Source of the DNA: Synechococcus sp. PCC 7502
GTDB lineage: Bacteria; Cyanobacteriota; Cyanobacteriia; Pseudanabaenales; Pseudanabaenaceae
Reading direction: 5' to 3'
DNA length: 64,000 nt
Assembly: GCF_000317085.1 (NCBI RefSeq)
Contig: NC_019702.1
Coordinates: forward strand, 3,254,394-3,318,393
This document shows, one piece after another, positions 1 through 64,000 of the stretch. The notes beneath the pieces were generated by a model. The model made no database searches. It was not told the origin of the DNA and saw only the letters and a program-made list of their open reading frames with translations. Every line of letters starts with the position of its first letter. Within the stretch, counting starts at the first letter, position 1. The position numbers and the translations under genes are program-made.

Positions 1-281
1 GCCTGCTTACAACCACGGGTAATTATATTGGTCATGCTCGGACGATAGAACCGTACTTTTTGCGGATCACGATTACCTAAGCTGGCATTATGGGCGATCG
101 CTAATTTCAACTCGGTAGCTAACCATCCTGAATTGACTTCTTGGGCATTACATTCTTTAATCCACTGAAATGGTTGTGAAGAGCGATCGGGAGAATTGCA
201 AATTAATAACTCCCATATCTTTTTTTGATTCTCATCTAAAACAGGACGAGAGTAGAAATCTAGCTCCCAGGTAATTGTCAT
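1..281 (-). CDS. Tab2/Atab2-family RNA-binding protein, N-terminal part (cut by window edge)
   Basis: The reading frame starts at an ATG at 281 and runs off the left edge, leaving about 93 residues. The N-terminus reads MTITWELDFYSRPVLDEN, followed by a KKIWELLICNS stretch, which I recognise as the start of the cyanobacterial/plastid Tab2 (DUF1092) family. In green algae and plants Tab2/Atab2 binds RNA and promotes translation of photosystem I (psaB) and other thylakoid proteins; the cyanobacterial role is less settled. The C-terminal two thirds lie outside the window, so completeness cannot be judged. It is read in the same direction as, and downstream of, the CtpA gene with a 65-bp gap. Confidence 0.8.
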   Translation of the reverse strand, partial: MTITWELDFYSRPVLDENQKKIWELLICNSPDRSSQPFQWIKECNAQEVNSGWLATELKLAIAHNASLGNRDPQKVRFYRPSMTNIITRGCKQ

Positions 282-346
282 TTATTAGATTAATTTAATT
301 AGGTTAATTGATAAGAAAGGGATGGGTTTATATTTAAGACTAACAG

Positions 347-1690
347 CTAATTAATATTTGGCGATTCCAACTTAGAAATTTTCTTAGAAATTTTTGCATC
401 TTGATGCAGTAATAAGTCCACTGCTGCCACATATTGGTTATCGTCTTTAGTTCCCAATTGATTACGAGTTAAGGAATTAGCAGGAATTACTTCCACATCG
501 GGCTGAATACCGCTTTTGTGAATGTCCGTATGGTTCGGGGTTTGATAGTGGGCGATCGTCACTGCTAATCCAGCCCCATCTTCAAGGGTAAATAAGGACT
601 GCACTAAACCCTTACCGTAGGTTCTTGTCCCTAAAAGCCTTGCTCTACCATTGTCATGCAGGGCGCCAGACAAAACTTCGCTTGCACTAGCAGTACCACC
701 ATCGGTCAAGATCACCAAAGGATCAAGGGTCAGAGGACTGGTATCATTGGCAGTAAAACTTTCTTGAATACCTTGGCGATCGGCAGTATAAACAATCACG
801 CCTTTGGGTAGCCACATCCGAGCAATTTCTATGCCTGCCTGTAATAGCCCCCCCGGATTACTCCGCAAGTCTAAAACATAACTATCAGTATTCCGTGCTT
901 CTAAGTCTTTAATTGCCTCTGCCATCTCTGTAACGGCATTTCCGTTAAATTGATTGAGCCGAATATAGCCAATTTTCTGTTCACCCTCTTGGTTGAGTTT
1001 ATAAATTACGGGATTAACAGCAATGCGATCGCGTTTCAGAACAACATCAAAAATTTCTGGAGATGGCTTTTCTGTATCCACAGGATTATCAAGCTCAGTT
1101 TTAGTGGTTCCTTTAGTGGCTCTACTAATATCTCTACGAATAGTTAAGGTTACTTCGCTTCCAATTTCTCCCCGTAGGCGATCGGCACATTCATCCAAGC
1201 TGAGATTTTGAGTAGAAAGGTTGTTAATTTTAATAATTTGATCAAGCGATCGCACATCAGCTTTAGCCGCAGGAGAGCCTTCAATCGGGGCAACAACAGT
1301 TAAAAATTTGGTATCAGCATCCACAACTATCTGTAAACCCACTCCAGTCAACGCCCCAGAGGTACTAGTTTGCATACTTCTAAACTGATCTGGTCGCAGC
1401 AGCCTTGTAAATGGATCATCAAGAGTTGCCAACATTTCTTGAATTGCATCGTAGGTTTCCTCCCTAGACTTAAATTTCTTGCCACTGTACTGTTTTCGTA
1501 CTTTGTACCAATTTTGATGGTTAAAGGTACTATCGACGTAGGAGTGATTCACAATTTGCCAAACATCTGTAAAAAATTTCTGTTCTTGCAGGTAATCTGC
1601 GGCGGCAACTGCTCCAGTACCCATAAATTCTAGGGCGATCATCAACACCAGACCCAATAACCAGATACAAATACGTTTAACCATGCTCAC
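347..1690 (-). CDS. ctpA: Carboxyl-terminal processing peptidase, CtpA-like (S41)
   Basis: A 447-residue exported serine peptidase of family S41A. An N-terminal hydrophobic signal segment (about residues 5-30) ends in AVAAA, so the protein should act in the thylakoid lumen or periplasm. A PDZ domain spans roughly 112-185 and the peptidase core 230-400. The motif GGTASASEV carries the nucleophile Ser335, and the general base Lys360 lies in TYGKG. The 25-residue Ser-Lys spacing equals that of E. coli Tsp (S430/K455). The FNHQNW and EEMLATLDDPFTRLLRP-like blocks are those of cyanobacterial CtpA, which trims the C-terminus of photosystem II D1. Cyanobacteria carry several Ctp paralogues, so assignment to CtpA rather than CtpB or CtpC is by remembered similarity only. 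Confidence 0.85.
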   Translation of the reverse strand: MSMVKRICIWLLGLVLMIALEFMGTGAVAAADYLQEQKFFTDVWQIVNHSYVDSTFNHQNWYKVRKQYSGKKFKSREETYDAIQEMLATLDDPFTRLLRPDQFRSMQTSTSGALTGVGLQIVVDADTKFLTVVAPIEGSPAAKADVRSLDQIIKINNLSTQNLSLDECADRLRGEIGSEVTLTIRRDISRATKGTTKTELDNPVDTEKPSPEIFDVVLKRDRIAVNPVIYKLNQEGEQKIGYIRLNQFNGNAVTEMAEAIKDLEARNTDSYVLDLRSNPGGLLQAGIEIARMWLPKGVIVYTADRQGIQESFTANDTSPLTLDPLVILTDGGTASASEVLSGALHDNGRARLLGTRTYGKGLVQSLFTLEDGAGLAVTIAHYQTPNHTDIHKSGIQPDVEVIPANSLTRNQLGTKDDNQYVAAVDLLLHQDAKISKKISKLESPNIN

Positions 1691-1811
1691 TAAGTATCAA
1701 TTATTAAAATAGATTATCTCTATCTATACTAACTAAGCTAGATAAACATTTTTAAGAGTAGAACGGGACTGTTTAAGACAAGAAGAAATAGCCAAATTCA
1801 AAGCAGAAAAA

Positions 1812-2717
1812 TCAGGATAATAAATGGGCAATACTTGACTTAAGAAATTCGATAAATATTCGTACTTTTAAGGGTATATAGATTCGAGATGGATAGACCA
1901 ACCATGCAGCCGTATGGAAATTAGTAGCAGTAACTTCGTAGTCAGGAAAAGCATTCACTAGTACGCCATTGCTAAGGTCTTTCCCCACCAACCAATCAGG
2001 CAGTAAAGCCAGACCTAGCCCCATAATTGCACATTCTTGGAGAGCGATCGCACTGGATATCATGGTTTTCCCATTTACTGCAACTGCTGTCTCTTCACTC
2101 TTTTGATTCCGAAATATCCATCTTGTCCTGAATCCCGACCAAGGAAAAAGCAAACAGTTATGATTTTGAATATCCTGTGGTTGTTGGAGGTTTCCGCTTT
2201 GCTCTAAATATTTAGGACTAGCACAAACTATGTATTGAGTTCGCATCAGTTGCTCAGCAATTAGGGTAGAGTCATTTAAAGTTGCTAATCGCACTGCTAT
2301 ATCAATTCTTTCTGCCAATAAATCCACGATCGCATCAGTTAGAACCAAGTCAATCGTTAAATCTGGATACAATCGAGAAAACTTACCTAGTAAAGGAACT
2401 ATGCACCTATGCCCAAAGGAAAACGGAGCCGTAATTCTTAAAGTTCCCCCCACTTGTCCAGAGGTATCTTTAACCACCATCATTGCCTGTTTTAATTCAC
2501 TGACCAATGGCTCAATTTGATTAAAATAGGTAATACCTTCTTCTGTAGGGTAAACCTGGCGAGTAGTGCGCTGAAATAACCTAATTCCAAGTTCTGCCTC
2601 TAAATTAGCGATCGCCCGTGAGACTGAAGAAGGATCGATATTACGACTCTTAGCCACAGCCACAAAGCTTCCTTGGCGCATGACTTCCACAAAAGTTTGT
2701 AACACTGATATATCCAT
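1812..2717 (-). CDS. LysR-family transcriptional regulator
   Basis: A 301-residue protein of normal LTTR length. Residues 1-60 form the winged helix-turn-helix (MDISVLQTFVEV, then GSFVAVAKSRNIDPSSVSRAIANLE). Residues 90-295 form the effector-binding domain (GTLRITAPFSFGHRCIVPLL). It is transcribed away from an SDR oxidoreductase whose start lies 166 bp off, the usual layout in which an LTTR controls its divergent neighbour and itself. The effector cannot be inferred. The sequence style (PSSVSRAIANLEAELGIRLFQRTTR) matches the AaeR/DsdC-like branch common in proteobacteria, so horizontal acquisition of the pair is possible but unproven. Confidence 0.9.
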   Translation of the reverse strand: MDISVLQTFVEVMRQGSFVAVAKSRNIDPSSVSRAIANLEAELGIRLFQRTTRQVYPTEEGITYFNQIEPLVSELKQAMMVVKDTSGQVGGTLRITAPFSFGHRCIVPLLGKFSRLYPDLTIDLVLTDAIVDLLAERIDIAVRLATLNDSTLIAEQLMRTQYIVCASPKYLEQSGNLQQPQDIQNHNCLLFPWSGFRTRWIFRNQKSEETAVAVNGKTMISSAIALQECAIMGLGLALLPDWLVGKDLSNGVLVNAFPDYEVTATNFHTAAWLVYPSRIYIPLKVRIFIEFLKSSIAHLLS

Positions 2718-2883
2718 AATTAAGAATTAAAAGCCAATTCATGCAATAAGTACACGAGATTAATGCTTAATAGCCTATTTATTTATTTTTTTGCAATAAC
2801 TATATTTATAACCACGGGTACACGGGGATTACATAATTCCAATGTCAACCTAAACACAATATAAATAGAACATAGGTAAAAAT

Positions 2884-3609
2884 ATGAAAATTCACAATGC
2901 CATTGCCCTTGTCACTGGAGCTAATCGAGGTATTGGTTATGCTTTTGTCAATGCACTTTTACAATCGGGAGCAAAAAAAGTCTATGCCACTGCCCGTAAT
3001 CTCCAAAGCCTAGATGCTGTAGTAGCCTTAGACCCCAGTCGGGTCATTCCCCTTCAAGTGGATGTGACCGATTCAAATCTTGAGCTTACTCTACCCGATC
3101 AAGTTAGTGATGTTAATCTATTAATTAATAATGCGGGGGCATTAGCCTTTGGAAATATTCTTGAAATCCCAATATCTAAAATCGCCAGCCAATTTGAGAC
3201 TAATTTTTATGGGTCTTTACTAATGGCTCGCACCCTTGTACCGATAATCGAAAAAAATCAGGGTGGGGCAATTGTTAATATTCTGTCCGTAGTCGCCCTA
3301 GCCAGTATGCCCGCAATATCTGCCTATAATGCGTCTAAAGCTGCAACTTGGTCGATGACTCAGTCCCTGCGTGCTTCTGTTGCCCCTAAGGGGATTGAGG
3401 TTTATGCAGTTTTCCCTGGTCCAGTAGATACAGATATGGCAGCAGAATTCCCTATGGTAAAGACTAGCCCACAGGATGTTGCCAATGCGGTACTTAAAGG
3501 CGTTGAAACTAACCAAGAAGATATATTTCCCGATCCTATGGCTATTCAGGTTTACTCAGCATGGACACAGGATCATAAAGCGATCGAGAAGCAATTTGCC
3601 GCCATGTAG
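2884..3609 (+). CDS. Short-chain dehydrogenase/reductase (SDR)
   Basis: A 241-residue classical SDR, a cytosolic NAD(P)-dependent oxidoreductase. The Rossmann glycine motif TGANRGIG is at residues 11-18, NNAG at 82-85, and the catalytic Ser135, Tyr148 and Lys152 fall in the ILSVVALAS and YNASK segments. Arg15 and Arg38 near the dinucleotide site would suit NADP. The P-G-P-V-D-T motif follows at about 178. The substrate is unknown. It is divergent from the LysR gene at 1812-2717, which is its likely regulator. The ATG at 2884 follows an A-rich, SD-poor leader. Confidence 0.9.
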   Translation: MKIHNAIALVTGANRGIGYAFVNALLQSGAKKVYATARNLQSLDAVVALDPSRVIPLQVDVTDSNLELTLPDQVSDVNLLINNAGALAFGNILEIPISKIASQFETNFYGSLLMARTLVPIIEKNQGGAIVNILSVVALASMPAISAYNASKAATWSMTQSLRASVAPKGIEVYAVFPGPVDTDMAAEFPMVKTSPQDVANAVLKGVETNQEDIFPDPMAIQVYSAWTQDHKAIEKQFAAM

Positions 3610-3734
3610 TTTCCCAATTAAATTTTCTAATTAAATTTATGGTTGAGTTGGGTAATTAAGCTGCTATTAACTTCCTAAAATAATTCTGCGATCGGATTTG
3701 CACTAGACTGATGGCAAAGTGAGCAAGGTTTGTT

Positions 3735-4859
3735 ATGAAAAATTCTGCGTTGGTGGGGCTATTGGGAATCTTAATTTTAGGAGTCGGAGGGGTAGCGGTA
3801 TGGTTGTTGCAAATGCCTTCTACCCCCGGCGTGACCGAGTTGCCACAAACAGCAGGCTCAAGTTTATCCAAAATTACGCTTACAGAAGTTGACAGAAATG
3901 GCAAGCTTTTATGGGAAATTACCGCTACTCAAGCAGAGTACACAGAAAATAATCGTCGCGCATTATTGAGTAATGTTAAAGGTAAGTTTTTTAGGGCAGG
4001 TGACGAACTTATCGATGTGACAGGGGCAACAGGCAGTATTGATCAAACTACGAAGGAAATTACGATTGAGGGCAAAGTTATTGCGATCGCCTCCAAGGAT
4101 CGTATTAAATTTCAGAGTGATCGCCTAGTTTGGCAGTCAGAAAAGGATATGCTCACCGCCACAGGTAATGTCCAAATTGCTAAAGATGTAGAAACACCTG
4201 ATCGCCAGATTACTATGGTCGGTAAAACCCTTACTGCCTATCCCAGCCAAAATTTATTTATACTTTCAGATCAAGTAGTTGCTACTTCCGTAACTCCACC
4301 TCTGGTAATTAAAAGCCAAAAACTGACCTGGAATACTAAGACTAATTTGGTAACTTCTCCACAGGCGATCGCCATTACTCAAACTAAAAATCAACTTACG
4401 CTTAAGTCCGATCAAGGCTCTTGGAATACGAGTTTGCAGCAAGTTAACCTGAGGGGAAATATTATTGGCAAGGTACCTGAGTCAGGCATAGACCTAGAAA
4501 CCTCAAGTTTGGTATGGGATATTCCCAAGCAATTAGTATCCCTAGATGCCGCCGTAAAAGTTTCAAGCCCACTCCGTCAAGTCGTAATTACCTCCGAGTC
4601 TGGACAAGCTAATCTCGCCACCCAAACTATACGCCTTAATGGGCAAGTCACAGCCGATGCAATTTTACGTCAAGCTAAACTCACTGCTGATCAAGTGGAA
4701 TGGGTTATTCCTGCTCAAACTGTAACCCTGATCGGCAATATTAACTACGCTCAAGCTGAGAAAAATCTAAAGGTAAATGGCACCAAAGCGATCGTCAACT
4801 TAGCCAATCAAACAATTCAACTAACTGGCAATGATGTGATCACTCGGATTACCCCTTAG
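3735..4859 (+). CDS. LptC-like lipopolysaccharide-transport periplasmic protein
   Basis: A 374-residue protein with one N-terminal membrane anchor (residues about 5-26, LVGLLGILILGVGGVAVWLL) and a long periplasmic beta-rich region. From residue 45 it carries the LptC pattern (ITLTEVDRNGKLLWEITATQAEYTE, then LLSNVKGKFF), followed by repeated OstA/LptA-type strands such as VWQSEKDMLTATGNVQI and LIGNINYAQAEKNLKV. LptC passes lipopolysaccharide from the inner-membrane LptBFG exporter to LptA. At 374 residues it is about twice the enterobacterial LptC, which is usual in cyanobacteria, where one protein appears to combine LptC-like and LptA-like beta-jellyroll parts. The ppa gene follows 56 bp downstream on the same strand. 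Confidence 0.8.
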   Translation: MKNSALVGLLGILILGVGGVAVWLLQMPSTPGVTELPQTAGSSLSKITLTEVDRNGKLLWEITATQAEYTENNRRALLSNVKGKFFRAGDELIDVTGATGSIDQTTKEITIEGKVIAIASKDRIKFQSDRLVWQSEKDMLTATGNVQIAKDVETPDRQITMVGKTLTAYPSQNLFILSDQVVATSVTPPLVIKSQKLTWNTKTNLVTSPQAIAITQTKNQLTLKSDQGSWNTSLQQVNLRGNIIGKVPESGIDLETSSLVWDIPKQLVSLDAAVKVSSPLRQVVITSESGQANLATQTIRLNGQVTADAILRQAKLTADQVEWVIPAQTVTLIGNINYAQAEKNLKVNGTKAIVNLANQTIQLTGNDVITRITP

Positions 4860-4915
4860 CTTGGTATCATGATCATAAAACTCAGACACAACTAATCTAT
4901 TAATCTTCATTAACT

Positions 4916-5428
4916 ATGGATTTATCACGGATTCCTGCTCAACCCAAGCCCGGCGTGCTTAACGTCATAATTGAAATTCCGGCTGGTAGCAAGAACAAGT
5001 ACGAATTTGATAAAGACTTGAATGCTTTTGCCTTAGACCGAGTCTTGTATGCCTCTGTGCAGTACCCCTATGACTATGGATTTATTCCTAACACCCTAGC
5101 GGAAGATGGTGATCCCATGGATGGCATGGTAATTATGGATCAGCCGACTTTTCCCGGTTGTATTATTCCCGCCCGCCCGATCGGGATGTTAATTATGATT
5201 GATGGTGGCGATCGCGATGAAAAATTGCTGTGTGTTCCCGTCAAAGACCCTCGCTATGCCCATGTTAAATCACTAGATGATATTGCCCCCCATCGCCTAG
5301 AGGAAATTGCCGAATTTTTCCGCACCTACAAAAATTTAGAAAAGAAAGTTACAGAAATTCAAGGCTGGCAAAATGCTGATGCTGTCGAATTATTTGTAAA
5401 CAAGTGCATAGCTGCCTATAATCGCTAA
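4916..5428 (+). CDS. ppa: Inorganic pyrophosphatase (family I)
   Basis: A 170-residue soluble enzyme that hydrolyses pyrophosphate to two phosphates and pulls biosynthetic reactions forward. The family I signature DGDPMDG lies at residues 64-70, with metal ligands Asp64, Asp66 and Asp69. Other conserved parts are KYEFDKD (28-34), YPYDYGFIP (50-58) and KDPRY near 123. Length is that of the hexameric bacterial enzyme. It reads in the same direction as the LptC-like gene, but the 56-bp gap leaves co-transcription open. Confidence 0.95.
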
Positions 5429-5547
5429 CTAGCCTAACTTTTACCTTGTTTATCCCTCTTTGCTTATCATTCAAATTAACGAATAAATTAACGAAGAGGG
5501 AACTAGAAAATTGATGAGGGATTGAGTTTTAATCAAGCTATACGGCA

Positions 5548-5850
5548 CTATCCCCAATGTCCAGCAATCCAGTAATAACCATGATTGGCATCACGTTCCC
5601 AACGTCCCTGAACCCAGTTTTTGTGATGAGGTGGTGGTGTTTCCCAATGCGCTATAACTCTTTCATATCTTCCCCCTCTCCGTACCCATTCGTCAGCGAT
5701 CCAAATATGTTTAGCTGAAGGTCGTGGGGATTGTCTTACGGTAACAGAATTGGGCTGAACCCTAACATAAAACCTTTCTGCCTTAGCCTGTTGGGGGTAG
5801 CTTGAGAATAAAGCAATTAAGACAAACAATGGAACGAAATACTTTTTCAT
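5548..5850 (-). CDS. Small secreted YXWGXW-repeat-like protein
   Basis: A 100-residue protein with a clear signal peptide (residues 1-24, MKKYFVPLFVLIALFSSYPQQAKA) and a mature part rich in Trp, His and Arg. Repeated aromatic units (HIWIADEWVRR, RVIAHWETPPPHHKNWVQGRW, YYWIAGHW) resemble the WxxGxW/YXWGXW repeat of small periplasmic proteins of unknown function. The ATG at 5850 begins directly at the signal peptide. No enzymatic motif is visible. It is followed downstream by the convergent ppa gene. Confidence 0.7.
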   Translation of the reverse strand: MKKYFVPLFVLIALFSSYPQQAKAERFYVRVQPNSVTVRQSPRPSAKHIWIADEWVRRGGRYERVIAHWETPPPHHKNWVQGRWERDANHGYYWIAGHWG

Positions 5851-5911
5851 AAATATGTCATGCTAGTAAAAAGATAATCGTTTTTTAAGACTAGGCTAGA
5901 CAAAATATGGT

Positions 5912-7462
5912 TCATTGCACCCTGACTAGTCTAATTTCAGTACGTTGGTTACGCGCATCACTGGGAAGAATATTAGGGAGTAGCTGACTAAAGCCCTTGC
6001 CCTCTGCCAATATATTATGTTTCACCCCTCGACGGCGGAGATAATCCACCACCACCTGCGCCCGATCTTGGCTCAGAATTTGATTGGTTTGCAGATCACC
6101 AGTTTGGGAAGTATGCCCAATTACTCGCACCGCCACAGTTTGAGGACTAAATTCACCAATTTCTTTAGCTAATTGATTAAGGGTTTGCTGACTCTGGTTA
6201 GCTAGTTGTGCTGAACCACTACTAAACTTCACTTCACCCCTGACTTCCAAGTTCCCAATACTTTGAGCCTTAAAGATTTGATTTGCACTGAGTTTAAGTT
6301 CAGGCGTATTGAGTTTGCGATTACCTGTCAGTCGTTCTGCCAAATCAGGGTCTGTAGCTCTTACTAGGTCAATCAGTACTTGGGTATTTTCTGCTGCCTT
6401 ACTCAGAAATTTTTCCGTATAAAGTCCTTTAGTATCCGTAGGAATTTGCTCTAACTGTCCTGCTAGGGAGAGAACTGCGGCGGTAGCACCGATCCGCTTT
6501 GATAGAGTATCATCCGTCATCCAGCGTTTAGCTTCGATCGCCGTAAAAAAATCTATGCCCTGTAAAACTGCTGCCGCATCCTTCGGTTCGAGTTTCCCAT
6601 CTTGGGCAATTTGAGTTTGTAATTGGCTTAGATCGCGCCCATTGGTATCTATCCGTCGATAGTATGTTTCCAATAGCTTAGTTAGAAGTTCCGATTGAGA
6701 TGTAATTAGGCGATTAGATGCCACCAGAACATCAACAATCGTAGTTGGGGCATCCTTACTAGAGAGAACAACAATGTATCCTTTTTGGCGAGCTTGGGTG
6801 ACAAATGGTTCCCAAATTACAGCGATCGCCACATTTTGTTTTGGGTCTTGTAACAATTGCCAAGCTTCAGAGGCATCAGAGACTTTCTGCACCTCAAAAT
6901 CAGTGAGATTAAATGCCTCAAATTTGGTACTCAATACAAATGCCAGATATTCACTGGGAGTATCACCCGCAAAAGTGATTTTCAGTTTCTGCCCATTGCG
7001 CCGCTTTTCCTGTACCAATTGGTTTAAATCAATCAGGGATTTTAATTGGGGATATTTAGGCGTATTCAAAACCACCGCATCTGCCCCCACCGTCCGATCA
7101 ATTAACCCAATGATCTTGCCGTTGGGCTTTTGCTTAATAAACTGATCAAGGGTCGTGACCAATAGGTCTGCTTGTCCTTCGTTTAAGAGCTTTGCCCGTT
7201 TAGCTTGATCAAATTCATCCCCATAGGCTAATTTTATCCCTGCCCCTTTGAGTGTCTCTAGGAATGTGCTATTGCGAAAGGTACTGTAACCACTAAATGT
7301 ATCCCCCAATAGCTTTACATCACCTTGATTTTGGGATACTAAACCTTCAGGTACGGAGTTGGTGCCTTGAAAAAATCTACTAACTAGCCAAAATCCGCTA
7401 ATGCTAACAGTAGTTGTAACTAAGAATGTGAGAGCTAACGCTAAGGTGGGACGATTACTCAT
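5912..7462 (-). CDS. Periplasmic substrate-binding domain fused to C-terminal OmpA domain
   Basis: A 516-residue exported protein. Residues 10-30 form a signal peptide or anchor. Residues 45-330 look like an NMT1/phosphonate-type periplasmic binding fold (a Ser/Thr-rich first strand, GQADLLVTTLDQF at 96-108, VIWEPFV at 215-221). Residues 408-516 form an OmpA/MotB domain with the helix motif LSQDRAQVVVDYL. Such fusions occur in cyanobacteria and are annotated as phosphate-type binding/OmpA proteins; the ligand is unknown. In OmpA domains the conserved GHTD Asp and the LSxxRA Arg hold diaminopimelate of peptidoglycan. Here Arg467 is kept, but the Asp position is Ser452 (GHTS), so wall binding may be weakened. 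No permease or ATPase gene is adjacent. Confidence 0.8.
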   Translation of the reverse strand: MSNRPTLALALTFLVTTTVSISGFWLVSRFFQGTNSVPEGLVSQNQGDVKLLGDTFSGYSTFRNSTFLETLKGAGIKLAYGDEFDQAKRAKLLNEGQADLLVTTLDQFIKQKPNGKIIGLIDRTVGADAVVLNTPKYPQLKSLIDLNQLVQEKRRNGQKLKITFAGDTPSEYLAFVLSTKFEAFNLTDFEVQKVSDASEAWQLLQDPKQNVAIAVIWEPFVTQARQKGYIVVLSSKDAPTTIVDVLVASNRLITSQSELLTKLLETYYRRIDTNGRDLSQLQTQIAQDGKLEPKDAAAVLQGIDFFTAIEAKRWMTDDTLSKRIGATAAVLSLAGQLEQIPTDTKGLYTEKFLSKAAENTQVLIDLVRATDPDLAERLTGNRKLNTPELKLSANQIFKAQSIGNLEVRGEVKFSSGSAQLANQSQQTLNQLAKEIGEFSPQTVAVRVIGHTSQTGDLQTNQILSQDRAQVVVDYLRRRGVKHNILAEGKGFSQLLPNILPSDARNQRTEIRLVRVQ

Positions 7463-7612
7463 AATTTTAGACTAGGTGCTTCTTTGCCATTGCATCTTAC
7501 TATTCCTTAGACCTGATTAGGTTTCTAGATTTTGAGTACGATCTAACTCTTGCGTAAATCCTTTAGCTTTAAGCAGTTCCTGTATATTTTGATATGAAGC
7601 GGGGCTGCTAAG

Positions 7613-9580
7613 ATGATGGTAAGTTCTTCTGAATACTACATTAGTTACTTACTATTTATCTATTATTTATCTATGCCTGCCAAGTTTGAGTTAGATCGTT
7701 ACGATGCTGAGGTGATCGCTAATCACTATAAAAGATTGCCACTTCAAGTTTGGGGGCGTTGTCTAAATATTTTTGTGCCTCTACTTTCGCTATTTTGGAG
7801 CCTGTGGTGGGATCGAAAAACTCAACAAAGCGATCGCAAAGCTAAACTTAGAGCGATTCAGGTACGCCAATTACTAACTCGACTGGGACCAGCATTTATC
7901 AAGATTGGACAAGCTCTTTCCACTCGACCAGATATTGTTCCCGCCATTTACATGGATGAATTATCGCAACTGCAAGATCAGCTTCCTGCTTTTCCCAATC
8001 AACAAGCTTTTCAGTTTATTCATGAAGAATTAGGGGCGATCCCTCAGGAAATTTATGCGGAGATTTCCGCCAACCCCATTGCTGCGGCTTCCCTAGGGCA
8101 GGTATATAAGGGCAGACTGCGTACGGGTGAACAGGTGGCAATTAAGGTGCAAAGACCAGATATTAATGAAGCGATCGCTCTAGATATGTATATTCTGCGA
8201 GGACTATCAGCTTGGGCAATGCAAAGCTTTAAATTTATTCGCAGCAACTTAGTTGGCATCTTAGATGAGTTTGCCAGTCGAATTTTTGAGGAAATGGACT
8301 ATACCTGCGAAGGTGCTAATGCCGATCGCTTTGGGGAATATTACGGACAACTAGAAGAAATCTATGTACCCAAAATTTACTGGAAATATACTGCCCGCCG
8401 TGTTCTGACGATGGAATGGATTGAAGGCACCAAGCTTACGGAACTAGAAAAAATCAAACAGATGGGCTTTGATAGTCGGCATATTATTGAAGTTGGGGTG
8501 CAATGCTCATTACGGCAATTACTTGATCAGGGCTTTTTCCATGCCGATCCCCATCCTGGTAATCTATTGGTGATGTCCGATGGCAAACTCGCCTATTTAG
8601 ATTTTGGCATGATGAGCCAAGTTAGTTCTGAGCAACGGTATGGCTTAATTGAGGCAATTATTCATCTGGTGAATCGAGATTTTGCGGCTTTATCTAAGGA
8701 TTATGTGAAGCTAGGTTTTTTAACTGAAACTGTGAACTTGGATCAGATTACCCCTGCCTTGGCACAGGTATTTAATGCGGCTCTCGGCTCCAGTGTGGCA
8801 GAACTAGACTTTAAGGAAATGACCGATCAACTTTCCCAAGTTATGTATGAGTATCCATTTCAAGTGCCTGCCTACTATGCCCTAATTATTCGGTCTTTAG
8901 TTACCTTGGAAGGCATAGCTCTGAATGTTGATCCTAACTTTAAGGTGCTAAGTGTGGCATATCCCTACGTTGCTAACCGCCTATTAACTGACTCTAATCC
9001 AGAATTACGCAACTCGTTGAAAGATTTACTTTTCCGTGATGGGGAGTTTCGGTGGACAAGACTAGAAAATCTGCTCAAAAATGCTAAATCTAATCAAGAC
9101 TATAATCTGAAGGAAACCATTCACCAAGTCAGTGATTTTTTACTCTCAGAACGGGGTGAATATATGCGGATTCGGCTTGCGGATGAAATTGTGAAGGGGA
9201 TCGAAAAAGAGGCATTTAGTCTGATTCCTAATCCCTTTAGTCCTAAACCTCAACCTAGGGTGAGTAAATCTGGTTCGAGTTTGTCTAAGTTAATGGGAGT
9301 ATGGTCAACAATTTCTCAGGATCAAAATATTCAGCCCCTAGAGTTTGCGCCTTTGGCGGGGCAGATTTTAGCTAAGCCTGAAACCCAAGAGCTAGGTAGA
9401 AATATTGTGTGGCAATTAACCCAACGGGCGATCGCCCGCATGATTAGGGAGTTGGCACTAAAAACCCAAGAAGTTCCAGAATTAATAACACCCGAATTAG
9501 TAAAAATTGTGGAGCCAATAGAAACACCAACAGTATTCACTAGCAAGCCCTCCCGTGAGTTAAATGGTAAAACTTGGTAA
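7613..9580 (+). CDS. ABC1-family (AarF/UbiB/ADCK) atypical kinase
   Basis: A protein of the ABC1 kinase family, which supports prenylquinone metabolism and membrane lipid homeostasis in plastids and cyanobacteria. With the first ATG it has 655 residues. An internal ATG at 7673 (MPAKFELDRYDAEV) starts where family similarity begins and is probably the true start, giving 635 residues. Motifs, numbered on the long form: KIGQ at 97-100 (the ABC1 KxGQ block), AAASLGQV at 157-164, the lysine of AIKVQRP near 178, HADPHPGNLLV around 310 and LDFGMM around 327. The C-terminal 200 residues are a family-variable extension. Another ABC1 kinase lies 2.4 kb downstream on the other strand. Confidence 0.9.
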   Translation: MMVSSSEYYISYLLFIYYLSMPAKFELDRYDAEVIANHYKRLPLQVWGRCLNIFVPLLSLFWSLWWDRKTQQSDRKAKLRAIQVRQLLTRLGPAFIKIGQALSTRPDIVPAIYMDELSQLQDQLPAFPNQQAFQFIHEELGAIPQEIYAEISANPIAAASLGQVYKGRLRTGEQVAIKVQRPDINEAIALDMYILRGLSAWAMQSFKFIRSNLVGILDEFASRIFEEMDYTCEGANADRFGEYYGQLEEIYVPKIYWKYTARRVLTMEWIEGTKLTELEKIKQMGFDSRHIIEVGVQCSLRQLLDQGFFHADPHPGNLLVMSDGKLAYLDFGMMSQVSSEQRYGLIEAIIHLVNRDFAALSKDYVKLGFLTETVNLDQITPALAQVFNAALGSSVAELDFKEMTDQLSQVMYEYPFQVPAYYALIIRSLVTLEGIALNVDPNFKVLSVAYPYVANRLLTDSNPELRNSLKDLLFRDGEFRWTRLENLLKNAKSNQDYNLKETIHQVSDFLLSERGEYMRIRLADEIVKGIEKEAFSLIPNPFSPKPQPRVSKSGSSLSKLMGVWSTISQDQNIQPLEFAPLAGQILAKPETQELGRNIVWQLTQRAIARMIRELALKTQEVPELITPELVKIVEPIETPTVFTSKPSRELNGKTW

Positions 9581-9602
9581 AACTTAATAAAAATGCAAGA
9601 AA

Positions 9603-11009
9603 TCAAGGATTGATAATTTTGAGGCTGATGTCGATACTACCATCTTGATCGGTAAAAGTCTCTAGGAGTGATCGCCTTACAAATTCAGTTAATTCCATAT
9701 TTTCGGGAACTACATTGATCTCGGTAATTTGGCGATTTTGCCAGCGCACTTGGATATTGATCTCGGATGCTACTTGAGAAGAATTGAGGCTATTTAGATT
9801 ACTTAGATTACTTAGAGTCTCCAATTTTTGTTTATAGATTTGCAGGTCAGAGGGAGAACCAGTGATTTTAAGAACTTCTATTTTTATTTTGGGGGTTGCC
9901 TTTTGATTTCCGTTTGGATTGGAGTTTTGATCTTTAATTGCTGAAGTAGCTCCTGCTAACTTTCCAGTTTCTTGGGGTAATTCTCTGGTTAATTCTGTAC
10001 TTGATAAAGATCGGTTAAAGTTTTGCCCATTGGGGACTGATTTAGCTTGATCTAGGGTATTGACTCGATCTGCTCTGGGTTCCCTCGTTGCGCCGATGGT
10101 GATAGATGGGTCTGGTTTTGGTGCAGATGGCAAAGTTTCAGAGGATTTAGTAGTTAGCGGATTAGCAACTAATGGCTGAGGCTCTTGTTTGGGGTTATTT
10201 TTTACCTGTGGTTTTATTTCTGAGTTAGTTTGGGGCTGGATTGGTAATGCTGAGGTATCTAATCCCTTACTGCTAGGAGAAAGTGATAAGTTACCTAAAC
10301 GGTCTTGGGGTATTAGTTGTGAGTTAAATTTTGGTTTTAATTTTGGCTCTATTGGGGATTCTACTTTAGACTCCAACTTGATAACGGACTTATCATCTTC
10401 AGGTTGTTTCTTTGCCTGGAGTGAATTATTAGAATTACTAGGTCGTGGGGATTGAGGTAAGGATTTTATGTCTGGGCTAGAACTAATTACATACTGGGGT
10501 GATTTAGGCTCTAAGAATCTAATACTTGAACTAATACCTACGGTGGCGATCGCCACTATGACAACTTTTAACCAAATTGGACTAATCGGCTGAACGACTA
10601 AATCGAGAGTTGGGGACATTTGCACCTCACTGGTTAGTAACTCTAGATTTGAAATTAGATCAAATAATTCTAGGGTGCTAAATTCTAGTCCACTGAATTG
10701 CCGTAAATTTGGGATGTGGCAACGATGAAATAGCTTAAGCTCATATATCTCTAAAGGCTCTAAAGGCTCTAAGGGCGAATGCAAAGGCGAATTTAACCAG
10801 TTATCCACATAGTTTACTAGACTCTCAATTAAATTCTCCAACTGCCTGAGATTGCCTTTGATCACTTCAGGTTTAGGGCGGTTTAAGATAATTTGAAAAT
10901 TGAGTTTATTAATAATAGTTGTGTTTGTCCAAGTTGATAGGGGCGATCGCACAGCCCAAACCCTTAGATTAGAGGTAGTAGATTCATAGCTGTAAACTAC
11001 TTTAGACAT
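9603..11009 (-). CDS. DUF4335 membrane protein with long disordered linker
   Basis: A 468-residue protein of unknown function. The N-terminal 110 residues match my memory of the cyanobacterial DUF4335 domain (RVWAVRSPLSTWTNTTI, QIILNRPKPEVIKGNLRQLENLIESLVNYV). One membrane segment follows (about 147-165, LKVVIVAIATVGISSS), then a roughly 200-residue low-complexity linker rich in Pro, Ser, Asn and Lys. The compact C-terminal domain (about 370-468) is rich in predicted beta strands. Its ATG directly abuts the stop of the upstream pentapeptide gene (TAAATG), so the two are almost certainly translated together. The linker has the composition of a periplasm-spanning tether, but that is inference. 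Confidence 0.7.
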   Translation of the reverse strand: MSKVVYSYESTTSNLRVWAVRSPLSTWTNTTIINKLNFQIILNRPKPEVIKGNLRQLENLIESLVNYVDNWLNSPLHSPLEPLEPLEIYELKLFHRCHIPNLRQFSGLEFSTLELFDLISNLELLTSEVQMSPTLDLVVQPISPIWLKVVIVAIATVGISSSIRFLEPKSPQYVISSSPDIKSLPQSPRPSNSNNSLQAKKQPEDDKSVIKLESKVESPIEPKLKPKFNSQLIPQDRLGNLSLSPSSKGLDTSALPIQPQTNSEIKPQVKNNPKQEPQPLVANPLTTKSSETLPSAPKPDPSITIGATREPRADRVNTLDQAKSVPNGQNFNRSLSSTELTRELPQETGKLAGATSAIKDQNSNPNGNQKATPKIKIEVLKITGSPSDLQIYKQKLETLSNLSNLNSLNSSQVASEINIQVRWQNRQITEINVVPENMELTEFVRRSLLETFTDQDGSIDISLKIINP

Positions 11010-11843
11010 TTATCTGAGTAAAAATTGCAGGAATAGAGAACCTATGTTAGTAAGAACATCTCCAAAACTACTGCCAGGCGCACCGGGGGGATTTTTCATC
11101 ACCTCTGTTAAATCCTTTGCCAATTTTGTGCCTTTTTGATCACCTTGAGCTTCAAACAAAGCCGCAGCCCGATCTGAGTCCTGAATTGCCGAATCCACAT
11201 CACCAATTTGTCTAAGAGAAATCGCCCGCCCCATGTAGGCAAGGGCATACTTAGGATCAACGACTACAGCTTTATTAAAATATTCAATTGCCAGACGGTG
11301 ATTGCCTTTTTTGTCTTCATCGGTTGCCCAAGCATAGTATTCTTCAGGGCTAACGGCATCAATGGGAATACCAACTGCCCCCCTTAAAAAGGCATTAGAA
11401 AAGTTAACCCCAGTCAAATTCGCCCCACCGAAAAATGCTCGCCTTAGATCGGAACCACTAAAATTAGCACCCTGTAAGTTAGCGTTACTAAAATTTACAC
11501 CGCTCAAATCAACACTACTTAAATTTGCCCCACTTAAATCTGCTCCATTTAAATTAGCACCAAGTAATGATGCGCCCCGAAAATCCACATTGCGTAAGTT
11601 AGCAAAGCTTAAATCGGCTCGGCTCAAATTTGCTTCCCGTAAGCTAGAAAAGCTCAAGTCTGCCCCTGAAAGTTTGGCATAAACTAAATTGGAAGTCCTT
11701 AAATCGCAACTTTGACATTTATTGGTAGATAATGCTCGATTAATATTCTCAAGATTTTCGGCGATCGCCACTTGACTTTGACTATATTGGCTATAACCAC
11801 AGGTGAGGAGAGCTAACGTTAGTAGGATTGGCTTTAGTTTCAT
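11010..11843 (-). CDS. Exported pentapeptide-repeat protein with TPR-like C-terminus
   Basis: A 277-residue protein. A signal peptide (about 1-28, with GYSQYSQSQVAIA at its end) is followed by a C-x-x-C pair (CQSCDL). About 20 pentapeptide repeats of A(D/N)LSx type (residues 45-150) should fold as a right-handed quadrilateral beta helix. Residues 165-240 contain two TPR-like helix pairs (DKKGNHRLAIEYFNKAVVVDP, ALAYMGRAISLRQIGDVDSAI). The C-terminal residues LGSLFLQFLLR-like are hydrophobic. It is the first gene of a two-gene unit with the DUF4335 gene. The exported helix-plus-TPR architecture suggests a scaffold or binding role; no enzyme motif is visible. Confidence 0.85.
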   Translation of the reverse strand: MKLKPILLTLALLTCGYSQYSQSQVAIAENLENINRALSTNKCQSCDLRTSNLVYAKLSGADLSFSSLREANLSRADLSFANLRNVDFRGASLLGANLNGADLSGANLSSVDLSGVNFSNANLQGANFSGSDLRRAFFGGANLTGVNFSNAFLRGAVGIPIDAVSPEEYYAWATDEDKKGNHRLAIEYFNKAVVVDPKYALAYMGRAISLRQIGDVDSAIQDSDRAAALFEAQGDQKGTKLAKDLTEVMKNPPGAPGSSFGDVLTNIGSLFLQFLLR

Positions 11844-12017
11844 AATTTTTTCCTGCTTAGCAACTAACCCTTATAAGTAAATAAACTCCTCTAAACTTTA
11901 GCATTGCTCTTAAATTTAAGAGTTTAATATTTTCTGTGGCTGGTTGAAGTTGTTAGTCAGACTAATGAGGCTAAAAACATAGGTTAATAAAAACTTTACT
12001 AAGTATTTTCCCGCATT

Positions 12018-13697
12018 TTACTTTTCCACAAACTCATCTAGTTTTTCTCTAAATGACAGTTGACCAAGGGTACGCCATAGATAGATAAAATTCCAAGCGG
12101 CGATCGCAAAGGTAACTATAGCCCAATTCGCAAAATTCCCCAGTAATAAAATTGTCCCTGATAACAACATAAACCCACCAATACAGGCATAAATTAGGCT
12201 TTTTACTCCCAATTTAATTTGCTTAAGCGCGCGATCGGTTTCGATGGATGTGACTTGAACTCTTAACTCACCCTGATCTAAACGCTCCTCCAGACGGCGG
12301 AGGACAATTTCTGTCCCACGAGGTTGATTAATTTTGGCACTGATAAATTCTTGAGTTTGGCGAGCGATCGCCCCTAGCATCCCACCGCCTTGGTTGACAA
12401 TTAAGCTTTTAATAAAAGGCTGGGCTGCGGATTTGAAGTTGTATTCAGGATCAAGAATTAATGCCACTCCTGCCAACGTTGACAAGGATTTTAAGAGGTA
12501 TGTCATCTTGGGAGGTAAACGAAATGGCTGCTTTTCAAAAATTATATATAGTTCGCTCTTAATCTCCCCAAACTCTTTAATATCAACTGGCTTATCCGTA
12601 AATCGTTCTAGCACAAATTTCATCATGCGCTTAATTGCAGTCATGTCACCAACTTTTTCGATTAAGCCCATAGCAGTTAGGGTATCCACAAGGCTATTGG
12701 CATCTTTGCGCAGTATTGCTAAAAAGCTTTTGACCATCTGTTCTCGATCAATGGTAACAACCTCGGACATCATGCCATAGTCGTAAAATACTAAACTGCC
12801 ACCGCTAGTTACAGCTAAGTTGCCCGGATGGGGATCAGCATGGAAAAATCCATCTTGTAAAAATTGTTTCAGATAGCAACGAATCCCAATTTCTGTGATC
12901 GCTTTGGGATCGATATTATTGGCAGCAAGGGCGGGCAGATCATTAACCTTAATCCCCGGCACAAATTCTAGGGTTAAAACTTTAGCGGAGGAATATTCCC
13001 AATAGACTCTGGGGACAACTACTTCAGGGTTATTGGCAAAATTAGCACGAAAGCGATCGGCATTCTTCCCTTCTTGGCGGTAGTCAATTTCTTGGTAAAG
13101 AATGGTAAAAAACTCAGCAAAAATTCCTTCCAAATCGTATTGCTTCATCCACTTAAAATAACGACGCAGTACTTTAAGTAATTGAGCACACACCACTCGA
13201 TCTAAATCAAATAGTTCTCTTAATTTGGGACGCTGCACTTTGATCACGACTTCTTCCCCCGTATGCAGCACTCCCCTATGTACCTGTCCGAGACTAGCGG
13301 CGGCGATCGGTTCTAGGCTAAAGTCTCGATAAACACTATAGAGGGATTTACCCAATTCGATTTCCAGAATAGCGATCGCATCCCGACTATCAAAGGCAGG
13401 AACTTTATCTTGCAACTCGGAGAATGCCTGCACATATTCAGGGGGAAATAAATCTATTCTTGTCGAAAGCGACTGACCGACCTTAATAAAAGTGGGACCT
13501 AAATCCAGCATTTTTCGTACTAGCCACTTCGCCCGTTTGAGCTTAATTTCCGAACTTGGCGATCGCCCATCCCACCACAGAAAAAAAATAAACGTAAATG
13601 CCGCCCCAAATATATCTCTCTGACGGCTAAAGGAAGTATGTTTGACTTTCTGCCAACGCAGCAGTTTTTTGGAGTTGGGTTGAGCAGTTGTAAGCAT
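12018..13697 (-). CDS. ABC1-family (AarF/UbiB/ADCK) atypical kinase
   Basis: A 559-residue ABC1 kinase. KVGQ is at 72-75, AAASLGQV at 132-139, the ATP-site lysine of VIKVQRP at 153, the catalytic-loop HADPHPGN at 287-294, and the metal motif reads DYG (306-308) instead of DFG. Two C-terminal membrane helices (about 495-515 and 520-545) anchor it, a feature of many UbiB/ADCK proteins. Known relatives act on prenylquinone synthesis or distribution and stress tolerance. Together with the paralogue at 7613 it brackets the pentapeptide/DUF4335 unit. The ORF begins with ATG at 13697, but no clear SD is seen. Confidence 0.9.
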   Translation of the reverse strand: MLTTAQPNSKKLLRWQKVKHTSFSRQRDIFGAAFTFIFFLWWDGRSPSSEIKLKRAKWLVRKMLDLGPTFIKVGQSLSTRIDLFPPEYVQAFSELQDKVPAFDSRDAIAILEIELGKSLYSVYRDFSLEPIAAASLGQVHRGVLHTGEEVVIKVQRPKLRELFDLDRVVCAQLLKVLRRYFKWMKQYDLEGIFAEFFTILYQEIDYRQEGKNADRFRANFANNPEVVVPRVYWEYSSAKVLTLEFVPGIKVNDLPALAANNIDPKAITEIGIRCYLKQFLQDGFFHADPHPGNLAVTSGGSLVFYDYGMMSEVVTIDREQMVKSFLAILRKDANSLVDTLTAMGLIEKVGDMTAIKRMMKFVLERFTDKPVDIKEFGEIKSELYIIFEKQPFRLPPKMTYLLKSLSTLAGVALILDPEYNFKSAAQPFIKSLIVNQGGGMLGAIARQTQEFISAKINQPRGTEIVLRRLEERLDQGELRVQVTSIETDRALKQIKLGVKSLIYACIGGFMLLSGTILLLGNFANWAIVTFAIAAWNFIYLWRTLGQLSFREKLDEFVEK

Positions 13698-13774
13698 ATA
13701 TCGGCAATTATAATGCTAGAACCTGACAGATAATTTTTACATTTCACCCAAATTTTGAGTTTTTTAGCACTAAA

Positions 13775-14380
13775 TTAGCCTTGAAATTCAGCCAACATCA
13801 AAAATATTACTAGACCTATAGGCAATATTACTAGTAGCATTCCCACAATTCCTAGTATTGATAACGGTTCTTGTTGAGTTTTAGAATTAGGAATCAGCAG
13901 GAGACCAAGGATATAGCGAAACTTGCCATAGTAAAGGCTTCCCCAAAGTGGGATACGTCTGATTAAAAACAGTCTTTTGCTGCTGAGATCAAGGGCAGCA
14001 GGCACATAAAATTCCGCAAAGCCTAAATTTAGTTCATGTTCACAGCGAAACTGCGATTCCGTATCCACCTGATCAGCAATATATACAACTAAAACGGCAT
14101 CTCCTGCCTGACATCCCCTTGGTAAGAACGATGGGTAAAGCTTTTGTGATTTTGCTAGAAACTGAGGGTGATCGCTTTCCAGCATTGCTAGGGATAGGTT
14201 TGTAACCCTACGGACAAATACGGTGTAGTTAATTAATGTAAATAGACAATCCCAATGAAACCAACGGCGACCAGCAATTACAGTATCTGATTCTATGTGG
14301 AGAATTTTAAATCCTAAATCTAGTAATTGATCCCGTCGTAAGGATAAAGATTGATCTAAGATCATGACATTATCAAGCAA
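13775..14380 (-). CDS. Conserved hypothetical protein with C-terminal membrane helix
   Basis: A 201-residue protein that I do not recognise by name. The N-terminal 150 residues are mixed alpha/beta with several Trp and Cys (RRWFHWDCLFTLINYTVFVRRV, PRGCQAGDAVLVVYIADQV). One hydrophobic helix lies at 176-197 (GIVGMLLVILPIGLVIFLML). That plan, a soluble cytosolic domain anchored by its C-terminus, is all that can be said. It lies 78 bp upstream of the ABC1 kinase on the same strand and could share its transcript. Its upstream side is now occupied by the IS5-type element at 14461. A second in-frame ATG at 14365 is an alternative start. Confidence 0.6.
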   Translation of the reverse strand: MLDNVMILDQSLSLRRDQLLDLGFKILHIESDTVIAGRRWFHWDCLFTLINYTVFVRRVTNLSLAMLESDHPQFLAKSQKLYPSFLPRGCQAGDAVLVVYIADQVDTESQFRCEHELNLGFAEFYVPAALDLSSKRLFLIRRIPLWGSLYYGKFRYILGLLLIPNSKTQQEPLSILGIVGMLLVILPIGLVIFLMLAEFQG

Positions 14381-14460
14381 AGTGTTTGCGAGGTCTTGAG
14401 AGAAGAACGTTTATCTCTTTTTCTTGCCCTAATTCCAGTTGTTAGCGATAAAGATATATA

Positions 14461-15334
14461 GAGCCTGTTTCATATCTCATGAGTAGCAATTCTTTTTAGC
14501 ATCAAGCGAATAAAGCAAAGATTGAGTTTAGCTGTAGCATTAACGAGAGTTCTCTCAAAGTTCTTAACTAAGATTTTGCATCTTTCAACCCAATTACCCA
14601 CCTTGTCGGCACAACTACAAACCCAGACAGACCTTTTTCTGCCTGCTTTTGCTTTGATACCTTAGGAGAAATTTCAAACCTAATCTTAGTCATAATCTCA
14701 GGATAAACCTTCTGTAAATCAGTCGTCAATTTTTCGATATGATAACCACTATCCAGCAATATCGTAGTTAACGTAATGTCATCTGGCTTCGATTTGAAGT
14801 AATCAATGTTAATCGTTAACATCTCAATCAGTCCTTGGTCATCTGATACATTTGCTCTTGTTAAATACCCAGAGTGTCAACGGCTAAATGTCTTTTGATC
14901 CCGTTAGTTGCTTTGTAGGAGCAGAAGCCCTTGGATTCTATACTTGCATTACAGGTATTTTTCACTGCTTGTGAGTCAATGATGATTAAAGTTGTCCATT
15001 TTGATTTTTTTTGACTGTTCACGGGCTGTTGAATGCAAAGCTTCCATAATCGCAGTAAATGTATCTGTATCTTTCCACTCCTTGTAGTATCGATAGACTG
15101 TAGAGAATGCTGGTAAGTCTCGGGGCATATCTCGCCAATTACAACCGTTTTTGAGTTGGTAGAGTATGCCGTCTAAAATTTGTCTTTTTGTCCAAGTTGG
15201 CGGTCTAGTTTGCTTTTTCTTTGGGAGCAATGGTTCTATAATTTCCCATTCTTTATCTGTTAGGCTACTTGAGTATGGATTTAGCATTTTCTAAGCATCA
15301 TACATCTTGCTCATAATAAATATGAAACAGGCTC
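14461..15334 (-). mobile_element. IS5-type insertion sequence remnant with intact ends
   Basis: An 874-bp element bounded by perfect 15-bp inverted repeats: GAGCCTGTTTCATAT at 14461-14475 and its complement ending at 15335. TATA flanks both sides (14457-14460 and 15336-15339) and may include the target duplication. The interior codes for one transposase on the minus strand that is broken in several places (separate entry). The element lies between a hypothetical gene and the 3' end of the MFS gene, and neither reading frame is obviously interrupted. Intact ends with a dead transposase mean it could only be moved by a related active copy elsewhere. Confidence 0.85.
14470..15287 (-). pseudogene. 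IS5-family transposase, frameshifted
   Basis: The first frame (15287 to 14976, 103 residues) is the DUF4096 N-terminal part (SLTDKEWEIIEPLLPKKK, GCNWRDMPRDLPAFSTVYRYYKEW). At an eight-A run near 14999-15006 the reading shifts by one base into a frame containing LIIIDSQAVKNT, the catalytic DSQ motif. Some IS427-like elements use such a run for programmed slippage. A second shift near 14862 (LG to YLTRANVSDDQGL) and a small deletion near 14585 that joins RWV to WVERCK lie in non-slippery sequence, so the gene is dead. The remaining C-terminus (LVKNFERTLVNATAKL) is still readable to 14470. Confidence 0.85.
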
Positions 15335-15404
15335 TATATGAAATCGAAGCAAAATTTTCTTCTCCATCACAATATGCTCCCGAAGAATTTTCTGACCGAG
15401 TGGA

Positions 15405-16730
15405 TCAGGAAATAGGCTCGAAGTCCGCTAGAACCCGATCCTTAGTTTCAATTACCCAAGGCATAAAAGCCAAACCGATTAAAGGGACAAATCCAATGCA
15501 AAAAAGAACTTGTAAACTGCTGCTCAAAGCATTCTCTCCACGGGAAGCGATCGTTCCCACTAAAAATGGGCCGATAGCTGCTATTAATCTACCAGTGTTA
15601 TAACAAAAACCTGAGCCAGTTGCTCTTAGCCTTGTGGGGAAGAGTTCGGGTAGATAATAAGTAAAGCTCCCAAATATCCCAAAAACCGTTAAGCCGATCG
15701 CAAAATACATATAAAGGCGAACTTCAGGTGGCAGTGGCAGACCAAATGTCATTAAAATAGCTGCTGAGGAAAGAATAAAATATGTACTAAACATGCGCTT
15801 CCGTCCTAAATATTTAGCAGCAGGAATTGTGAGAAGAGTACCGATAAAGCCTCCCAAGTTAAAACTGTTGGTAGCAATTACCTTCCAATGCTCGACTAGG
15901 GCAAAAGTGGCAGTTTGGCTCAACCCCTGATCGACCGCAGCCGTTCTGGCTAATCCTGTAGCAACCACTGGGATAAAAGCATTACAACTCCACCAAGTCA
16001 GTAAAGCCGTTACTGCCATTAAAAAACCACTGATAGTTAAAGGTAAATTTTGACGATTGAAAAGTTCGACCAACTTAGGGGGCTTGGTATTGGCAACTGT
16101 ATTCTTCCAACGTTCAGACTCCTTTACAAATAAGCGCATGACAAAAGCGATAACCGCCGGAATTAATCCTGTTAAAAATACAAAACGCCAAGATATTTCA
16201 GGGCTGCCGGCAAGAATAACTCCTGCAATTTGGTAATTTACGAAGGTAGCTAGCAACAAGCCAGCGGGTGCCGATGTATATAAAAGGGCACCAGCGGCTA
16301 CTCGTGATTTTTCTGGAACAACTTCCGCCACCATTGATGCCCCAGCCGCCCACTCACCGCCAATCCCCAAACTTGCGATCACTCTACATGTCATCAATAT
16401 CCAAATATTAGGGGCGAATGCACAACAAGCAGTTCCTAAAGCATAAAGTACCATGGTTAAGAGTAAGGTTTTACTGCGGCCAATACGATCTGCTATATAT
16501 CCAAAAATTATGCCACCGCCCGCCCATCCCACTAAAAGAACTGAAGTCAGAATTCCAGTCCAAAAAAGCGTGGCTGTCTTAGCTGGTTGTGAGCCAATAG
16601 TCAAGCCCAACAAAGTCGGTACGCAATTAGGCGCAACATAGTTGAACAAAAGTCCGTCGAAAATGTCAAAGCCCCAACCTAGCCATGCAGCAAACAACAC
16701 AGTCCACTGGTAACGATTTAGAAGTAGCAT
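15405..16730 (-). CDS. Major facilitator superfamily transporter
   Basis: A 441-residue inner-membrane carrier with 12 predicted helices. The MFS motif A, GYIADRIGRSK, is at 77-87 in the loop between helices 2 and 3. The first helix has acidic residues (GWGFDIFDG, 18-26), as in the sugar/acid:proton symporter branch, and helix 4 has RVIASLGIGGEWAAGASMVAE. The C-terminal half repeats the pattern (PELFPTRLRATGSGFCYNTGR). The substrate may be an organic or aromatic acid or a sugar acid but is not determined by the sequence. It diverges from the binding-protein/histidine-kinase pair, whose start is 232 bp away, which makes it a plausible regulatory target of that pair. Confidence 0.88.
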   Translation of the reverse strand: MLLLNRYQWTVLFAAWLGWGFDIFDGLLFNYVAPNCVPTLLGLTIGSQPAKTATLFWTGILTSVLLVGWAGGGIIFGYIADRIGRSKTLLLTMVLYALGTACCAFAPNIWILMTCRVIASLGIGGEWAAGASMVAEVVPEKSRVAAGALLYTSAPAGLLLATFVNYQIAGVILAGSPEISWRFVFLTGLIPAVIAFVMRLFVKESERWKNTVANTKPPKLVELFNRQNLPLTISGFLMAVTALLTWWSCNAFIPVVATGLARTAAVDQGLSQTATFALVEHWKVIATNSFNLGGFIGTLLTIPAAKYLGRKRMFSTYFILSSAAILMTFGLPLPPEVRLYMYFAIGLTVFGIFGSFTYYLPELFPTRLRATGSGFCYNTGRLIAAIGPFLVGTIASRGENALSSSLQVLFCIGFVPLIGLAFMPWVIETKDRVLADFEPIS

Positions 16731-16771
16731 CTTAAATTTAATTTTTAATTAGTTTTTATGCGCTAATTTAT

Positions 16772-16874
16772 CACATACTCCTTTCCCAGTGAAGGATTAT
16801 AGTAAGTATCGGGGGTGTAGGGGCTGTGCTCCACTTAATTAAGTCTATTTTTTAGAGTATGAAGGGAGTATGTG
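16772..16874. promoter_or_regulatory. Inverted 10-mer pair in the divergent MFS / sensor-operon control region
   Basis: CACATACTCC at 16772-16781 and its exact complement GGAGTATGTG at 16865-16874 lie 83 bp apart in the 232-bp gap between the divergent MFS and binding-protein genes. The arms are too far apart for a simple hairpin terminator and could be paired operator half-sites. No regulator can be named. Confidence 0.35.
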
Positions 16875-16962
16875 GAATATAATCACATAACTTTTCGCCT
16901 TTTTGTCTAACCTAATTAATAATTGATCTACTCCCCTCACTCCTTCAATAGTCCTAAATCCC

Positions 16963-18018
16963 ATGCTCAGACTTAACCTCATCTCTCTTTGGCAAAGGAT
17001 TCCCAAGGTGATTGCTTGGAGGGCAAACCTGCGATCGCATTTATTAGGATTATTTGTAATCAGTCTTAGTCTTAGTTGTTTAGCAGGCAGTTGTGATCAG
17101 TTACCAAATCGTCAGGTTCTGAGCATAGGTATTAATAACTGGGTGGGATACTCCATTGCCCTATATGCTCGTTCCTCAGGTATTTTTGCCAGGCGAGGAC
17201 TAGAAGTTAAGTTAGTTCATTTTAACAATCAACAGGATAATATTCGTGCCACAATGCGGGGTTCGCAGGATGCCAGTTTTGTACCGCTTTGGGAAGTAAT
17301 GCAGGTTGATCCCGCCAATGATAAACCAGTATTTATAATGGTTACAGACATTTCTGCTGGTTCCGATGGCATTGTGGCTAGGCAGGGTTTTAACTCCGTA
17401 AAGGGATTAAAAGGTGGACGCATTGGCGCAAAGCTCGGTACCGTTGCCCATTTAATTTTATTAGAGGCTCTAAAGTCCCATAATCTCAAACCAGAGGATG
17501 TCACAATCCAAGATGTCTCCAACGAAAGAAGTAGTAACCTACTCGAACAGGGACTTCTTGATGCGGCAGTAATGTGGGAACCAAATTTAAGTAAAACGGC
17601 TAAGGACATTGACGGCAAGGTTATTTTTACCACCAAGGATGTGGATAGTTTGGTAATTGATGGTTTAGCAACCCGATCTACTGTACTTAAGGATAATCAA
17701 GATTGGTTGTCTCGGTTTATTTTGGCGTGGTTTGATACTATTCATGCCGTAGAAACTAATCCTGATCAAGTATTTGAGGCGATCGCTAGGGAAATCAAAC
17801 AAACTAAGGCAATAGTTGCTAGGGACTATAGTGGTTTAATTAAAGGTGACATTGCCATGAATCGACGGATGTTTATACCTAATGGGCGTTTGCGTGAAGC
17901 AACGGCAGAATCCGCCAAACTGTTACGCGCCGATCAGCGCCATGGGCGAATTATCAGAGATGATGTGGAAATTAATTCTGAATTTGTCCTTAAAGCTATT
18001 AATGATTGGCAGCCATGA
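16963..18018 (+). CDS. NitT/TauT-type periplasmic solute-binding protein coupled to a histidine kinase
   Basis: A 351-residue exported protein. A long N-terminus and hydrophobic segment (26-42) end near LAGSC (40-44), a possible but imperfect lipobox. The mature part is an NMT1/SsuA-like binding fold (LSIGINNWVGYSIALYARSSGIF at 54-76, GSQDASFVPLWEV at 99-111, AVMWEPNLSK near 207-216), the family that binds nitrate, taurine, sulfonates, bicarbonate or pyrimidine precursors. The stop overlaps the start of the hybrid kinase by ATGA, so the two are translationally coupled. No permease or ATPase gene is nearby. I infer that it presents a ligand to the kinase rather than feeding a transporter. Confidence 0.85.
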   Translation: MLRLNLISLWQRIPKVIAWRANLRSHLLGLFVISLSLSCLAGSCDQLPNRQVLSIGINNWVGYSIALYARSSGIFARRGLEVKLVHFNNQQDNIRATMRGSQDASFVPLWEVMQVDPANDKPVFIMVTDISAGSDGIVARQGFNSVKGLKGGRIGAKLGTVAHLILLEALKSHNLKPEDVTIQDVSNERSSNLLEQGLLDAAVMWEPNLSKTAKDIDGKVIFTTKDVDSLVIDGLATRSTVLKDNQDWLSRFILAWFDTIHAVETNPDQVFEAIAREIKQTKAIVARDYSGLIKGDIAMNRRMFIPNGRLREATAESAKLLRADQRHGRIIRDDVEINSEFVLKAINDWQP

Positions 18019-20075
18019 GTAAAAGTCTATCCCGACAGTTACTAGGTGGGTTTGGCATATCACTTATTCTGGTTGGTATGACAACCCTATGGATTAACTA
18101 TCGCAATGTCCAAGGAGATTTAGAAATACAAGGGCAGAAAAGGGCACAATCGATCGCCCGCAGCTTGGAGTTTGCCACGGAAGGACTATTGGAATATGGA
18201 AATCTCGACATTTTAGAACGGATGACCCAAAATTTTGGTACCTTACCCACGGTACTAGAAGTAGCAATTGTTGATCCTGATGGAAAAACCATCGCCCACA
18301 ATGAATATTTTGATGAGCCTCTGCCCTATGCTGCCATGCACCCAGATTTAGCTGCAGCAATTGATCAGGCAAAGAATAGTGGTATGGAAATTACCCAGAG
18401 GACTAAAATCCATGACCGCATTGCTCTTGTCCACATGGTACCTTTTGCCAGTCACATATTTAAAAAGCAAGGTAAACGTGGCTTATCTGTCATTGCGATC
18501 GATCTTTATCAAAGTCAACAGGACGCTTGGCAAATTTTTCTAACCTCAACCGTCACCATGTTAATTGGTACTATTACTATTCTTGGTTTCATGGTGATCC
18601 TGTTGCAAAAATCGGTGTTACAGCCGCTCAAACGTCTAAATGATGCGATCTCCCGCAGCCATCAAACAGGGGAAATTGACTTACCTCAAGCCTTACCTAA
18701 TCATGAAATTGGCTTTTTGGCGCAAACTCTGATTACAGCGATCGCTCAATTACGGGACTATGAGAATTTAAAGCATGAAGAATTAACAGCTATTAATACT
18801 GAACTGGAAAACCTCAGTGTATCCCTCGAACAAAAAGTAGCGGAGCGCACCCAAGAACTCAGTCTTGCTAATGAACAATTGGAACAGGCAAAGGAAGAAG
18901 CACTGACAGCAAGTCAAGCTAAAACGGCATTTTTTACCAACATGAGTCACGAACTCAGAACTCCATTAAATGCGGTTCTAGGGTTTACCCAACTTATGCT
19001 CTACGATCACACCACGCCTCCAGATATCCGTGAACAGGTCAACACAATCTATCGCAGTGCTGAACACCTCCTTGCCCTAATCAATAGTGTTCTGGAAATA
19101 TCAAGAATTGAAGCAGGTAAGGAAACTCTAAATTGTCAAGGTTTTGATCTTCAAGATTTATTAAAAAGTGTCAGGGAATTGTTGGAACATCGAGCCAAGG
19201 AAAAGGGACTGACTTTAATATTTGAACTAGCTCCCGATCTGGAGCTAACTCTTTACAGCGATGAGATGAAACTAAAGCAGATATTAATTAATCTCCTCAA
19301 TAATGCCATCAAGTTCACCACCGCAGGACACATAACCTTGCGGGTTTCTAAATACGATCGCCAATATAATCAACAAGATCAGCAACAAGAAACCTATCTA
19401 TATTTTGAAGTTGAAGATACGGGTATAGGTATTGAATCTGAGAATTTACATAGAGTCTTTGAGGGATTTTTCCAATCTCAGGGTAATGGCGGGCGATCGC
19501 AGGAAGGAACAGGATTAGGATTAGCCATCAGTAAAAGCTTTGTTAATTTGATGGGTGGTGATCTTAAAGTTACCAGTACGGTAGGTAAAGGCTCAACCTT
19601 CTCGTTCTATATCCAGACACAACCTTGGGATAAATGTACGCCAGTACAATCCTTAGAACAGAACCTACCAGCTAACACCTTACCTCAACCTTTAAGCCCC
19701 AACTCTTTAAGGATTTTGTTGGCTGAAGATAATATCGTCAATCAAAAGGTAATGCTTAAAATGCTGTCTTACCTAGGATATATTGCTGATGTGGTAGAGA
19801 ACGGGGTAGAGGTATTAGAAGCTCTGCACCATAGGCACTATGATCTGATATTCATGGATATACAGATGCCAGTTATGGATGGACTAACCGCTACACATGA
19901 AATTTTTGCTCAATGGTCTCCACCTGATCGCCCAATGATTATTGCCCTTACCGCTAATGCTATGCAGGAAGATCGAGAAGTTTGTCTAGCCGCAGGGATG
20001 GCTGAATATTTAACCAAACCGATCAAAATTAGCCTATTACAAGAGATTTTATCTAAAGTTTCCGTTAGTAATTAA
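18015..20075 (+). CDS. Membrane hybrid histidine kinase with receiver domain
   Basis: A 686-residue sensor kinase starting at the ATG that overlaps the upstream stop (ATGA at 18015). An in-frame TTG three codons earlier is less likely. Membrane helices at 10-28 and 176-198 enclose a periplasmic sensor domain (30-175). A HAMP-like linker (200-250) and a coiled coil (250-300) follow. HisKA is at 303-365 with His312 in FFTNMSHELRTPLN; HATPase_c has its N box near 426-435 (LINLLNNAIKF), DTGIGI at 468-473 and GTGLGLAI at 498-505. The receiver domain (565-686) has phospho-acceptor Asp615 in FMDIQMP and Lys668. The binding protein made with it is its likely input; no output regulator is encoded beside it. 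Confidence 0.93.
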   Translation: MSKSLSRQLLGGFGISLILVGMTTLWINYRNVQGDLEIQGQKRAQSIARSLEFATEGLLEYGNLDILERMTQNFGTLPTVLEVAIVDPDGKTIAHNEYFDEPLPYAAMHPDLAAAIDQAKNSGMEITQRTKIHDRIALVHMVPFASHIFKKQGKRGLSVIAIDLYQSQQDAWQIFLTSTVTMLIGTITILGFMVILLQKSVLQPLKRLNDAISRSHQTGEIDLPQALPNHEIGFLAQTLITAIAQLRDYENLKHEELTAINTELENLSVSLEQKVAERTQELSLANEQLEQAKEEALTASQAKTAFFTNMSHELRTPLNAVLGFTQLMLYDHTTPPDIREQVNTIYRSAEHLLALINSVLEISRIEAGKETLNCQGFDLQDLLKSVRELLEHRAKEKGLTLIFELAPDLELTLYSDEMKLKQILINLLNNAIKFTTAGHITLRVSKYDRQYNQQDQQQETYLYFEVEDTGIGIESENLHRVFEGFFQSQGNGGRSQEGTGLGLAISKSFVNLMGGDLKVTSTVGKGSTFSFYIQTQPWDKCTPVQSLEQNLPANTLPQPLSPNSLRILLAEDNIVNQKVMLKMLSYLGYIADVVENGVEVLEALHHRHYDLIFMDIQMPVMDGLTATHEIFAQWSPPDRPMIIALTANAMQEDREVCLAAGMAEYLTKPIKISLLQEILSKVSVSN

Positions 20076-20108
20076 GTAGAGGAGGTAGAAATACCAAACT
20101 AAAAAGAA

Positions 20109-21626
20109 CTAAAATCTAGGAATTTCTGGAAACTGGGAATGAGAAGTTAGTGGTTTAGCTCCTTCACCACAGGTTCGGGGCGACGGTAAAACCTTTCCCG
20201 GGTTGGCGATATTTTTAGGATCAAAGACTTGCCTAATCCACTGCATAGTTTCAAGATCAGCCTTGTTAAACATCTCTGGCATATAGCATTTTTTGTCAGC
20301 CCCAATCCCATGCTCTCCCGAAATACTGCCCCCAACCCGAACGCAGAGTTTAAGAATTTCGCCACCTAGGGTTTCTACTTTTTCTAATGCCCCATGTTGG
20401 GAGTTATCATACAAAATTAAGGGATGTAAGTTACCATCACCCGCGTGAAACACATTGGCGACTTTATAGCCATGCAGATCACCTAAAGCGGCGATTTCTG
20501 CTAACACAAAAGGTAACTTTGTTCTGGGAATCACGCCATCTTGGACATAGTAATCAGGGCTGAGTTTTCCCATTGCCGCAAAAGCTGCTTTTCGTCCTTT
20601 CCATAGTTTCAAGCGTTGTTCAGGCTCGATCGCAGTTGTAATATTTCTGGCTCCATTTTTACGGGCGATCGCTTCCACTTGAATCGCATATTCTGCAACT
20701 TCCACAGCTAATCCATCTATTTCTATAAGTAGAATTACTTCCGCATCACGGGGATAGCAACCAGAGGCAACAGTATCTTCTACAGCATTAATACTCATGT
20801 TATCCATCATTTCCATACCCGCAGGAATAATACCCGCACTGATAATGTCAGAAACTGTGCTGGCTGCAGCTTCAACACTCTCAAAATCAGCTAAAAGTAC
20901 ATGTACTGCTTCAGGAGTTTTCAGAATCTTTAGAGTAATTTCCGTAGTAATACCTAAGGTACCTTCGGAACCAACAAATAAACCCGTGAGATCATAACCG
21001 GGCATTTCGGGAATTTTACCACCGACATCAATAATGTCCCCATTGGGGAGAACTACTTTTAAGCCCAAAACGTGATTAGTTGTGACTCCATATTTTAGGC
21101 AATGCACACCTCCAGAGTTTTCGGCAATATTGCCCCCAATCGAACAGATAATTTGACTAGAAGGATCAGGCGCATAGTAAAACCCTGCCCCACTAACAGC
21201 TTGAGTGACCCAGTTATTAATTACCCCCGGCTGGACTATAACTCGCTGGTTTTCCAAATCCACTTCTAAAATTCGCTTCATCAAGGCTGTAACAATCAGC
21301 ACGCAATTTTGAATCGGTAAAGCTCCCCCTGATAAACCTGTACCTGCACCCCTAGCCACAAAAGCAATGCCATAGCGATCGCACACCTTTAAAACCTCTG
21401 ATACCTCTTGGGTTGACCTAGGCAAAACCACTAAGGCTGGCTGCTGTTTATAGCTAGTTAAGCCATCACATTCATAGGCAACTAAATCTTCACGGGTACG
21501 AACCACATTTTTTTTGCCCAGAATTGCTTCAAACTCTTTGATAATTGGTTGCCAGTTAATTTCCTGAGAATTAATTTTCTGAGAAATCTGAGGAGAATTA
21601 GATTGTGATTTAGGAGTAGTCAGCAT
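20109..21626 (-). CDS. glcD: Glycolate oxidase/dehydrogenase FAD subunit GlcD
   Basis: A 505-residue FAD-linked oxidase that oxidises glycolate to glyoxylate in photorespiration. The PCMH-type FAD domain (about 50-230) contains VARGAGTGLSGGALP, then PDPSSQIICSIGGNIAENSGGVHCLKYG and the GLFVGSEGTLGI pyrophosphate loop. The FAD-oxidase C domain (240-480) ends in NVFHAGDGNLHPLI and SGEHGIGADK. D-lactate dehydrogenases share this fold, but the sequence style is that of cyanobacterial GlcD1. GlcE and GlcF partners are not in the window. Its start is only about 23 bp from the 3' end of tRNA-Thr on the same strand. Confidence 0.9.
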   Translation of the reverse strand: MLTTPKSQSNSPQISQKINSQEINWQPIIKEFEAILGKKNVVRTREDLVAYECDGLTSYKQQPALVVLPRSTQEVSEVLKVCDRYGIAFVARGAGTGLSGGALPIQNCVLIVTALMKRILEVDLENQRVIVQPGVINNWVTQAVSGAGFYYAPDPSSQIICSIGGNIAENSGGVHCLKYGVTTNHVLGLKVVLPNGDIIDVGGKIPEMPGYDLTGLFVGSEGTLGITTEITLKILKTPEAVHVLLADFESVEAAASTVSDIISAGIIPAGMEMMDNMSINAVEDTVASGCYPRDAEVILLIEIDGLAVEVAEYAIQVEAIARKNGARNITTAIEPEQRLKLWKGRKAAFAAMGKLSPDYYVQDGVIPRTKLPFVLAEIAALGDLHGYKVANVFHAGDGNLHPLILYDNSQHGALEKVETLGGEILKLCVRVGGSISGEHGIGADKKCYMPEMFNKADLETMQWIRQVFDPKNIANPGKVLPSPRTCGEGAKPLTSHSQFPEIPRF

Positions 21627-21648
21627 TCTTCAAGGATAAAACAAATAA

Positions 21649-21720
21649 AGCCGATGACGGGATTTGAACCTGCGACCTACTGATTACGAATCAGTTGCAC
21701 TACCACTGTGCTACATCGGC
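21649..21720 (-). tRNA. tRNA-Thr (anticodon CGT)
   Basis: A 72-nt cloverleaf on the minus strand. Acceptor strands are GCCGATG and CATCGGC with discriminator T. The D arm contains GCACAGTGGTAGTGC, the anticodon stem-loop is CTGAT-TCGTAAT-CAG with anticodon CGT, and the T arm contains GCAGGTTCAAATCCCGTC. CCA is not encoded. It lies between the divergent glcD and cyclase-like genes. Confidence 0.93.
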
Positions 21721-21868
21721 ATAAGCTTTACTGGGTTCTTTGATAATACCATTCTCAAAATACATTCAAACTAACTAATAATTGTATAAATTTAAACAAT
21801 GCCATAGCTCTAGCTAACCTAGCCTAAAGAAGCCAAATTTTATTTAGGAGCGAAGCTAAATCTCCCCC

Positions 21869-24007
21869 ATGCGATCGCTCACCCATTTAAGCATTAAATC
21901 CAAGTTGATTATCATGCTATTGGTAGTCAGCAGTTGCTCTATTCTAGTGACAGCATACATTAGCTATCAAAGCGGTAAATCCAATCTTACTGATCGAGTT
22001 TTTAACCAACTAACTAGTGTTAGGGCATCTAAGGCATACCAAATAGAGTCCTACTTTCAGACCCTCCGCAACCATGTTCAAACCCTAGGTAAAAGTCCGT
22101 TTGTCATTGATTCTTTAAAAGAATTTGATGCTGGTTATAGTCAATTAGCACAAAACCCCAAAAATATTGATAAGTTGCAGCCAAAACTAGATGAATATTA
22201 CCGTGATCAGTTTCTAGCCAGACTTAGCAAAGCTGACTCAAGCATTCAACCGACTGGCTCTGTTCTGAAATTCTTTGAACCTAAAGCCTTAGCCTCTCGA
22301 TATTTACAATCCCAATACATTGCGGCTAATCCCTATCCTGTCGGTAAAAAGCACTTATTAGATGATGCCAAAGATGGTAGTACCTATAGCAAAGTTCATG
22401 CCCGCTATCATCCGATTTTTCGCAATATTATTGAGAAATTTGGCTATTACGACCTGTTTTTAATTAACCCTGAAGGCAGAATTGTCTATACGGTTTATAA
22501 AGAAACAGACTATTCCACCAGCCTCAGACAAGATGCCTATAATGAAACCAATCTAGCCCGACTCATTACTCAAGTCCGTCAAGAAAAAGAACGAGACTAT
22601 GCCCGCATCATTGACTTTGAGTCCTATGCTCCATCCTACGGTGCGCCTGCGGCATTTATAGCTACACCAATTTTTGATCAGTCCCAGTTTATCGGGGCGA
22701 TCGCCGTGCAAATTCCCGTTAATGAAATCAATAATGTGATGACAGGAAATCGAAACTGGGAAAGTGATGGCTTAGGCAAAAGCGGCGAGACTTACTTAGT
22801 TGGACAGGACTATTTAATGCGATCGGTATCCAGATTTTTAGTCGAGACCCCTAATCAGTATCTTGAAACGCTGCGATCGCTTGATGTCAGCGAAAAAATC
22901 CTTAAGCGCATCCAGCAATTTGAAACATCGATCCTAGAGCAGAAAGTGGCAACCGTTGGTTCCAAAGAAGCCATAGCAGGAAAAAAGGGTATCCAAATTA
23001 TTAACGACTATCGTAACATTCCCGTTTTAAGTTCCTATGCGCCCTTACGCATTGATGAACTAGATTGGGTGATCTTATCTGAAATAGATTTAGATGAAGC
23101 ATATGCCCCAATCAAAGCCTTTGAGCGACAACTGCTGATTTCTGCCACTATCCTGATGCTAGTAGTTACCCTATTAGCTATGGGGCTGGCATATTTATTT
23201 GTAAAACCCATTAACCAATTAATTGCTAATTCCCTAAAAATTGAAAAAGGCAGACTAGATGCCATTGTTCCCCTAAACTCCCAAGATGAATTTGGGGAAC
23301 TGGCAAAATCCTTTAATGCCATGGTCAATAGCCTGCGCGCCCAGACTGAATTAGTAGAACAAAAAAACCTAGAAAATGAACGGCTGCTATTAAGCGTATT
23401 TCCCCTAGCAATCGCTAAACGACTGAAACGAGGCGAGAGAAATATTGCGGAAAGAGTTGCCAATGTTGCCGTACTGTTTGCAGAAATCACAGGATTTACT
23501 AAACTTGAAGCCTCCTTAAGTGCCTATGAAGTTGTGAGTATTCTCAATGATCTAGTGGGTGCCTTCGATGAAGCAGCCGAAAAATACGGCATTGAAAAAA
23601 TTAAAACCATAGGCGATCGCTACATGGCTGTCTGTGGACTTTCCCTACCCTACCTCGATCACGATAAAAGAGCTATAGATTTTGCCATTGAAATGTCTGC
23701 GATCGTGCGGAGGTTTAACCATGATCGCCGCTTTCAGTTAAATATTCGCACAGGTATTCACTCAGGTAATGTAATTGCAGGAATCGTCGGCAAAAACAAA
23801 TATATCTACGATGTATGGGGCGACACAGTTGATTACTGCCAGCATTTAGTCTCCCTAAGCCCTATAGGTAACATCACAGTTTCATCAGAGATTTATCACA
23901 GGTTAGAAGACATCTATGAATTCAAACCTTTAGAATCTGCGGAGTCTAATTCAGAAACAAAAAATTGGATTTTAAGTACTAATCACCCCGACAACCTAAA
24001 GAGTTAA
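21869..24007 (+). CDS. Membrane sensor with HAMP and degenerate class III nucleotide cyclase domain
   Basis: A 712-residue protein. Membrane helices at 11-32 and 422-445 enclose a large periplasmic dCache-like sensor (35-415, with DLFLINPEGRIVYTV and GKSGETYLVGQDYLMRS). HAMP is at 446-500 and a class III cyclase homology domain at 525-690. Of the usual catalytic residues, the adenine-selecting Lys579 (IKTIGD), the metal-binding Asp583 and Asp648 (YDVWGD) are present. The first metal Asp is Glu539 (LFAEITGFT). The transition-state Asn is Asp655 and the catalytic Arg is His659 in GDTVDYCQHL, where active enzymes have TVNxAxR. Cyclase activity is therefore doubtful; a regulatory or binding role is possible. 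Confidence 0.88.
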   Translation: MRSLTHLSIKSKLIIMLLVVSSCSILVTAYISYQSGKSNLTDRVFNQLTSVRASKAYQIESYFQTLRNHVQTLGKSPFVIDSLKEFDAGYSQLAQNPKNIDKLQPKLDEYYRDQFLARLSKADSSIQPTGSVLKFFEPKALASRYLQSQYIAANPYPVGKKHLLDDAKDGSTYSKVHARYHPIFRNIIEKFGYYDLFLINPEGRIVYTVYKETDYSTSLRQDAYNETNLARLITQVRQEKERDYARIIDFESYAPSYGAPAAFIATPIFDQSQFIGAIAVQIPVNEINNVMTGNRNWESDGLGKSGETYLVGQDYLMRSVSRFLVETPNQYLETLRSLDVSEKILKRIQQFETSILEQKVATVGSKEAIAGKKGIQIINDYRNIPVLSSYAPLRIDELDWVILSEIDLDEAYAPIKAFERQLLISATILMLVVTLLAMGLAYLFVKPINQLIANSLKIEKGRLDAIVPLNSQDEFGELAKSFNAMVNSLRAQTELVEQKNLENERLLLSVFPLAIAKRLKRGERNIAERVANVAVLFAEITGFTKLEASLSAYEVVSILNDLVGAFDEAAEKYGIEKIKTIGDRYMAVCGLSLPYLDHDKRAIDFAIEMSAIVRRFNHDRRFQLNIRTGIHSGNVIAGIVGKNKYIYDVWGDTVDYCQHLVSLSPIGNITVSSEIYHRLEDIYEFKPLESAESNSETKNWILSTNHPDNLKS

Positions 24008-24100
24008 GCAAGATTATAATAATTGGTACCATGTATTGCTTAGATCGTAAATCTGTACTAAACTAGCAATCTAATCTTGGTACCATATTTAATTAATCAA

Positions 24101-24649
24101 ATGCCTAATAAAAACGCCCTTGGTGGCAGGGGTAAAAAAGCCCCCTACAAAACTGAACATTATCGAATTCCTGCGCCGATTAAACCCCTTGTCCAAGCCC
24201 TAGCCAATCACTATCGTGAACTAGCAAGTCAAAACAAGGGCGAATTAAGCTTTGCCGATTTAGTTGATCAGATCAAAGAGCAAGCCATAAGCCTTGACCA
24301 AGCCAAGTTAATCAAAGTTCCTACTATCTCCGCCTATGAATTCACTCAAAATCTTTATCGAGTCTGGTTTACAGAAGCAGAAACTAAAGCAGGTAGAGAT
24401 TGTTTTGGTCAACCAATTTTGCTAGCTACATTAGCCCAAAAGATGGAACTAGAAACAAAGACCTTTTTAGCACTATTAACTCAAGTTGAATCAGACCTAC
24501 TTGAACTCATACCTACTAAAAAGAAAAACTATAAGGTTGATAATAGACGAGTCGGTGCCTTGACATTTCATACCCCACTATCAGTCAGACCAGATCATAT
24601 TTCAGTTTCCAAAAAAACAATAAGCGAAACAGTTGACAAACCGATATAG
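24101..24649 (+). CDS. Conserved cyanobacterial protein of unknown function (GGRGKKAPY motif)
   Basis: A 182-residue soluble protein from the ATG at 24101. An upstream TTG would add eight residues without family support. It begins MPNKNALGGRGKKAPYKTEHYRIP and continues with IKPLVQALANHYREL, a pattern I recall from many cyanobacterial proteins of unknown function. The basic N-terminus and helical segment would suit nucleic-acid binding, but this is inference. No catalytic motif is seen. Its last codons carry the -35 box of the rRNA operon promoter, so the two loci are physically fused. Confidence 0.7.
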   Translation: MPNKNALGGRGKKAPYKTEHYRIPAPIKPLVQALANHYRELASQNKGELSFADLVDQIKEQAISLDQAKLIKVPTISAYEFTQNLYRVWFTEAETKAGRDCFGQPILLATLAQKMELETKTFLALLTQVESDLLELIPTKKKNYKVDNRRVGALTFHTPLSVRPDHISVSKKTISETVDKPI

Positions 24650-24661
24650 CTTTGTTATATT
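24633..24661 (+). promoter_or_regulatory. rRNA operon promoter
   Basis: TTGACA at 24633-24638, a 17-bp spacer and TATATT at 24656-24661 make a near-consensus housekeeping sigma promoter about 160 bp before the 16S gene. The -35 box lies inside the end of the upstream coding region and the stop codon falls in the spacer. Strength and position fit rRNA transcription. Confidence 0.8.
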
Positions 24662-24821
24662 CAATAAGCGCAAAACGGTTAAGAAAAGCCGAAACGCCTG
24701 AACCATAGACAACTCAATAGTTTGAAAGCCAAGCAAGAAAACTTCGTCAAAGAAAATTTGAAGAAATTCAAGCAAAAAAGCGTTTAAGAAACGCAAAAAA
24801 CGAGCAACTCAACTCAACAAC

Positions 24822-26305
<1,484 letters not shown>

Positions 26306-26425
26306 TAGGGAGACCTACTTCTACTAGACCGAAACAATACAGTAATAAGTCAGTAGTAAGCAATCCCAAGGTCGGTCGAAGTCAACAGCAAAGCTTTCAA
26401 ACTATGTCTAGTTCAACTAACAAGA

Positions 26426-26499
26426 GGGCTATTAGCTCAGCTGGTTAGAGCGCACGGCTGATAACCGTGAGGTCCCTGGTTCGAGTCCAGGATGGCCCA
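26426..26499 (+). tRNA. tRNA-Ile (anticodon GAT)
   Basis: A 74-nt tRNA in the 16S-23S spacer. Acceptor strands are GGGCTAT and ATGGCCC, D arm AGCTCAGCTGGTTAGAGC, anticodon loop GGCTGATAACC with GAT, and T arm CTGGTTCGAGTCCAG. This is the usual first spacer tRNA of cyanobacterial rrn operons. Confidence 0.97.
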
Positions 26500-26531
26500 C
26501 TAAAGAAGTGATAGACATAAAACTTCTTAAA

Positions 26532-26604
26532 GGGGGTATGGCTCAGTTGGTAGAGCGCCTGCTTTGCACGCAGGATGTCAGCGGTTCGAGTCCGCTTACC
26601 TCCA
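26532..26604 (+). tRNA. tRNA-Ala (anticodon TGC)
   Basis: A 73-nt tRNA in the 16S-23S spacer, 32 bp after tRNA-Ile. Acceptor strands are GGGGGTA and TACCTCC with one G-U pair, the anticodon arm is CCTGCTTTGCACGCAGG with TGC, and the T arm is GCGGTTCGAGTCCGC. The Ile-Ala order is standard for spacer tRNAs. Confidence 0.97.
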
Positions 26605-26807
26605 CTGAAACATAGGCAATAGTAAAATGTACAGCAACTAATCTTGTGAAAACAAGACAGACTGCTGGAAAATTCCAGTCAGAACCTTGAAAACTGCATA
26701 GTAATAGTCAAAAGTAACTTTTCAAAAAGTTCTTTTCTGGGTAACTAGAAAGAACAAAATGAAAACAAGCAAGTAGATATCAATGTAAAGCGAACAAAGC
26801 AAATTGT

Positions 26808-29625
<2,818 letters not shown>

Positions 29626-29711
29626 CAATAATTGTTAGCTAATACATTTAATTTACATGACTATTACTGTGCAGCTTTTAAGGTTTTGGGTAAATTAAGC
29701 CTTAGTGATTT

Positions 29712-29830
29712 GCTTGGTGCTTATGGTGCAGTAGAACCACTCTGATCCATCCCGAACTCAGGTGTGAAATGCTGTTACGGTGAAGATACTTTAGGGGTAG
29801 CTCTATGGGAAAATAGCTCGGTGCCAAGCT
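29712..29830 (+). rRNA. rrf: 5S ribosomal RNA
   Basis: About 119 nt, 87 bp after the 23S gene. GCTTGGTGC at the 5' end pairs with GTGCCAAGC at the 3' end. The internal CCATCCCGAACTCA block is the 5S signature. Ends are estimated from the terminal stem. Confidence 0.93.
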
Positions 29831-29842
29831 TAATATTTAACG

Positions 29843-29882
29843 AAAAGAGGTAGTAAAACATAACTACCTCTTTTCTGTTTTT
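29843..29882 (+). terminator. Rho-independent terminator of the rRNA operon
   Basis: A perfect 12-bp stem, AAAAGAGGTAGT (29843-29854) against ACTACCTCTTTT (29863-29874), with an eight-base loop. It is followed by CTGTTTTTCC. It lies 12 bp after the 5S gene and closes the operon. Confidence 0.9.
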
Positions 29883-29975
29883 CCTTTTGTAGACTTAATG
29901 GATATTCAAATAATGATAGTTCTAAAGATGTAGGGATGCTGATAAAGAAAGCAAAGCCTAGCTTGAATCTCAGCG

Positions 29976-30430
29976 TTATAAAGAAATACTCGATGAATTA
30001 CTCAGAGGCTGCAAGGTTAGAAGTAGTGAAAAGTGACAAATCATTGCAAGACGTGCATTATAGTCATGAATAAAGTACCAAATAGCCCCAATATGATTGC
30101 CTAACTTCCCAGAGAAAGACAGAGTTTGTCGCACCAAAAGAGAAATGCGTTGACGAAAAGTATTATTTAATCTTTCAATAGGATTAGTTTGACCGCTCTT
30201 CTCACCCACAGCACGATGACGTATACAAGGAATTAAATTATTAATTACTTTAGAGTAAACCTGCCAAAAGTGATTATAAGCAACAGTATACTGACGGTAA
30301 ATAGGAGGTAACCTCTGCCAAAGTTTAAGAGCAGATTTACGACTTCTATCACCAACAGAACATTCGATAATTTCTCTTGTATTGAGATCAATAACTAAGT
30401 ATATATAGCACTTAAAATTCTTGGAGAGAA
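29976..30430 (-). pseudogene. IS1-family transposase (InsB-type), 5'-truncated
   Basis: An open minus-strand frame from about 30430 to 29976 reads SKNFKCYIYLVIDLNTREII, then SALKLWQRLPPIYRQYTVAYNHFW, then GEKSGQTNPIERLNNTFRQR and GKLGNHIGAIWYFIHDYN. These are the second half of the IS1 DDE transposase. The N-terminal InsA zinc-finger part and the first catalytic Asp are absent, and the frame abuts the oppositely directed IS1 remnant. The tail after HDYNARL no longer matches and runs on to a later stop. It is a decayed remnant just downstream of the rRNA terminator. Confidence 0.8.
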
Positions 30431-31050
30431 CAAACGATCACATTCCCCAGAATCAACCAATATCAAAAGCAAAAACTGAGCTAATTGGCAAACTACTTTT
30501 AGAACGAATTGTGATGAGACCAATTGTGCGGGTTAGCAATATTTCAAGGCAGTGGGTATAAAGTTATATTAATGGGCAATCACGAAGTGTAGAACAACAT
30601 GTCAAAGTGATAGCTAAAAAAAAGGTGAGGCTGACGATAGAGTGTGATGAACTTTGGTCATTTGTAAACAATAGTAAAAATAAAGTATGGATTTGGTTAG
30701 CAATTGATCGCCAAATCAGAGAAATTATTGGTGTATACCTTGGTAGTCAAGATGCAGCATTGAGGTTATGGCAATCTTTACCAAGTGTGTATCGATAATG
30801 TGTTGATTTTTCTGCAAAGCTTACGGTTGTGTTTTACCCCAAAAAGGACATAAAGCTGTGGGTAAGGAATCTTGACAGACTAATCATATTGAATGATTTA
30901 ATTGCACTTTAAGGCAAAGGGTTGCTCATCTTGTCAGGAAAACTCTTTCTTTTTCCAAAAAGTTAGAGAATCATATTGGAGCTATTTAATTATTCATCCA
31001 TCATTACAATACTGATATTCAAGCAAAACTCTTCACCATCTGTGCCCCCT
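30431..31050 (+). pseudogene. Second IS1-family transposase remnant, opposite orientation
   Basis: Plus-strand sequence reads KTELIGKLLLERIVMRP, RQWV, a stop, then SYINGQSRSVEQHVKV and KKKVRLTIECDELWSFVNN (the InsA/InsB join of IS1), then IWLAIDRQIREIIGVYLGS and LWQSLPSVYR followed by a stop at 30796. Beyond it the sequence is still recognisable in shifted frames (RQRVAHLVRKTLSFSKKLENHIGAI) to about 31000. At least two stops and a deletion make it inactive. It is more related to the HIERFNCTLRQR subtype than the neighbouring copy, so the two were separate insertions and not one duplicated element. Confidence 0.75.
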
Positions 31051-31078
31051 CCTTACCTAGTAGTCCTCAAACCTCAAT

Positions 31079-31969
31079 ATGAATACAGCGAACGTTTATA
31101 TAATTATCCCCATTCATAATCGTAAGCATCTTAGCCTTGCTTGTTTGGAAAATTTGCGGGTTAACGGAGATTTGCAAAAATATCAAATAGTGATCGTAGA
31201 TGATGGTTCTAGTGATGGCTCAACAGAGGCAATCCGATTGCTTTATCCTGAGGTCATTCTTTTAAGTGGAGATGGGAATTTGTGGTGGACTGGGGCGATC
31301 ACTCTAGGAATGCAATATGCCTACGAACATGGAGCTGAATACTTGATCTGGCTGAATGATGATTGTCAGCATTGTATAGGCACTATTGATAATTTAGTTA
31401 CCTTTGCTCAGACACATCAAGATGTAATTGTAGGATGTCAAGGAGTTGAACCCGAAAACCCTAATTTAATCGTGTTTGGCGGCAAAGTTAAGACATGGCA
31501 AGGATACCGGTTCATTAATCCTCCTGCAAATATGGTTGTACCTTGCGATTTACTGAGTGGAAATATTGTTTGTTTGCCTCGTTCTGTAATTGAGAAAATC
31601 GGCTATCCTGATTTAAGAATTACTCCCCATTATGGTGGTGATTCTCTTTATTTAATCCTTGCCCAAAAAACAGGATTTTTAATTTATGTTGATACCAGAA
31701 GTCGAGTACATAGTATCGCTGGGGCATCAAAACTTTATCCTCAAAAATGGTTATTAGGAGAAGGTAAAGCCTTAGATATTCTCAAATTAGTGTTTGTACC
31801 GCAATCTGGTCTCAGTTGGCGAGTTTGGCTAAAACTAAATTGGGAGGCATATTCAGTCTGGGGAATTGTCATGTTTTTAAAGAAGTATGTATCAATTCTG
31901 ATAATTACTGGTTTAAGATTTTTACCCCTCAGTATTAGGTACAAACTATTTGCAAATACCCATGGGTAA
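31079..31969 (+). CDS. Family 2 glycosyltransferase
   Basis: A 296-residue GT-A fold enzyme that should transfer a sugar from a nucleotide donor to a growing glycan. The N-terminal nucleotide-binding part reads VYIIIPIHNRKHLSLACLENL, VIVDDGSSDGS (about 38-48) and ends with the acidic LIWLNDDCQ metal motif near 97-105. A central GGDSLYLIL resembles rhamnosyltransferase-type GT2s. The C-terminal 40 residues contain an amphipathic or membrane-associated helix (SILIITGLRFLPL). Its stop overlaps the start of the next glycosyltransferase by 8 bp, so the two form one unit, probably for exopolysaccharide or O-antigen. Confidence 0.85.
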   Translation: MNTANVYIIIPIHNRKHLSLACLENLRVNGDLQKYQIVIVDDGSSDGSTEAIRLLYPEVILLSGDGNLWWTGAITLGMQYAYEHGAEYLIWLNDDCQHCIGTIDNLVTFAQTHQDVIVGCQGVEPENPNLIVFGGKVKTWQGYRFINPPANMVVPCDLLSGNIVCLPRSVIEKIGYPDLRITPHYGGDSLYLILAQKTGFLIYVDTRSRVHSIAGASKLYPQKWLLGEGKALDILKLVFVPQSGLSWRVWLKLNWEAYSVWGIVMFLKKYVSILIITGLRFLPLSIRYKLFANTHG

Positions 31970-32888
31970 TATCAGCATCATAATTACTTGTTATCGTGAA
32001 GGTGAGCTAATTCGTGAAGCGGTTAATAGTGTTTTATCCCAATCACTACTACCCCAAGAAATAATTATTGTTAATGATGCTTCTACTGATCAACCTACGA
32101 TCGCAGTTTGTCAAGACTTAGAACTTAATGAACTAAATCAAGAGCTTAAATGCCCTATTAACGTGATTTGGCGAGAGGTTAATGGCGGTTCTTCTGTGGC
32201 TAGAAATACAGGGTTTTCCGAGGCTAAGGGAGAAATTTTAGTGCCGTTAGATGCCGATGATATTTTGCCAGTTGACGCTTTAAAGCTAATTAGTCAGGCA
32301 TTTTCCAATGATTCGGAATTAAGTTTTGTCTATGGTAGCTATATGAGACTGGATCGGACGAACTCTATTATGAAAATTAATCCTGATGATATTTCTTTAG
32401 GGGTAATGCTGCGGGCAAAGAGACTTTCCTTAAGTTCAAATTGGAAGCTGTTGGGAACTACTCCTTTAAAGCGATCGCTATGGCAGTCTTTAGGCGGTTA
32501 TGATCCTAATTTTGGGGTCAAGGATTTACATGATGTGGAGTTTTGGATGCGGGCGATCGCCTCTGGAGTTAAATATACAAATATTCCTGAACCTATTTAT
32601 ATCTGGCGCAAGTATTTAGGTAGTAATAGCCGTCTTGTCACTCCTATGGCTTGGTATCAAATTGCCGAGAAGTATTGGGATATTTATAATGCTGTAGGTT
32701 TAGAGTACCGTGCCTATGAGCTTTTACTACTGGGGAGTAAGTGGCTTAATCAATCTGAGGATATTCGTACCTATACCCATAAACTATGGCAATCCCTACG
32801 ATCTGGGCAAATTCATTTTTCCACTTTGGTGGCGATCGCTATACCGCCTCAGGTTTTGAGGTTTCTAGCTAACTGGCATCGACGTTAA
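31962..32888 (+). CDS. Family 2 glycosyltransferase
   Basis: A 308-residue GT2 beginning at the ATG at 31962, which overlaps the previous gene by ATGGGTAA. A TTG four codons upstream is less likely. It has ISIIITCYREGELIREAVNSVL, a VNDASTD block (about residue 38), GGSSVARNTGFSEAKGEILVPLDADD (the DxD metal site near 100) and GVKDLHDVEFWMRAI in the acceptor region. The C-terminus is helical. The donor and acceptor sugars are unknown. Adjacent IS remnants suggest the two glycosyltransferases may be what remains of a larger surface-polysaccharide locus. Confidence 0.88.
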   Translation: MGNISIIITCYREGELIREAVNSVLSQSLLPQEIIIVNDASTDQPTIAVCQDLELNELNQELKCPINVIWREVNGGSSVARNTGFSEAKGEILVPLDADDILPVDALKLISQAFSNDSELSFVYGSYMRLDRTNSIMKINPDDISLGVMLRAKRLSLSSNWKLLGTTPLKRSLWQSLGGYDPNFGVKDLHDVEFWMRAIASGVKYTNIPEPIYIWRKYLGSNSRLVTPMAWYQIAEKYWDIYNAVGLEYRAYELLLLGSKWLNQSEDIRTYTHKLWQSLRSGQIHFSTLVAIAIPPQVLRFLANWHRR

Positions 32889-33096
32889 CGCCATCTCTGG
32901 AATTCCTACCCTTTCTTTAGTTTGACTACTCCTATACTTAATGGCGGCTCTGTAGTCATCATTCACGCCAAAATGAAAACATCAGGGGAAGTGACTACGG
33001 TTTCAACACCGTTGTTAAATCCTGCATCTCGATCTAAATCACGCAGAGTTATTGCTTTTCAGTCTTTTCCTTTTGGAGATTTTTAGTTAGGTTTTC

Positions 33097-35103
33097 TTAC
33101 TTAGTTTTGTTACCTAAAAGTTGATTTCGCAAATTTTTAATGCGATCGCGTAGTTGGGCTGCCTGTTCAAATTCCTGCTTTTTAGCTGCTACTTGCATTT
33201 GGGTTTGCAGTTGTTCAATTAGCTCTGGAATGCTATCTAGGGGAATACTATCAAAGGATTTAACGGTATATTCTGCCTGTTGTTCGTTTAAGCGGCGGGA
33301 AATTGAAAGGAAATCCAGAATGCCATTGTTAGAGGTTTTGATAATAGATTTGGGTGTAATACCGTGTTTTAAGTTATGTTCCAGTTGAATTTGACGGCGG
33401 CGGGCAGTTTCATTGATGGCATATTCCATACTTTCAGTCAGGCGATCGGCATACATAATTACCTGTCCATTGCTATTACGGGCGGCTCGACCTATGGTTT
33501 GAATTAGGGAACGATTGGAACGTAAGAAACCTTCTTTATCAGCATCTAAAATTGCCACAAGGGAAACTTCGGGTAAATCCAGCCCTTCTCGGAGCAGATT
33601 AACGCCGATTAAAACATCAAACTCTCCCTGCCTTAGTCCTTGTAAAATTTCAATCCGTTCAATGGATTTAATATCAGAGTGCAGATATTTAACATTAATA
33701 TTGCGCTCTTGGAAATAGGTAGTTAAATCCTCCGCCATGCGTTTAGTTAAAGTAGTAATCAGCACCCGTTCATTTTTGCTTACCCGCAGTTTAATTTCTC
33801 CCAGTAAATCATCCACCTGCCCTTCAATCGGACGCACAAATACCTCTGGGTCAAGAATGCCCGTTGGTCGAATGATCTGCTGCACCACCTGCTCGGAAAC
33901 TTCTAATTCCCAGTCTCCGGGGGTAGCAGAAACGAAAATACATTGATTGATTTTGCTGAGAAATTCATCACTTTTCAAAGGACGATTATCCGCCGCACTG
34001 GGCAGCCTAAAGCCATGATCGATTAGAACTTTCTTCCTTGCTTGATCGCCGTTGTACATACCTCGTAATTGCGGAATCGAAACATGGGATTCATCCACAA
34101 CTAAGAGCCAGTTGTCTAAAGGGAAATAATCCACTAAACAGGATGGAGGATCGCCAGCATTTCTGCCAGCTAGATGCCGAGAATAGTTTTCCACTCCATT
34201 ACAAAAACCAACTTCACTTAGGAGTTCCAAGTCGTAACGGGTGCGTTGTTCTAGACGTTGTGCTTCTAATAATTTATTCTCTTTCGTAAGCTCATCAATG
34301 CGTTCATCCATTTCTGTTCTAATATTGGCGATCGCTTCTTGGAGTCTATCTTCAGGGGTGACAAAGTGCTTTGCGGGATAGATATTCAGTCCTTCTAAAC
34401 TCAATAGAATTTCGCCCGTAATCGGATCGACATAACGGATAGCTTCAATCTCATCCCCAAAAAATTCTACTCGAATAATCCGATCTTCATAGGCAGGACC
34501 AATTTCGATAATATCGCCTCTGACCCGAAATTTACCTCGACCCAGCTCTAGATCGTTGCGCTCGTACTGCACTGCGGTGAGGTCTTTCAGTAATTCCCTA
34601 GGATCGAAAGTCGTTCCTACTCGGAGGGGAATCGATGCTTTCAGATATTCCTCTGGCATTCCTAAACCATAGATGCAACTGATGGAAGCAACTACAATCA
34701 CATCTTTACGTTCAAATAGCGATCGCGTGGCAGAATGCCGCAACATATCAATTTCGTTATTAATAGAAGCGGTTTTTTCGATATAGGTATCGCTAACAGG
34801 AATGTATGCCTCTGGTTGATAGTAATCGTAATAGCTAATAAAATATTCCACCGCATTATCGGGAAAAAATTCCCTCAACTCGTTACAAAGCTGTGCTGCA
34901 AGGGTTTTATTATGTGCCAGAACTAGGGTGGGTTTTTGGTATTTGGCAATGGTGGAGGCGATCGTCATGGTTTTGCCCGTACCCGTTGCTCCCAATAATG
35001 TTTGAAAGCGTTTGCCAGAATTTAAACCCTCTAATAGCTGGGCGATCGCTTTGGGTTGATCAGCTGTAGGTTCCCAAGGTGCATTTAGCTTGAATTCTGG
35101 CAT
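33097..35103 (-). CDS. uvrB: Excinuclease ABC subunit UvrB
   Basis: A 668-residue DNA-repair helicase-like protein, starting at the ATG at 35103 ([20 protein letters not shown]). An upstream TTG would add five residues. It loads onto damage with UvrA and hands the lesion to UvrC. Walker A GATGTGKT is at 38-45, the damage-probing beta-hairpin contains [13 protein letters not shown] near 92-104, DESH is near 338, and the UVR motif that contacts UvrC lies at the C-terminus (about 625-660, [19 protein letters not shown]). Length and order of domains are normal. It is followed at its 3' side by no partner gene. Confidence 0.97.
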
Positions 35104-35753
35104 AAAAACAATACTCAAAAGGCAACTCTTAAATTATACTCGCTCCATAAAAAGATATGGCTTAACCCTTTTTGCTAACCAATTATCTGTATGGATGTCC
35201 TTCTCACTCATTTCCTTCAGTATCCATCCACCAATTTTCATTGTTTCAAGTATCGCAGCTAGTATGTTCAATTGGCTGGGGATCGATACCAAGACCTCTA
35301 AAAATTTGGGCTGAAGGGATAGGTAACTTTAGCACTCCATTACTTTCTCTAGCCCATTCTCCAAATAGATGGAGTATAGAGGCTATTTGGTATCTTTTCT
35401 TGATATAGAAGGCACACAGACATCCCGTTTTTCACGACCCAATAGGGAAAGGGTACGGAATATAGGTCAATTGCTAAAACAAGTTAAGATCGTAGAAGGT
35501 GAAAGGCTTACAGCCAATGGTTTAGATGTCAAATAGGCTCTATATTCACTCATTCCTGAATGTTAATCGAAAGCCGCCCCAAGGGGCGGGGAATTTACCC
35601 AAGAGATTAAATTAGTTCGATCTAAAGTAATTTCTAAAGCCATCAGAGAGTTATTCTATATGCTAGTTAACTAAGGGTGTGGTTAAAACTGGGGTGAATA
35701 ACCCCTTTTTAATTCCCAGTGAAACTATCTATACTGAAAGTTATCCAGAGAAC
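35104..35753. other. 650-bp gap between uvrB and nadE, no convincing gene
   Basis: No reading frame here looks like a real gene; short frames on both strands lack family features. A GC-rich hairpin, CCGCCCC-AA-GGGGCGG, stands at 35574-35589. It is unlike the AT-rich surroundings and resembles imperfect palindromes at IS200/IS605 ends or a bidirectional terminator. The region 35400-35660 has weak coding character (for example KQVKIVEGERLTANG) and may be the remains of a lost element. Confidence 0.4.
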
Positions 35754-37514
35754 ATGAAAATTGCGATCGCTCAACTTAATCCAACTATCGGCGACTTAGC
35801 AGAAAACTCAAGACAGATATTAAGGACTGCGAATCAGTGTTTTGAGCAAAATGTCAGTTTATTAATTACGCCAGAACTGTCCTTGTGTGGCTATCCACCC
35901 CGAGATTTATTAATTCATGATGGATTTATTCAAGAATTAGCGATCGCTTTGCAATTATTAGCTGAGACATTACCTGCATCCGTTGCGGTTTTGGTTGGTA
36001 CCGTAGAGGTCAATCCCCATGCCCCTATTACTGGCAGTAAGCCTTTATTTAATAGTGCGGCGTTGTTGCACCATGGCAAAATTCAACAGGTTTTTCATAA
36101 ACGGCTATTACCCACCTACGATGTATTTGATGAGGATCGATACTTTGCTCCCGGCGATCGCAGTAATTCCTTTATTCTTAACCAAAGCCTAGATCAAACC
36201 CCAAATCAAACTTTAGAGCAACCCCTTCGTATTGGCGTGACTATCTGTGAAGATATTTGGAACGACTACAAGTTTTGGGGTAAACGATTTTATGCGGATG
36301 ATCCCGTAGCTGATCTGGCTGCCCAATCCGTCGATTTATTAGTTAATCTTTCCGCTTCACCCTACGCCATAGGTAAACCCCAGTTAAGGGAATCCATGCT
36401 CAGTCACAGTGCGATCGCCCATAATCTCCCTGTTATTTATGCTAATCAAGTGGGAGCAAATGATGAACTAATTTTTGATGGGCATAGTGCGGCTTTGAAT
36501 CAAAAGGGAGAAGTGATCGCTAGGGGCTTAGGCTTTAAGTCGGATTTATTAATTATCGATTACGAGGCTCAAGATTTACATTCCCTAATAGCTCCAAAAC
36601 CCGAACCATTTGATCAGTTTGATCACTCCACGGAATCTGAAATCTGGAATGCTCTGGTATTGGGTGTGCGGGACTATGCGCATAAGTGTGGCTTTAAACA
36701 GGCAGTATTGGGGTTAAGCGGTGGTGTCGATTCTGCTTTAGTTGGGGCGATCGCTACGGCAGCCTTAGGTCGGGAAAATGTTTTGGGGATTTTAATGCCC
36801 TCACCCTATAGTTCTGATCACTCTATTTCCGATGCTTTAGAATTGGCTAAAAATCTGCAAATCTCTACCCAAATTATTCCCATTGCGCCAATGATGTCAG
36901 CCTTTGATCAGGCTTTAACAGAAATATTTAGAGGTAAAGATCAAGATATTACCGAAGAAAACTTGCAATCTCGGATTCGGGGAAATATTCTGATGGCAGT
37001 CTCTAACAAGTTTGGGCATTTACTATTATCTACGGGTAATAAATCGGAGATGTCCGTGGGTTACTGTACCCTCTATGGGGATATGAATGGAGGCTTAGCG
37101 GTAATTGGCGATGTGCTGAAAACAAGGGTATATAAGCTCTGTGCATGGTTAAATCAAAATCAGGAGTTAATTCCTCAGCATATTTTAACCAAACCCCCCA
37201 GTGCCGAACTTAAACTCGATCAAGTCGATCAAGACTCTCTGCCAGCCTATGAAATCTTAGATGATATTTTAGAAAAGTTAATTAGCGATCGCCTAGCTCC
37301 TAAGCAAATTATTAAAACTGGACATGATCCGCAAACTGTGAAGCGAGTGGTAAATTTGGTGAATCGAGCCGAATTTAAACGCCGTCAAGCTGCCCCAGTC
37401 TTAAAAATTAGTGATCGCGCCTTTGGTTCGGGTTGGAGAATGCCGATCGCAGCAAAGACTACCGTTTTATCTGTGAATTTAGCTGTAGATTTATCATTGG
37501 AGGAATCACCATGA
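35754..37514 (+). CDS. nadE: Glutamine-dependent NAD+ synthetase
   Basis: A 586-residue two-domain enzyme that amidates nicotinic acid adenine dinucleotide to NAD. The ATG at 35754 (MKIAIAQLNPTIGD) is the start; a longer frame upstream has no similarity. The glutaminase domain of the nitrilase family (1-285) has catalytic Glu41 (TPELSLCGYPPRD), Lys117 (FHKRLLPTYDVFDEDRYF) and Cys165 (GVTICEDIW). The synthetase domain (295-586) has the ATP-pyrophosphatase loop SGGVDS at 321-326 and LLSTGNKSEMSVGY. Its stop overlaps the next start by ATGA, so a retropepsin-like gene is coupled to it. Confidence 0.96.
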   Translation: MKIAIAQLNPTIGDLAENSRQILRTANQCFEQNVSLLITPELSLCGYPPRDLLIHDGFIQELAIALQLLAETLPASVAVLVGTVEVNPHAPITGSKPLFNSAALLHHGKIQQVFHKRLLPTYDVFDEDRYFAPGDRSNSFILNQSLDQTPNQTLEQPLRIGVTICEDIWNDYKFWGKRFYADDPVADLAAQSVDLLVNLSASPYAIGKPQLRESMLSHSAIAHNLPVIYANQVGANDELIFDGHSAALNQKGEVIARGLGFKSDLLIIDYEAQDLHSLIAPKPEPFDQFDHSTESEIWNALVLGVRDYAHKCGFKQAVLGLSGGVDSALVGAIATAALGRENVLGILMPSPYSSDHSISDALELAKNLQISTQIIPIAPMMSAFDQALTEIFRGKDQDITEENLQSRIRGNILMAVSNKFGHLLLSTGNKSEMSVGYCTLYGDMNGGLAVIGDVLKTRVYKLCAWLNQNQELIPQHILTKPPSAELKLDQVDQDSLPAYEILDDILEKLISDRLAPKQIIKTGHDPQTVKRVVNLVNRAEFKRRQAAPVLKISDRAFGSGWRMPIAAKTTVLSVNLAVDLSLEESP

Positions 37515-38104
37515 AAGCTTTATCTAGTCTGTGTATCATAATTCCTACTCTAACTTTCACTTTTATTTCGAGTATATTTCAACAAGCGATCGCTAAACCC
37601 TTCCCTAAAGATGATGGTTGTTATATTGTCAACTCGTCGGGTAAGGTCATAAGTCTCTCAAGTTTATGTGGATCGCCGAATTCAATTACTAACAATAATC
37701 CCACACAAAATTCTAAGCAAATCAGACAACTCCCCAATGGCGTATTTCAAGCCAAAATTAAACGCCGTGACAATGGTATTCCCGTGATTGATGTCAAATT
37801 TGGGAATCGCATTTTTGAAATGATCGTTGATACCGGAGCTAGCGGTACGATCATCACCACCGATATGGCTCAGGCTCTGGGCATAGTTCCTGTAGCAAAA
37901 ACTTTAGTTAATACCGTGGGTGCGAATAATGTGGAATTACCCTTAGGCTATGTACCGAGAATAGAAGTAGAGGGAATTGTTGCCCAAAACGTGCTGGTGG
38001 GGATTATTCCAGCTTTGCAAATTGGGTTACTAGGACATGATTTCTTTGGTGATTTTGAGATGACAGTGAAGCGAGACACGATTGAGTTCCGTTCTCCTAA
38101 ATAG
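37511..38104 (+). CDS. Exported retropepsin-like aspartic protease
   Basis: A 197-residue protein beginning at the ATG that overlaps the nadE stop. A signal peptide (1-28, ending QQAIA) is followed by a Cys-containing linker. A single retropepsin-type domain (75-197) carries the catalytic DTGAS at 107-111 in MIVDTGASGTIITTDMA and the second conserved block GLLGHDFFGDF near 172-182. One-domain proteins of this type (clan AA, TIGR02281-like) would need to dimerise to form the active site. The physiological substrate is unknown. Coupling to nadE looks like a stable neighbourhood, not an evident functional link. Confidence 0.85.
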   Translation: MKALSSLCIIIPTLTFTFISSIFQQAIAKPFPKDDGCYIVNSSGKVISLSSLCGSPNSITNNNPTQNSKQIRQLPNGVFQAKIKRRDNGIPVIDVKFGNRIFEMIVDTGASGTIITTDMAQALGIVPVAKTLVNTVGANNVELPLGYVPRIEVEGIVAQNVLVGIIPALQIGLLGHDFFGDFEMTVKRDTIEFRSPK

Positions 38105-38136
38105 TTAGTTTCAATAATCAGCCCCAAAAAACTAGA

Positions 38137-38922
38137 CTAATTTAAGGTTTGGGCAATTACCCTTGTCCATACAGCATAGCCCGCCGAAGAAGGATGAAAA
38201 TGATCTTGGGAAAAATTCAATTTAGGAAATCTGCGGAAATCTGGTTCGGTACCACGATAAATGTCCACAACTCTGATACTTGGTTCCGTGGCAGCGATCG
38301 CCTCAATAATTTGATTAAACTTCCCCGCTTGATAATGGGCAGCAGAGCGATAGGGCTCCCAGAGTAATGGACTAGTGGAAAAAGCTGGAATATTGAGCAA
38401 AACAATTTTGGCGTTGGTTCGTGTAAGTTGCTGCAAAATCATCGTGTAATTACGCTGAAACTCCTCGGCACCGGTTAAACCAGTCACATCATTGGCACCA
38501 ATGGACAGCATGATTAGATTTGGCTCCAAGGCGATCGCTGCTTGCACTTGTTTAGACAATACATCCTTAGTTTTGGCACCACTCACAGCCAAGTTATAGA
38601 TTTTGATCGCAGGATATTTTTTAAGTAAAACCAATTGAGCATACTGAGAGCTATAGTTATCAGCCTGTACCTTTGCTCCTTGTCCCACACTGGTACTATC
38701 ACCCAGAACCACATAGCGAAAAGGTGGTGTTTGGGGTTCTGAATTTGCATCGGCTTGACGACTATAAAAAAACTCAGCCCCCGGAGTAAATGCTACTGTG
38801 GGATGTTCCTTAAAAGCATAGTTGAGCATACTGTAATAGGCGATCGCTAGATAAGCAATTCCTAGAACTATTACAATTAAGATAGGATTCAGCACTTTGA
38901 AGATTTTTTGGCTAGTTTTCAT
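38137..38922 (-). CDS. SGNH/GDSL-family hydrolase with N-terminal membrane anchor
   Basis: A 261-residue esterase/lipase-type enzyme. One N-terminal helix (12-35) anchors it, so the domain should face the periplasm. Block I is VVLGDSTSVGQG with nucleophile Ser76, block II has Gly115 (LAVSGAKT), block III IGANDVT has Asn144, and block V SQDHFHPSSAGY supplies Asp240 and His243. All four SGNH residues are present, so it should be active. The substrate could be an acyl or acetyl ester on a glycan or lipid. Confidence 0.88.
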   Translation of the reverse strand: MKTSQKIFKVLNPILIVIVLGIAYLAIAYYSMLNYAFKEHPTVAFTPGAEFFYSRQADANSEPQTPPFRYVVLGDSTSVGQGAKVQADNYSSQYAQLVLLKKYPAIKIYNLAVSGAKTKDVLSKQVQAAIALEPNLIMLSIGANDVTGLTGAEEFQRNYTMILQQLTRTNAKIVLLNIPAFSTSPLLWEPYRSAAHYQAGKFNQIIEAIAATEPSIRVVDIYRGTEPDFRRFPKLNFSQDHFHPSSAGYAVWTRVIAQTLN

Positions 38923-39038
38923 TCAAAATCTATCAGCTTTTTAGCTTTTCCCTTCAGTTAGTTTTTAGTTAGTTTGGCATTTTATTATTTTAGCTAGTTT
39001 GATAGCTCCTCCTGTGGCGGTTCACTCAGAAGTTATAT

Positions 39039-40247
39039 ATGAAAATTTTGATTCTAAATTCTGGCTCTAGCAGTCAAAAGAGTTGTCTCTACGAGATTAC
39101 CGAAATGTTGCCCCATCCGATTACACCTGTGTGGGAGGCACAAATTGACTGGACGCATCAGCAAGGTAAGGCAGAACTTAAGGTTAAAACTAAAGGCGGT
39201 GAGACACAACAGCAATCATGGGTTTCCACATCTCGTTTGAATGATACGATCGCCATGCTGGAGACTCTGTGGCAGGGGGTACATCAAGTAATTGATAGTC
39301 CTAGGGACATTAGTGTGGTTGGGCATCGGGTTGTACATGGTGGGCAAGATTATCAAAATAGTGTGGTGATTACATCTGAGGTTAAAGCTGCGATCGCCCG
39401 CCTTGCCAGTTTTGCCCCAATCCACAATCCGATTAACCTAGAAGGGATTACCGCCATTGAGCAAATTTTCGGAGATGTATCCCAAGTAGCAGTGTTTGAT
39501 ACAGCCTTTCATAGTCATTTGCCGCCTCCTGCCTATATTTATTCAGGTGATTATAATTGGACAAAGCAAGGTATTCGTCGCTATGGATTTCATGGCATTA
39601 GTCATGAGTATTGTGTAAATCGGGCTGCCCAAATTCTCGATCGCAATCTTAAAGACTTACGTTTGATTAACTGTCACTTGGGGAATGGCTGTTCTCTGGC
39701 AGCGGTCAAAGTGGGTAAAAGTTTTGATACGACTATGGGCTTTACTCCCCTAGAAGGTTTAATGATGGGGACTCGTTCTGGCTCCATTGATCCGGGCATT
39801 TTAATCTACTTACTACGCGCTGGCAATTACAACTTAGACCAGCTAGAACAGCTACTAAATAAAGGTTCAGGCTTACTCGGTATTTCTGGTATTTCTGGGG
39901 ATATGCGCCAAATTATCGAAGCGATCGCCCAAGGGAATGAACGGGCTAAATTAGCTATGGATATTTACATTCATCGGTTGAGATCAGCGATCGGAGCCAT
40001 GCTTGCTAGTCTGGAGGGACTGGATGTCTTAATTTTTACGGCGGGGGTAGGGGAAAATTCGCCATTAATTCGAGAAGCCACCTGTAAGGCATTTGCTTTT
40101 TTGGGCTTAGAAATCGACTTAGAAAAAAACCTGCGATCGCCTGTGGATCAGGATATATCTACTCCAGAATCTACGGTGCGAGTTCTTGTAATTCATACCC
40201 AAGAGGATTGGGAAATTGCCCGTGAGTGCTGGAATTTGCTGGCATAG
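39039..40247 (+). CDS. ackA: Acetate kinase
   Basis: A 402-residue ASKHA-fold enzyme that interconverts acetate and acetyl phosphate with ATP. The N-terminal signature ILNSGSSSQK includes Asn7. The second signature has GHRVVHGGQDY (about 95-105), the DTAFH block near 152, RRYGFHGISH (189-198) with the catalytic His region, GNGCSLAAV and the C-terminal FTAGVGENSP. Length is normal. A phosphotransacetylase-related BioD-like/DRTGG protein is encoded 4.1 kb downstream, not adjacent. Confidence 0.97.
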   Translation: MKILILNSGSSSQKSCLYEITEMLPHPITPVWEAQIDWTHQQGKAELKVKTKGGETQQQSWVSTSRLNDTIAMLETLWQGVHQVIDSPRDISVVGHRVVHGGQDYQNSVVITSEVKAAIARLASFAPIHNPINLEGITAIEQIFGDVSQVAVFDTAFHSHLPPPAYIYSGDYNWTKQGIRRYGFHGISHEYCVNRAAQILDRNLKDLRLINCHLGNGCSLAAVKVGKSFDTTMGFTPLEGLMMGTRSGSIDPGILIYLLRAGNYNLDQLEQLLNKGSGLLGISGISGDMRQIIEAIAQGNERAKLAMDIYIHRLRSAIGAMLASLEGLDVLIFTAGVGENSPLIREATCKAFAFLGLEIDLEKNLRSPVDQDISTPESTVRVLVIHTQEDWEIARECWNLLA

Positions 40248-40343
40248 TTCCTATAGTGTTTGGCAGGATTCTGTTTATTTTTGCTAGGCTGAATCTTAAA
40301 TTTATCTTTTTTATCTTTCAAATTATTTATCTTTTAGATCAGA

Positions 40344-40961
40344 ATGTTGCGATTTCTACCAATGGCAGTGGGGATTTTAGGAGGTTTGGGATTAATCTTC
40401 AATCGGTTTTTAACTCCATCCTTGACTGCATCTCAATCTCGTTCCGATGCCTTAGCCATCATTGAAAGTGCCATACTAATTTTAGTAACGCTACTATGGC
40501 AACAGGTACAGCCTAAAATTCCTGAAGCTGTAGTTTTAGAAGGAGAAGAAGGACTAGAATTTGATAGTGATTTAACGCCATCTGTCAAAGCCGAACTAGC
40601 TTGGGCTTCCCATACCCTCCTAACCAATACCACGACCAAAGTGATGATAGTTTGGTACAAAGATAAAGTTCTATTAAAACGAGGGATATATCACCGTAAT
40701 AAAGAAGTGAAATTAGGAGCGATCGCTCAACGGGTACTAAAAACCCAAAAACCTGTATATCTGGTGAAACTAGCTCTTTATCCGGGCAGAATTGAATTTG
40801 ATTACCTGCCTGAAAATACCCAAGGCTTGATTATTCAACCCCTAGGCGATCAAGGGCTGATTATTTTAGGTGCCAATGCTCCCCGCAGTTATACAAAACA
40901 AGATGAAAATTGGATAGATGCGATCGCTAATAAAATTTTATTTACCCTAGGAGATAGTTAA
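40344..40961 (+). CDS. CCB2/CCB4-type cofactor assembly factor of cytochrome b6f
   Basis: A 205-residue protein resembling the cofactor assembly of complex C subunit B family (CCB2/CCB4), which in chloroplasts attaches heme ci covalently to cytochrome b6. Two N-terminal membrane helices lie at 4-24 and 39-55 (LPMAVGILGGLGLIFNRFL, IIESAILILVTLLW). A soluble domain follows (70-205) with ELAWASHTLLTNTTTKVMIVWYKDKVLLKRGI, PGRIEFDYLPENTQGLIIQPLG and NWIDAIANKI. It stands alone between ackA and the DUF2127 gene. The annotation rests on recalled family similarity. Confidence 0.75.
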   Translation: MLRFLPMAVGILGGLGLIFNRFLTPSLTASQSRSDALAIIESAILILVTLLWQQVQPKIPEAVVLEGEEGLEFDSDLTPSVKAELAWASHTLLTNTTTKVMIVWYKDKVLLKRGIYHRNKEVKLGAIAQRVLKTQKPVYLVKLALYPGRIEFDYLPENTQGLIIQPLGDQGLIILGANAPRSYTKQDENWIDAIANKILFTLGDS

Positions 40962-41014
40962 AACAGTACAGTCAAACCAATCAAAAAACTTAGTGACGGA
41001 TAAAGGTAATTTAA

Positions 41015-41521
41015 TTAATCTTCAGCCAATTCATTAGGTTTCTCGGATTTGCCTTGACTCTGTTCTTGAGGCTGCTCTTTAGGAAATTCACGGATGAGAT
41101 ACCACAAAATTCCTAAATTCAGGATAAAAACCACTAACTTTAAGATCGATACCCCATGCCATAATTCAAATATTTCGGGAGGGATACTAATGCCCACCAC
41201 CCCAACCACTAGCCACCTTGCCCAAGCTTTTTCATACCACAGCCCGACCGCTTCAATGGCTGTGACTCCACTGTAAACTGCTAAGGCGATCGCACTAAAT
41301 TTTAAGTTTCTAGGTTCAAAATTCAAGATTTTTTCCAACACCCAAGCAATAATTCCCCGCTTGCCCGATAAAGCCAAGGAATCAGCCAAATTTTCTAAAC
41401 CCTCATAATTTTTAGCTGCAAGGAATATTCCCAAAGATGCAGTGGCAAATAAGGTGGCGGTAAAGGATTTGTAAGAAACGATCGCAATTAAAGCTTTAGG
41501 ACGTTTACCAAGTTTGGACAT
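41015..41521 (-). CDS. DUF2127 integral membrane protein
   Basis: A 168-residue protein with about four membrane helices (near 17-33, 68-90, 100-118, 126-142), starting at the ATG at 41521. It matches the DUF2127 pattern: RPKALIAIVSYKSFTA at the start, ALAVYSGVTAIEAVGLWYEKAWARWLVVG in the middle, and SIPPEIFELWHG with LNLGILWYLIREF at the end. Function is unknown. The C-terminal tail is charged and Gln-rich. It follows the JmjC/cupin gene by 12 bp on the same strand, so they are probably co-transcribed. Confidence 0.8.
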   Translation of the reverse strand: MSKLGKRPKALIAIVSYKSFTATLFATASLGIFLAAKNYEGLENLADSLALSGKRGIIAWVLEKILNFEPRNLKFSAIALAVYSGVTAIEAVGLWYEKAWARWLVVGVVGISIPPEIFELWHGVSILKLVVFILNLGILWYLIREFPKEQPQEQSQGKSEKPNELAED

Positions 41522-41533
41522 AAGCAATATATT

Positions 41534-42592
41534 CTAGCGACGGATTTGGGGATAGTTCCAAGTATATTCGTTGGGAAAGAGAAAGTTCGTAAAGGATAAA
41601 GAGATACTAACATCTAAGGAACGCACATGATGCCACCAGCCTGCGGGGATAAAAATTGCTTCACCCGGCTCCAGGGTTACTTCAGTCATACAAACATTCT
41701 TAAATAGCGGATACTTAGCATAGTCAGGTTGTTCACAATCCACTTCACTAAAAACTCCTTCATAGTTATATAGATAAGGTGTGTTGAACGGTGGGATAAT
41801 CTTCCAGGTCTTACGCCCATAAATCTGCACAAATAAAAGATTACAGGCATCATGGTGCAGTGGCGTAACCGTGCCAGCAGGACCGAGCCAAAAGAAAGCA
41901 GCATTTTCAGCCTTAGTACGATCCAAGTACTCTGGAAACATCTCAATGTCATTTAGTAGCGATCGCAACTCGGTTTTAGACAAGTTTCCATTATTAGCCA
42001 CCATGTAGTAATCATTGGTATTTGCCGCCAACATATCCACAAACTCCCCTAAGGTTATGCTGTGGCGATGAGCATCTACATCAATTTCATAACGACGATT
42101 TGCCAAACGGTTAGCTTGAATTTCCACGGCGATATGTCCATACTGCGATCGCAAAAACTCAGGTGTCCATAGGTTTAGTGCCTGCCAATTTTTAGTTGCC
42201 TCCGTCAGAATTACAGGGCGATGGCACACATAGTAATTCTCAAAAAATTCCGCCTGTGAAAGTTGAGGATGTCGATCAATAGTCAGGGCAGACTGGGGAG
42301 ACAAAGCGGCTAAGGCAGTTTGTACTTGACAATGGGATTCCAGTTTACGCAAAAGTTGTGCTAGGTTTTGACCTGCTTGAAAGTAGGGGCTTGCCGCAAT
42401 TGTTGCCAGTTCAGCCTTTACAGCTTGGGCATTAAACCCAAATCGGCTCATCTCCGCCACTAAATGTTCATCACTAGACCCCAGTAATTTATTTTCTGCC
42501 AGCCATATCCGCCAGTTATCGGTAATGGGTTTACTAACGACCTGAAATGGAGTGAACTGTGATGGGTTAAAGGGGTAATTTGCCATGTTCAT
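41534..42592 (-). CDS. JmjC/cupin_8-type Fe(II)/2-oxoglutarate oxygenase
   Basis: A 352-residue protein. The N-terminal 115 residues are helical and poorly defined. Residues 120-340 form a cupin-like jumonji domain of the FIH type. The iron triad is visible: His246 and Asp248 in TPLHHDACNLLFVQIYGRK, and the distal His321 in IFIPAGWWHHV. Lys261 (GRKTWKIIPP) is a candidate 2-oxoglutarate ligand. It should hydroxylate a protein side chain or a small molecule; the target is unknown. Such genes are common in cyanobacteria. The DUF2127 gene lies 12 bp downstream. Confidence 0.87.
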   Translation of the reverse strand: MNMANYPFNPSQFTPFQVVSKPITDNWRIWLAENKLLGSSDEHLVAEMSRFGFNAQAVKAELATIAASPYFQAGQNLAQLLRKLESHCQVQTALAALSPQSALTIDRHPQLSQAEFFENYYVCHRPVILTEATKNWQALNLWTPEFLRSQYGHIAVEIQANRLANRRYEIDVDAHRHSITLGEFVDMLAANTNDYYMVANNGNLSKTELRSLLNDIEMFPEYLDRTKAENAAFFWLGPAGTVTPLHHDACNLLFVQIYGRKTWKIIPPFNTPYLYNYEGVFSEVDCEQPDYAKYPLFKNVCMTEVTLEPGEAIFIPAGWWHHVRSLDVSISLSFTNFLFPNEYTWNYPQIRR

Positions 42593-42813
42593 GGGCTTTT
42601 AACTATTTGCAGAGATACCCATAGCATAATTTAAACTAGCCAAAAAACTACAGCCCCAATAGACAATACCCGATCAGACGGATTTCAGAGTTAGGGATGG
42701 TATTAAAGCCAATTCAGGATGAAGTACAGGCAATTAAAATTTTACATACACAGATTGCTCAGGTACAGCAGTAAAGCTTTGGGCAGATGAAGAAGCTGTG
42801 GCTTACGAGAATC

Positions 42814-43001
42814 ATGGCGCAATTAGGCAATCTGCGTGGCAAAAAAGTGGGTTTAGATACGGTGATCTTTATCTATGCACTGGAGGGACATCATGCACTT
42901 GGAGATCGCCCTAAATACCTATTTGAGTAAATTGCAGCAGGAGAAATTAACAGTTTTACTTGAGAGCCTAGTGCTTTTCATGGGGAAGATCAATTCAAGT
43001 A
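42814..43001 (+). pseudogene. PIN-domain toxin remnant (VapC-like) with decayed upstream partner
   Basis: From an ATG at 42814 the frame reads MAQLGNLRGKKVGLDTVIFI, then YALEGHHALGDRPKYLFE, with a TAA stop at codon 39. It then continues IAAGEINSFT and meets a TGA. The DTVIFIYALEGH block with its first acidic residue is the PIN nuclease start. The rest of the domain is gone. The stretch just upstream (KLWADEEAVAYEN, overlapping the ATG) looks like the end of an antitoxin, and 42697-42774 codes for a 25-residue fragment starting MVLKPIQDEVQAIKIL. This is a dead type II toxin-antitoxin locus in a 466-bp gap. Confidence 0.65.
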
Positions 43002-43058
43002 AATCTATAGTAAATCAAGGTAATATTAATTTGGTAATAATTAATAAAAATACTAACT

Positions 43059-43403
43059 ATGTCAGGACAAGGATTTGGATTTGGGCTAGGCAAACTAAAA
43101 GAAATCCAGCAAGCCGTTCAAAAAGCAAAGGAAATTGAGCAAGGTGCAAAGGCACTACAGGAAGAACTAGAGGTAATGCGGATTACTGGGCAATCTAGCA
43201 ATGGGTTGGTTAAAGTAACTATTAGCGGCAACCAAGAACCCCATGATGTAGAAATTGATCCTGCTGCCCTTGCAGGTGGGGCTGAAATTTTATCTGACCT
43301 AGTTTTAGCTGCCTTGCAAGAAGCATATACTCTTTCCTCTACAACCATGAAAGATCGGATGGAAAAACTGACAGGTGGATTGGGTTTGCCCGGTGGATTA
43401 TAA
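43059..43403 (+). CDS. YbaB/EbfC-family nucleoid-associated protein
   Basis: A 114-residue DNA-binding protein that forms tweezer-like dimers. The Gly-rich start (MSGQGFGFGLGKLKEIQQ) leads into a long helix (14-45), then the VKVTISGNQEPHDVEIDPAAL beta region (64-84) and a C-terminal helix (90-107). Length is normal. In bacteria it often sits beside recR or dnaX; here dnaX is about 18 kb away. The ATG at 43059 is chosen because the family N-terminus begins there. Confidence 0.9.
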   Translation: MSGQGFGFGLGKLKEIQQAVQKAKEIEQGAKALQEELEVMRITGQSSNGLVKVTISGNQEPHDVEIDPAALAGGAEILSDLVLAALQEAYTLSSTTMKDRMEKLTGGLGLPGGL

Positions 43404-43552
43404 ATAAACCTAAACTTAGTTCGGGACTAAACCATCTATTTCCAGTATCTTAGGGTATGAACATCTGATTTATGGTGATGCTTCAGTACTTTTGGATACC
43501 TTTTGATATTTTTTGATCTCGAACTAAATTCCCATTTTTTAACCCCCGAATT

Positions 43553-43960
43553 TTAACCAAAGTCTAGCTCTGGCTTAAGAATCCCTAATGCTTCTAATTG
43601 CATTACCTGATCTCTCACCCACATTAATTCTTGAGTTTGTTCTGGAAAGTGAATTGAGATGTGAACCTTATCAGGATGGGCAGTAACTAATCGGTCTAAA
43701 GTATCACCGACTAAATGTAATCCGTTAGTTGTAAGCGACAAAATAATACTCCTTGTAAGCTCTCCAAAACCTCAAATAAACCTGCATACTCTAAAGGCTC
43801 GCCACCACCAAAAGAAACTGCCTTAGTTCCAGATTCAGCACAATCTAAAATAAAGCTAACGAGCTTATTTGGTTACCAATGCGTACTATCAGTAGAACGA
43901 CTTTCGTTATAGCAAAAATGGAATTGTTTAATACAAAGGTTAGTTAGTTCAATGCTTAGC
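43553..43960 (-). pseudogene. Radical-SAM protein remnant
   Basis: Pieces of one radical-SAM enzyme are readable on the minus strand in shifted frames. LTKWTRLSIELTNLCIKQFH with FCYNES (about 43960-43890) is the cluster region, KAVSFGGGEPLEYAGLFEVL (about 43850-43770) is the GGEP motif, and LTTNGLHLVGDTLDRLV with HISIHFPEQ (43741-43553) follows. The CxxxCxxC motif reads C-IKQ-F-HF-C, so its middle cysteine is Phe. There is also a stop after STHW and a frame change near 43745. It cannot make an active enzyme. It partly overlaps the plus-strand ORF at 43952. Confidence 0.7.
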
Positions 43961-44260
43961 CTAGTCCATTTTGTCAGTTCAAGTGGTTTATTAATCTGGT
44001 CATTTGGATTAAGTATGGCAAGATTTGACACAGGTATCCCCGCCATAAAAACAGAGCAATTTGCTGATATTGGCTTGAATATTCTAAATTTTCCGTTGGT
44101 ATCCTTAACCTTATTACCAGAATTTCCACGCATCTTAGTCAATGGAGTTACAGGCTGGCTGGTATTTATCGCTAACAGTCTATTGTGGGGCATAGGAATT
44201 TATACTTTAGTTAACGTTCTGATTAAAAAATTTGAAACTAAAGGTATCGATCGCCAATAA
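43952..44260 (+). CDS. Small hydrophobic protein of unknown function
   Basis: A 102-residue frame with two hydrophobic stretches: 1-22 (LSLVHFVSSSGLLIWSFGLS) and 68-90 (WLVFIANSLLWGIGIYTLVNVL). It ends in KKFETKGIDRQ, a plausible cytosolic tail. I do not recognise it. The C-terminal half has the character of a real membrane protein. The first 20 residues overlap the radical-SAM remnant on the other strand, so the true start may be the ATG at 44015. Confidence 0.4.
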   Translation: MLSLVHFVSSSGLLIWSFGLSMARFDTGIPAIKTEQFADIGLNILNFPLVSLTLLPEFPRILVNGVTGWLVFIANSLLWGIGIYTLVNVLIKKFETKGIDRQ

Positions 44261-44330
44261 TTGAATTTTCTTGCATTCAAAGAGTTATCAGCTAAAATAT
44301 CGACTATAAATTAACAGCTAAAAAGATAAA

Positions 44331-45428
44331 GTGTCCAAATATTTGCTAGTCGGCTCAACTAGAGCTTCCAGTGGAAAATCAGCAACAGTTTTAGGGCTAG
44401 GAATCCATCTGCAAGCGAGGGGAATGAAGGTAGGATATGCAAAACCCTTAGGCACATTTACCTCTCGTACAGTTCCTGAGTCATCTATCAGTCTTGATGC
44501 TGATGTTGAGTTTATTACCCAAACCCTAGGTTTAGATCATGGTTTGGTGCGACCAACCCTACTAAATTTGGACAAAGCTTCAATTCAACAACGGTTATTA
44601 GAGCAGAACACCACCGATTACACGCAAAAATTAGCTGAATATTTAGAAAATACCAATGGCGAATTAGTTTTAGTTGAGGCTCCGGGCAATCCCGAAGAAG
44701 GTGCCATGTTTGGTTTATCTTTACCGCAAATTGCTGAGTGTTTAGATGCACCAATTCTACTAGTATCAAGATTTGAAGATTTACTAGTTGCCGATCGCCT
44801 GTTAGTAGCAAAATCCCGACTGGGCGATCGCTTACTAGGAGTTGTAATTAATGATATTCCTGAAGTTCAACTAGAAACTGCCCTAGAAATTTTATTACCC
44901 TATTTAGAGTCTTTGGGTATTCCTGTGCTGGCAATGATGCCCGAAAACTTAATTCTTAGAAGTGTAAGTGTCGATGAATTAGTTGCCCAACTCGATGCCA
45001 CAATTTTGTACCAGCCCGATGTTAGTTTATCGGAAATTATGGTAGAAGACCTAAAAATTGGCGCAATGGATGTTAACTCTGCCCAAATATATTTCAGTAA
45101 ATCTTTCCATAAGGCTGTGGTCACTGGAGCCAACCGCCTAGATATTCAATTAGCCGCCTTGGGAACTTCCACCAATTGCTTGATTTTAACTGGTAACTAC
45201 CTAAGTGTTCATCCCGATGTTTTACAAAGAGCTAAGGAAATTGAAGTGCCGATTTTAGCGGTAACCAAAGACACCCTAACTACGGTGGCAATTATTGAGA
45301 AATCCTTAGGACAGGTACGCTTACATGAGGGGGTAAAAGTTAACTGTATCCAAGAAATGATGGCGAAACATTTTAATTTCGATCGCTTGCTGCAATTGTT
45401 ACAAATTTCTAATCACATTTCTCCCTAA
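44331..45428 (+). CDS. BioD-like P-loop protein with DRTGG domain (phosphotransacetylase-related)
   Basis: A 365-residue protein with a GTG start at 44331. The N-terminal 210 residues are a dethiobiotin-synthetase-like P-loop domain (YLLVGSTRASSGKSATVLGLG at 4-24, LVEAPGNPEEGAMFGLSLP near 122). The C-terminal part (220-330) resembles the DRTGG regulatory domain (IGAMDVNSAQIYFSKSFHKAVVTGANRLDIQLAAL, LTTVAIIEKSLGQVR). The same two modules form the N-terminal part of long phosphotransacetylases (Pta). The catalytic Pta domain is absent, so a regulatory or sensing role in acetyl-phosphate or nucleotide metabolism is more likely than transacetylase activity. Confidence 0.8.
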   Translation: MSKYLLVGSTRASSGKSATVLGLGIHLQARGMKVGYAKPLGTFTSRTVPESSISLDADVEFITQTLGLDHGLVRPTLLNLDKASIQQRLLEQNTTDYTQKLAEYLENTNGELVLVEAPGNPEEGAMFGLSLPQIAECLDAPILLVSRFEDLLVADRLLVAKSRLGDRLLGVVINDIPEVQLETALEILLPYLESLGIPVLAMMPENLILRSVSVDELVAQLDATILYQPDVSLSEIMVEDLKIGAMDVNSAQIYFSKSFHKAVVTGANRLDIQLAALGTSTNCLILTGNYLSVHPDVLQRAKEIEVPILAVTKDTLTTVAIIEKSLGQVRLHEGVKVNCIQEMMAKHFNFDRLLQLLQISNHISP

Positions 45429-45432
45429 ATTC

Positions 45433-46539
45433 CTACCTAAGCTCTGGTAAGCGCATTTCCGATTCCCCGTCAAATACATGAAACTTCTGCAAATCCAACT
45501 GCCAGTGGGTCAGTTCACCAATGCTAAATGCTAAGTCTGGGCTAGTTTTGGCATTGATTAATAAACCCTGAATATCAACAATGACATTGGTCTCAGACCC
45601 CAAGGACTCAATTAACTTTACCCGACCTGAAAGATGGGCAGAGGCAGAACTAGCAGGTTGAATATGCTCGGGACGAAAGCCTAGAATTAGGTGCTGCTCC
45701 GATGGAATTTGATGGGATGTGCGCCAAGGCAAGGAGGTATTTAGGTACTGTCCCTTTAAAGAATTATCCTCAGCGACAACGGGGAGAAAATTCATAGATG
45801 GCGAACCGATAAAACCTGCCACAAATATATTATTGGGATGGCGATAGATATTAATGGGCGTATCCACCTGTTGAATTTTTCCAGATTTCAATACCACAAT
45901 GCGACTACCCATAGTCATGGCTTCGGTCTGATCGTGGGTGACGTAGATCGTAGTGGTTTGCAACTCATTTTGCAGTTGAACCAATTGGCTACGGGTTTCG
46001 CTGCGGAGTTGGGCATCTAAATTTGATAACGGCTCATCCATTAAAAATACTTGGGGATTACGGGCGATCGCTCGACCTAGAGCTACGCGTTGCTTTTGTC
46101 CTCCCGAAAGTTCTGCGGGTTTACGGTGTAATAGATTTTGAATTTGTAAAGATTTCGCCACCTGTTCTACGCGATCGAAAATTGCCTGATTATATGCTCG
46201 ATTAAATCTTTGCTTCAAGAAATTACTATCCTGCCGCCGCAACCCAAAGGCAATATTGTTAAAAACGCTCATGTGGGGATAGAGGGCATAGCTTTGAAAT
46301 ACCATTGCCATATCACGGGATTTGGGAGGCAGTTGATCAATTTGGCGATCGCCTAGGTAAATTGCCCCTGCCGAAAGGGCTTCTAAGCCTGCAATTAAGC
46401 GTAGTAAAGTGCTTTTCCCACAACCCGAAGGACCAACTAAAACCATAAATTCGCGATCGGCTATGGTTAAATCAATATCTCGTAAAACCTGAGTTGAGCC
46501 AAAGGTTTTGGATACACCCGATAAGCGCACAGAAGCCAT
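45433..46539 (-). CDS. ABC transporter ATPase, MalK/UgpC type
   Basis: A 368-residue ATPase that would drive a sugar or polyol CUT1-type importer. Walker A GPSGCGKST is at 36-44, Q-loop Gln82, signature LSGGQ at 144-148, Walker B VFLMDEP at 164-170, and the H-loop in YVTHDQTEAMTMG. The C-terminal TOBE/OB region (about 240-368) is the MalK regulatory domain. A 15-residue insertion (RQDSNFLKQRFNRAYNQ, 102-118) sits in the helical domain. No permease or binding-protein genes are adjacent, as is usual for a shared MsmX-type ATPase. It meets the BioD-like gene tail to tail with a 4-bp gap. Confidence 0.92.
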   Translation of the reverse strand: MASVRLSGVSKTFGSTQVLRDIDLTIADREFMVLVGPSGCGKSTLLRLIAGLEALSAGAIYLGDRQIDQLPPKSRDMAMVFQSYALYPHMSVFNNIAFGLRRQDSNFLKQRFNRAYNQAIFDRVEQVAKSLQIQNLLHRKPAELSGGQKQRVALGRAIARNPQVFLMDEPLSNLDAQLRSETRSQLVQLQNELQTTTIYVTHDQTEAMTMGSRIVVLKSGKIQQVDTPINIYRHPNNIFVAGFIGSPSMNFLPVVAEDNSLKGQYLNTSLPWRTSHQIPSEQHLILGFRPEHIQPASSASAHLSGRVKLIESLGSETNVIVDIQGLLINAKTSPDLAFSIGELTHWQLDLQKFHVFDGESEMRLPELR

Positions 46540-46632
46540 GCCGTGTTTAAGATATAAGATTAATACAAAAATAATGAAGCGGATTTCAATGTATCATTTT
46601 TGCCAGACTTTGTGACGATATATCAAATGCAG

Positions 46633-47592
46633 TTACTTGCTTTGAATATTATTAATTTGGGTTTGCAGTTCTTCAATTTGGCGGCGCAGTCGATCGGCTT
46701 CACTCTCTGGCGGATCGACATCTACAGCACCTGAAGCATTTGAGTATTTATAATTTCCCAGCTTAATTTGGCGGTACTCTTCCGATTTAGCCCATTCTTG
46801 TAAGTAATGGATGCGATCGACAGGAAAAGGATGGCTCATCATTGCTCCCGAGTTAATTCCACCGTTGTAAAGTAAAAACTTGTAAGCTTGGTTGAGATTT
46901 TCCCGATCCAATTCTTGATAGGACTGGGATTGACGAATAAACTCTGGCAGACTTAATTCATGCATATATGCCTTACTGCCGCCAGACACCTTCATCATGC
47001 AGGTCATAACTAGATCGAGGTCATCAGTAGCTAATAGGGCAGCCCGATCGCAGGACAGTTCAGCCTTACGTCGCCATTCATAAAAAGCATAGATCAACCC
47101 ACTACTGACAACACTACCCAAACCAAAGGTCATTTCACTAATGGCAGAAGCGACACTCATTGCCCACATTGCCATCTGACTGAGTATAGTATGCCCACAC
47201 TTAATATGTCCCAACTCATGGGCGATCGCTACCCGTAATTCATCCTCAGTTAAAAGGTCTAGGAGTCCCGAATTAATGACAATATAAGGGTGTTCCTGCC
47301 CCATCGAGTAAGCATTGGCATTGGGATTTTGGGATACAAATAAAATTGGCTCAGGGGAGACATCAAGGTCTGAGGTGCTTTCACGAAATATGCTGTAAAT
47401 CGTGGAATATTGTCTAGCTCCAACTTGAATACTGTTGCCTGTGTGATAAATGAGTTGAGGGCGTTCGTAGAGAAATTCAATAAACTTGGTTGCAACTAAA
47501 TCAAAGCCGGGGACACTGCGTAGGGACTGTTCAGCTTGGCGATCGAGGGGATGCCTAAATGCTTCACTAGAAATTCCTGTATATCTGGGCAT
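46633..47592 (-). CDS. M48-family metallopeptidase (zinc motif intact)
   Basis: A 319-residue zinc peptidase. The motif HELGH at 125-129 and the third ligand Glu178 in KAELSCDRAALL are both present, so it should be active. A hydrophobic stretch (about 138-170, MAMWAMSVASAISEMTFGLGSVVSSGL) lies between them, as in HtpX-like proteins. The C-terminus (295-317) is a short coiled coil (ADRLRRQIEELQTQINNIQ). It probably acts in protein quality control. It is a useful contrast to the M48 homologue at 53602 that lost these residues. Confidence 0.88.
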   Translation of the reverse strand: MPRYTGISSEAFRHPLDRQAEQSLRSVPGFDLVATKFIEFLYERPQLIYHTGNSIQVGARQYSTIYSIFRESTSDLDVSPEPILFVSQNPNANAYSMGQEHPYIVINSGLLDLLTEDELRVAIAHELGHIKCGHTILSQMAMWAMSVASAISEMTFGLGSVVSSGLIYAFYEWRRKAELSCDRAALLATDDLDLVMTCMMKVSGGSKAYMHELSLPEFIRQSQSYQELDRENLNQAYKFLLYNGGINSGAMMSHPFPVDRIHYLQEWAKSEEYRQIKLGNYKYSNASGAVDVDPPESEADRLRRQIEELQTQINNIQSK

Positions 47593-47658
47593 AGAGTTAC
47601 GGCAGCATAGACTAAAGAGTATAGTTTTATTTTAACCGCTATTGCCATGCAAATAAAA

Positions 47659-47695
47659 AAGAGCCAGTAGCTTTCCGTGTTTCGCTTTGGCTCTT
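47659..47695 (-). terminator. Rho-independent terminator downstream of the DUF1877 gene
   Basis: Read on the minus strand, AAGAGCCAAAGC pairs with GCTACTGGCTCTT around a short loop and is followed by TTTTTTA. It lies 72 bp after the DUF1877 stop and before the M48 gene in the same direction, so it separates the two transcripts. Confidence 0.7.
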
Positions 47696-47766
47696 CTCTA
47701 TTGTTTCCTCACACATTCATAATATAACCTATATTTCTTAAGATTACAATTAATTTTATAAAATTC

Positions 47767-48360
47767 TTAGGTTAGGTAAAGTAACATAGCACTACCTCGG
47801 CTTGCGGCATTTTGGTAGTAGTCCAACATTTCTCCAAAATATTCAATTAAAAACTCTTGAATATCTTTAGCTAGGTCAAATGGTAGATCTTCGTTCTCAG
47901 ATGCTCGGTTCAATCTTGTTTCAAAGCCTTCCTGTCCAAGAGTAAATAATCCCTCGGACATCTCTTTGACCTGCTCGGCAGAAATATATCTTGCTTTGCC
48001 GTACCCCATTTCATCACCAATTTCAATGCCAGCCCCAAAAGCATTAACCAATGGCAAACCATCCCATTTTGATTTTGCAATTACGGTAAATGGGATAAAG
48101 TCCTTATTCTCTGATAATTCCATCAACTCATGATTTGCTTTAAGCTCAGGAAATGTTGTTGCCTCATAGGAAATATAGTCAGGGTTATAACCAGCAAGTA
48201 AGTATGTTAAGTCAGAAAAATACTGATCTAAATCTAATCTTTCTGCTTCTACATCTAATGGGCTATCTCCCGCAATAAATTCCTCGACTAATGAGGGATC
48301 TTCTAACAGAGCATCTAAGGTTGGGGTAGATATTTCTTGAAGCACACCAATTATTGACAT
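47767..48360 (-). CDS. DUF1877 (YfbM-like) protein
   Basis: A 197-residue soluble acidic protein. The central block WDGLPLVNAFGAGIEIGDEM then GYGKARYISAEQVKEMSEGL is the DUF1877 signature, although the usual sequence between the two halves is shortened. The N-terminal 60 residues (MSIIGVLQEISTPTLDALLE) fit the family start. E. coli YfbM is structurally known but has no assigned function. A terminator follows. Upstream lies a 12-bp inverted repeat shared with the divergent nrdR gene. Confidence 0.75.
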   Translation of the reverse strand: MSIIGVLQEISTPTLDALLEDPSLVEEFIAGDSPLDVEAERLDLDQYFSDLTYLLAGYNPDYISYEATTFPELKANHELMELSENKDFIPFTVIAKSKWDGLPLVNAFGAGIEIGDEMGYGKARYISAEQVKEMSEGLFTLGQEGFETRLNRASENEDLPFDLAKDIQEFLIEYFGEMLDYYQNAASRGSAMLLYLT

Positions 48361-48434
48361 AAGCTACCTAATCAAAAATGTGAGGGTTGCAAAATTTTAT
48401 GGACTTAGTTTATCTGAATGAGATTAAATTCTTA

Positions 48435-48485
48435 TTATGAGACTTACCGTTGATTAAATATTACTGATTTTGCTAAGTCTCATAA
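48435..48485. promoter_or_regulatory. Perfect 12-bp inverted repeat between DUF1877 and nrdR
   Basis: TTATGAGACTTA (48435-48446) is repeated inverted as TAAGTCTCATAA (48474-48485) with a 27-bp spacer. ACCGTT stands inside the left arm and its complement AACGGT directly outside the right arm. A third, partial GAGACTT copy stands at 48545-48551 just before the nrdR ATG. It is not an NrdR box. It could be an operator or a small mobile repeat. Confidence 0.4.
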
Positions 48486-48552
48486 ACGGTCTAGGGATTC
48501 TGGTAAGATCAGAGCTTACTAAATAGCTCACATACAAGTGCTTTGAGACTTC

Positions 48553-49047
48553 ATGCTTTGTCCCTTTTGCACACATACCGATAGTCGGGTGCTGGAATCT
48601 CGCTCCGCCGAGGAAGGTAAAAGTATTCGGCGTAGGCGGGAATGCTTAAAATGTCAGCGCAGATTTACAACTTACGAGCGCATCGAATTTGTGCCAATTG
48701 TCGTAGTTAAGCGTGATGGTACCCAAGAATCCTTTGACCGTTCTAAGCTTTTAAGGGGAATTATTAGAGCCTGTGAAAAAACTGGGGTATCTCAGGAAAT
48801 TTTAGAAAATATGATTGATGAGATCGAGGCACAAATTCAATTAAAAAGCGATCGCAGTGTTTCTAGTGTGGAAATTGGTGAGGCTGTACTTGAGCAGTTA
48901 CAATCTGTGAATGAAGTTGCGTATGTCAGGTTTGCATCGGTATATCGCCAGTTTAAGGGTGTAAAAGATTTTGCTGAGACCTTAAGTCAGTTAGATCAAA
49001 AATCCTTGGCTCAAATGTCCCTAAGGGAAAAAAATTATGCAAGTTAA
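48553..49047 (+). CDS. nrdR: Transcriptional repressor NrdR
   Basis: A 164-residue repressor of ribonucleotide reductase genes. The zinc ribbon has Cys3, Cys6, Cys31 and Cys34 ([35 protein letters not shown]). An ATP-cone (about 49-139, [21 protein letters not shown]) senses ATP/dATP. Length and motifs are standard. The start ATG is preceded by GAGACTTC, also present in the inverted repeat upstream. No nrd genes are in the window. Confidence 0.97.
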
Positions 49048-49110
49048 TCCTGAGCTATAAAGTCTTTTTCTATCTTTAATCAAGTAATCAGTAATCATCC
49101 AGAACACTTC

Positions 49111-50610
49111 ATGACTTTACCACCGCTAATTACCCAGATGCTCTCATCGGATTTTTATCCGCATCCAGTGACAGAGCCGATCGCCCTTATTCAAACTCAT
49201 ATTTCCTTTGTATTGTTAACAGGTAAGTATGCCTATAAGGTCAAAAAGCCGATGAATTTTGGGTTTCTGGATTTTTCTACCCTTGAGAAGCGCCATTTTT
49301 TTTGCCAAGAAGAACTCAGGCTAAATCGTCGTTTGGCACCTAATTTATACTTACAGGTTTTAGCAATTACCACGGATCAGGATCGGTTTAAGTTTGCAGA
49401 AAACCCTGATAATGCCGTGGAATATGCCATTCAAATGGTGCAATTTCCCCAAGAAAATCTTTTAATTAATCTCTTTGAAGAGGGTAAATTAACCCTAGAC
49501 CATGTTAGGGACATTGGTAAACAGTTGGCTGAGTTCCATGCTTCGGCAGAGACCAATGATCATATTGCTAGCTTTGGGACGGCGGCGGGCTTAAAGGCGG
49601 TGGCGGATGATAACTATGCTTGTACAGATAAATATCTGGGCTTAGCTCAAACCCAAACTCAACTGGATCAAACCCGTGCTTATACGGATCAATGTTTTAT
49701 TGATAATGCGGATTTATTTAGCGATCGCATTGCTCAGGGCAAAATTCGGGAATGTCACGGCGACTTACACTTAAAAAATATTTGCTTATTTGATCAAAAA
49801 GTTCAAATCTTTGACTGCATTGAGTTTAATGAGCCATTTCGGAATACTGATGTTCTCTACGATGCCTCGTTTTTATTAATGGATTTGCAGTATCGAGGAC
49901 GAAAGGATTTAGCTAATGCTTTCTTAAATACCTATCTAGAACTTACCAATGACTACAAAGGTGCTGTATTACTGCCATTATTTTGTAGTATGCGGGCATA
50001 TATTCGGGCTAAGGTCACTTCTTTTTTATTAGATGATCCAAATATTCCCGAATCAGTTAAACTTCAAGCCCAACAGGAAGCCGCCGCCTATTACACCTTG
50101 GCGTATCAATATACCCTCCTCACTGTGGGTAAAATATTTATGATGTCGGGCTTATCTGGATCGGGTAAAACTACTGCAGCTAGAGCCTTAGCACAGAAAA
50201 TTGAGGCTATTCATCTTATTCATCTACGCTCCGACGCCATCCGCAAGCATTTAGCAGGAATAGACCTGATGCAACGGGGAGATAGTGAACTTTATACCCC
50301 TGAAATGACCCAACGCACCTATGCTGAACTCTTGAATTTAGGAATTTTGTTAGCCAGTAAAGGGTTTCAAGTGATTTTAGATGCTAAGTACGATCGCCAA
50401 GGTTTACGTTCTGCCGTGATTGAGCAGGCAAAGGCACATAATATAAATCTGGAAATTATCTACTGTACTGCTGATGTCGAAACCTTAAACCAAAGACTGG
50501 GCGATCGCATCAAAGCTAATAGCGATATTGCCGATGCTACACCTGAAATATTGGCATCCCAAAGGTTTGAAGAGTTTACAGATGCGGAGAAAGAATATCT
50601 TGCCAATTAA
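49111..50610 (+). CDS. APH-like kinase fused to a P-loop kinase
   Basis: A 499-residue two-domain protein. Residues 1-330 are an aminoglycoside-phosphotransferase-like fold with the catalytic loop HGDLHLKN (216-223), the metal DCIEFN (about 235-240), and an N-terminal KYAYKVKKPMNFGFLDFSTLEKR with the ATP lysine. Residues 340-499 are a zeta-toxin/AAA_33-like nucleotide kinase with Walker A GLSGSGKTT at 347-355. Fusions of this plan are widespread in bacteria and annotated as bifunctional APH/ATP-binding proteins. The substrate is unknown, and antibiotic resistance should not be assumed. Confidence 0.85.
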   Translation: MTLPPLITQMLSSDFYPHPVTEPIALIQTHISFVLLTGKYAYKVKKPMNFGFLDFSTLEKRHFFCQEELRLNRRLAPNLYLQVLAITTDQDRFKFAENPDNAVEYAIQMVQFPQENLLINLFEEGKLTLDHVRDIGKQLAEFHASAETNDHIASFGTAAGLKAVADDNYACTDKYLGLAQTQTQLDQTRAYTDQCFIDNADLFSDRIAQGKIRECHGDLHLKNICLFDQKVQIFDCIEFNEPFRNTDVLYDASFLLMDLQYRGRKDLANAFLNTYLELTNDYKGAVLLPLFCSMRAYIRAKVTSFLLDDPNIPESVKLQAQQEAAAYYTLAYQYTLLTVGKIFMMSGLSGSGKTTAARALAQKIEAIHLIHLRSDAIRKHLAGIDLMQRGDSELYTPEMTQRTYAELLNLGILLASKGFQVILDAKYDRQGLRSAVIEQAKAHNINLEIIYCTADVETLNQRLGDRIKANSDIADATPEILASQRFEEFTDAEKEYLAN

Positions 50611-50655
50611 TTTAGATAACTCAACAAAACAGATAATTACTTCGCCAATATTTTC

Positions 50656-52035
50656 TTAATGCTCAGACTTAAACTCATTATCTAATTCATCTAAGCCCAA
50701 ACTATTTCCCAGTCCTTGGTGCATGGTTTTTACCCATTTCAGTTGCTTAGGACGAATTGACATACGCAAAGTTACACTAACCATGACTGGAATCCAATGC
50801 AGCATATAAATGGTACCGCGCAGGGTTTGGATTAGAGTCGAAAATAGAGAAGAACGATAGGATTGCTTCACTCCCACTGCCATACCAATCGTGGATAAAA
50901 TTGTCGTCATCGCTAAAATTGGCGTAAGTAATGGTCTTTTATGCAAGACGATCGCCCCCAGAAGGTCGGGAATTATTGCCGTGGGTAAAATGTATTGAAT
51001 CAGCAGAAATATAGCTAGATCAAAGGTTTTACTCAGCCCCATTTGATTTTGTATAATTGGCTGCCAATAGTCTAAATATCTTTGATATCCCCCCTCTGCC
51101 CAGCGATTGCGTTGATGCCACAGTTGTTTAAGGGTTAATACTCCTTCTTCGTTAACAGCAGGATGGGTTAGACAACCTATATCCCAGTGATCAAGATGAA
51201 GACGGATGGTGAGGTCTAAGTCATCGGTAATAGTCTGCTCGTTCCAACCCCCACAGCTAATTAACGCCGATCGCCTGACAAACTGTCCGTTACCCCTAAG
51301 CTCGCCAATGCCTTTAATATTGTTCCTGCGTCTTTGAAAAAATATATCGAGAGCCATTTCTGCTGCCTGTCCCCTTGTCCAAAAGTTATCCCCAGCGTTG
51401 GCGATCGCTTTCCGTAGTTGGACTGCCCCAATTTTAGGCTTGTGAAATAAAGGTAATAAAGCTGTTAAGAGATTTTTTGGAACTTGGGCATCGGCATCAA
51501 ATACACCAATGATTTCTCCTGTAGTTAAAGGTAGAACTTGATTTAATGCGCCCGATTTACCGCCTTGGGCATCGACTCCCCTGCGTAAGACTTTTAGTTG
51601 TTGATATTTTTGCTGTAATTTTTCTAGGATTAGAGGTGTGCGATCGTTACTATTATCATCAACTACCCACAGTTCCAAACGGTTAGACTCATAGTCAATT
51701 TGGCATAAACCCTCAACAAGTTTGCTAATTACTGCTTCTTCATTTTTGGCAGCAACGACAAGGGAAACTAAAGGTAATTCAGGAAGATTATTTTCATCAT
51801 AGTTCTGATCGGTACTCGGATCGTAAGTGGAAGTTGAAGAACTTGTAAGCAGTAACCGTAGAGCATGGATGGTTAAAATTCCCAGTACGACCATAACTAC
51901 TTCTAAACCCCAAGATGATAGATGCAGCAGAAAAACCGTACCGTAGATTAGCCCCAGAGCGATCGCTGCTTTTAACCTTCTCATTTCTCCTTTAGGGCTA
52001 TGTCCTACCACCGTTTCATCCTGATCCATACCCAT
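50656..52035 (-). CDS. Processive family 2 glycosyltransferase, possible monoglucosyldiacylglycerol synthase
   Basis: A 459-residue membrane GT2. Two N-terminal helices lie at 22-62 and three to four at the C-terminus (about 330-440). The catalytic domain has Asp126-Asp127 (WVVDDNSNDRTP), the DAD motif at 180-182, TDDLD at 270-274 and QRNRW at 308-312, the Q-x-x-R-W signature of processive enzymes. Length and topology match cyanobacterial MGlcDAG synthase (Sll1377/MgdA type), which makes the glucolipid precursor of galactolipids. Assignment is by recalled similarity; a polysaccharide synthase is the main alternative. Confidence 0.75.
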   Translation of the reverse strand: MGMDQDETVVGHSPKGEMRRLKAAIALGLIYGTVFLLHLSSWGLEVVMVVLGILTIHALRLLLTSSSTSTYDPSTDQNYDENNLPELPLVSLVVAAKNEEAVISKLVEGLCQIDYESNRLELWVVDDNSNDRTPLILEKLQQKYQQLKVLRRGVDAQGGKSGALNQVLPLTTGEIIGVFDADAQVPKNLLTALLPLFHKPKIGAVQLRKAIANAGDNFWTRGQAAEMALDIFFQRRRNNIKGIGELRGNGQFVRRSALISCGGWNEQTITDDLDLTIRLHLDHWDIGCLTHPAVNEEGVLTLKQLWHQRNRWAEGGYQRYLDYWQPIIQNQMGLSKTFDLAIFLLIQYILPTAIIPDLLGAIVLHKRPLLTPILAMTTILSTIGMAVGVKQSYRSSLFSTLIQTLRGTIYMLHWIPVMVSVTLRMSIRPKQLKWVKTMHQGLGNSLGLDELDNEFKSEH

Positions 52036-52142
52036 CGATTTTGCTGTCCTACGGTTTAGTGTATTTATACTTGTTAAGAATACCTGTTAAGAATATTGAG
52101 GAATATCATCCCATAATTAGAGTCACGATCAGAGGGGTGAAT

Positions 52143-52170
52143 TTTGTATACCTCCCAAAACCACTATAAT
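52143..52170 (+). promoter_or_regulatory. Possible promoter of the glutaredoxin gene
   Basis: TATAAT at 52165-52170 with TTTGTA 16 bp upstream (52143-52148), 34 bp before the grx ATG. The -10 box is perfect and the -35 is poor, so this is tentative. Confidence 0.35.
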
Positions 52171-52203
52171 ATTAAGGACTTTATGGCTTAATGCTTATAA
52201 ACT

Positions 52204-52464
52204 ATGGCAAAGGTGGAAATTTATACTTGGCGCACTTGTCCTTTTTGTCTAAGAGCAAAGCGACTCTTGGATCGCAAGAATATTGATTATATCGAATATG
52301 CCATTGATGGCGACGAAAATGCCCGTAAAGCTATGGTGGCTAGGGGTTCTGATGGCAAATACTCGGTACCACAAATTTTTATCAACGATCTCCACATTGG
52401 TGGCTGTGATGCAGTTCATGCCCTAGATGCCCAAGGTAAGCTAGATGCTCTATTAGCTGGATAG
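52204..52464 (+). CDS. grxC: Glutaredoxin, GrxC type
   Basis: An 86-residue dithiol glutaredoxin that reduces disulfides with glutathione. The active site is C-P-F-C (Cys12 and Cys15) in [17 protein letters not shown]. The cis-proline block [20 protein letters not shown] supplies the glutathione-binding residues. Its last 12 bp overlap the 3' end of the convergent rlmN gene. Confidence 0.95.
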
Positions 52465-53487
52465 TTTATGAGTTCCCCTCAGTTGTCCACAGGCTGCCTG
52501 TGCCTCTAAACCTCTAGTCCGCCGCACACTAACGGTAATATTCGCATTAGCTAAAACATCGGCAAAGGCTTGAACCACTCTAGGGGAAGGACGTTCATAG
52601 GTGCCATCTTGAATGGGATTATAGGGAATCAAGTTCACATGACTTTGCCAACCCTTAATTAATCCTGCCAACTCTAAAGCTTGACTGGGGGAATCATTTA
52701 CTCCCGCCAACAGTGTGTACTCAAAGCTAATCCGTCGTCCCGTGATCTGTACATATTCTCGGCAGTCTTTCAGTAAAGTGGCAATGGGATAGCGATCGGC
52801 AGAGGGAATTAAACTTTGGCGCAATTGTTGATTGGGGGCATGGAGACTTACAGCTAGGGTGGCTTGGAGTCGATGTTCTGCTAGTTTAAGAATTTGATTA
52901 GGAATACCCACAGTGGATATAGTCATCATTCTCTGCCCAATGCCCACATCTTGATTTAATACAGCGATCGCCCCGACCAGATTATCTGTATTTAATAATG
53001 GCTCTCCCATACCCATAAACACCAGATGGCTTACTCGCCTTTGCATGTCCGCTTGGACGGTCAAAACCTGATCGATGATTTCATGTTTAGCCAGATTGCG
53101 ATCAAATCCGCCCTTACCTGTAGCACAAAAATCACAAGCCATCGGACAACCAACTTGACTGGACACACACACCGTTAGTCTTTGGCTGCTAGGAATGCCA
53201 ACGGTTTCCACGATCGCCCCATCGGATAACTTTAATAGATACTTTACAGTGCCATCGGGTGTCGGCTGACGGTAGTGAATTTCCGATCTACCCAAATTAA
53301 TTGACTGCTGAGCTATTTCTTCACGCCAACTTTTGGGAAAAACCGTGATCTCATCTAGCGATCGCACTGCCTTGTGATATAACCAGTCATGGAGTTGCTT
53401 ACCTCGGTAACGGGGTTGTCCTTGCTGTACCATCCACTCTGATAGCTGTGCCTCGGACTGTCCTAAAAGCGTAAAAGGGTGGGGCAT
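52453..53487 (-). CDS. rlmN: 23S rRNA (adenine2503-C2)/tRNA methyltransferase RlmN
   Basis: A 344-residue radical-SAM methyltransferase that methylates A2503 of 23S rRNA and A37 of some tRNAs. The iron-sulfur cysteines are Cys114, Cys118 and Cys121 ([12 protein letters not shown]). GMGEPLLN follows at about 168, and the resolving Cys is in [10 protein letters not shown] near the C-terminus. The N-terminal accessory domain ([13 protein letters not shown]) is present. The 3' end overlaps grx by 12 bp. Confidence 0.96.
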
Positions 53488-53601
53488 GGTGGGTATCTAA
53501 GGGTATTAAAATGGAAAATAAGGAGAAAATTCTGATTTTTTGGCTTTAAAAGCCTAACATTACTGTAGCCTAATTTCCTTTAGCTCGTTTTTGCCTCAAA
53601 T

Positions 53602-55620
53602 TTAAAATAATGAAGTCGCTGCCAGTAAGCCTAATCCACCTAATACCGTAACTGAGCTTAATAGATTATTCCAAAGTTGATGATAGCTCTTTAAGGGCAG
53701 ATGGTGGTGATCGCCAGAAATGGGTTGTAATACCGACACATCAAAGCTAGGGCGATTTCCTCTTCTAAACCAGCCTGTGGTTAAAACTGTTTCTCCCACT
53801 AGACTTTCTAGTTTTGTCAAAATGGGAGTAGCATCGCTAAAAAATGTCCGAACATCGGGCATATAGTGCAAAGGCAAAATTGCTGATTGATCCTCTAGCC
53901 TCAAATCGTAATCAGGCAAGTCATGGATGCTATATCCCACTAACTCCCCTGGGACTTGGACAGGTTTCCCCCTGAGGGAACTGGCGTAGGGATCAATTAA
54001 TAAATTCACCAGATTAGTGGCTGTAACTTTGGTGTAGTCAGGGTATCTGAGACTGCCCCTAAGCATTGTACCTAGACCCAAGGCGATCGCAACTAAACTG
54101 GGAAGTAGCCAATTATTGTAAAGCCAATAAAATCCCATCGATGTAATTAGGGCGATCGCCACAAAAGTATAGGGAGCAGTTTCAATCCAGAGATCACGGG
54201 CAAAGTTTTTATAAAGCACCTTGAAATTCAAGCTTTTTTCTGTAATCAATAATTGGCTAAATTCGTACTCTTCAGTTAAGCCTAATTGATAGGCATAGGC
54301 AGTTAAAGCCCTGATCCGCCTGCCAATTAGCGGCTGCGGCGAATGCAACTCAGTCCATACTGCCCAAGGATTAAATAACTCCCACAAAAATACTTTATAA
54401 AGATTTTCCCTAGATACCTCCGAATAGCCCGCATAGAGAATTTGAAAAACTATGCCAACACTAGTGGAGGTGTGGGAATCAATGGTACCAAAGTTAACAC
54501 TTGACTCTAAAAGGCGGCTAGGGGTTGGGGTATCTCTTGCCATTTTGGCTAAGGCACGGGACAAAGCATTGGGATTACCAGTGGCTTCAGCAGCAAAGTG
54601 ATCGCAGATATAAGCACTGGAACGGGTGACTCCAAATGCCAAATAACTGGTAAGGGTGTATAAATATCGAGGAATCGCCGCACATATATGCCAAAAATAG
54701 TTGCCAACCTTGAGCTTAAACCCAATACGGGTAATAATTACATGACACAGATAAATTAGCTGACTGGGTGCAGTGACTAAGCTAACTACGGCAAAACTCC
54801 AATTGGCAACATGACCTAATTGCTGGGCAACCACGGCGGCAATTTCATCATCATCAAGGGTGATAAATAAGCCCCTGCTCAGAATCAGGCGAGTGGAATT
54901 AGGCAGAACTCCATAAATAAATGCCACGGGACTTTGATCCTCAATCCAACCAATTTTGGGTACAAAGATATTACGAGCTTGACAAAACTCTTCAATTACC
55001 GTAACCGCTTCGGGAGCTTTAGGATCAAGATCGGCTAGGGTAATCCATTGCACCCGATAAAACTGTTTGTGGGTAATATCAATCAGCCACGGGGACATAA
55101 AAAATAAAATAATGCTGGCGATCGCTGTGGTACCAATGGCAACATACAACCAACCTGTGGTTAAAGTTGGGGTAATCAGGCTAATTATGCCTAGGCAAAC
55201 CCCAAAAATAATCCCCAGAATTAAACCAATAGTGCCAAGCATTGACAACCTAAATACTAGCTGAGCATAGGGTTTTACCGATAAAGTAACTCTGTTTTTA
55301 CGATAGCGATTTGGTTTAGATTTAATGACTGAGGTAACAGGAGGTGGGACGATTCCTGCTAAGTTCAGTTCAGCCGTTTTTAAAGCCTGTTTTGCCCAAG
55401 TTTGCACCTGTGGATCGTTATGATTAATAAACTGTTCACAAATAGTAATTGCTTTATCCGCTCTGCCAATATGTTGATACGCAGACACTAACCACATCTG
55501 AGCTTGAATATAATCACGGGTTTGCTCTTGGTGATTTTCCGCACAATACTGAGATAGAATGGCGATCGCTTCGGTGTATCTTTTTTGGGCTAATGCTTCT
55601 TTCCCCGCTTTAAGTGACAT
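53602..55620 (-). CDS. Membrane M48-type pseudopeptidase with N-terminal TPR-like region
   Basis: A 672-residue protein. Residues 1-90 are TPR-like helices (ALAQKRYTEAIAILSQYC, GRADKAITICEQFI). Membrane helices lie at about 122-148, 155-176, 278-300 and 480-520. Residues 180-460 follow the HtpX/M48 layout (LILSRGLFITLDDDEIAAVV, then HFAAEATGNPNALSRALAKM). The zinc motif HExxH is replaced by QQLGH (266-270), and the third ligand in ExxxD is Ala336 before Asp340. Only one His remains, so peptidase activity is very unlikely. A C-terminal beta domain (540-650) and a final helix follow. It may bind partners or act as a regulator. Confidence 0.75.
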   Translation of the reverse strand: MSLKAGKEALAQKRYTEAIAILSQYCAENHQEQTRDYIQAQMWLVSAYQHIGRADKAITICEQFINHNDPQVQTWAKQALKTAELNLAGIVPPPVTSVIKSKPNRYRKNRVTLSVKPYAQLVFRLSMLGTIGLILGIIFGVCLGIISLITPTLTTGWLYVAIGTTAIASIILFFMSPWLIDITHKQFYRVQWITLADLDPKAPEAVTVIEEFCQARNIFVPKIGWIEDQSPVAFIYGVLPNSTRLILSRGLFITLDDDEIAAVVAQQLGHVANWSFAVVSLVTAPSQLIYLCHVIITRIGFKLKVGNYFWHICAAIPRYLYTLTSYLAFGVTRSSAYICDHFAAEATGNPNALSRALAKMARDTPTPSRLLESSVNFGTIDSHTSTSVGIVFQILYAGYSEVSRENLYKVFLWELFNPWAVWTELHSPQPLIGRRIRALTAYAYQLGLTEEYEFSQLLITEKSLNFKVLYKNFARDLWIETAPYTFVAIALITSMGFYWLYNNWLLPSLVAIALGLGTMLRGSLRYPDYTKVTATNLVNLLIDPYASSLRGKPVQVPGELVGYSIHDLPDYDLRLEDQSAILPLHYMPDVRTFFSDATPILTKLESLVGETVLTTGWFRRGNRPSFDVSVLQPISGDHHHLPLKSYHQLWNNLLSSVTVLGGLGLLAATSLF

Positions 55621-56205
55621 GAATCTTGATGAATGAGGATATTAAAACTATATTCTGCCATTCGTACTTCAGTAGTTAACATAATCAAACCCGATGTGCA
55701 ACTAAAAGTCTGAGAACCCTGATTTTTGGTAGTGTATTAATCAGGAATTTTCGGTAACTCAAATAACCTCAGAACAATAGCTCAATAATATAGGACTTAC
55801 GCCCTCATATTTATAAAATTCAAATTGAAGAGAGTTTGAGGACGGGGTTTTTAATTGTGGCAAAACCTTAAACCTATTATAAAATCTGGGTTTTTCTTTT
55901 ATATTGCGTAAGTGATAATCTAATATTATGACATGATTATGCCTCAAGCCGAAATTGAAAACTTGCCTGTTATCACTTACAATAAAGCTTTTCAAACTGG
56001 ACTAAGCAATACAGCCTATTGAAGTTACAATCCTACACCCCGTATTAAACAAACCTGCAACAAGCAATAACCTAATCTTCTGATAGTCCCACCTTTGACA
56101 AACTTTTTTACTTCTCTCACCCAATCTGTCATATCCATATAATCTGAATACCTGCCAAATCGGTAGTCGCATCAGGGGCGATCTCCTATTGGTAAATTAT
56201 GTATC
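55621..56205. other. 585-bp gap, no gene, MITE-like repeat inside
   Basis: No convincing gene. A 28-codon frame at 55936-56022 (MPQAEIENLPVITYNKAFQT) may be a gene fragment. The stretch 55791-55913 is a short AT-rich element with ACTTACGC at one end and GCGTAAGT at the other (separate entry). The remainder to 56205 shows no structure. Confidence 0.5.
55791..55913. repeat. MITE-like element with TAGGACTTACGC end
   Basis: About 123 bp bounded by TAGGACTTACGC (55791-55802) and GCGTAAGT (55906-55913), an 8-bp perfect inverted core. The TAGGACTTACGC sequence is a familiar end of small non-autonomous elements in cyanobacteria. The interior has no coding function. Confidence 0.45.
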
Positions 56206-57172
56206 ATGACACTAATCGCTCTGAGTAGTACCATGTTTTATCCTCGTCTTAGCAGCGATCGCTATATCAATCCACTCACAGATTTTGGCTTTAAGCGACT
56301 ATTTGGAACAGAGCCAAATAAAAACTTATTGATTGATTTCCTCAATGTCATATTACCGCCCCAACATCGGGTCAAAGATCTCACCTACGGCAGTACGGAA
56401 AACCTCGGTAATACCCCAAGCGATCGTAAAGCTGTCTTCGATCTTTACTGCGAAAGTGAAAAGGGCAAAAAATTTATTGTCGAAATGCAAAAAGCCAAAC
56501 ATAAACATAATTACTTTAAAGACCGCAGCATTTACTACGCCTCCTTTCCCATTCAAGACCAAGCCGAAAAATGAGATTGGAACTACAAACTTGCTCCAGT
56601 TTATCCCATTGGTATTTTAGACTTTGTTTTTGATGAAGATAAAAATGATGACAGTTTCTTACATATCGTTGAACTAAAAGATCAAGATTGCAAAGTTTTC
56701 TATGGAAAGCTGAAATTTATTTATCTAGAATTACCAAAATTCAAAAAAACAATTGATCAACTAAATAACTATTGTGACAAGTGGCTATTTTTGCTGAAAC
56801 ATCTGCCAGATTTACCGTTGCAAGAAAATGTATTTATGCAACTGTTTGAAGTCGCCCAAATTACGAACTTTTCTCCAGTAGAAAGAGATGCCTATGAAAA
56901 CAGACTAAAGTACTATCGAGACATGAAAGGTGTCATCGAAACAGCACGAGAAGAAGGTAATGGCTCAGGGTATACAGGAAGGTATCCAAGGGGGAAAAAG
57001 CTCGCTTCTGCTAAAACAACAACTTTCTCGAAAACTAGGAAACATACCCGATGAAATTAAAGTTCGGTTGCATCATTTAACATCAGAACTATTAGATGTA
57101 TTAAGTGAAGCTTTGTTTAATTTAGAAAGTTTGGAAGATTTATATATTTGGCTCCAAAATATTGACAATTAG
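56206..57172 (+). pseudogene. Rpn/PD-(D/E)XK family nuclease (transposase_31-like), disrupted
   Basis: The frame begins at 56206 or more likely at 56233 (MFYPRLSSDRYINPLTDFGF). It contains FKRLFGTEPNKNLLIDFLNV, then the nuclease core FDLYCESEKGKKFIVEMQKA (Asp/Glu and E-x-Q residues). An in-frame TGA at 56572 follows QAEK where relatives have GDWNY. The frame continues DWNYKLAPVYPIGILDFVFD through ELPKFKKT to about 56955. A one-base shift then moves it to MAQGIQEGIQGGKSSLLLKQ and the QLSRKLGNIP tail. Family length is about 300 residues, which the parts add up to. It is inactive unless the stop is read through. Confidence 0.8.
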
Positions 57173-57224
57173 GTAAAGGTAGTCACCCCAGATAGCTCTA
57201 AGGACATCTCTGGGTTTTATTTAA

Positions 57225-59888
57225 TTAACCTAAAACTAAGTCACTACTACTAAGTAGAATATCAGGATTACCTAAACGCGCAAACTCAAACACTGATGAC
57301 GTATTGAGAGCATTACCATTTTGGTTATAGAACAGGCTGCCACTGCTTTGGCTAAAGACGATATGAGCAGTACTTGCATCTACCAACGCATCATTAGTAA
57401 CAAAGGCAAAATCGGTTAAAGGCTGTCCCACTATACCAGTAACGGCATTGAAGGTAGATTGGCTGAGTTTGATTTTGTCCTGCCCAATGTCAAATTGGCT
57501 AATGTAGTCGACACCTAAGGTATTGTTGAAAACACCGCTAGCTTGAAACAAATATTGATCTTTGCCAGCGCCTCCTGTGAGAATGTCATCGCCCTCCCCT
57601 CCCCATAGGATGTCATTGCCGCCCAGTCCTTGGAGTTGGTCATTACCAATACCACCCTTGAGGGTGTTATTGAGGGAATTACCCGTGAGGCGATCGCTAC
57701 CATTACCACCCGTAGTATTTTCAAAGACATTGTTGGCGGCAAGGATGAGTTTAAGGTTACTGTTAACCATCTGTGATATCGTAACACCCAAATTAAGATT
57801 TGTGGCAGTTGTTGTACCGCTAAAGTCAATTGTGTCAATCCCACCTGTTGTTGTTTCAGCGATCGTGTCTGTTCCCAATAAACTGTTGGCAGCAAAGATA
57901 TAGGTATCGTTACCATTAAGCCCGCTGAGAGTGTTGTTGGCACTATTGCCTGTGAGGACGTTATTACCTGCGTTACCTGTGCCATTAATCGCTGCTGTTC
58001 CTGTTAAGGTCAGGTTCTCGACATTGGTGGGGAGAGTGGTAGTAACGGAAGTACTTAGGGTATCGGTGATGGTTGTGGTAGTAGTTGTAGTTGCACCTAG
58101 GGTTGCATTGGTGGGAGAGGACAATGTGAGCGTAAAGGCTTCATTCGGTTCGTTAATCGAATCATTGAGAATGGGAATGTTGATCACTTGACTGGTAATA
58201 CCTGCGTTAAAGGTTAGGGTTCCGCTGGTACTTGTATAGTCTGATCCTACGGTAGCTGTACCGTTGGCAGTCGCATATTGAACAGTAATGGCTTGGCTAC
58301 TGGCGTTAGAAAGTGTAACGGTATAAGTGACATTTTGAGGGCTAGTGAAACCTTCAACAATGGTCTGCTTGGCACTGAGGTTAATTTTGGGTAAGGCATC
58401 ATCGTTGGTAATAGTTGCTGTGACGGCTGTGGTTGTCCCAACTACATATCCAGTTCCAATTGCTAGAGTGAGAGCGACAGTTTCATTATTTTCAAAAATG
58501 GTGTCGGCTTTGGGATTAATTGTTAAGATGGCAGTTGCTGCACCTGCTGCGAAAGTGATGGTTTTGCCTGTTCCTGTGGTTGCGCCCGTGTAGTCGTTAC
58601 TGTCGGCTGTACCTGTGACACCGTAGCTGACGGTGAGAGCCTTAGTGATAGATCCCGTGCGGCTGAAGGTATAGACAAGGTTAGCTACTCCATCTTCAGT
58701 AACGCTTGCTGGTACTACCGCTAAAGTGATTGATGGGGGTGGCTCTTTATAGGCAAAGTAAGCACCCGTTAGGCTTAAACTGGCTTGATTTCTAATGATC
58801 CCAATCAGTTCATCAGGTTCGGCTCCTGCTTTTTTGATTAAAATTTGGGTGTCTGCACCAACTGCTGTAAGCAAATAGTCGGTACTTGAGCCTCTAAGTT
58901 GAATGACATCGCCTTGGCTACTGTTAAAGTCAGCGATATTAGCATAGTCAGCAACACCACTAGCTGTATTACTTCCGTCATCGTAGCCAATCCAAGTGGA
59001 ATCGCCTAAGACAAAGCGATCGCTTCCTAAACCACCATTGAGATTGTCTATCTCACCTCGTCCAAGATTTACACTATTCGGATTGAGTCCGATTAGAACG
59101 TCATTACCCGTTCCACCATAGAGCGTATCGTTGCCACCACCGGCGATTATGGTATCGTTTCCATCATCGCCATTGACAGTATAGTTGCCTGTTGCCGAAG
59201 CAAGGATTGTGACTGTATCGTTGCCCGCACCAGCCGTGATGGTATTAGTTTCAGCCGTTGTTGTCGCGGTGATCACATCTGCACCTGCACCAGTCCTAAT
59301 CGTCTGCACACCCGCATTCGATATGGCTGTGAGCGTGACAGAATTTTTACCTGTACTGGTAATAGTCTGTCCACCATTGGTCGACGTCGCCGCTACTTTG
59401 AAAAGATTTCCACCTACAATAGTTTGTGCCCCTGCACTGGAGGTCGCAGTGACTGTGGCAAGCCCTGCCCCCATGGTAATCGTCTGTGCCCCTGCTGTAG
59501 ATAGGGACTCGAGAGTCGCAGCCCCTGTAAATGAACTCATGTCAATAGTAATTGCCCCTGCATCCGAGGTGGTGGTCAGACCGATCCCTGCTCCCGAAAA
59601 CGCAGATTGAAACGCAGCACCTGTGGTAATGGTTTGAGCACCCTGTTTAGTGGAGTTAATTACAATCTTTTCGATATTAGAAATGTTATTCCAAAGACTG
59701 TCAGGTGGAGCGATCGCCGCGACACCAATAGGAGTGATACTCAGTGTATCTATACCTGCATTGCCATTGAGACTGTCACCAATAGCAAATGTACCCGTCA
59801 TTCCATTATTGTAATTAGCAAGAAAAGTATCATCGACTGCTCCTCCGCTAATATTGTCTATACCCGTAGTAAGTGTAAAATTTGTCAT
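57225..59888 (-). CDS. Secreted RTX calcium-binding protein with Calx-beta domains and 20-residue repeats
   Basis: An 887-residue protein rich in Gly, Asn, Thr and Ala, with no Cys. An SD-like AGGAGA lies six bases before the ATG. N-terminal residues 80-235 carry a repeat of GAQTIT-x-GA type at 133, 153, 173, 193 and 213, with strict 20-residue spacing. RTX nonapeptides (GGxGNDxLxG) at 218-270 follow, then two Calx-beta domains (about 382-495 and 500-612). A second RTX block lies at 630-790, and the C-terminal region ends KIKLSQSTFNAVTG plus FARLGNPDIL, typical of cyanobacterial type I-secreted proteins. There is no signal peptide. It is likely a surface or extracellular protein. No secretion genes are adjacent. 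Confidence 0.87.
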   Translation of the reverse strand: MTNFTLTTGIDNISGGAVDDTFLANYNNGMTGTFAIGDSLNGNAGIDTLSITPIGVAAIAPPDSLWNNISNIEKIVINSTKQGAQTITTGAAFQSAFSGAGIGLTTTSDAGAITIDMSSFTGAATLESLSTAGAQTITMGAGLATVTATSSAGAQTIVGGNLFKVAATSTNGGQTITSTGKNSVTLTAISNAGVQTIRTGAGADVITATTTAETNTITAGAGNDTVTILASATGNYTVNGDDGNDTIIAGGGNDTLYGGTGNDVLIGLNPNSVNLGRGEIDNLNGGLGSDRFVLGDSTWIGYDDGSNTASGVADYANIADFNSSQGDVIQLRGSSTDYLLTAVGADTQILIKKAGAEPDELIGIIRNQASLSLTGAYFAYKEPPPSITLAVVPASVTEDGVANLVYTFSRTGSITKALTVSYGVTGTADSNDYTGATTGTGKTITFAAGAATAILTINPKADTIFENNETVALTLAIGTGYVVGTTTAVTATITNDDALPKINLSAKQTIVEGFTSPQNVTYTVTLSNASSQAITVQYATANGTATVGSDYTSTSGTLTFNAGITSQVINIPILNDSINEPNEAFTLTLSSPTNATLGATTTTTTTITDTLSTSVTTTLPTNVENLTLTGTAAINGTGNAGNNVLTGNSANNTLSGLNGNDTYIFAANSLLGTDTIAETTTGGIDTIDFSGTTTATNLNLGVTISQMVNSNLKLILAANNVFENTTGGNGSDRLTGNSLNNTLKGGIGNDQLQGLGGNDILWGGEGDDILTGGAGKDQYLFQASGVFNNTLGVDYISQFDIGQDKIKLSQSTFNAVTGIVGQPLTDFAFVTNDALVDASTAHIVFSQSSGSLFYNQNGNALNTSSVFEFARLGNPDILLSSSDLVLG

Positions 59889-60097
59889 GGGGAATCTCCT
59901 GTGTACAAACCTTCATGACAACCAATGATTGGAGTGCTTCTAAAGGTAATGCTCTTAATAAGAAGACTCTAACTGAACGATGCTTGAATTTATGTATAGC
60001 TGGATCTCGGCAACGATTGAGTTGTATCGTAATGGATTGAGTACAGGATAACAAGTTATAAAAACAGGCAATGGTTCAGCTTCATTAAAAGCTAGAA

Positions 60098-60137
60098 CCT
60101 TTGCTCCCCAGTCACTATGATGACTGGGGAGCAAAGG
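60098..60137. repeat. 17-bp perfect inverted repeat (strong hairpin)
   Basis: CCTTTGCTCCCCAGTCA (60098-60114) is mirrored exactly at 60121-60137 around the loop CTATGA. GC content of the stem is far above its surroundings. Neither side has a T run, so it is not a standard terminator. It could end a transcript in both directions or be an element end. Confidence 0.75.
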
Positions 60138-60164
60138 GGAAATCTTCTTAAAGAATGGGAAAAG

Positions 60165-60290
60165 GTATTGCTGAAAATACCATCAACTTGGAACAAATAT
60201 TGATCATTGCCAGTTCCTCCGGTGAGGATGTCATCCCCTCGCAGCCTTTGGAGTTGGTCATTACCACTACTGCTAAGATCAAAAAATACC
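60165..60290 (-). pseudogene. RTX gene fragment
   Basis: On the minus strand the sequence reads SSSGNDQLQRLRGDDILTGG, then TGNDQYLFQVDGIFSNTF. The intact RTX gene has GNDQLQGLGGNDILWGGEGD, then DILTGGAGKDQYLFQASGVF. The DNA match is close, with one nonapeptide unit deleted. The fragment has no start and no continuation, so it is a remnant of a second copy on the same strand, upstream of the intact one. Confidence 0.8.
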
Positions 60291-60345
60291 TTGCGGCAAT
60301 TAACAAAGTCATTTCTAATGATTCAAGCGTGATTGAACTACTGAT

Positions 60346-61218
60346 ATGAATACTGCGACTTTACTAGTTTCCTGTCCCGATCAAAAAGGCTTAGTTGCCA
60401 AAATTTCCGATTGGGTATTTTCCCACGGCGGTAATATTCTCCATGCCGATCAACATGCTGATAGCACGGCTGGTTTATTTTTAATGCGGGTAGAGTGGGA
60501 CTTAGATAACTTTGGTTTAACTCGAACAGAAATTGCGCCAACGTTTGCACAACTGGCATCGGCAATTCAAGCTAAATGGCATATTCAATTTTCCGATTAT
60601 GTGCGCCGCATTGCTATTTTTGTGTCAAAGCAAGATCATTGTCTGTACGACTTGATTTTACGGCAGCGATCGCATGAATTACCCGCAATCATCCCTGTGG
60701 TGATCAGCAATCATCCCGATTTAGAACAGGTGGCACATAATTTTGGCATTAACTACCATTACCTTCCCATTACTCCTGAAAATAAGCTGGAGCAAGAAAA
60801 ACAGCAACTGGCACTCCTAAAGCAATATCAAATCGATCTGGTGTTACTAGCAAAATATATGCAGGTTCTTAGCCCAGAATTTCTTTCTCAGTTTTCCCAA
60901 GTAATTAATATCCATCATTCGTTTTTACCTGCCTTTGCGGGTGCAAATCCCTACCATCGTGCCTATAAACGTGGTGTAAAAATTATCGGTGCCACCGCCC
61001 ACTACGTTACTGAAGAACTAGATGAAGGTCCAATTATTGAGCAGGATGTAATTCGAGTTTCCCATCGAGATTCAGTTAATGATCTGATCCGTAAGGGTAA
61101 AGATTTAGAAAGAATTGTACTGGCACGGGCAGTAAGACAACACCTAGAAAATCGAGTTTTAGTCTATGGGCAGTCGGCAAATTCGGGCTTAGGTATTCGC
61201 ACCGTGGTATTTGATTAA
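60346..61218 (+). CDS. purU: Formyltetrahydrofolate deformylase
   Basis: A 290-residue enzyme that hydrolyses 10-formyl-tetrahydrofolate to formate and tetrahydrofolate, balancing one-carbon pools. An N-terminal ACT domain (1-80, ATLLVSCPDQKGLVAKISDW) precedes the formyltransferase fold (88-290). Catalytic-site motifs are INIHHSFLPAF (Asn188, His190) and EELDEGPIIEQD (Asp226). Length is standard. It diverges from the RTX gene and meets dnaX tail to tail with a 7-bp gap. Confidence 0.95.
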   Translation: MNTATLLVSCPDQKGLVAKISDWVFSHGGNILHADQHADSTAGLFLMRVEWDLDNFGLTRTEIAPTFAQLASAIQAKWHIQFSDYVRRIAIFVSKQDHCLYDLILRQRSHELPAIIPVVISNHPDLEQVAHNFGINYHYLPITPENKLEQEKQQLALLKQYQIDLVLLAKYMQVLSPEFLSQFSQVINIHHSFLPAFAGANPYHRAYKRGVKIIGATAHYVTEELDEGPIIEQDVIRVSHRDSVNDLIRKGKDLERIVLARAVRQHLENRVLVYGQSANSGLGIRTVVFD

Positions 61219-61225
61219 ATTCTGG

Positions 61226-63031
61226 TTAATTTAAGTTAATCAATTGTCCATCAAAAAAGGTAACTACATTCTTAATTGCTTCCGATGCTTGGGGCGATCG
61301 CGGAGCAGACAGATCGGGTTGAGGAGATATATTTTCATTTTCATTTATTTTCTCTTCAGTTTTAGGACTAGGATTACTTTTAGGAAGATTAGTAATGGCT
61401 AAATTGCTTTCAGGAATCTGAGGGTTCTCAACAGGAGTAGTTGGAGCTATGGGAGTTGGTGCAGATGTTGGAGATGGGGATAGAGAAGATTTTTGGGTTT
61501 CCGTCTCCGAGGTTACAAATCGGAATTTAACCTGCATGGGGCGTTTAAAAACCTGTTTAGAACATTTTTCTAGTTCCTCTCGCTTTTTAATCGCAATTTC
61601 CCTTAAACCCTTATCCTTTAAGCCGATTACCACATGGTCATGATTTATTTCCAGAAAAATCGCCTTATTCACAAAAATTGCTTTAGAAGGGGGAGATAAA
61701 TATCTAATCAACTCTTGCCAAGCTATGGCTAGGTCTTGATAGGAGGATATGGATGATTCATTTGATTCACTGCTAAAAGTTGGAATTAAGATATTTGCAC
61801 TTGGAACTTGAGTAGCTGTAGTTGGTGGTTCACTGGGTGCAATATTTGAAATAGTAGAGCTTGGATTTTGAATAGGGGTTAATGCTGGAGTTTTTGAGGT
61901 TAAAACTGAAACATTAGAAGTGATTGATTGATGAGATAAACCAACTTGATTAAATAAACCAATTAGGGTAATTTCCAGCCACAGTCGAGGTTGGGTTGTG
62001 TTTTTAATTTGTACTTCTGCCGATCGCAAGTGTTGCTGCCCTAATAAAATACTTTCCAGGGGAAACTCCTGAGCTATTTGGTTTAATTTTGCCCATGTGC
62101 CTGCGGTTAAAGCCACTAAATCTTGGCGATCACCTGCGGTTTTAGCAATTAATAAATCCCGATAGAATCCTCCTAAGCTTTGCAATACCGTTAATGGTTC
62201 TCTACCTCGATCCATAATTTGGCGAATCTTTTCAATCACAGCCACGGAATTTTGCAGAGCGATCGCTTCTAAAATCTCTAACAAATCTCGTTCTGGTACT
62301 GTACCGACTAAATCCCATACAGTTTCATTTTTGATTTCACCCACATGCAAACTAAGCTGATCTAATAAGCTCTCGGCATCCCGTAACCCCCCCTGTGCCA
62401 TCTGTGCCACTAACAATAAAGCTTCGGGATTAATATTAATATTTTCAATCTGGGCAATTTGGGTTAAATGTTGCACCATCGGTTCTAGGGGAATCCGCCG
62501 AAAGTCAAATCTCTGGCACCGAGAAATAATTGTTGGTAAAACTCTTTGGGGATCGGTGGTAGCTAGGATAAAAACGACGCGATCAGGTGGTTCTTCTAGG
62601 GTTTTGAGTAGGGCATTAAATGCTGACGTACTGAGCATGTGGCATTCATCGATCGCATATACTTTATACCTCGCTTGGACTGGGGCAAACTGCGATCGCT
62701 CAATTAAATCTCGAATATTTTCTACTCCTGTATTACTAGCAGCATCAATTTCCGTAATATCTAAGGCATTACCCCTAATAATACTCAGGCACATTTCACA
62801 TTTACCGCAGGGTGTGGCTGTAGGTACATCAAAGCTCAGGCAGTTCAAGGACTTTGCCATGATTCGGGCGGTAGAGGTTTTACCCGTTCCCCTCGCTCCC
62901 GTGAGCAGATAAGCTGGAGCAATCCTTTGGGTTTTCATGGCATTACTTAAAGTCGTAGCGATCGCCTCTTGTCCAACTAAATCAGCAAAAGTTTGAGGTC
63001 GATATTTATGATGTAACGGTTCGTAAGCCAT
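61226..63031 (-). CDS. dnaX: DNA polymerase III subunit gamma/tau
   Basis: A 601-residue clamp-loader ATPase. The Walker A GARGTGKTS is at 45-53. The zinc-binding cysteines are Cys64, Cys75, Cys78 and Cys81 (CGKCEMC). DECHMLS, the DExx box, is near 126-132, and the SRCQRFDFRRIP sensor region near 166. Domain III runs to about 360. A Ser/Thr/Pro-rich linker (375-425, 515-580) brackets a C-terminal folded part (WQELIRYLSPPSKAIFVNKA). No intein is present, although dnaX is an intein site in some cyanobacteria. No frameshift signal for a short gamma form was identified. Confidence 0.95.
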   Translation of the reverse strand: MAYEPLHHKYRPQTFADLVGQEAIATTLSNAMKTQRIAPAYLLTGARGTGKTSTARIMAKSLNCLSFDVPTATPCGKCEMCLSIIRGNALDITEIDAASNTGVENIRDLIERSQFAPVQARYKVYAIDECHMLSTSAFNALLKTLEEPPDRVVFILATTDPQRVLPTIISRCQRFDFRRIPLEPMVQHLTQIAQIENININPEALLLVAQMAQGGLRDAESLLDQLSLHVGEIKNETVWDLVGTVPERDLLEILEAIALQNSVAVIEKIRQIMDRGREPLTVLQSLGGFYRDLLIAKTAGDRQDLVALTAGTWAKLNQIAQEFPLESILLGQQHLRSAEVQIKNTTQPRLWLEITLIGLFNQVGLSHQSITSNVSVLTSKTPALTPIQNPSSTISNIAPSEPPTTATQVPSANILIPTFSSESNESSISSYQDLAIAWQELIRYLSPPSKAIFVNKAIFLEINHDHVVIGLKDKGLREIAIKKREELEKCSKQVFKRPMQVKFRFVTSETETQKSSLSPSPTSAPTPIAPTTPVENPQIPESNLAITNLPKSNPSPKTEEKINENENISPQPDLSAPRSPQASEAIKNVVTFFDGQLINLN

Positions 63032-63085
63032 AAGTCATCGTAGGATAGTTGAATTAAGGTTATCAACTGGTTTTAATCACACACT

Positions 63086-63490
63086 TTAATCCAAATGGAA
63101 CCGATAATTTATCCCACCTTCCTCTGACACTTCAAAAGTTGCATTTAACATCACGGCTTTTTGATCCAAATAAATTTTTGCTTCTTCTAGGGATAACTTG
63201 GTGGCGATCGCAAATTTAAGCGCAGTCACTTTCCCATCATTACTATCAACTAATTCTAAAAAAGTTCTTTCTAATTGTTCGAGGCGATCGCTTTGGGAAT
63301 ATTGATTTTTCTTTCTTAATCCCCAGACAATCCATGCTCCTCCTGCTGTGGCTGGCACCCCAATAATTAATCCACCTAGGGCGGCACTTTTATCCTCTGC
63401 AGTGGGGTTTTTAGTAAAAGCTACAGATACCGTCACTGCTAAAAAAATAAATCCTAATGAAAATAATATCCCCGCAAATACTTTAGGCAT
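63086..63490 (-). CDS. Small membrane protein with two helices and C-terminal winged-helix-like part
   Basis: A 134-residue protein. Membrane helices lie at about 5-24 (AGILFSLGFIFLAVTVSVAF) and 37-57 (ALGGLIIGVPATAGGAWIVWG). The cytosolic part (65-134) has LERTFLELVDSNDGKVTALK then FAIATKLSLEEAKIYLDQKA, which looks like a compact helical DNA- or protein-binding module. I recognise the plan from cyanobacterial proteins of unknown function. It lies 55 bp upstream of dnaX on the same strand and may be co-transcribed. Confidence 0.65.
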   Translation of the reverse strand: MPKVFAGILFSLGFIFLAVTVSVAFTKNPTAEDKSAALGGLIIGVPATAGGAWIVWGLRKKNQYSQSDRLEQLERTFLELVDSNDGKVTALKFAIATKLSLEEAKIYLDQKAVMLNATFEVSEEGGINYRFHLD

Positions 63491-63904
63491 AGTAAAAGTT
63501 TGTAATATTGCGAAACAGACTAAGAGCTTATATTTTAAGCCCTAATATTTCCAGTAAAGTACAATCCCCAAAATTTAGTTGAAAGTATAACAAATCATTG
63601 AACAAACGCTAAAATCTACATCTTTTAGACTAACAATAGGGATAGACTAAAGTGCGTTTTTCCGTGGGTTGAGTAATTAAAATGCTGAATAAATTACCTA
63701 GGAACACTGAAAGTAAGCAACTATCTCATCCCATCAGTACCAAGAAATTATATTTCGGTCTAGCGACCGCAGAAGTTTAATATCTAACACGGGGTTATGT
63801 AATTGGCAAAGTAAATGCTATGTGATCGTATGCTAAATCAAATTGCCTGAACTTTAATTTGATAATTTGAACTTTTAAGTTTTTAGGACGAGGGAAAGAT
63901 AGCA
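63491..63904. other. 414-bp gap with a possible very small ORF
   Basis: Nothing firmly identified. A 32-codon frame at 63682-63780 starts MLNKLPRNTESKQLSHPIST and ends KKLYFGLATAEV. If its stop is ignored the same frame continues YLTRGYVIGKVNAM to a second stop, so it may be a decayed gene rather than a peptide gene. No hairpin terminator is evident. Confidence 0.4.
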
Positions 63905-63940
63905 TTGACAATTTTATACTGCAAATGTAGTATGTATAAT
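63905..63940 (+). promoter_or_regulatory. Promoter with overlapping dyad of BlaI/CopY type
   Basis: TTGACA (63905-63910), 17 bp, then TAGTAT (63928-63933); a TATAAT at 63935-63940 gives an alternative -10. The dyad ATACTGCAAATGTAGTAT (63916-63933) covers the -10 box. It has the ACA-NN-TGT core pattern, with one mismatch, of BlaI/MecI/CopY operators, so repressor control is plausible. Confidence 0.5.
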
Positions 63941-63949
63941 ACAAAGTTA

Positions 63950-64000
63950 ATGATTCCCATGAGTGAACATCGTCTCAATGAAATAGTAATTGAACGTCCC
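63950..64000 (+). CDS. Start of an unidentified protein (cut by window edge)
   Basis: The frame opens at an ATG at 63950 or at 63959 and runs off the window. The second start gives MSEHRLNEIVIERP. That is only 14-17 residues, too short for a family call. The well-formed promoter 10-45 bp upstream supports a real gene. The leader is only about 10-20 bases. Confidence 0.5.
   Translation, partial: MIPMSEHRLNEIVIERP

Follow-up and report, generated by a model that had tools for sequence, protein, structure and literature searches.

A receptor of Synechococcus sp. PCC 7502 with a catalytically degenerate cyclase-like domain and its putative coupling to an MscS channel

For what is the output domain of a receptor kept when it has the fold of a class III cyclase and lacks part of the residues by which such a fold makes cAMP? 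The question is raised by a gene in a 64,000-nucleotide stretch of Synechococcus sp. PCC 7502 (contig NC_019702.1, positions 3,254,394 to 3,318,393; hereafter the window), which encodes a protein with a double-Cache (dCache) sensor, a HAMP domain and a cyclase-like domain (Table 1).

Table 1. Features of the receptor gene, in window coordinates
Feature	Position	Strand	Basis
dCache-HAMP-cyclase-like receptor gene	21869..24007	+	712 aa ORF; 100% match G000:C3:3276262-3278397
Double-Cache sensor, periplasmic, about residues 36-420	21974..23128	+	Partial PF02743 (dCache_1) match, residues 192-326, below the Pfam cut-off; region well folded in AF2 model
HAMP, residues 440-491	23186..23341	+	PF00672, E 4.7e-12
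Cyclase-like class III domain, residues 527-689, catalytically degenerate	23447..23935	+	PF00211, E 9.9e-43
Glu539 replacing first metal Asp	23483..23485	+	Codon GAA; alignment
Lys579 retained, adenine-selecting	23603..23605	+	Codon AAA; 55/55 in near clade
Asp583 retained, second metal Asp	23615..23617	+	Codon GAT; 52/55 in near clade
Asp648 retained, second adenine-selecting residue	23810..23812	+	Codon GAT; 55/55 in near clade
Asp655 replacing transition-state Asn	23831..23833	+	Codon GAT; alignment
His659 replacing catalytic Arg	23843..23845	+	Codon CAT; no Arg in 55/55 of near clade

The roles of the catalytic residues are established from mammalian and mycobacterial class III enzymes. 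Alignment with solved cyclases and about 110 cyanobacterial cyclase domains places Glu539, Lys579, Asp583, Asp648, Asp655 and His659 of the window protein at the positions of the canonical D-K-D-D-N-R set; that is, the adenine-selecting Lys and Asp are present (K579, D648), whereas one of the two metal-binding Asp residues is a Glu (E539, D583) and both the transition-state Asn and the Arg are replaced (D655, H659). The original prediction had named these three replacements as well as the retained Lys579, and the open reading frame, the alignment and the codons bear it out. The phosphate-contacting KGKG loop is likewise lacking from the window protein in the alignment. The substitutions do not result from a sequencing slip, since E539 and D655 recur in a same-genus orthologue (84% identity), in which position 659 is a Ser. 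In solved cyclase dimers the pair of metal-binding Asp residues is contributed by one half and the base-selecting and transition-state residues by the other (PMC4174876), so that a homodimer of the window protein is predicted to contain an altered metal site and to miss both transition-state residues. Nor did the family alignment reveal a compensating residue that might supply the function of the Arg, for which the prediction had left room: the Lys or Arg at position 661 of relatives also occurs in members that keep Arg659, and the window protein has Val661.

The rest of the fold is well kept, as had been proposed. The domain matches the class III cyclase family (PF00211), and in an AlphaFold model of the protein (mean pLDDT 79.9, from a 28-sequence alignment) the cyclase fold is retained and matches those of Rv1625c (7yz9, TMt 0.87) and of the rhodopsin-cyclase domain of RhGC (5oyh, TMt 0.89). 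A simple Nei-Gojobori calculation on the window protein and its sister, a pair whose synonymous sites are near saturation, gives dN/dS ratios of 0.058 for the cyclase domain and 0.052 for the sensor; other pairs have cyclase-domain values of about 0 to 0.15. The cyclase-like domain is thus maintained under strong purifying selection in spite of lacking the standard catalytic set, which strengthens the earlier suggestion that it is selected for something other than standard cAMP synthesis.

Loss of catalytic residues is not a peculiarity of the window protein. Full-length relatives were found in 81 of 390 Cyanobacteria genomes by searches of whole genomes and named contigs, and in 109 distinct family proteins that were read for the six catalytic positions the first metal Asp is present in 53, the Lys in 86, the second metal Asp in 73, Asp648 in 88 and the Asn in 66 but the Arg in only 12; the complete D-K-D-D-N-R set occurs in only three. 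A KGKG-type loop near the C terminus is found in none of 61 family domains as compared to 41 of 50 other cyclase domains, the latter being biased toward high scorers, and almost every other class III domain sampled from Cyanobacteria is intact. A single branch (SH-aLRT 96) separates the family (63 domains), which shares the architecture of the window protein, from the other cyclase domains (48). Many members read DKDDNA and miss only the Arg and the KGKG loop. Among the 55 nearest relatives the Lys and Asp648 are invariant and the Asn is retained in 46, whereas the Arg is absent from all; nucleotide sensing, one of the roles originally envisaged, would therefore still be compatible with the base-selecting pair.

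The way in which the domain is disabled differs by lineage: members of the DKDDNA clade have lost the Arg and those reading DKSDNR the second metal Asp, and HNTSYS and SNDHAQ retain almost none of the positions. The window protein groups with its same-genus sister (Glu/Asp/Ser at 539/655/659) and then with L043 (Glu/Asp/Ala) and L044 (Glu/Asn/Glu). On the family trees, which are quick trees in which long rows are possibly misplaced, parsimony requires at least five changes for Glu539, at least four for Asp655, at least two for His659 and at least seven to eight for Arg659. Glu539 and Asp655 hence have several independent origins each and His659 is nearly confined to the window protein. The tree and the state counts rule out that the E/D/H combination defines a clade, as had been considered; what the clade has in common is the loss of Arg659. 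Outside the Cyanobacteria, as covered by one pattern scan and a plasmid collection, full-length homologues with the same dCache-HAMP-cyclase architecture are encoded on large rhizobial plasmids (37% identity over 96% of the length). These retain all six residues and the KGKG loop, unlike the window protein, and no channel gene was found near them. An active enzyme is therefore the likely ancestor of the family.

In the cyanobacterial loci, clustering of the flanking open reading frames revealed one recurring neighbour, an MscS channel with a C-terminal cNMP-binding domain. At no fewer than 92 of the 102 family loci with enough sequence, a count that includes two loci scored by eye (L071 and L134), it is the next gene downstream and has the same orientation as the receptor gene, often with a 4-base overlap or a gap of 0-60 bases; the gene order is reversed in two loci (L085, L220), and in a few the channel is 4-7 kb off (G043, G021) or at another place. 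Of 194 related genomes, all 44 that contain the receptor also have the channel, as does 1 of the 150 without a detected receptor (Fisher p 5e-43, a value inflated by relatedness; the genomes with neither gene were assumed to be the same set in both searches). The single exception, G095, has a truncated receptor, a C-terminal part that is cut at a contig edge (L280). The window genome also contains the channel (G000:C3:1546618-1548048, 76% identical to that of L043) but 1.7 Mb away from the receptor gene, and in the sister genome it is likewise present and unlinked. What follows the receptor gene in the window is an unrelated 190-residue open reading frame (24077-24649), which has no Pfam or NCBIfam match and adjoins the receptor in the sister genome too (L040), and right after it an rRNA operon (24822-29829; 16S, tRNA-Ile, tRNA-Ala, 23S, 5S), which explains why the stretch 24650-31078 is poor in open reading frames. 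A truncated remnant of the channel at this site can therefore be dismissed, and the separation looks like a genus-wide rearrangement.

The partner channel has itself an unusual nucleotide pocket. At the position of the phosphate-binding Arg, as set by alignment with PKA/PKG-type domains whose Arg aligns with a Ser here, the 93 partner channels have Ser (89) or Thr (4) and never Arg, while other cNMP-binding domains of the same genome keep it (PRTATV in L229, PRSAS in L231). The ribose-binding Glu is mostly retained (76/93). The Arg is also absent from the channels that are paired with the three complete DKDDNR cyclases; as these three members sit in channel-linked loci, loss of the six residues is not strictly required for pairing. 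Together, the residue losses of the receptor and the Arg-less pocket would mean that both halves of the pair have departed from cyclic-nucleotide chemistry.

The family-wide loss of residues, the near-constant pairing with the channel and the altered pocket suggest that control of the channel by the receptor does not involve cAMP synthesis, and we consider it somewhat probable that the protein is a receptor of the pseudo-cyclase type, coupled to an MscS channel that is dedicated to it. A stimulus perceived by the periplasmic dCache sensor would be passed on via HAMP to the class III cyclase-like dimer. With Lys579/Asp648 in place, the dimer probably continues to bind a purine nucleotide, but its rate of cAMP formation is presumably too low to be of use. 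It would then most likely control the MscS channel, which is normally encoded by the next gene and has been moved 1.7 Mb away in the window species, by direct contact, possibly with the cNMP-binding-like domain of the channel. Loss of catalysis, nucleotide binding, ligand, physical contact and gating are inferred. In its strongest form, in which enzyme and pocket have both dropped the messenger and the cyclase fold serves as a protein ligand of the channel, the proposal is tentative, and we would put it at somewhat less than an even chance. Then again, class III cyclases mutated at the Arg or the Asn can retain trace activity, and strict linkage could equally come from a diffusible messenger.

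The main competitor of a receptor acting without cAMP is a two-gene pathway in which the receptor might still be an enzyme, slow or with an altered product, and the altered pocket of the channel might read a non-standard messenger. Strict pairing with a channel that carries a cyclic nucleotide-binding domain (CNBD), the largely retained Lys579/Asp648 and Asp583, and the change of the pocket Arg to Ser or Thr in all partners are consistent with this, and there is precedent in the kinetoplastid PKA, where a CNB domain can switch its ligand upon replacement of the Arg (PMC10959531). However, the lineages have lost different residues (first or second metal Asp, Asn, Arg), some of them nearly all, and the pair persists, which argues against a common altered chemistry since that should fix the same changes. 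Moreover, the ribose-binding Glu that is diagnostic of the kinetoplastid, nucleoside-binding type of CNB domain is missing from the partner pocket, and we have rejected an assignment to that type. On balance we regard a slow or altered-product enzyme as unlikely.

Could the protein instead regulate a true cyclase, as had also been proposed, by forming heterodimers with one of class III? The mammalian C1 domain and the subunits of soluble guanylate cyclase (sGC) resemble it as cyclase-fold halves that miss part of the catalytic set; in a solved mammalian C1 (AC8) the Asn is even replaced by an Asp and the Arg by another residue, and the window genome encodes a canonical HAMP-type cyclase (L001). 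These proteins however act in heterodimers in which a second half complements the first (C1/C2, sGC alpha/beta), and no complementary half was found here. In a Chlorogloea genome (G101, completeness not stated) no other PF00211 domain was detected, and G058 and G298, both 99% complete, each have one other class III domain, of a distant subclass. True-cyclase regulation is thus unlikely as a general function and, with the channel being the conserved genomic partner, we hold it to be distinctly improbable for the window protein.

We give a similarly poor chance to the possibility that the receptor is an ordinary cyclase whose substitutions are tolerated and which feeds cAMP to a cAMP-gated bCNG channel. 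Adenylate cyclases near a cAMP-regulated MscS channel are described in a study of marine Synechococcus (PMC7522525), and three members have DKDDNR intact; yet the window protein has the E/D/H replacements and no KGKG loop, and the phosphate-binding Arg occurs in no partner. Finally, a decaying, pseudogene-like remnant, which would fit the unlinked channel of this genus, is largely refuted by the selection signal, and the intact open reading frame and the channel kept elsewhere in both genus genomes make it very improbable indeed.

Among known systems, the cyanobacterial CyaG-type cyclases likewise contain a HAMP-linked class III domain with the Lys/Asp adenine pair but keep DKDDNR and KGKG and fall on the other side of the branch that defines the family. 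The bCNG channels (Caldwell 2010; Ss-bCNGa 2012) share the MscS and cNMP_binding domain pair, whereas the phosphate-binding Arg is replaced in 93 of 93 partner channels here and the partner is a dedicated, putative pseudo-cyclase. Pycsar also consists of two genes, a class III cyclase (PycC) and a CNBD effector. The window protein, with its catalytic residues lost and a dCache sensor present, obtains no PADLOC score that is more than weak and generic (35 bits or less), and beyond the CNBD there is no match to a TIR effector, nor an effector of the listed type; we therefore do not count the pair as Pycsar. We found no account in the open-access literature of the lost catalytic residues, of the channel without the Arg or of how strictly the two genes are paired.

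Of the cyanobacterial genomes sampled, roughly one in five carries the receptor, and 'adenylate/guanylate cyclase' is the annotation given to its relatives. If our reading is correct, cyclase counts per cyanobacterial genome are inflated and the label 'cAMP-gated' is wrong for some MscS channels. The pair would then represent a bacterial second-messenger pathway that has lost its messenger while both proteins stayed paired. As a concrete system of two genes it lends itself to the question of how a ligand from outside might govern a channel of the MscS family.

Several observations were made beside these. Elsewhere in the window, a gene for an NMT1/THI5-like binding protein overlaps that of a hybrid histidine kinase (16963-20075), likely a two-gene sensing pair, and the window genome encodes a further degenerate class III domain that reads S-N-V-I-N-R (L009, G000:C3:682146-682646). 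Argonema antarcticum (G099) has four receptor paralogues (L043, L135, L136, L137) of unequal decay, each with its own channel downstream. On a Leptolyngbyaceae contig (L053:105-5930) a receptor, a channel and a second, split receptor, which reads DKDDND, lie in tandem, and tandem copies of receptor and/or channel in Symploca (L070:8431-11497, L071:5541-13732) suggest duplication of the module. The same sensor module is also joined to an MCP signalling domain in Anabaena catenula (L078:5932-8421) and to a SpoIIE phosphatase domain in a Bacteroidetes MAG (L080:5983-8301), which indicates that output domains have been swapped on it.
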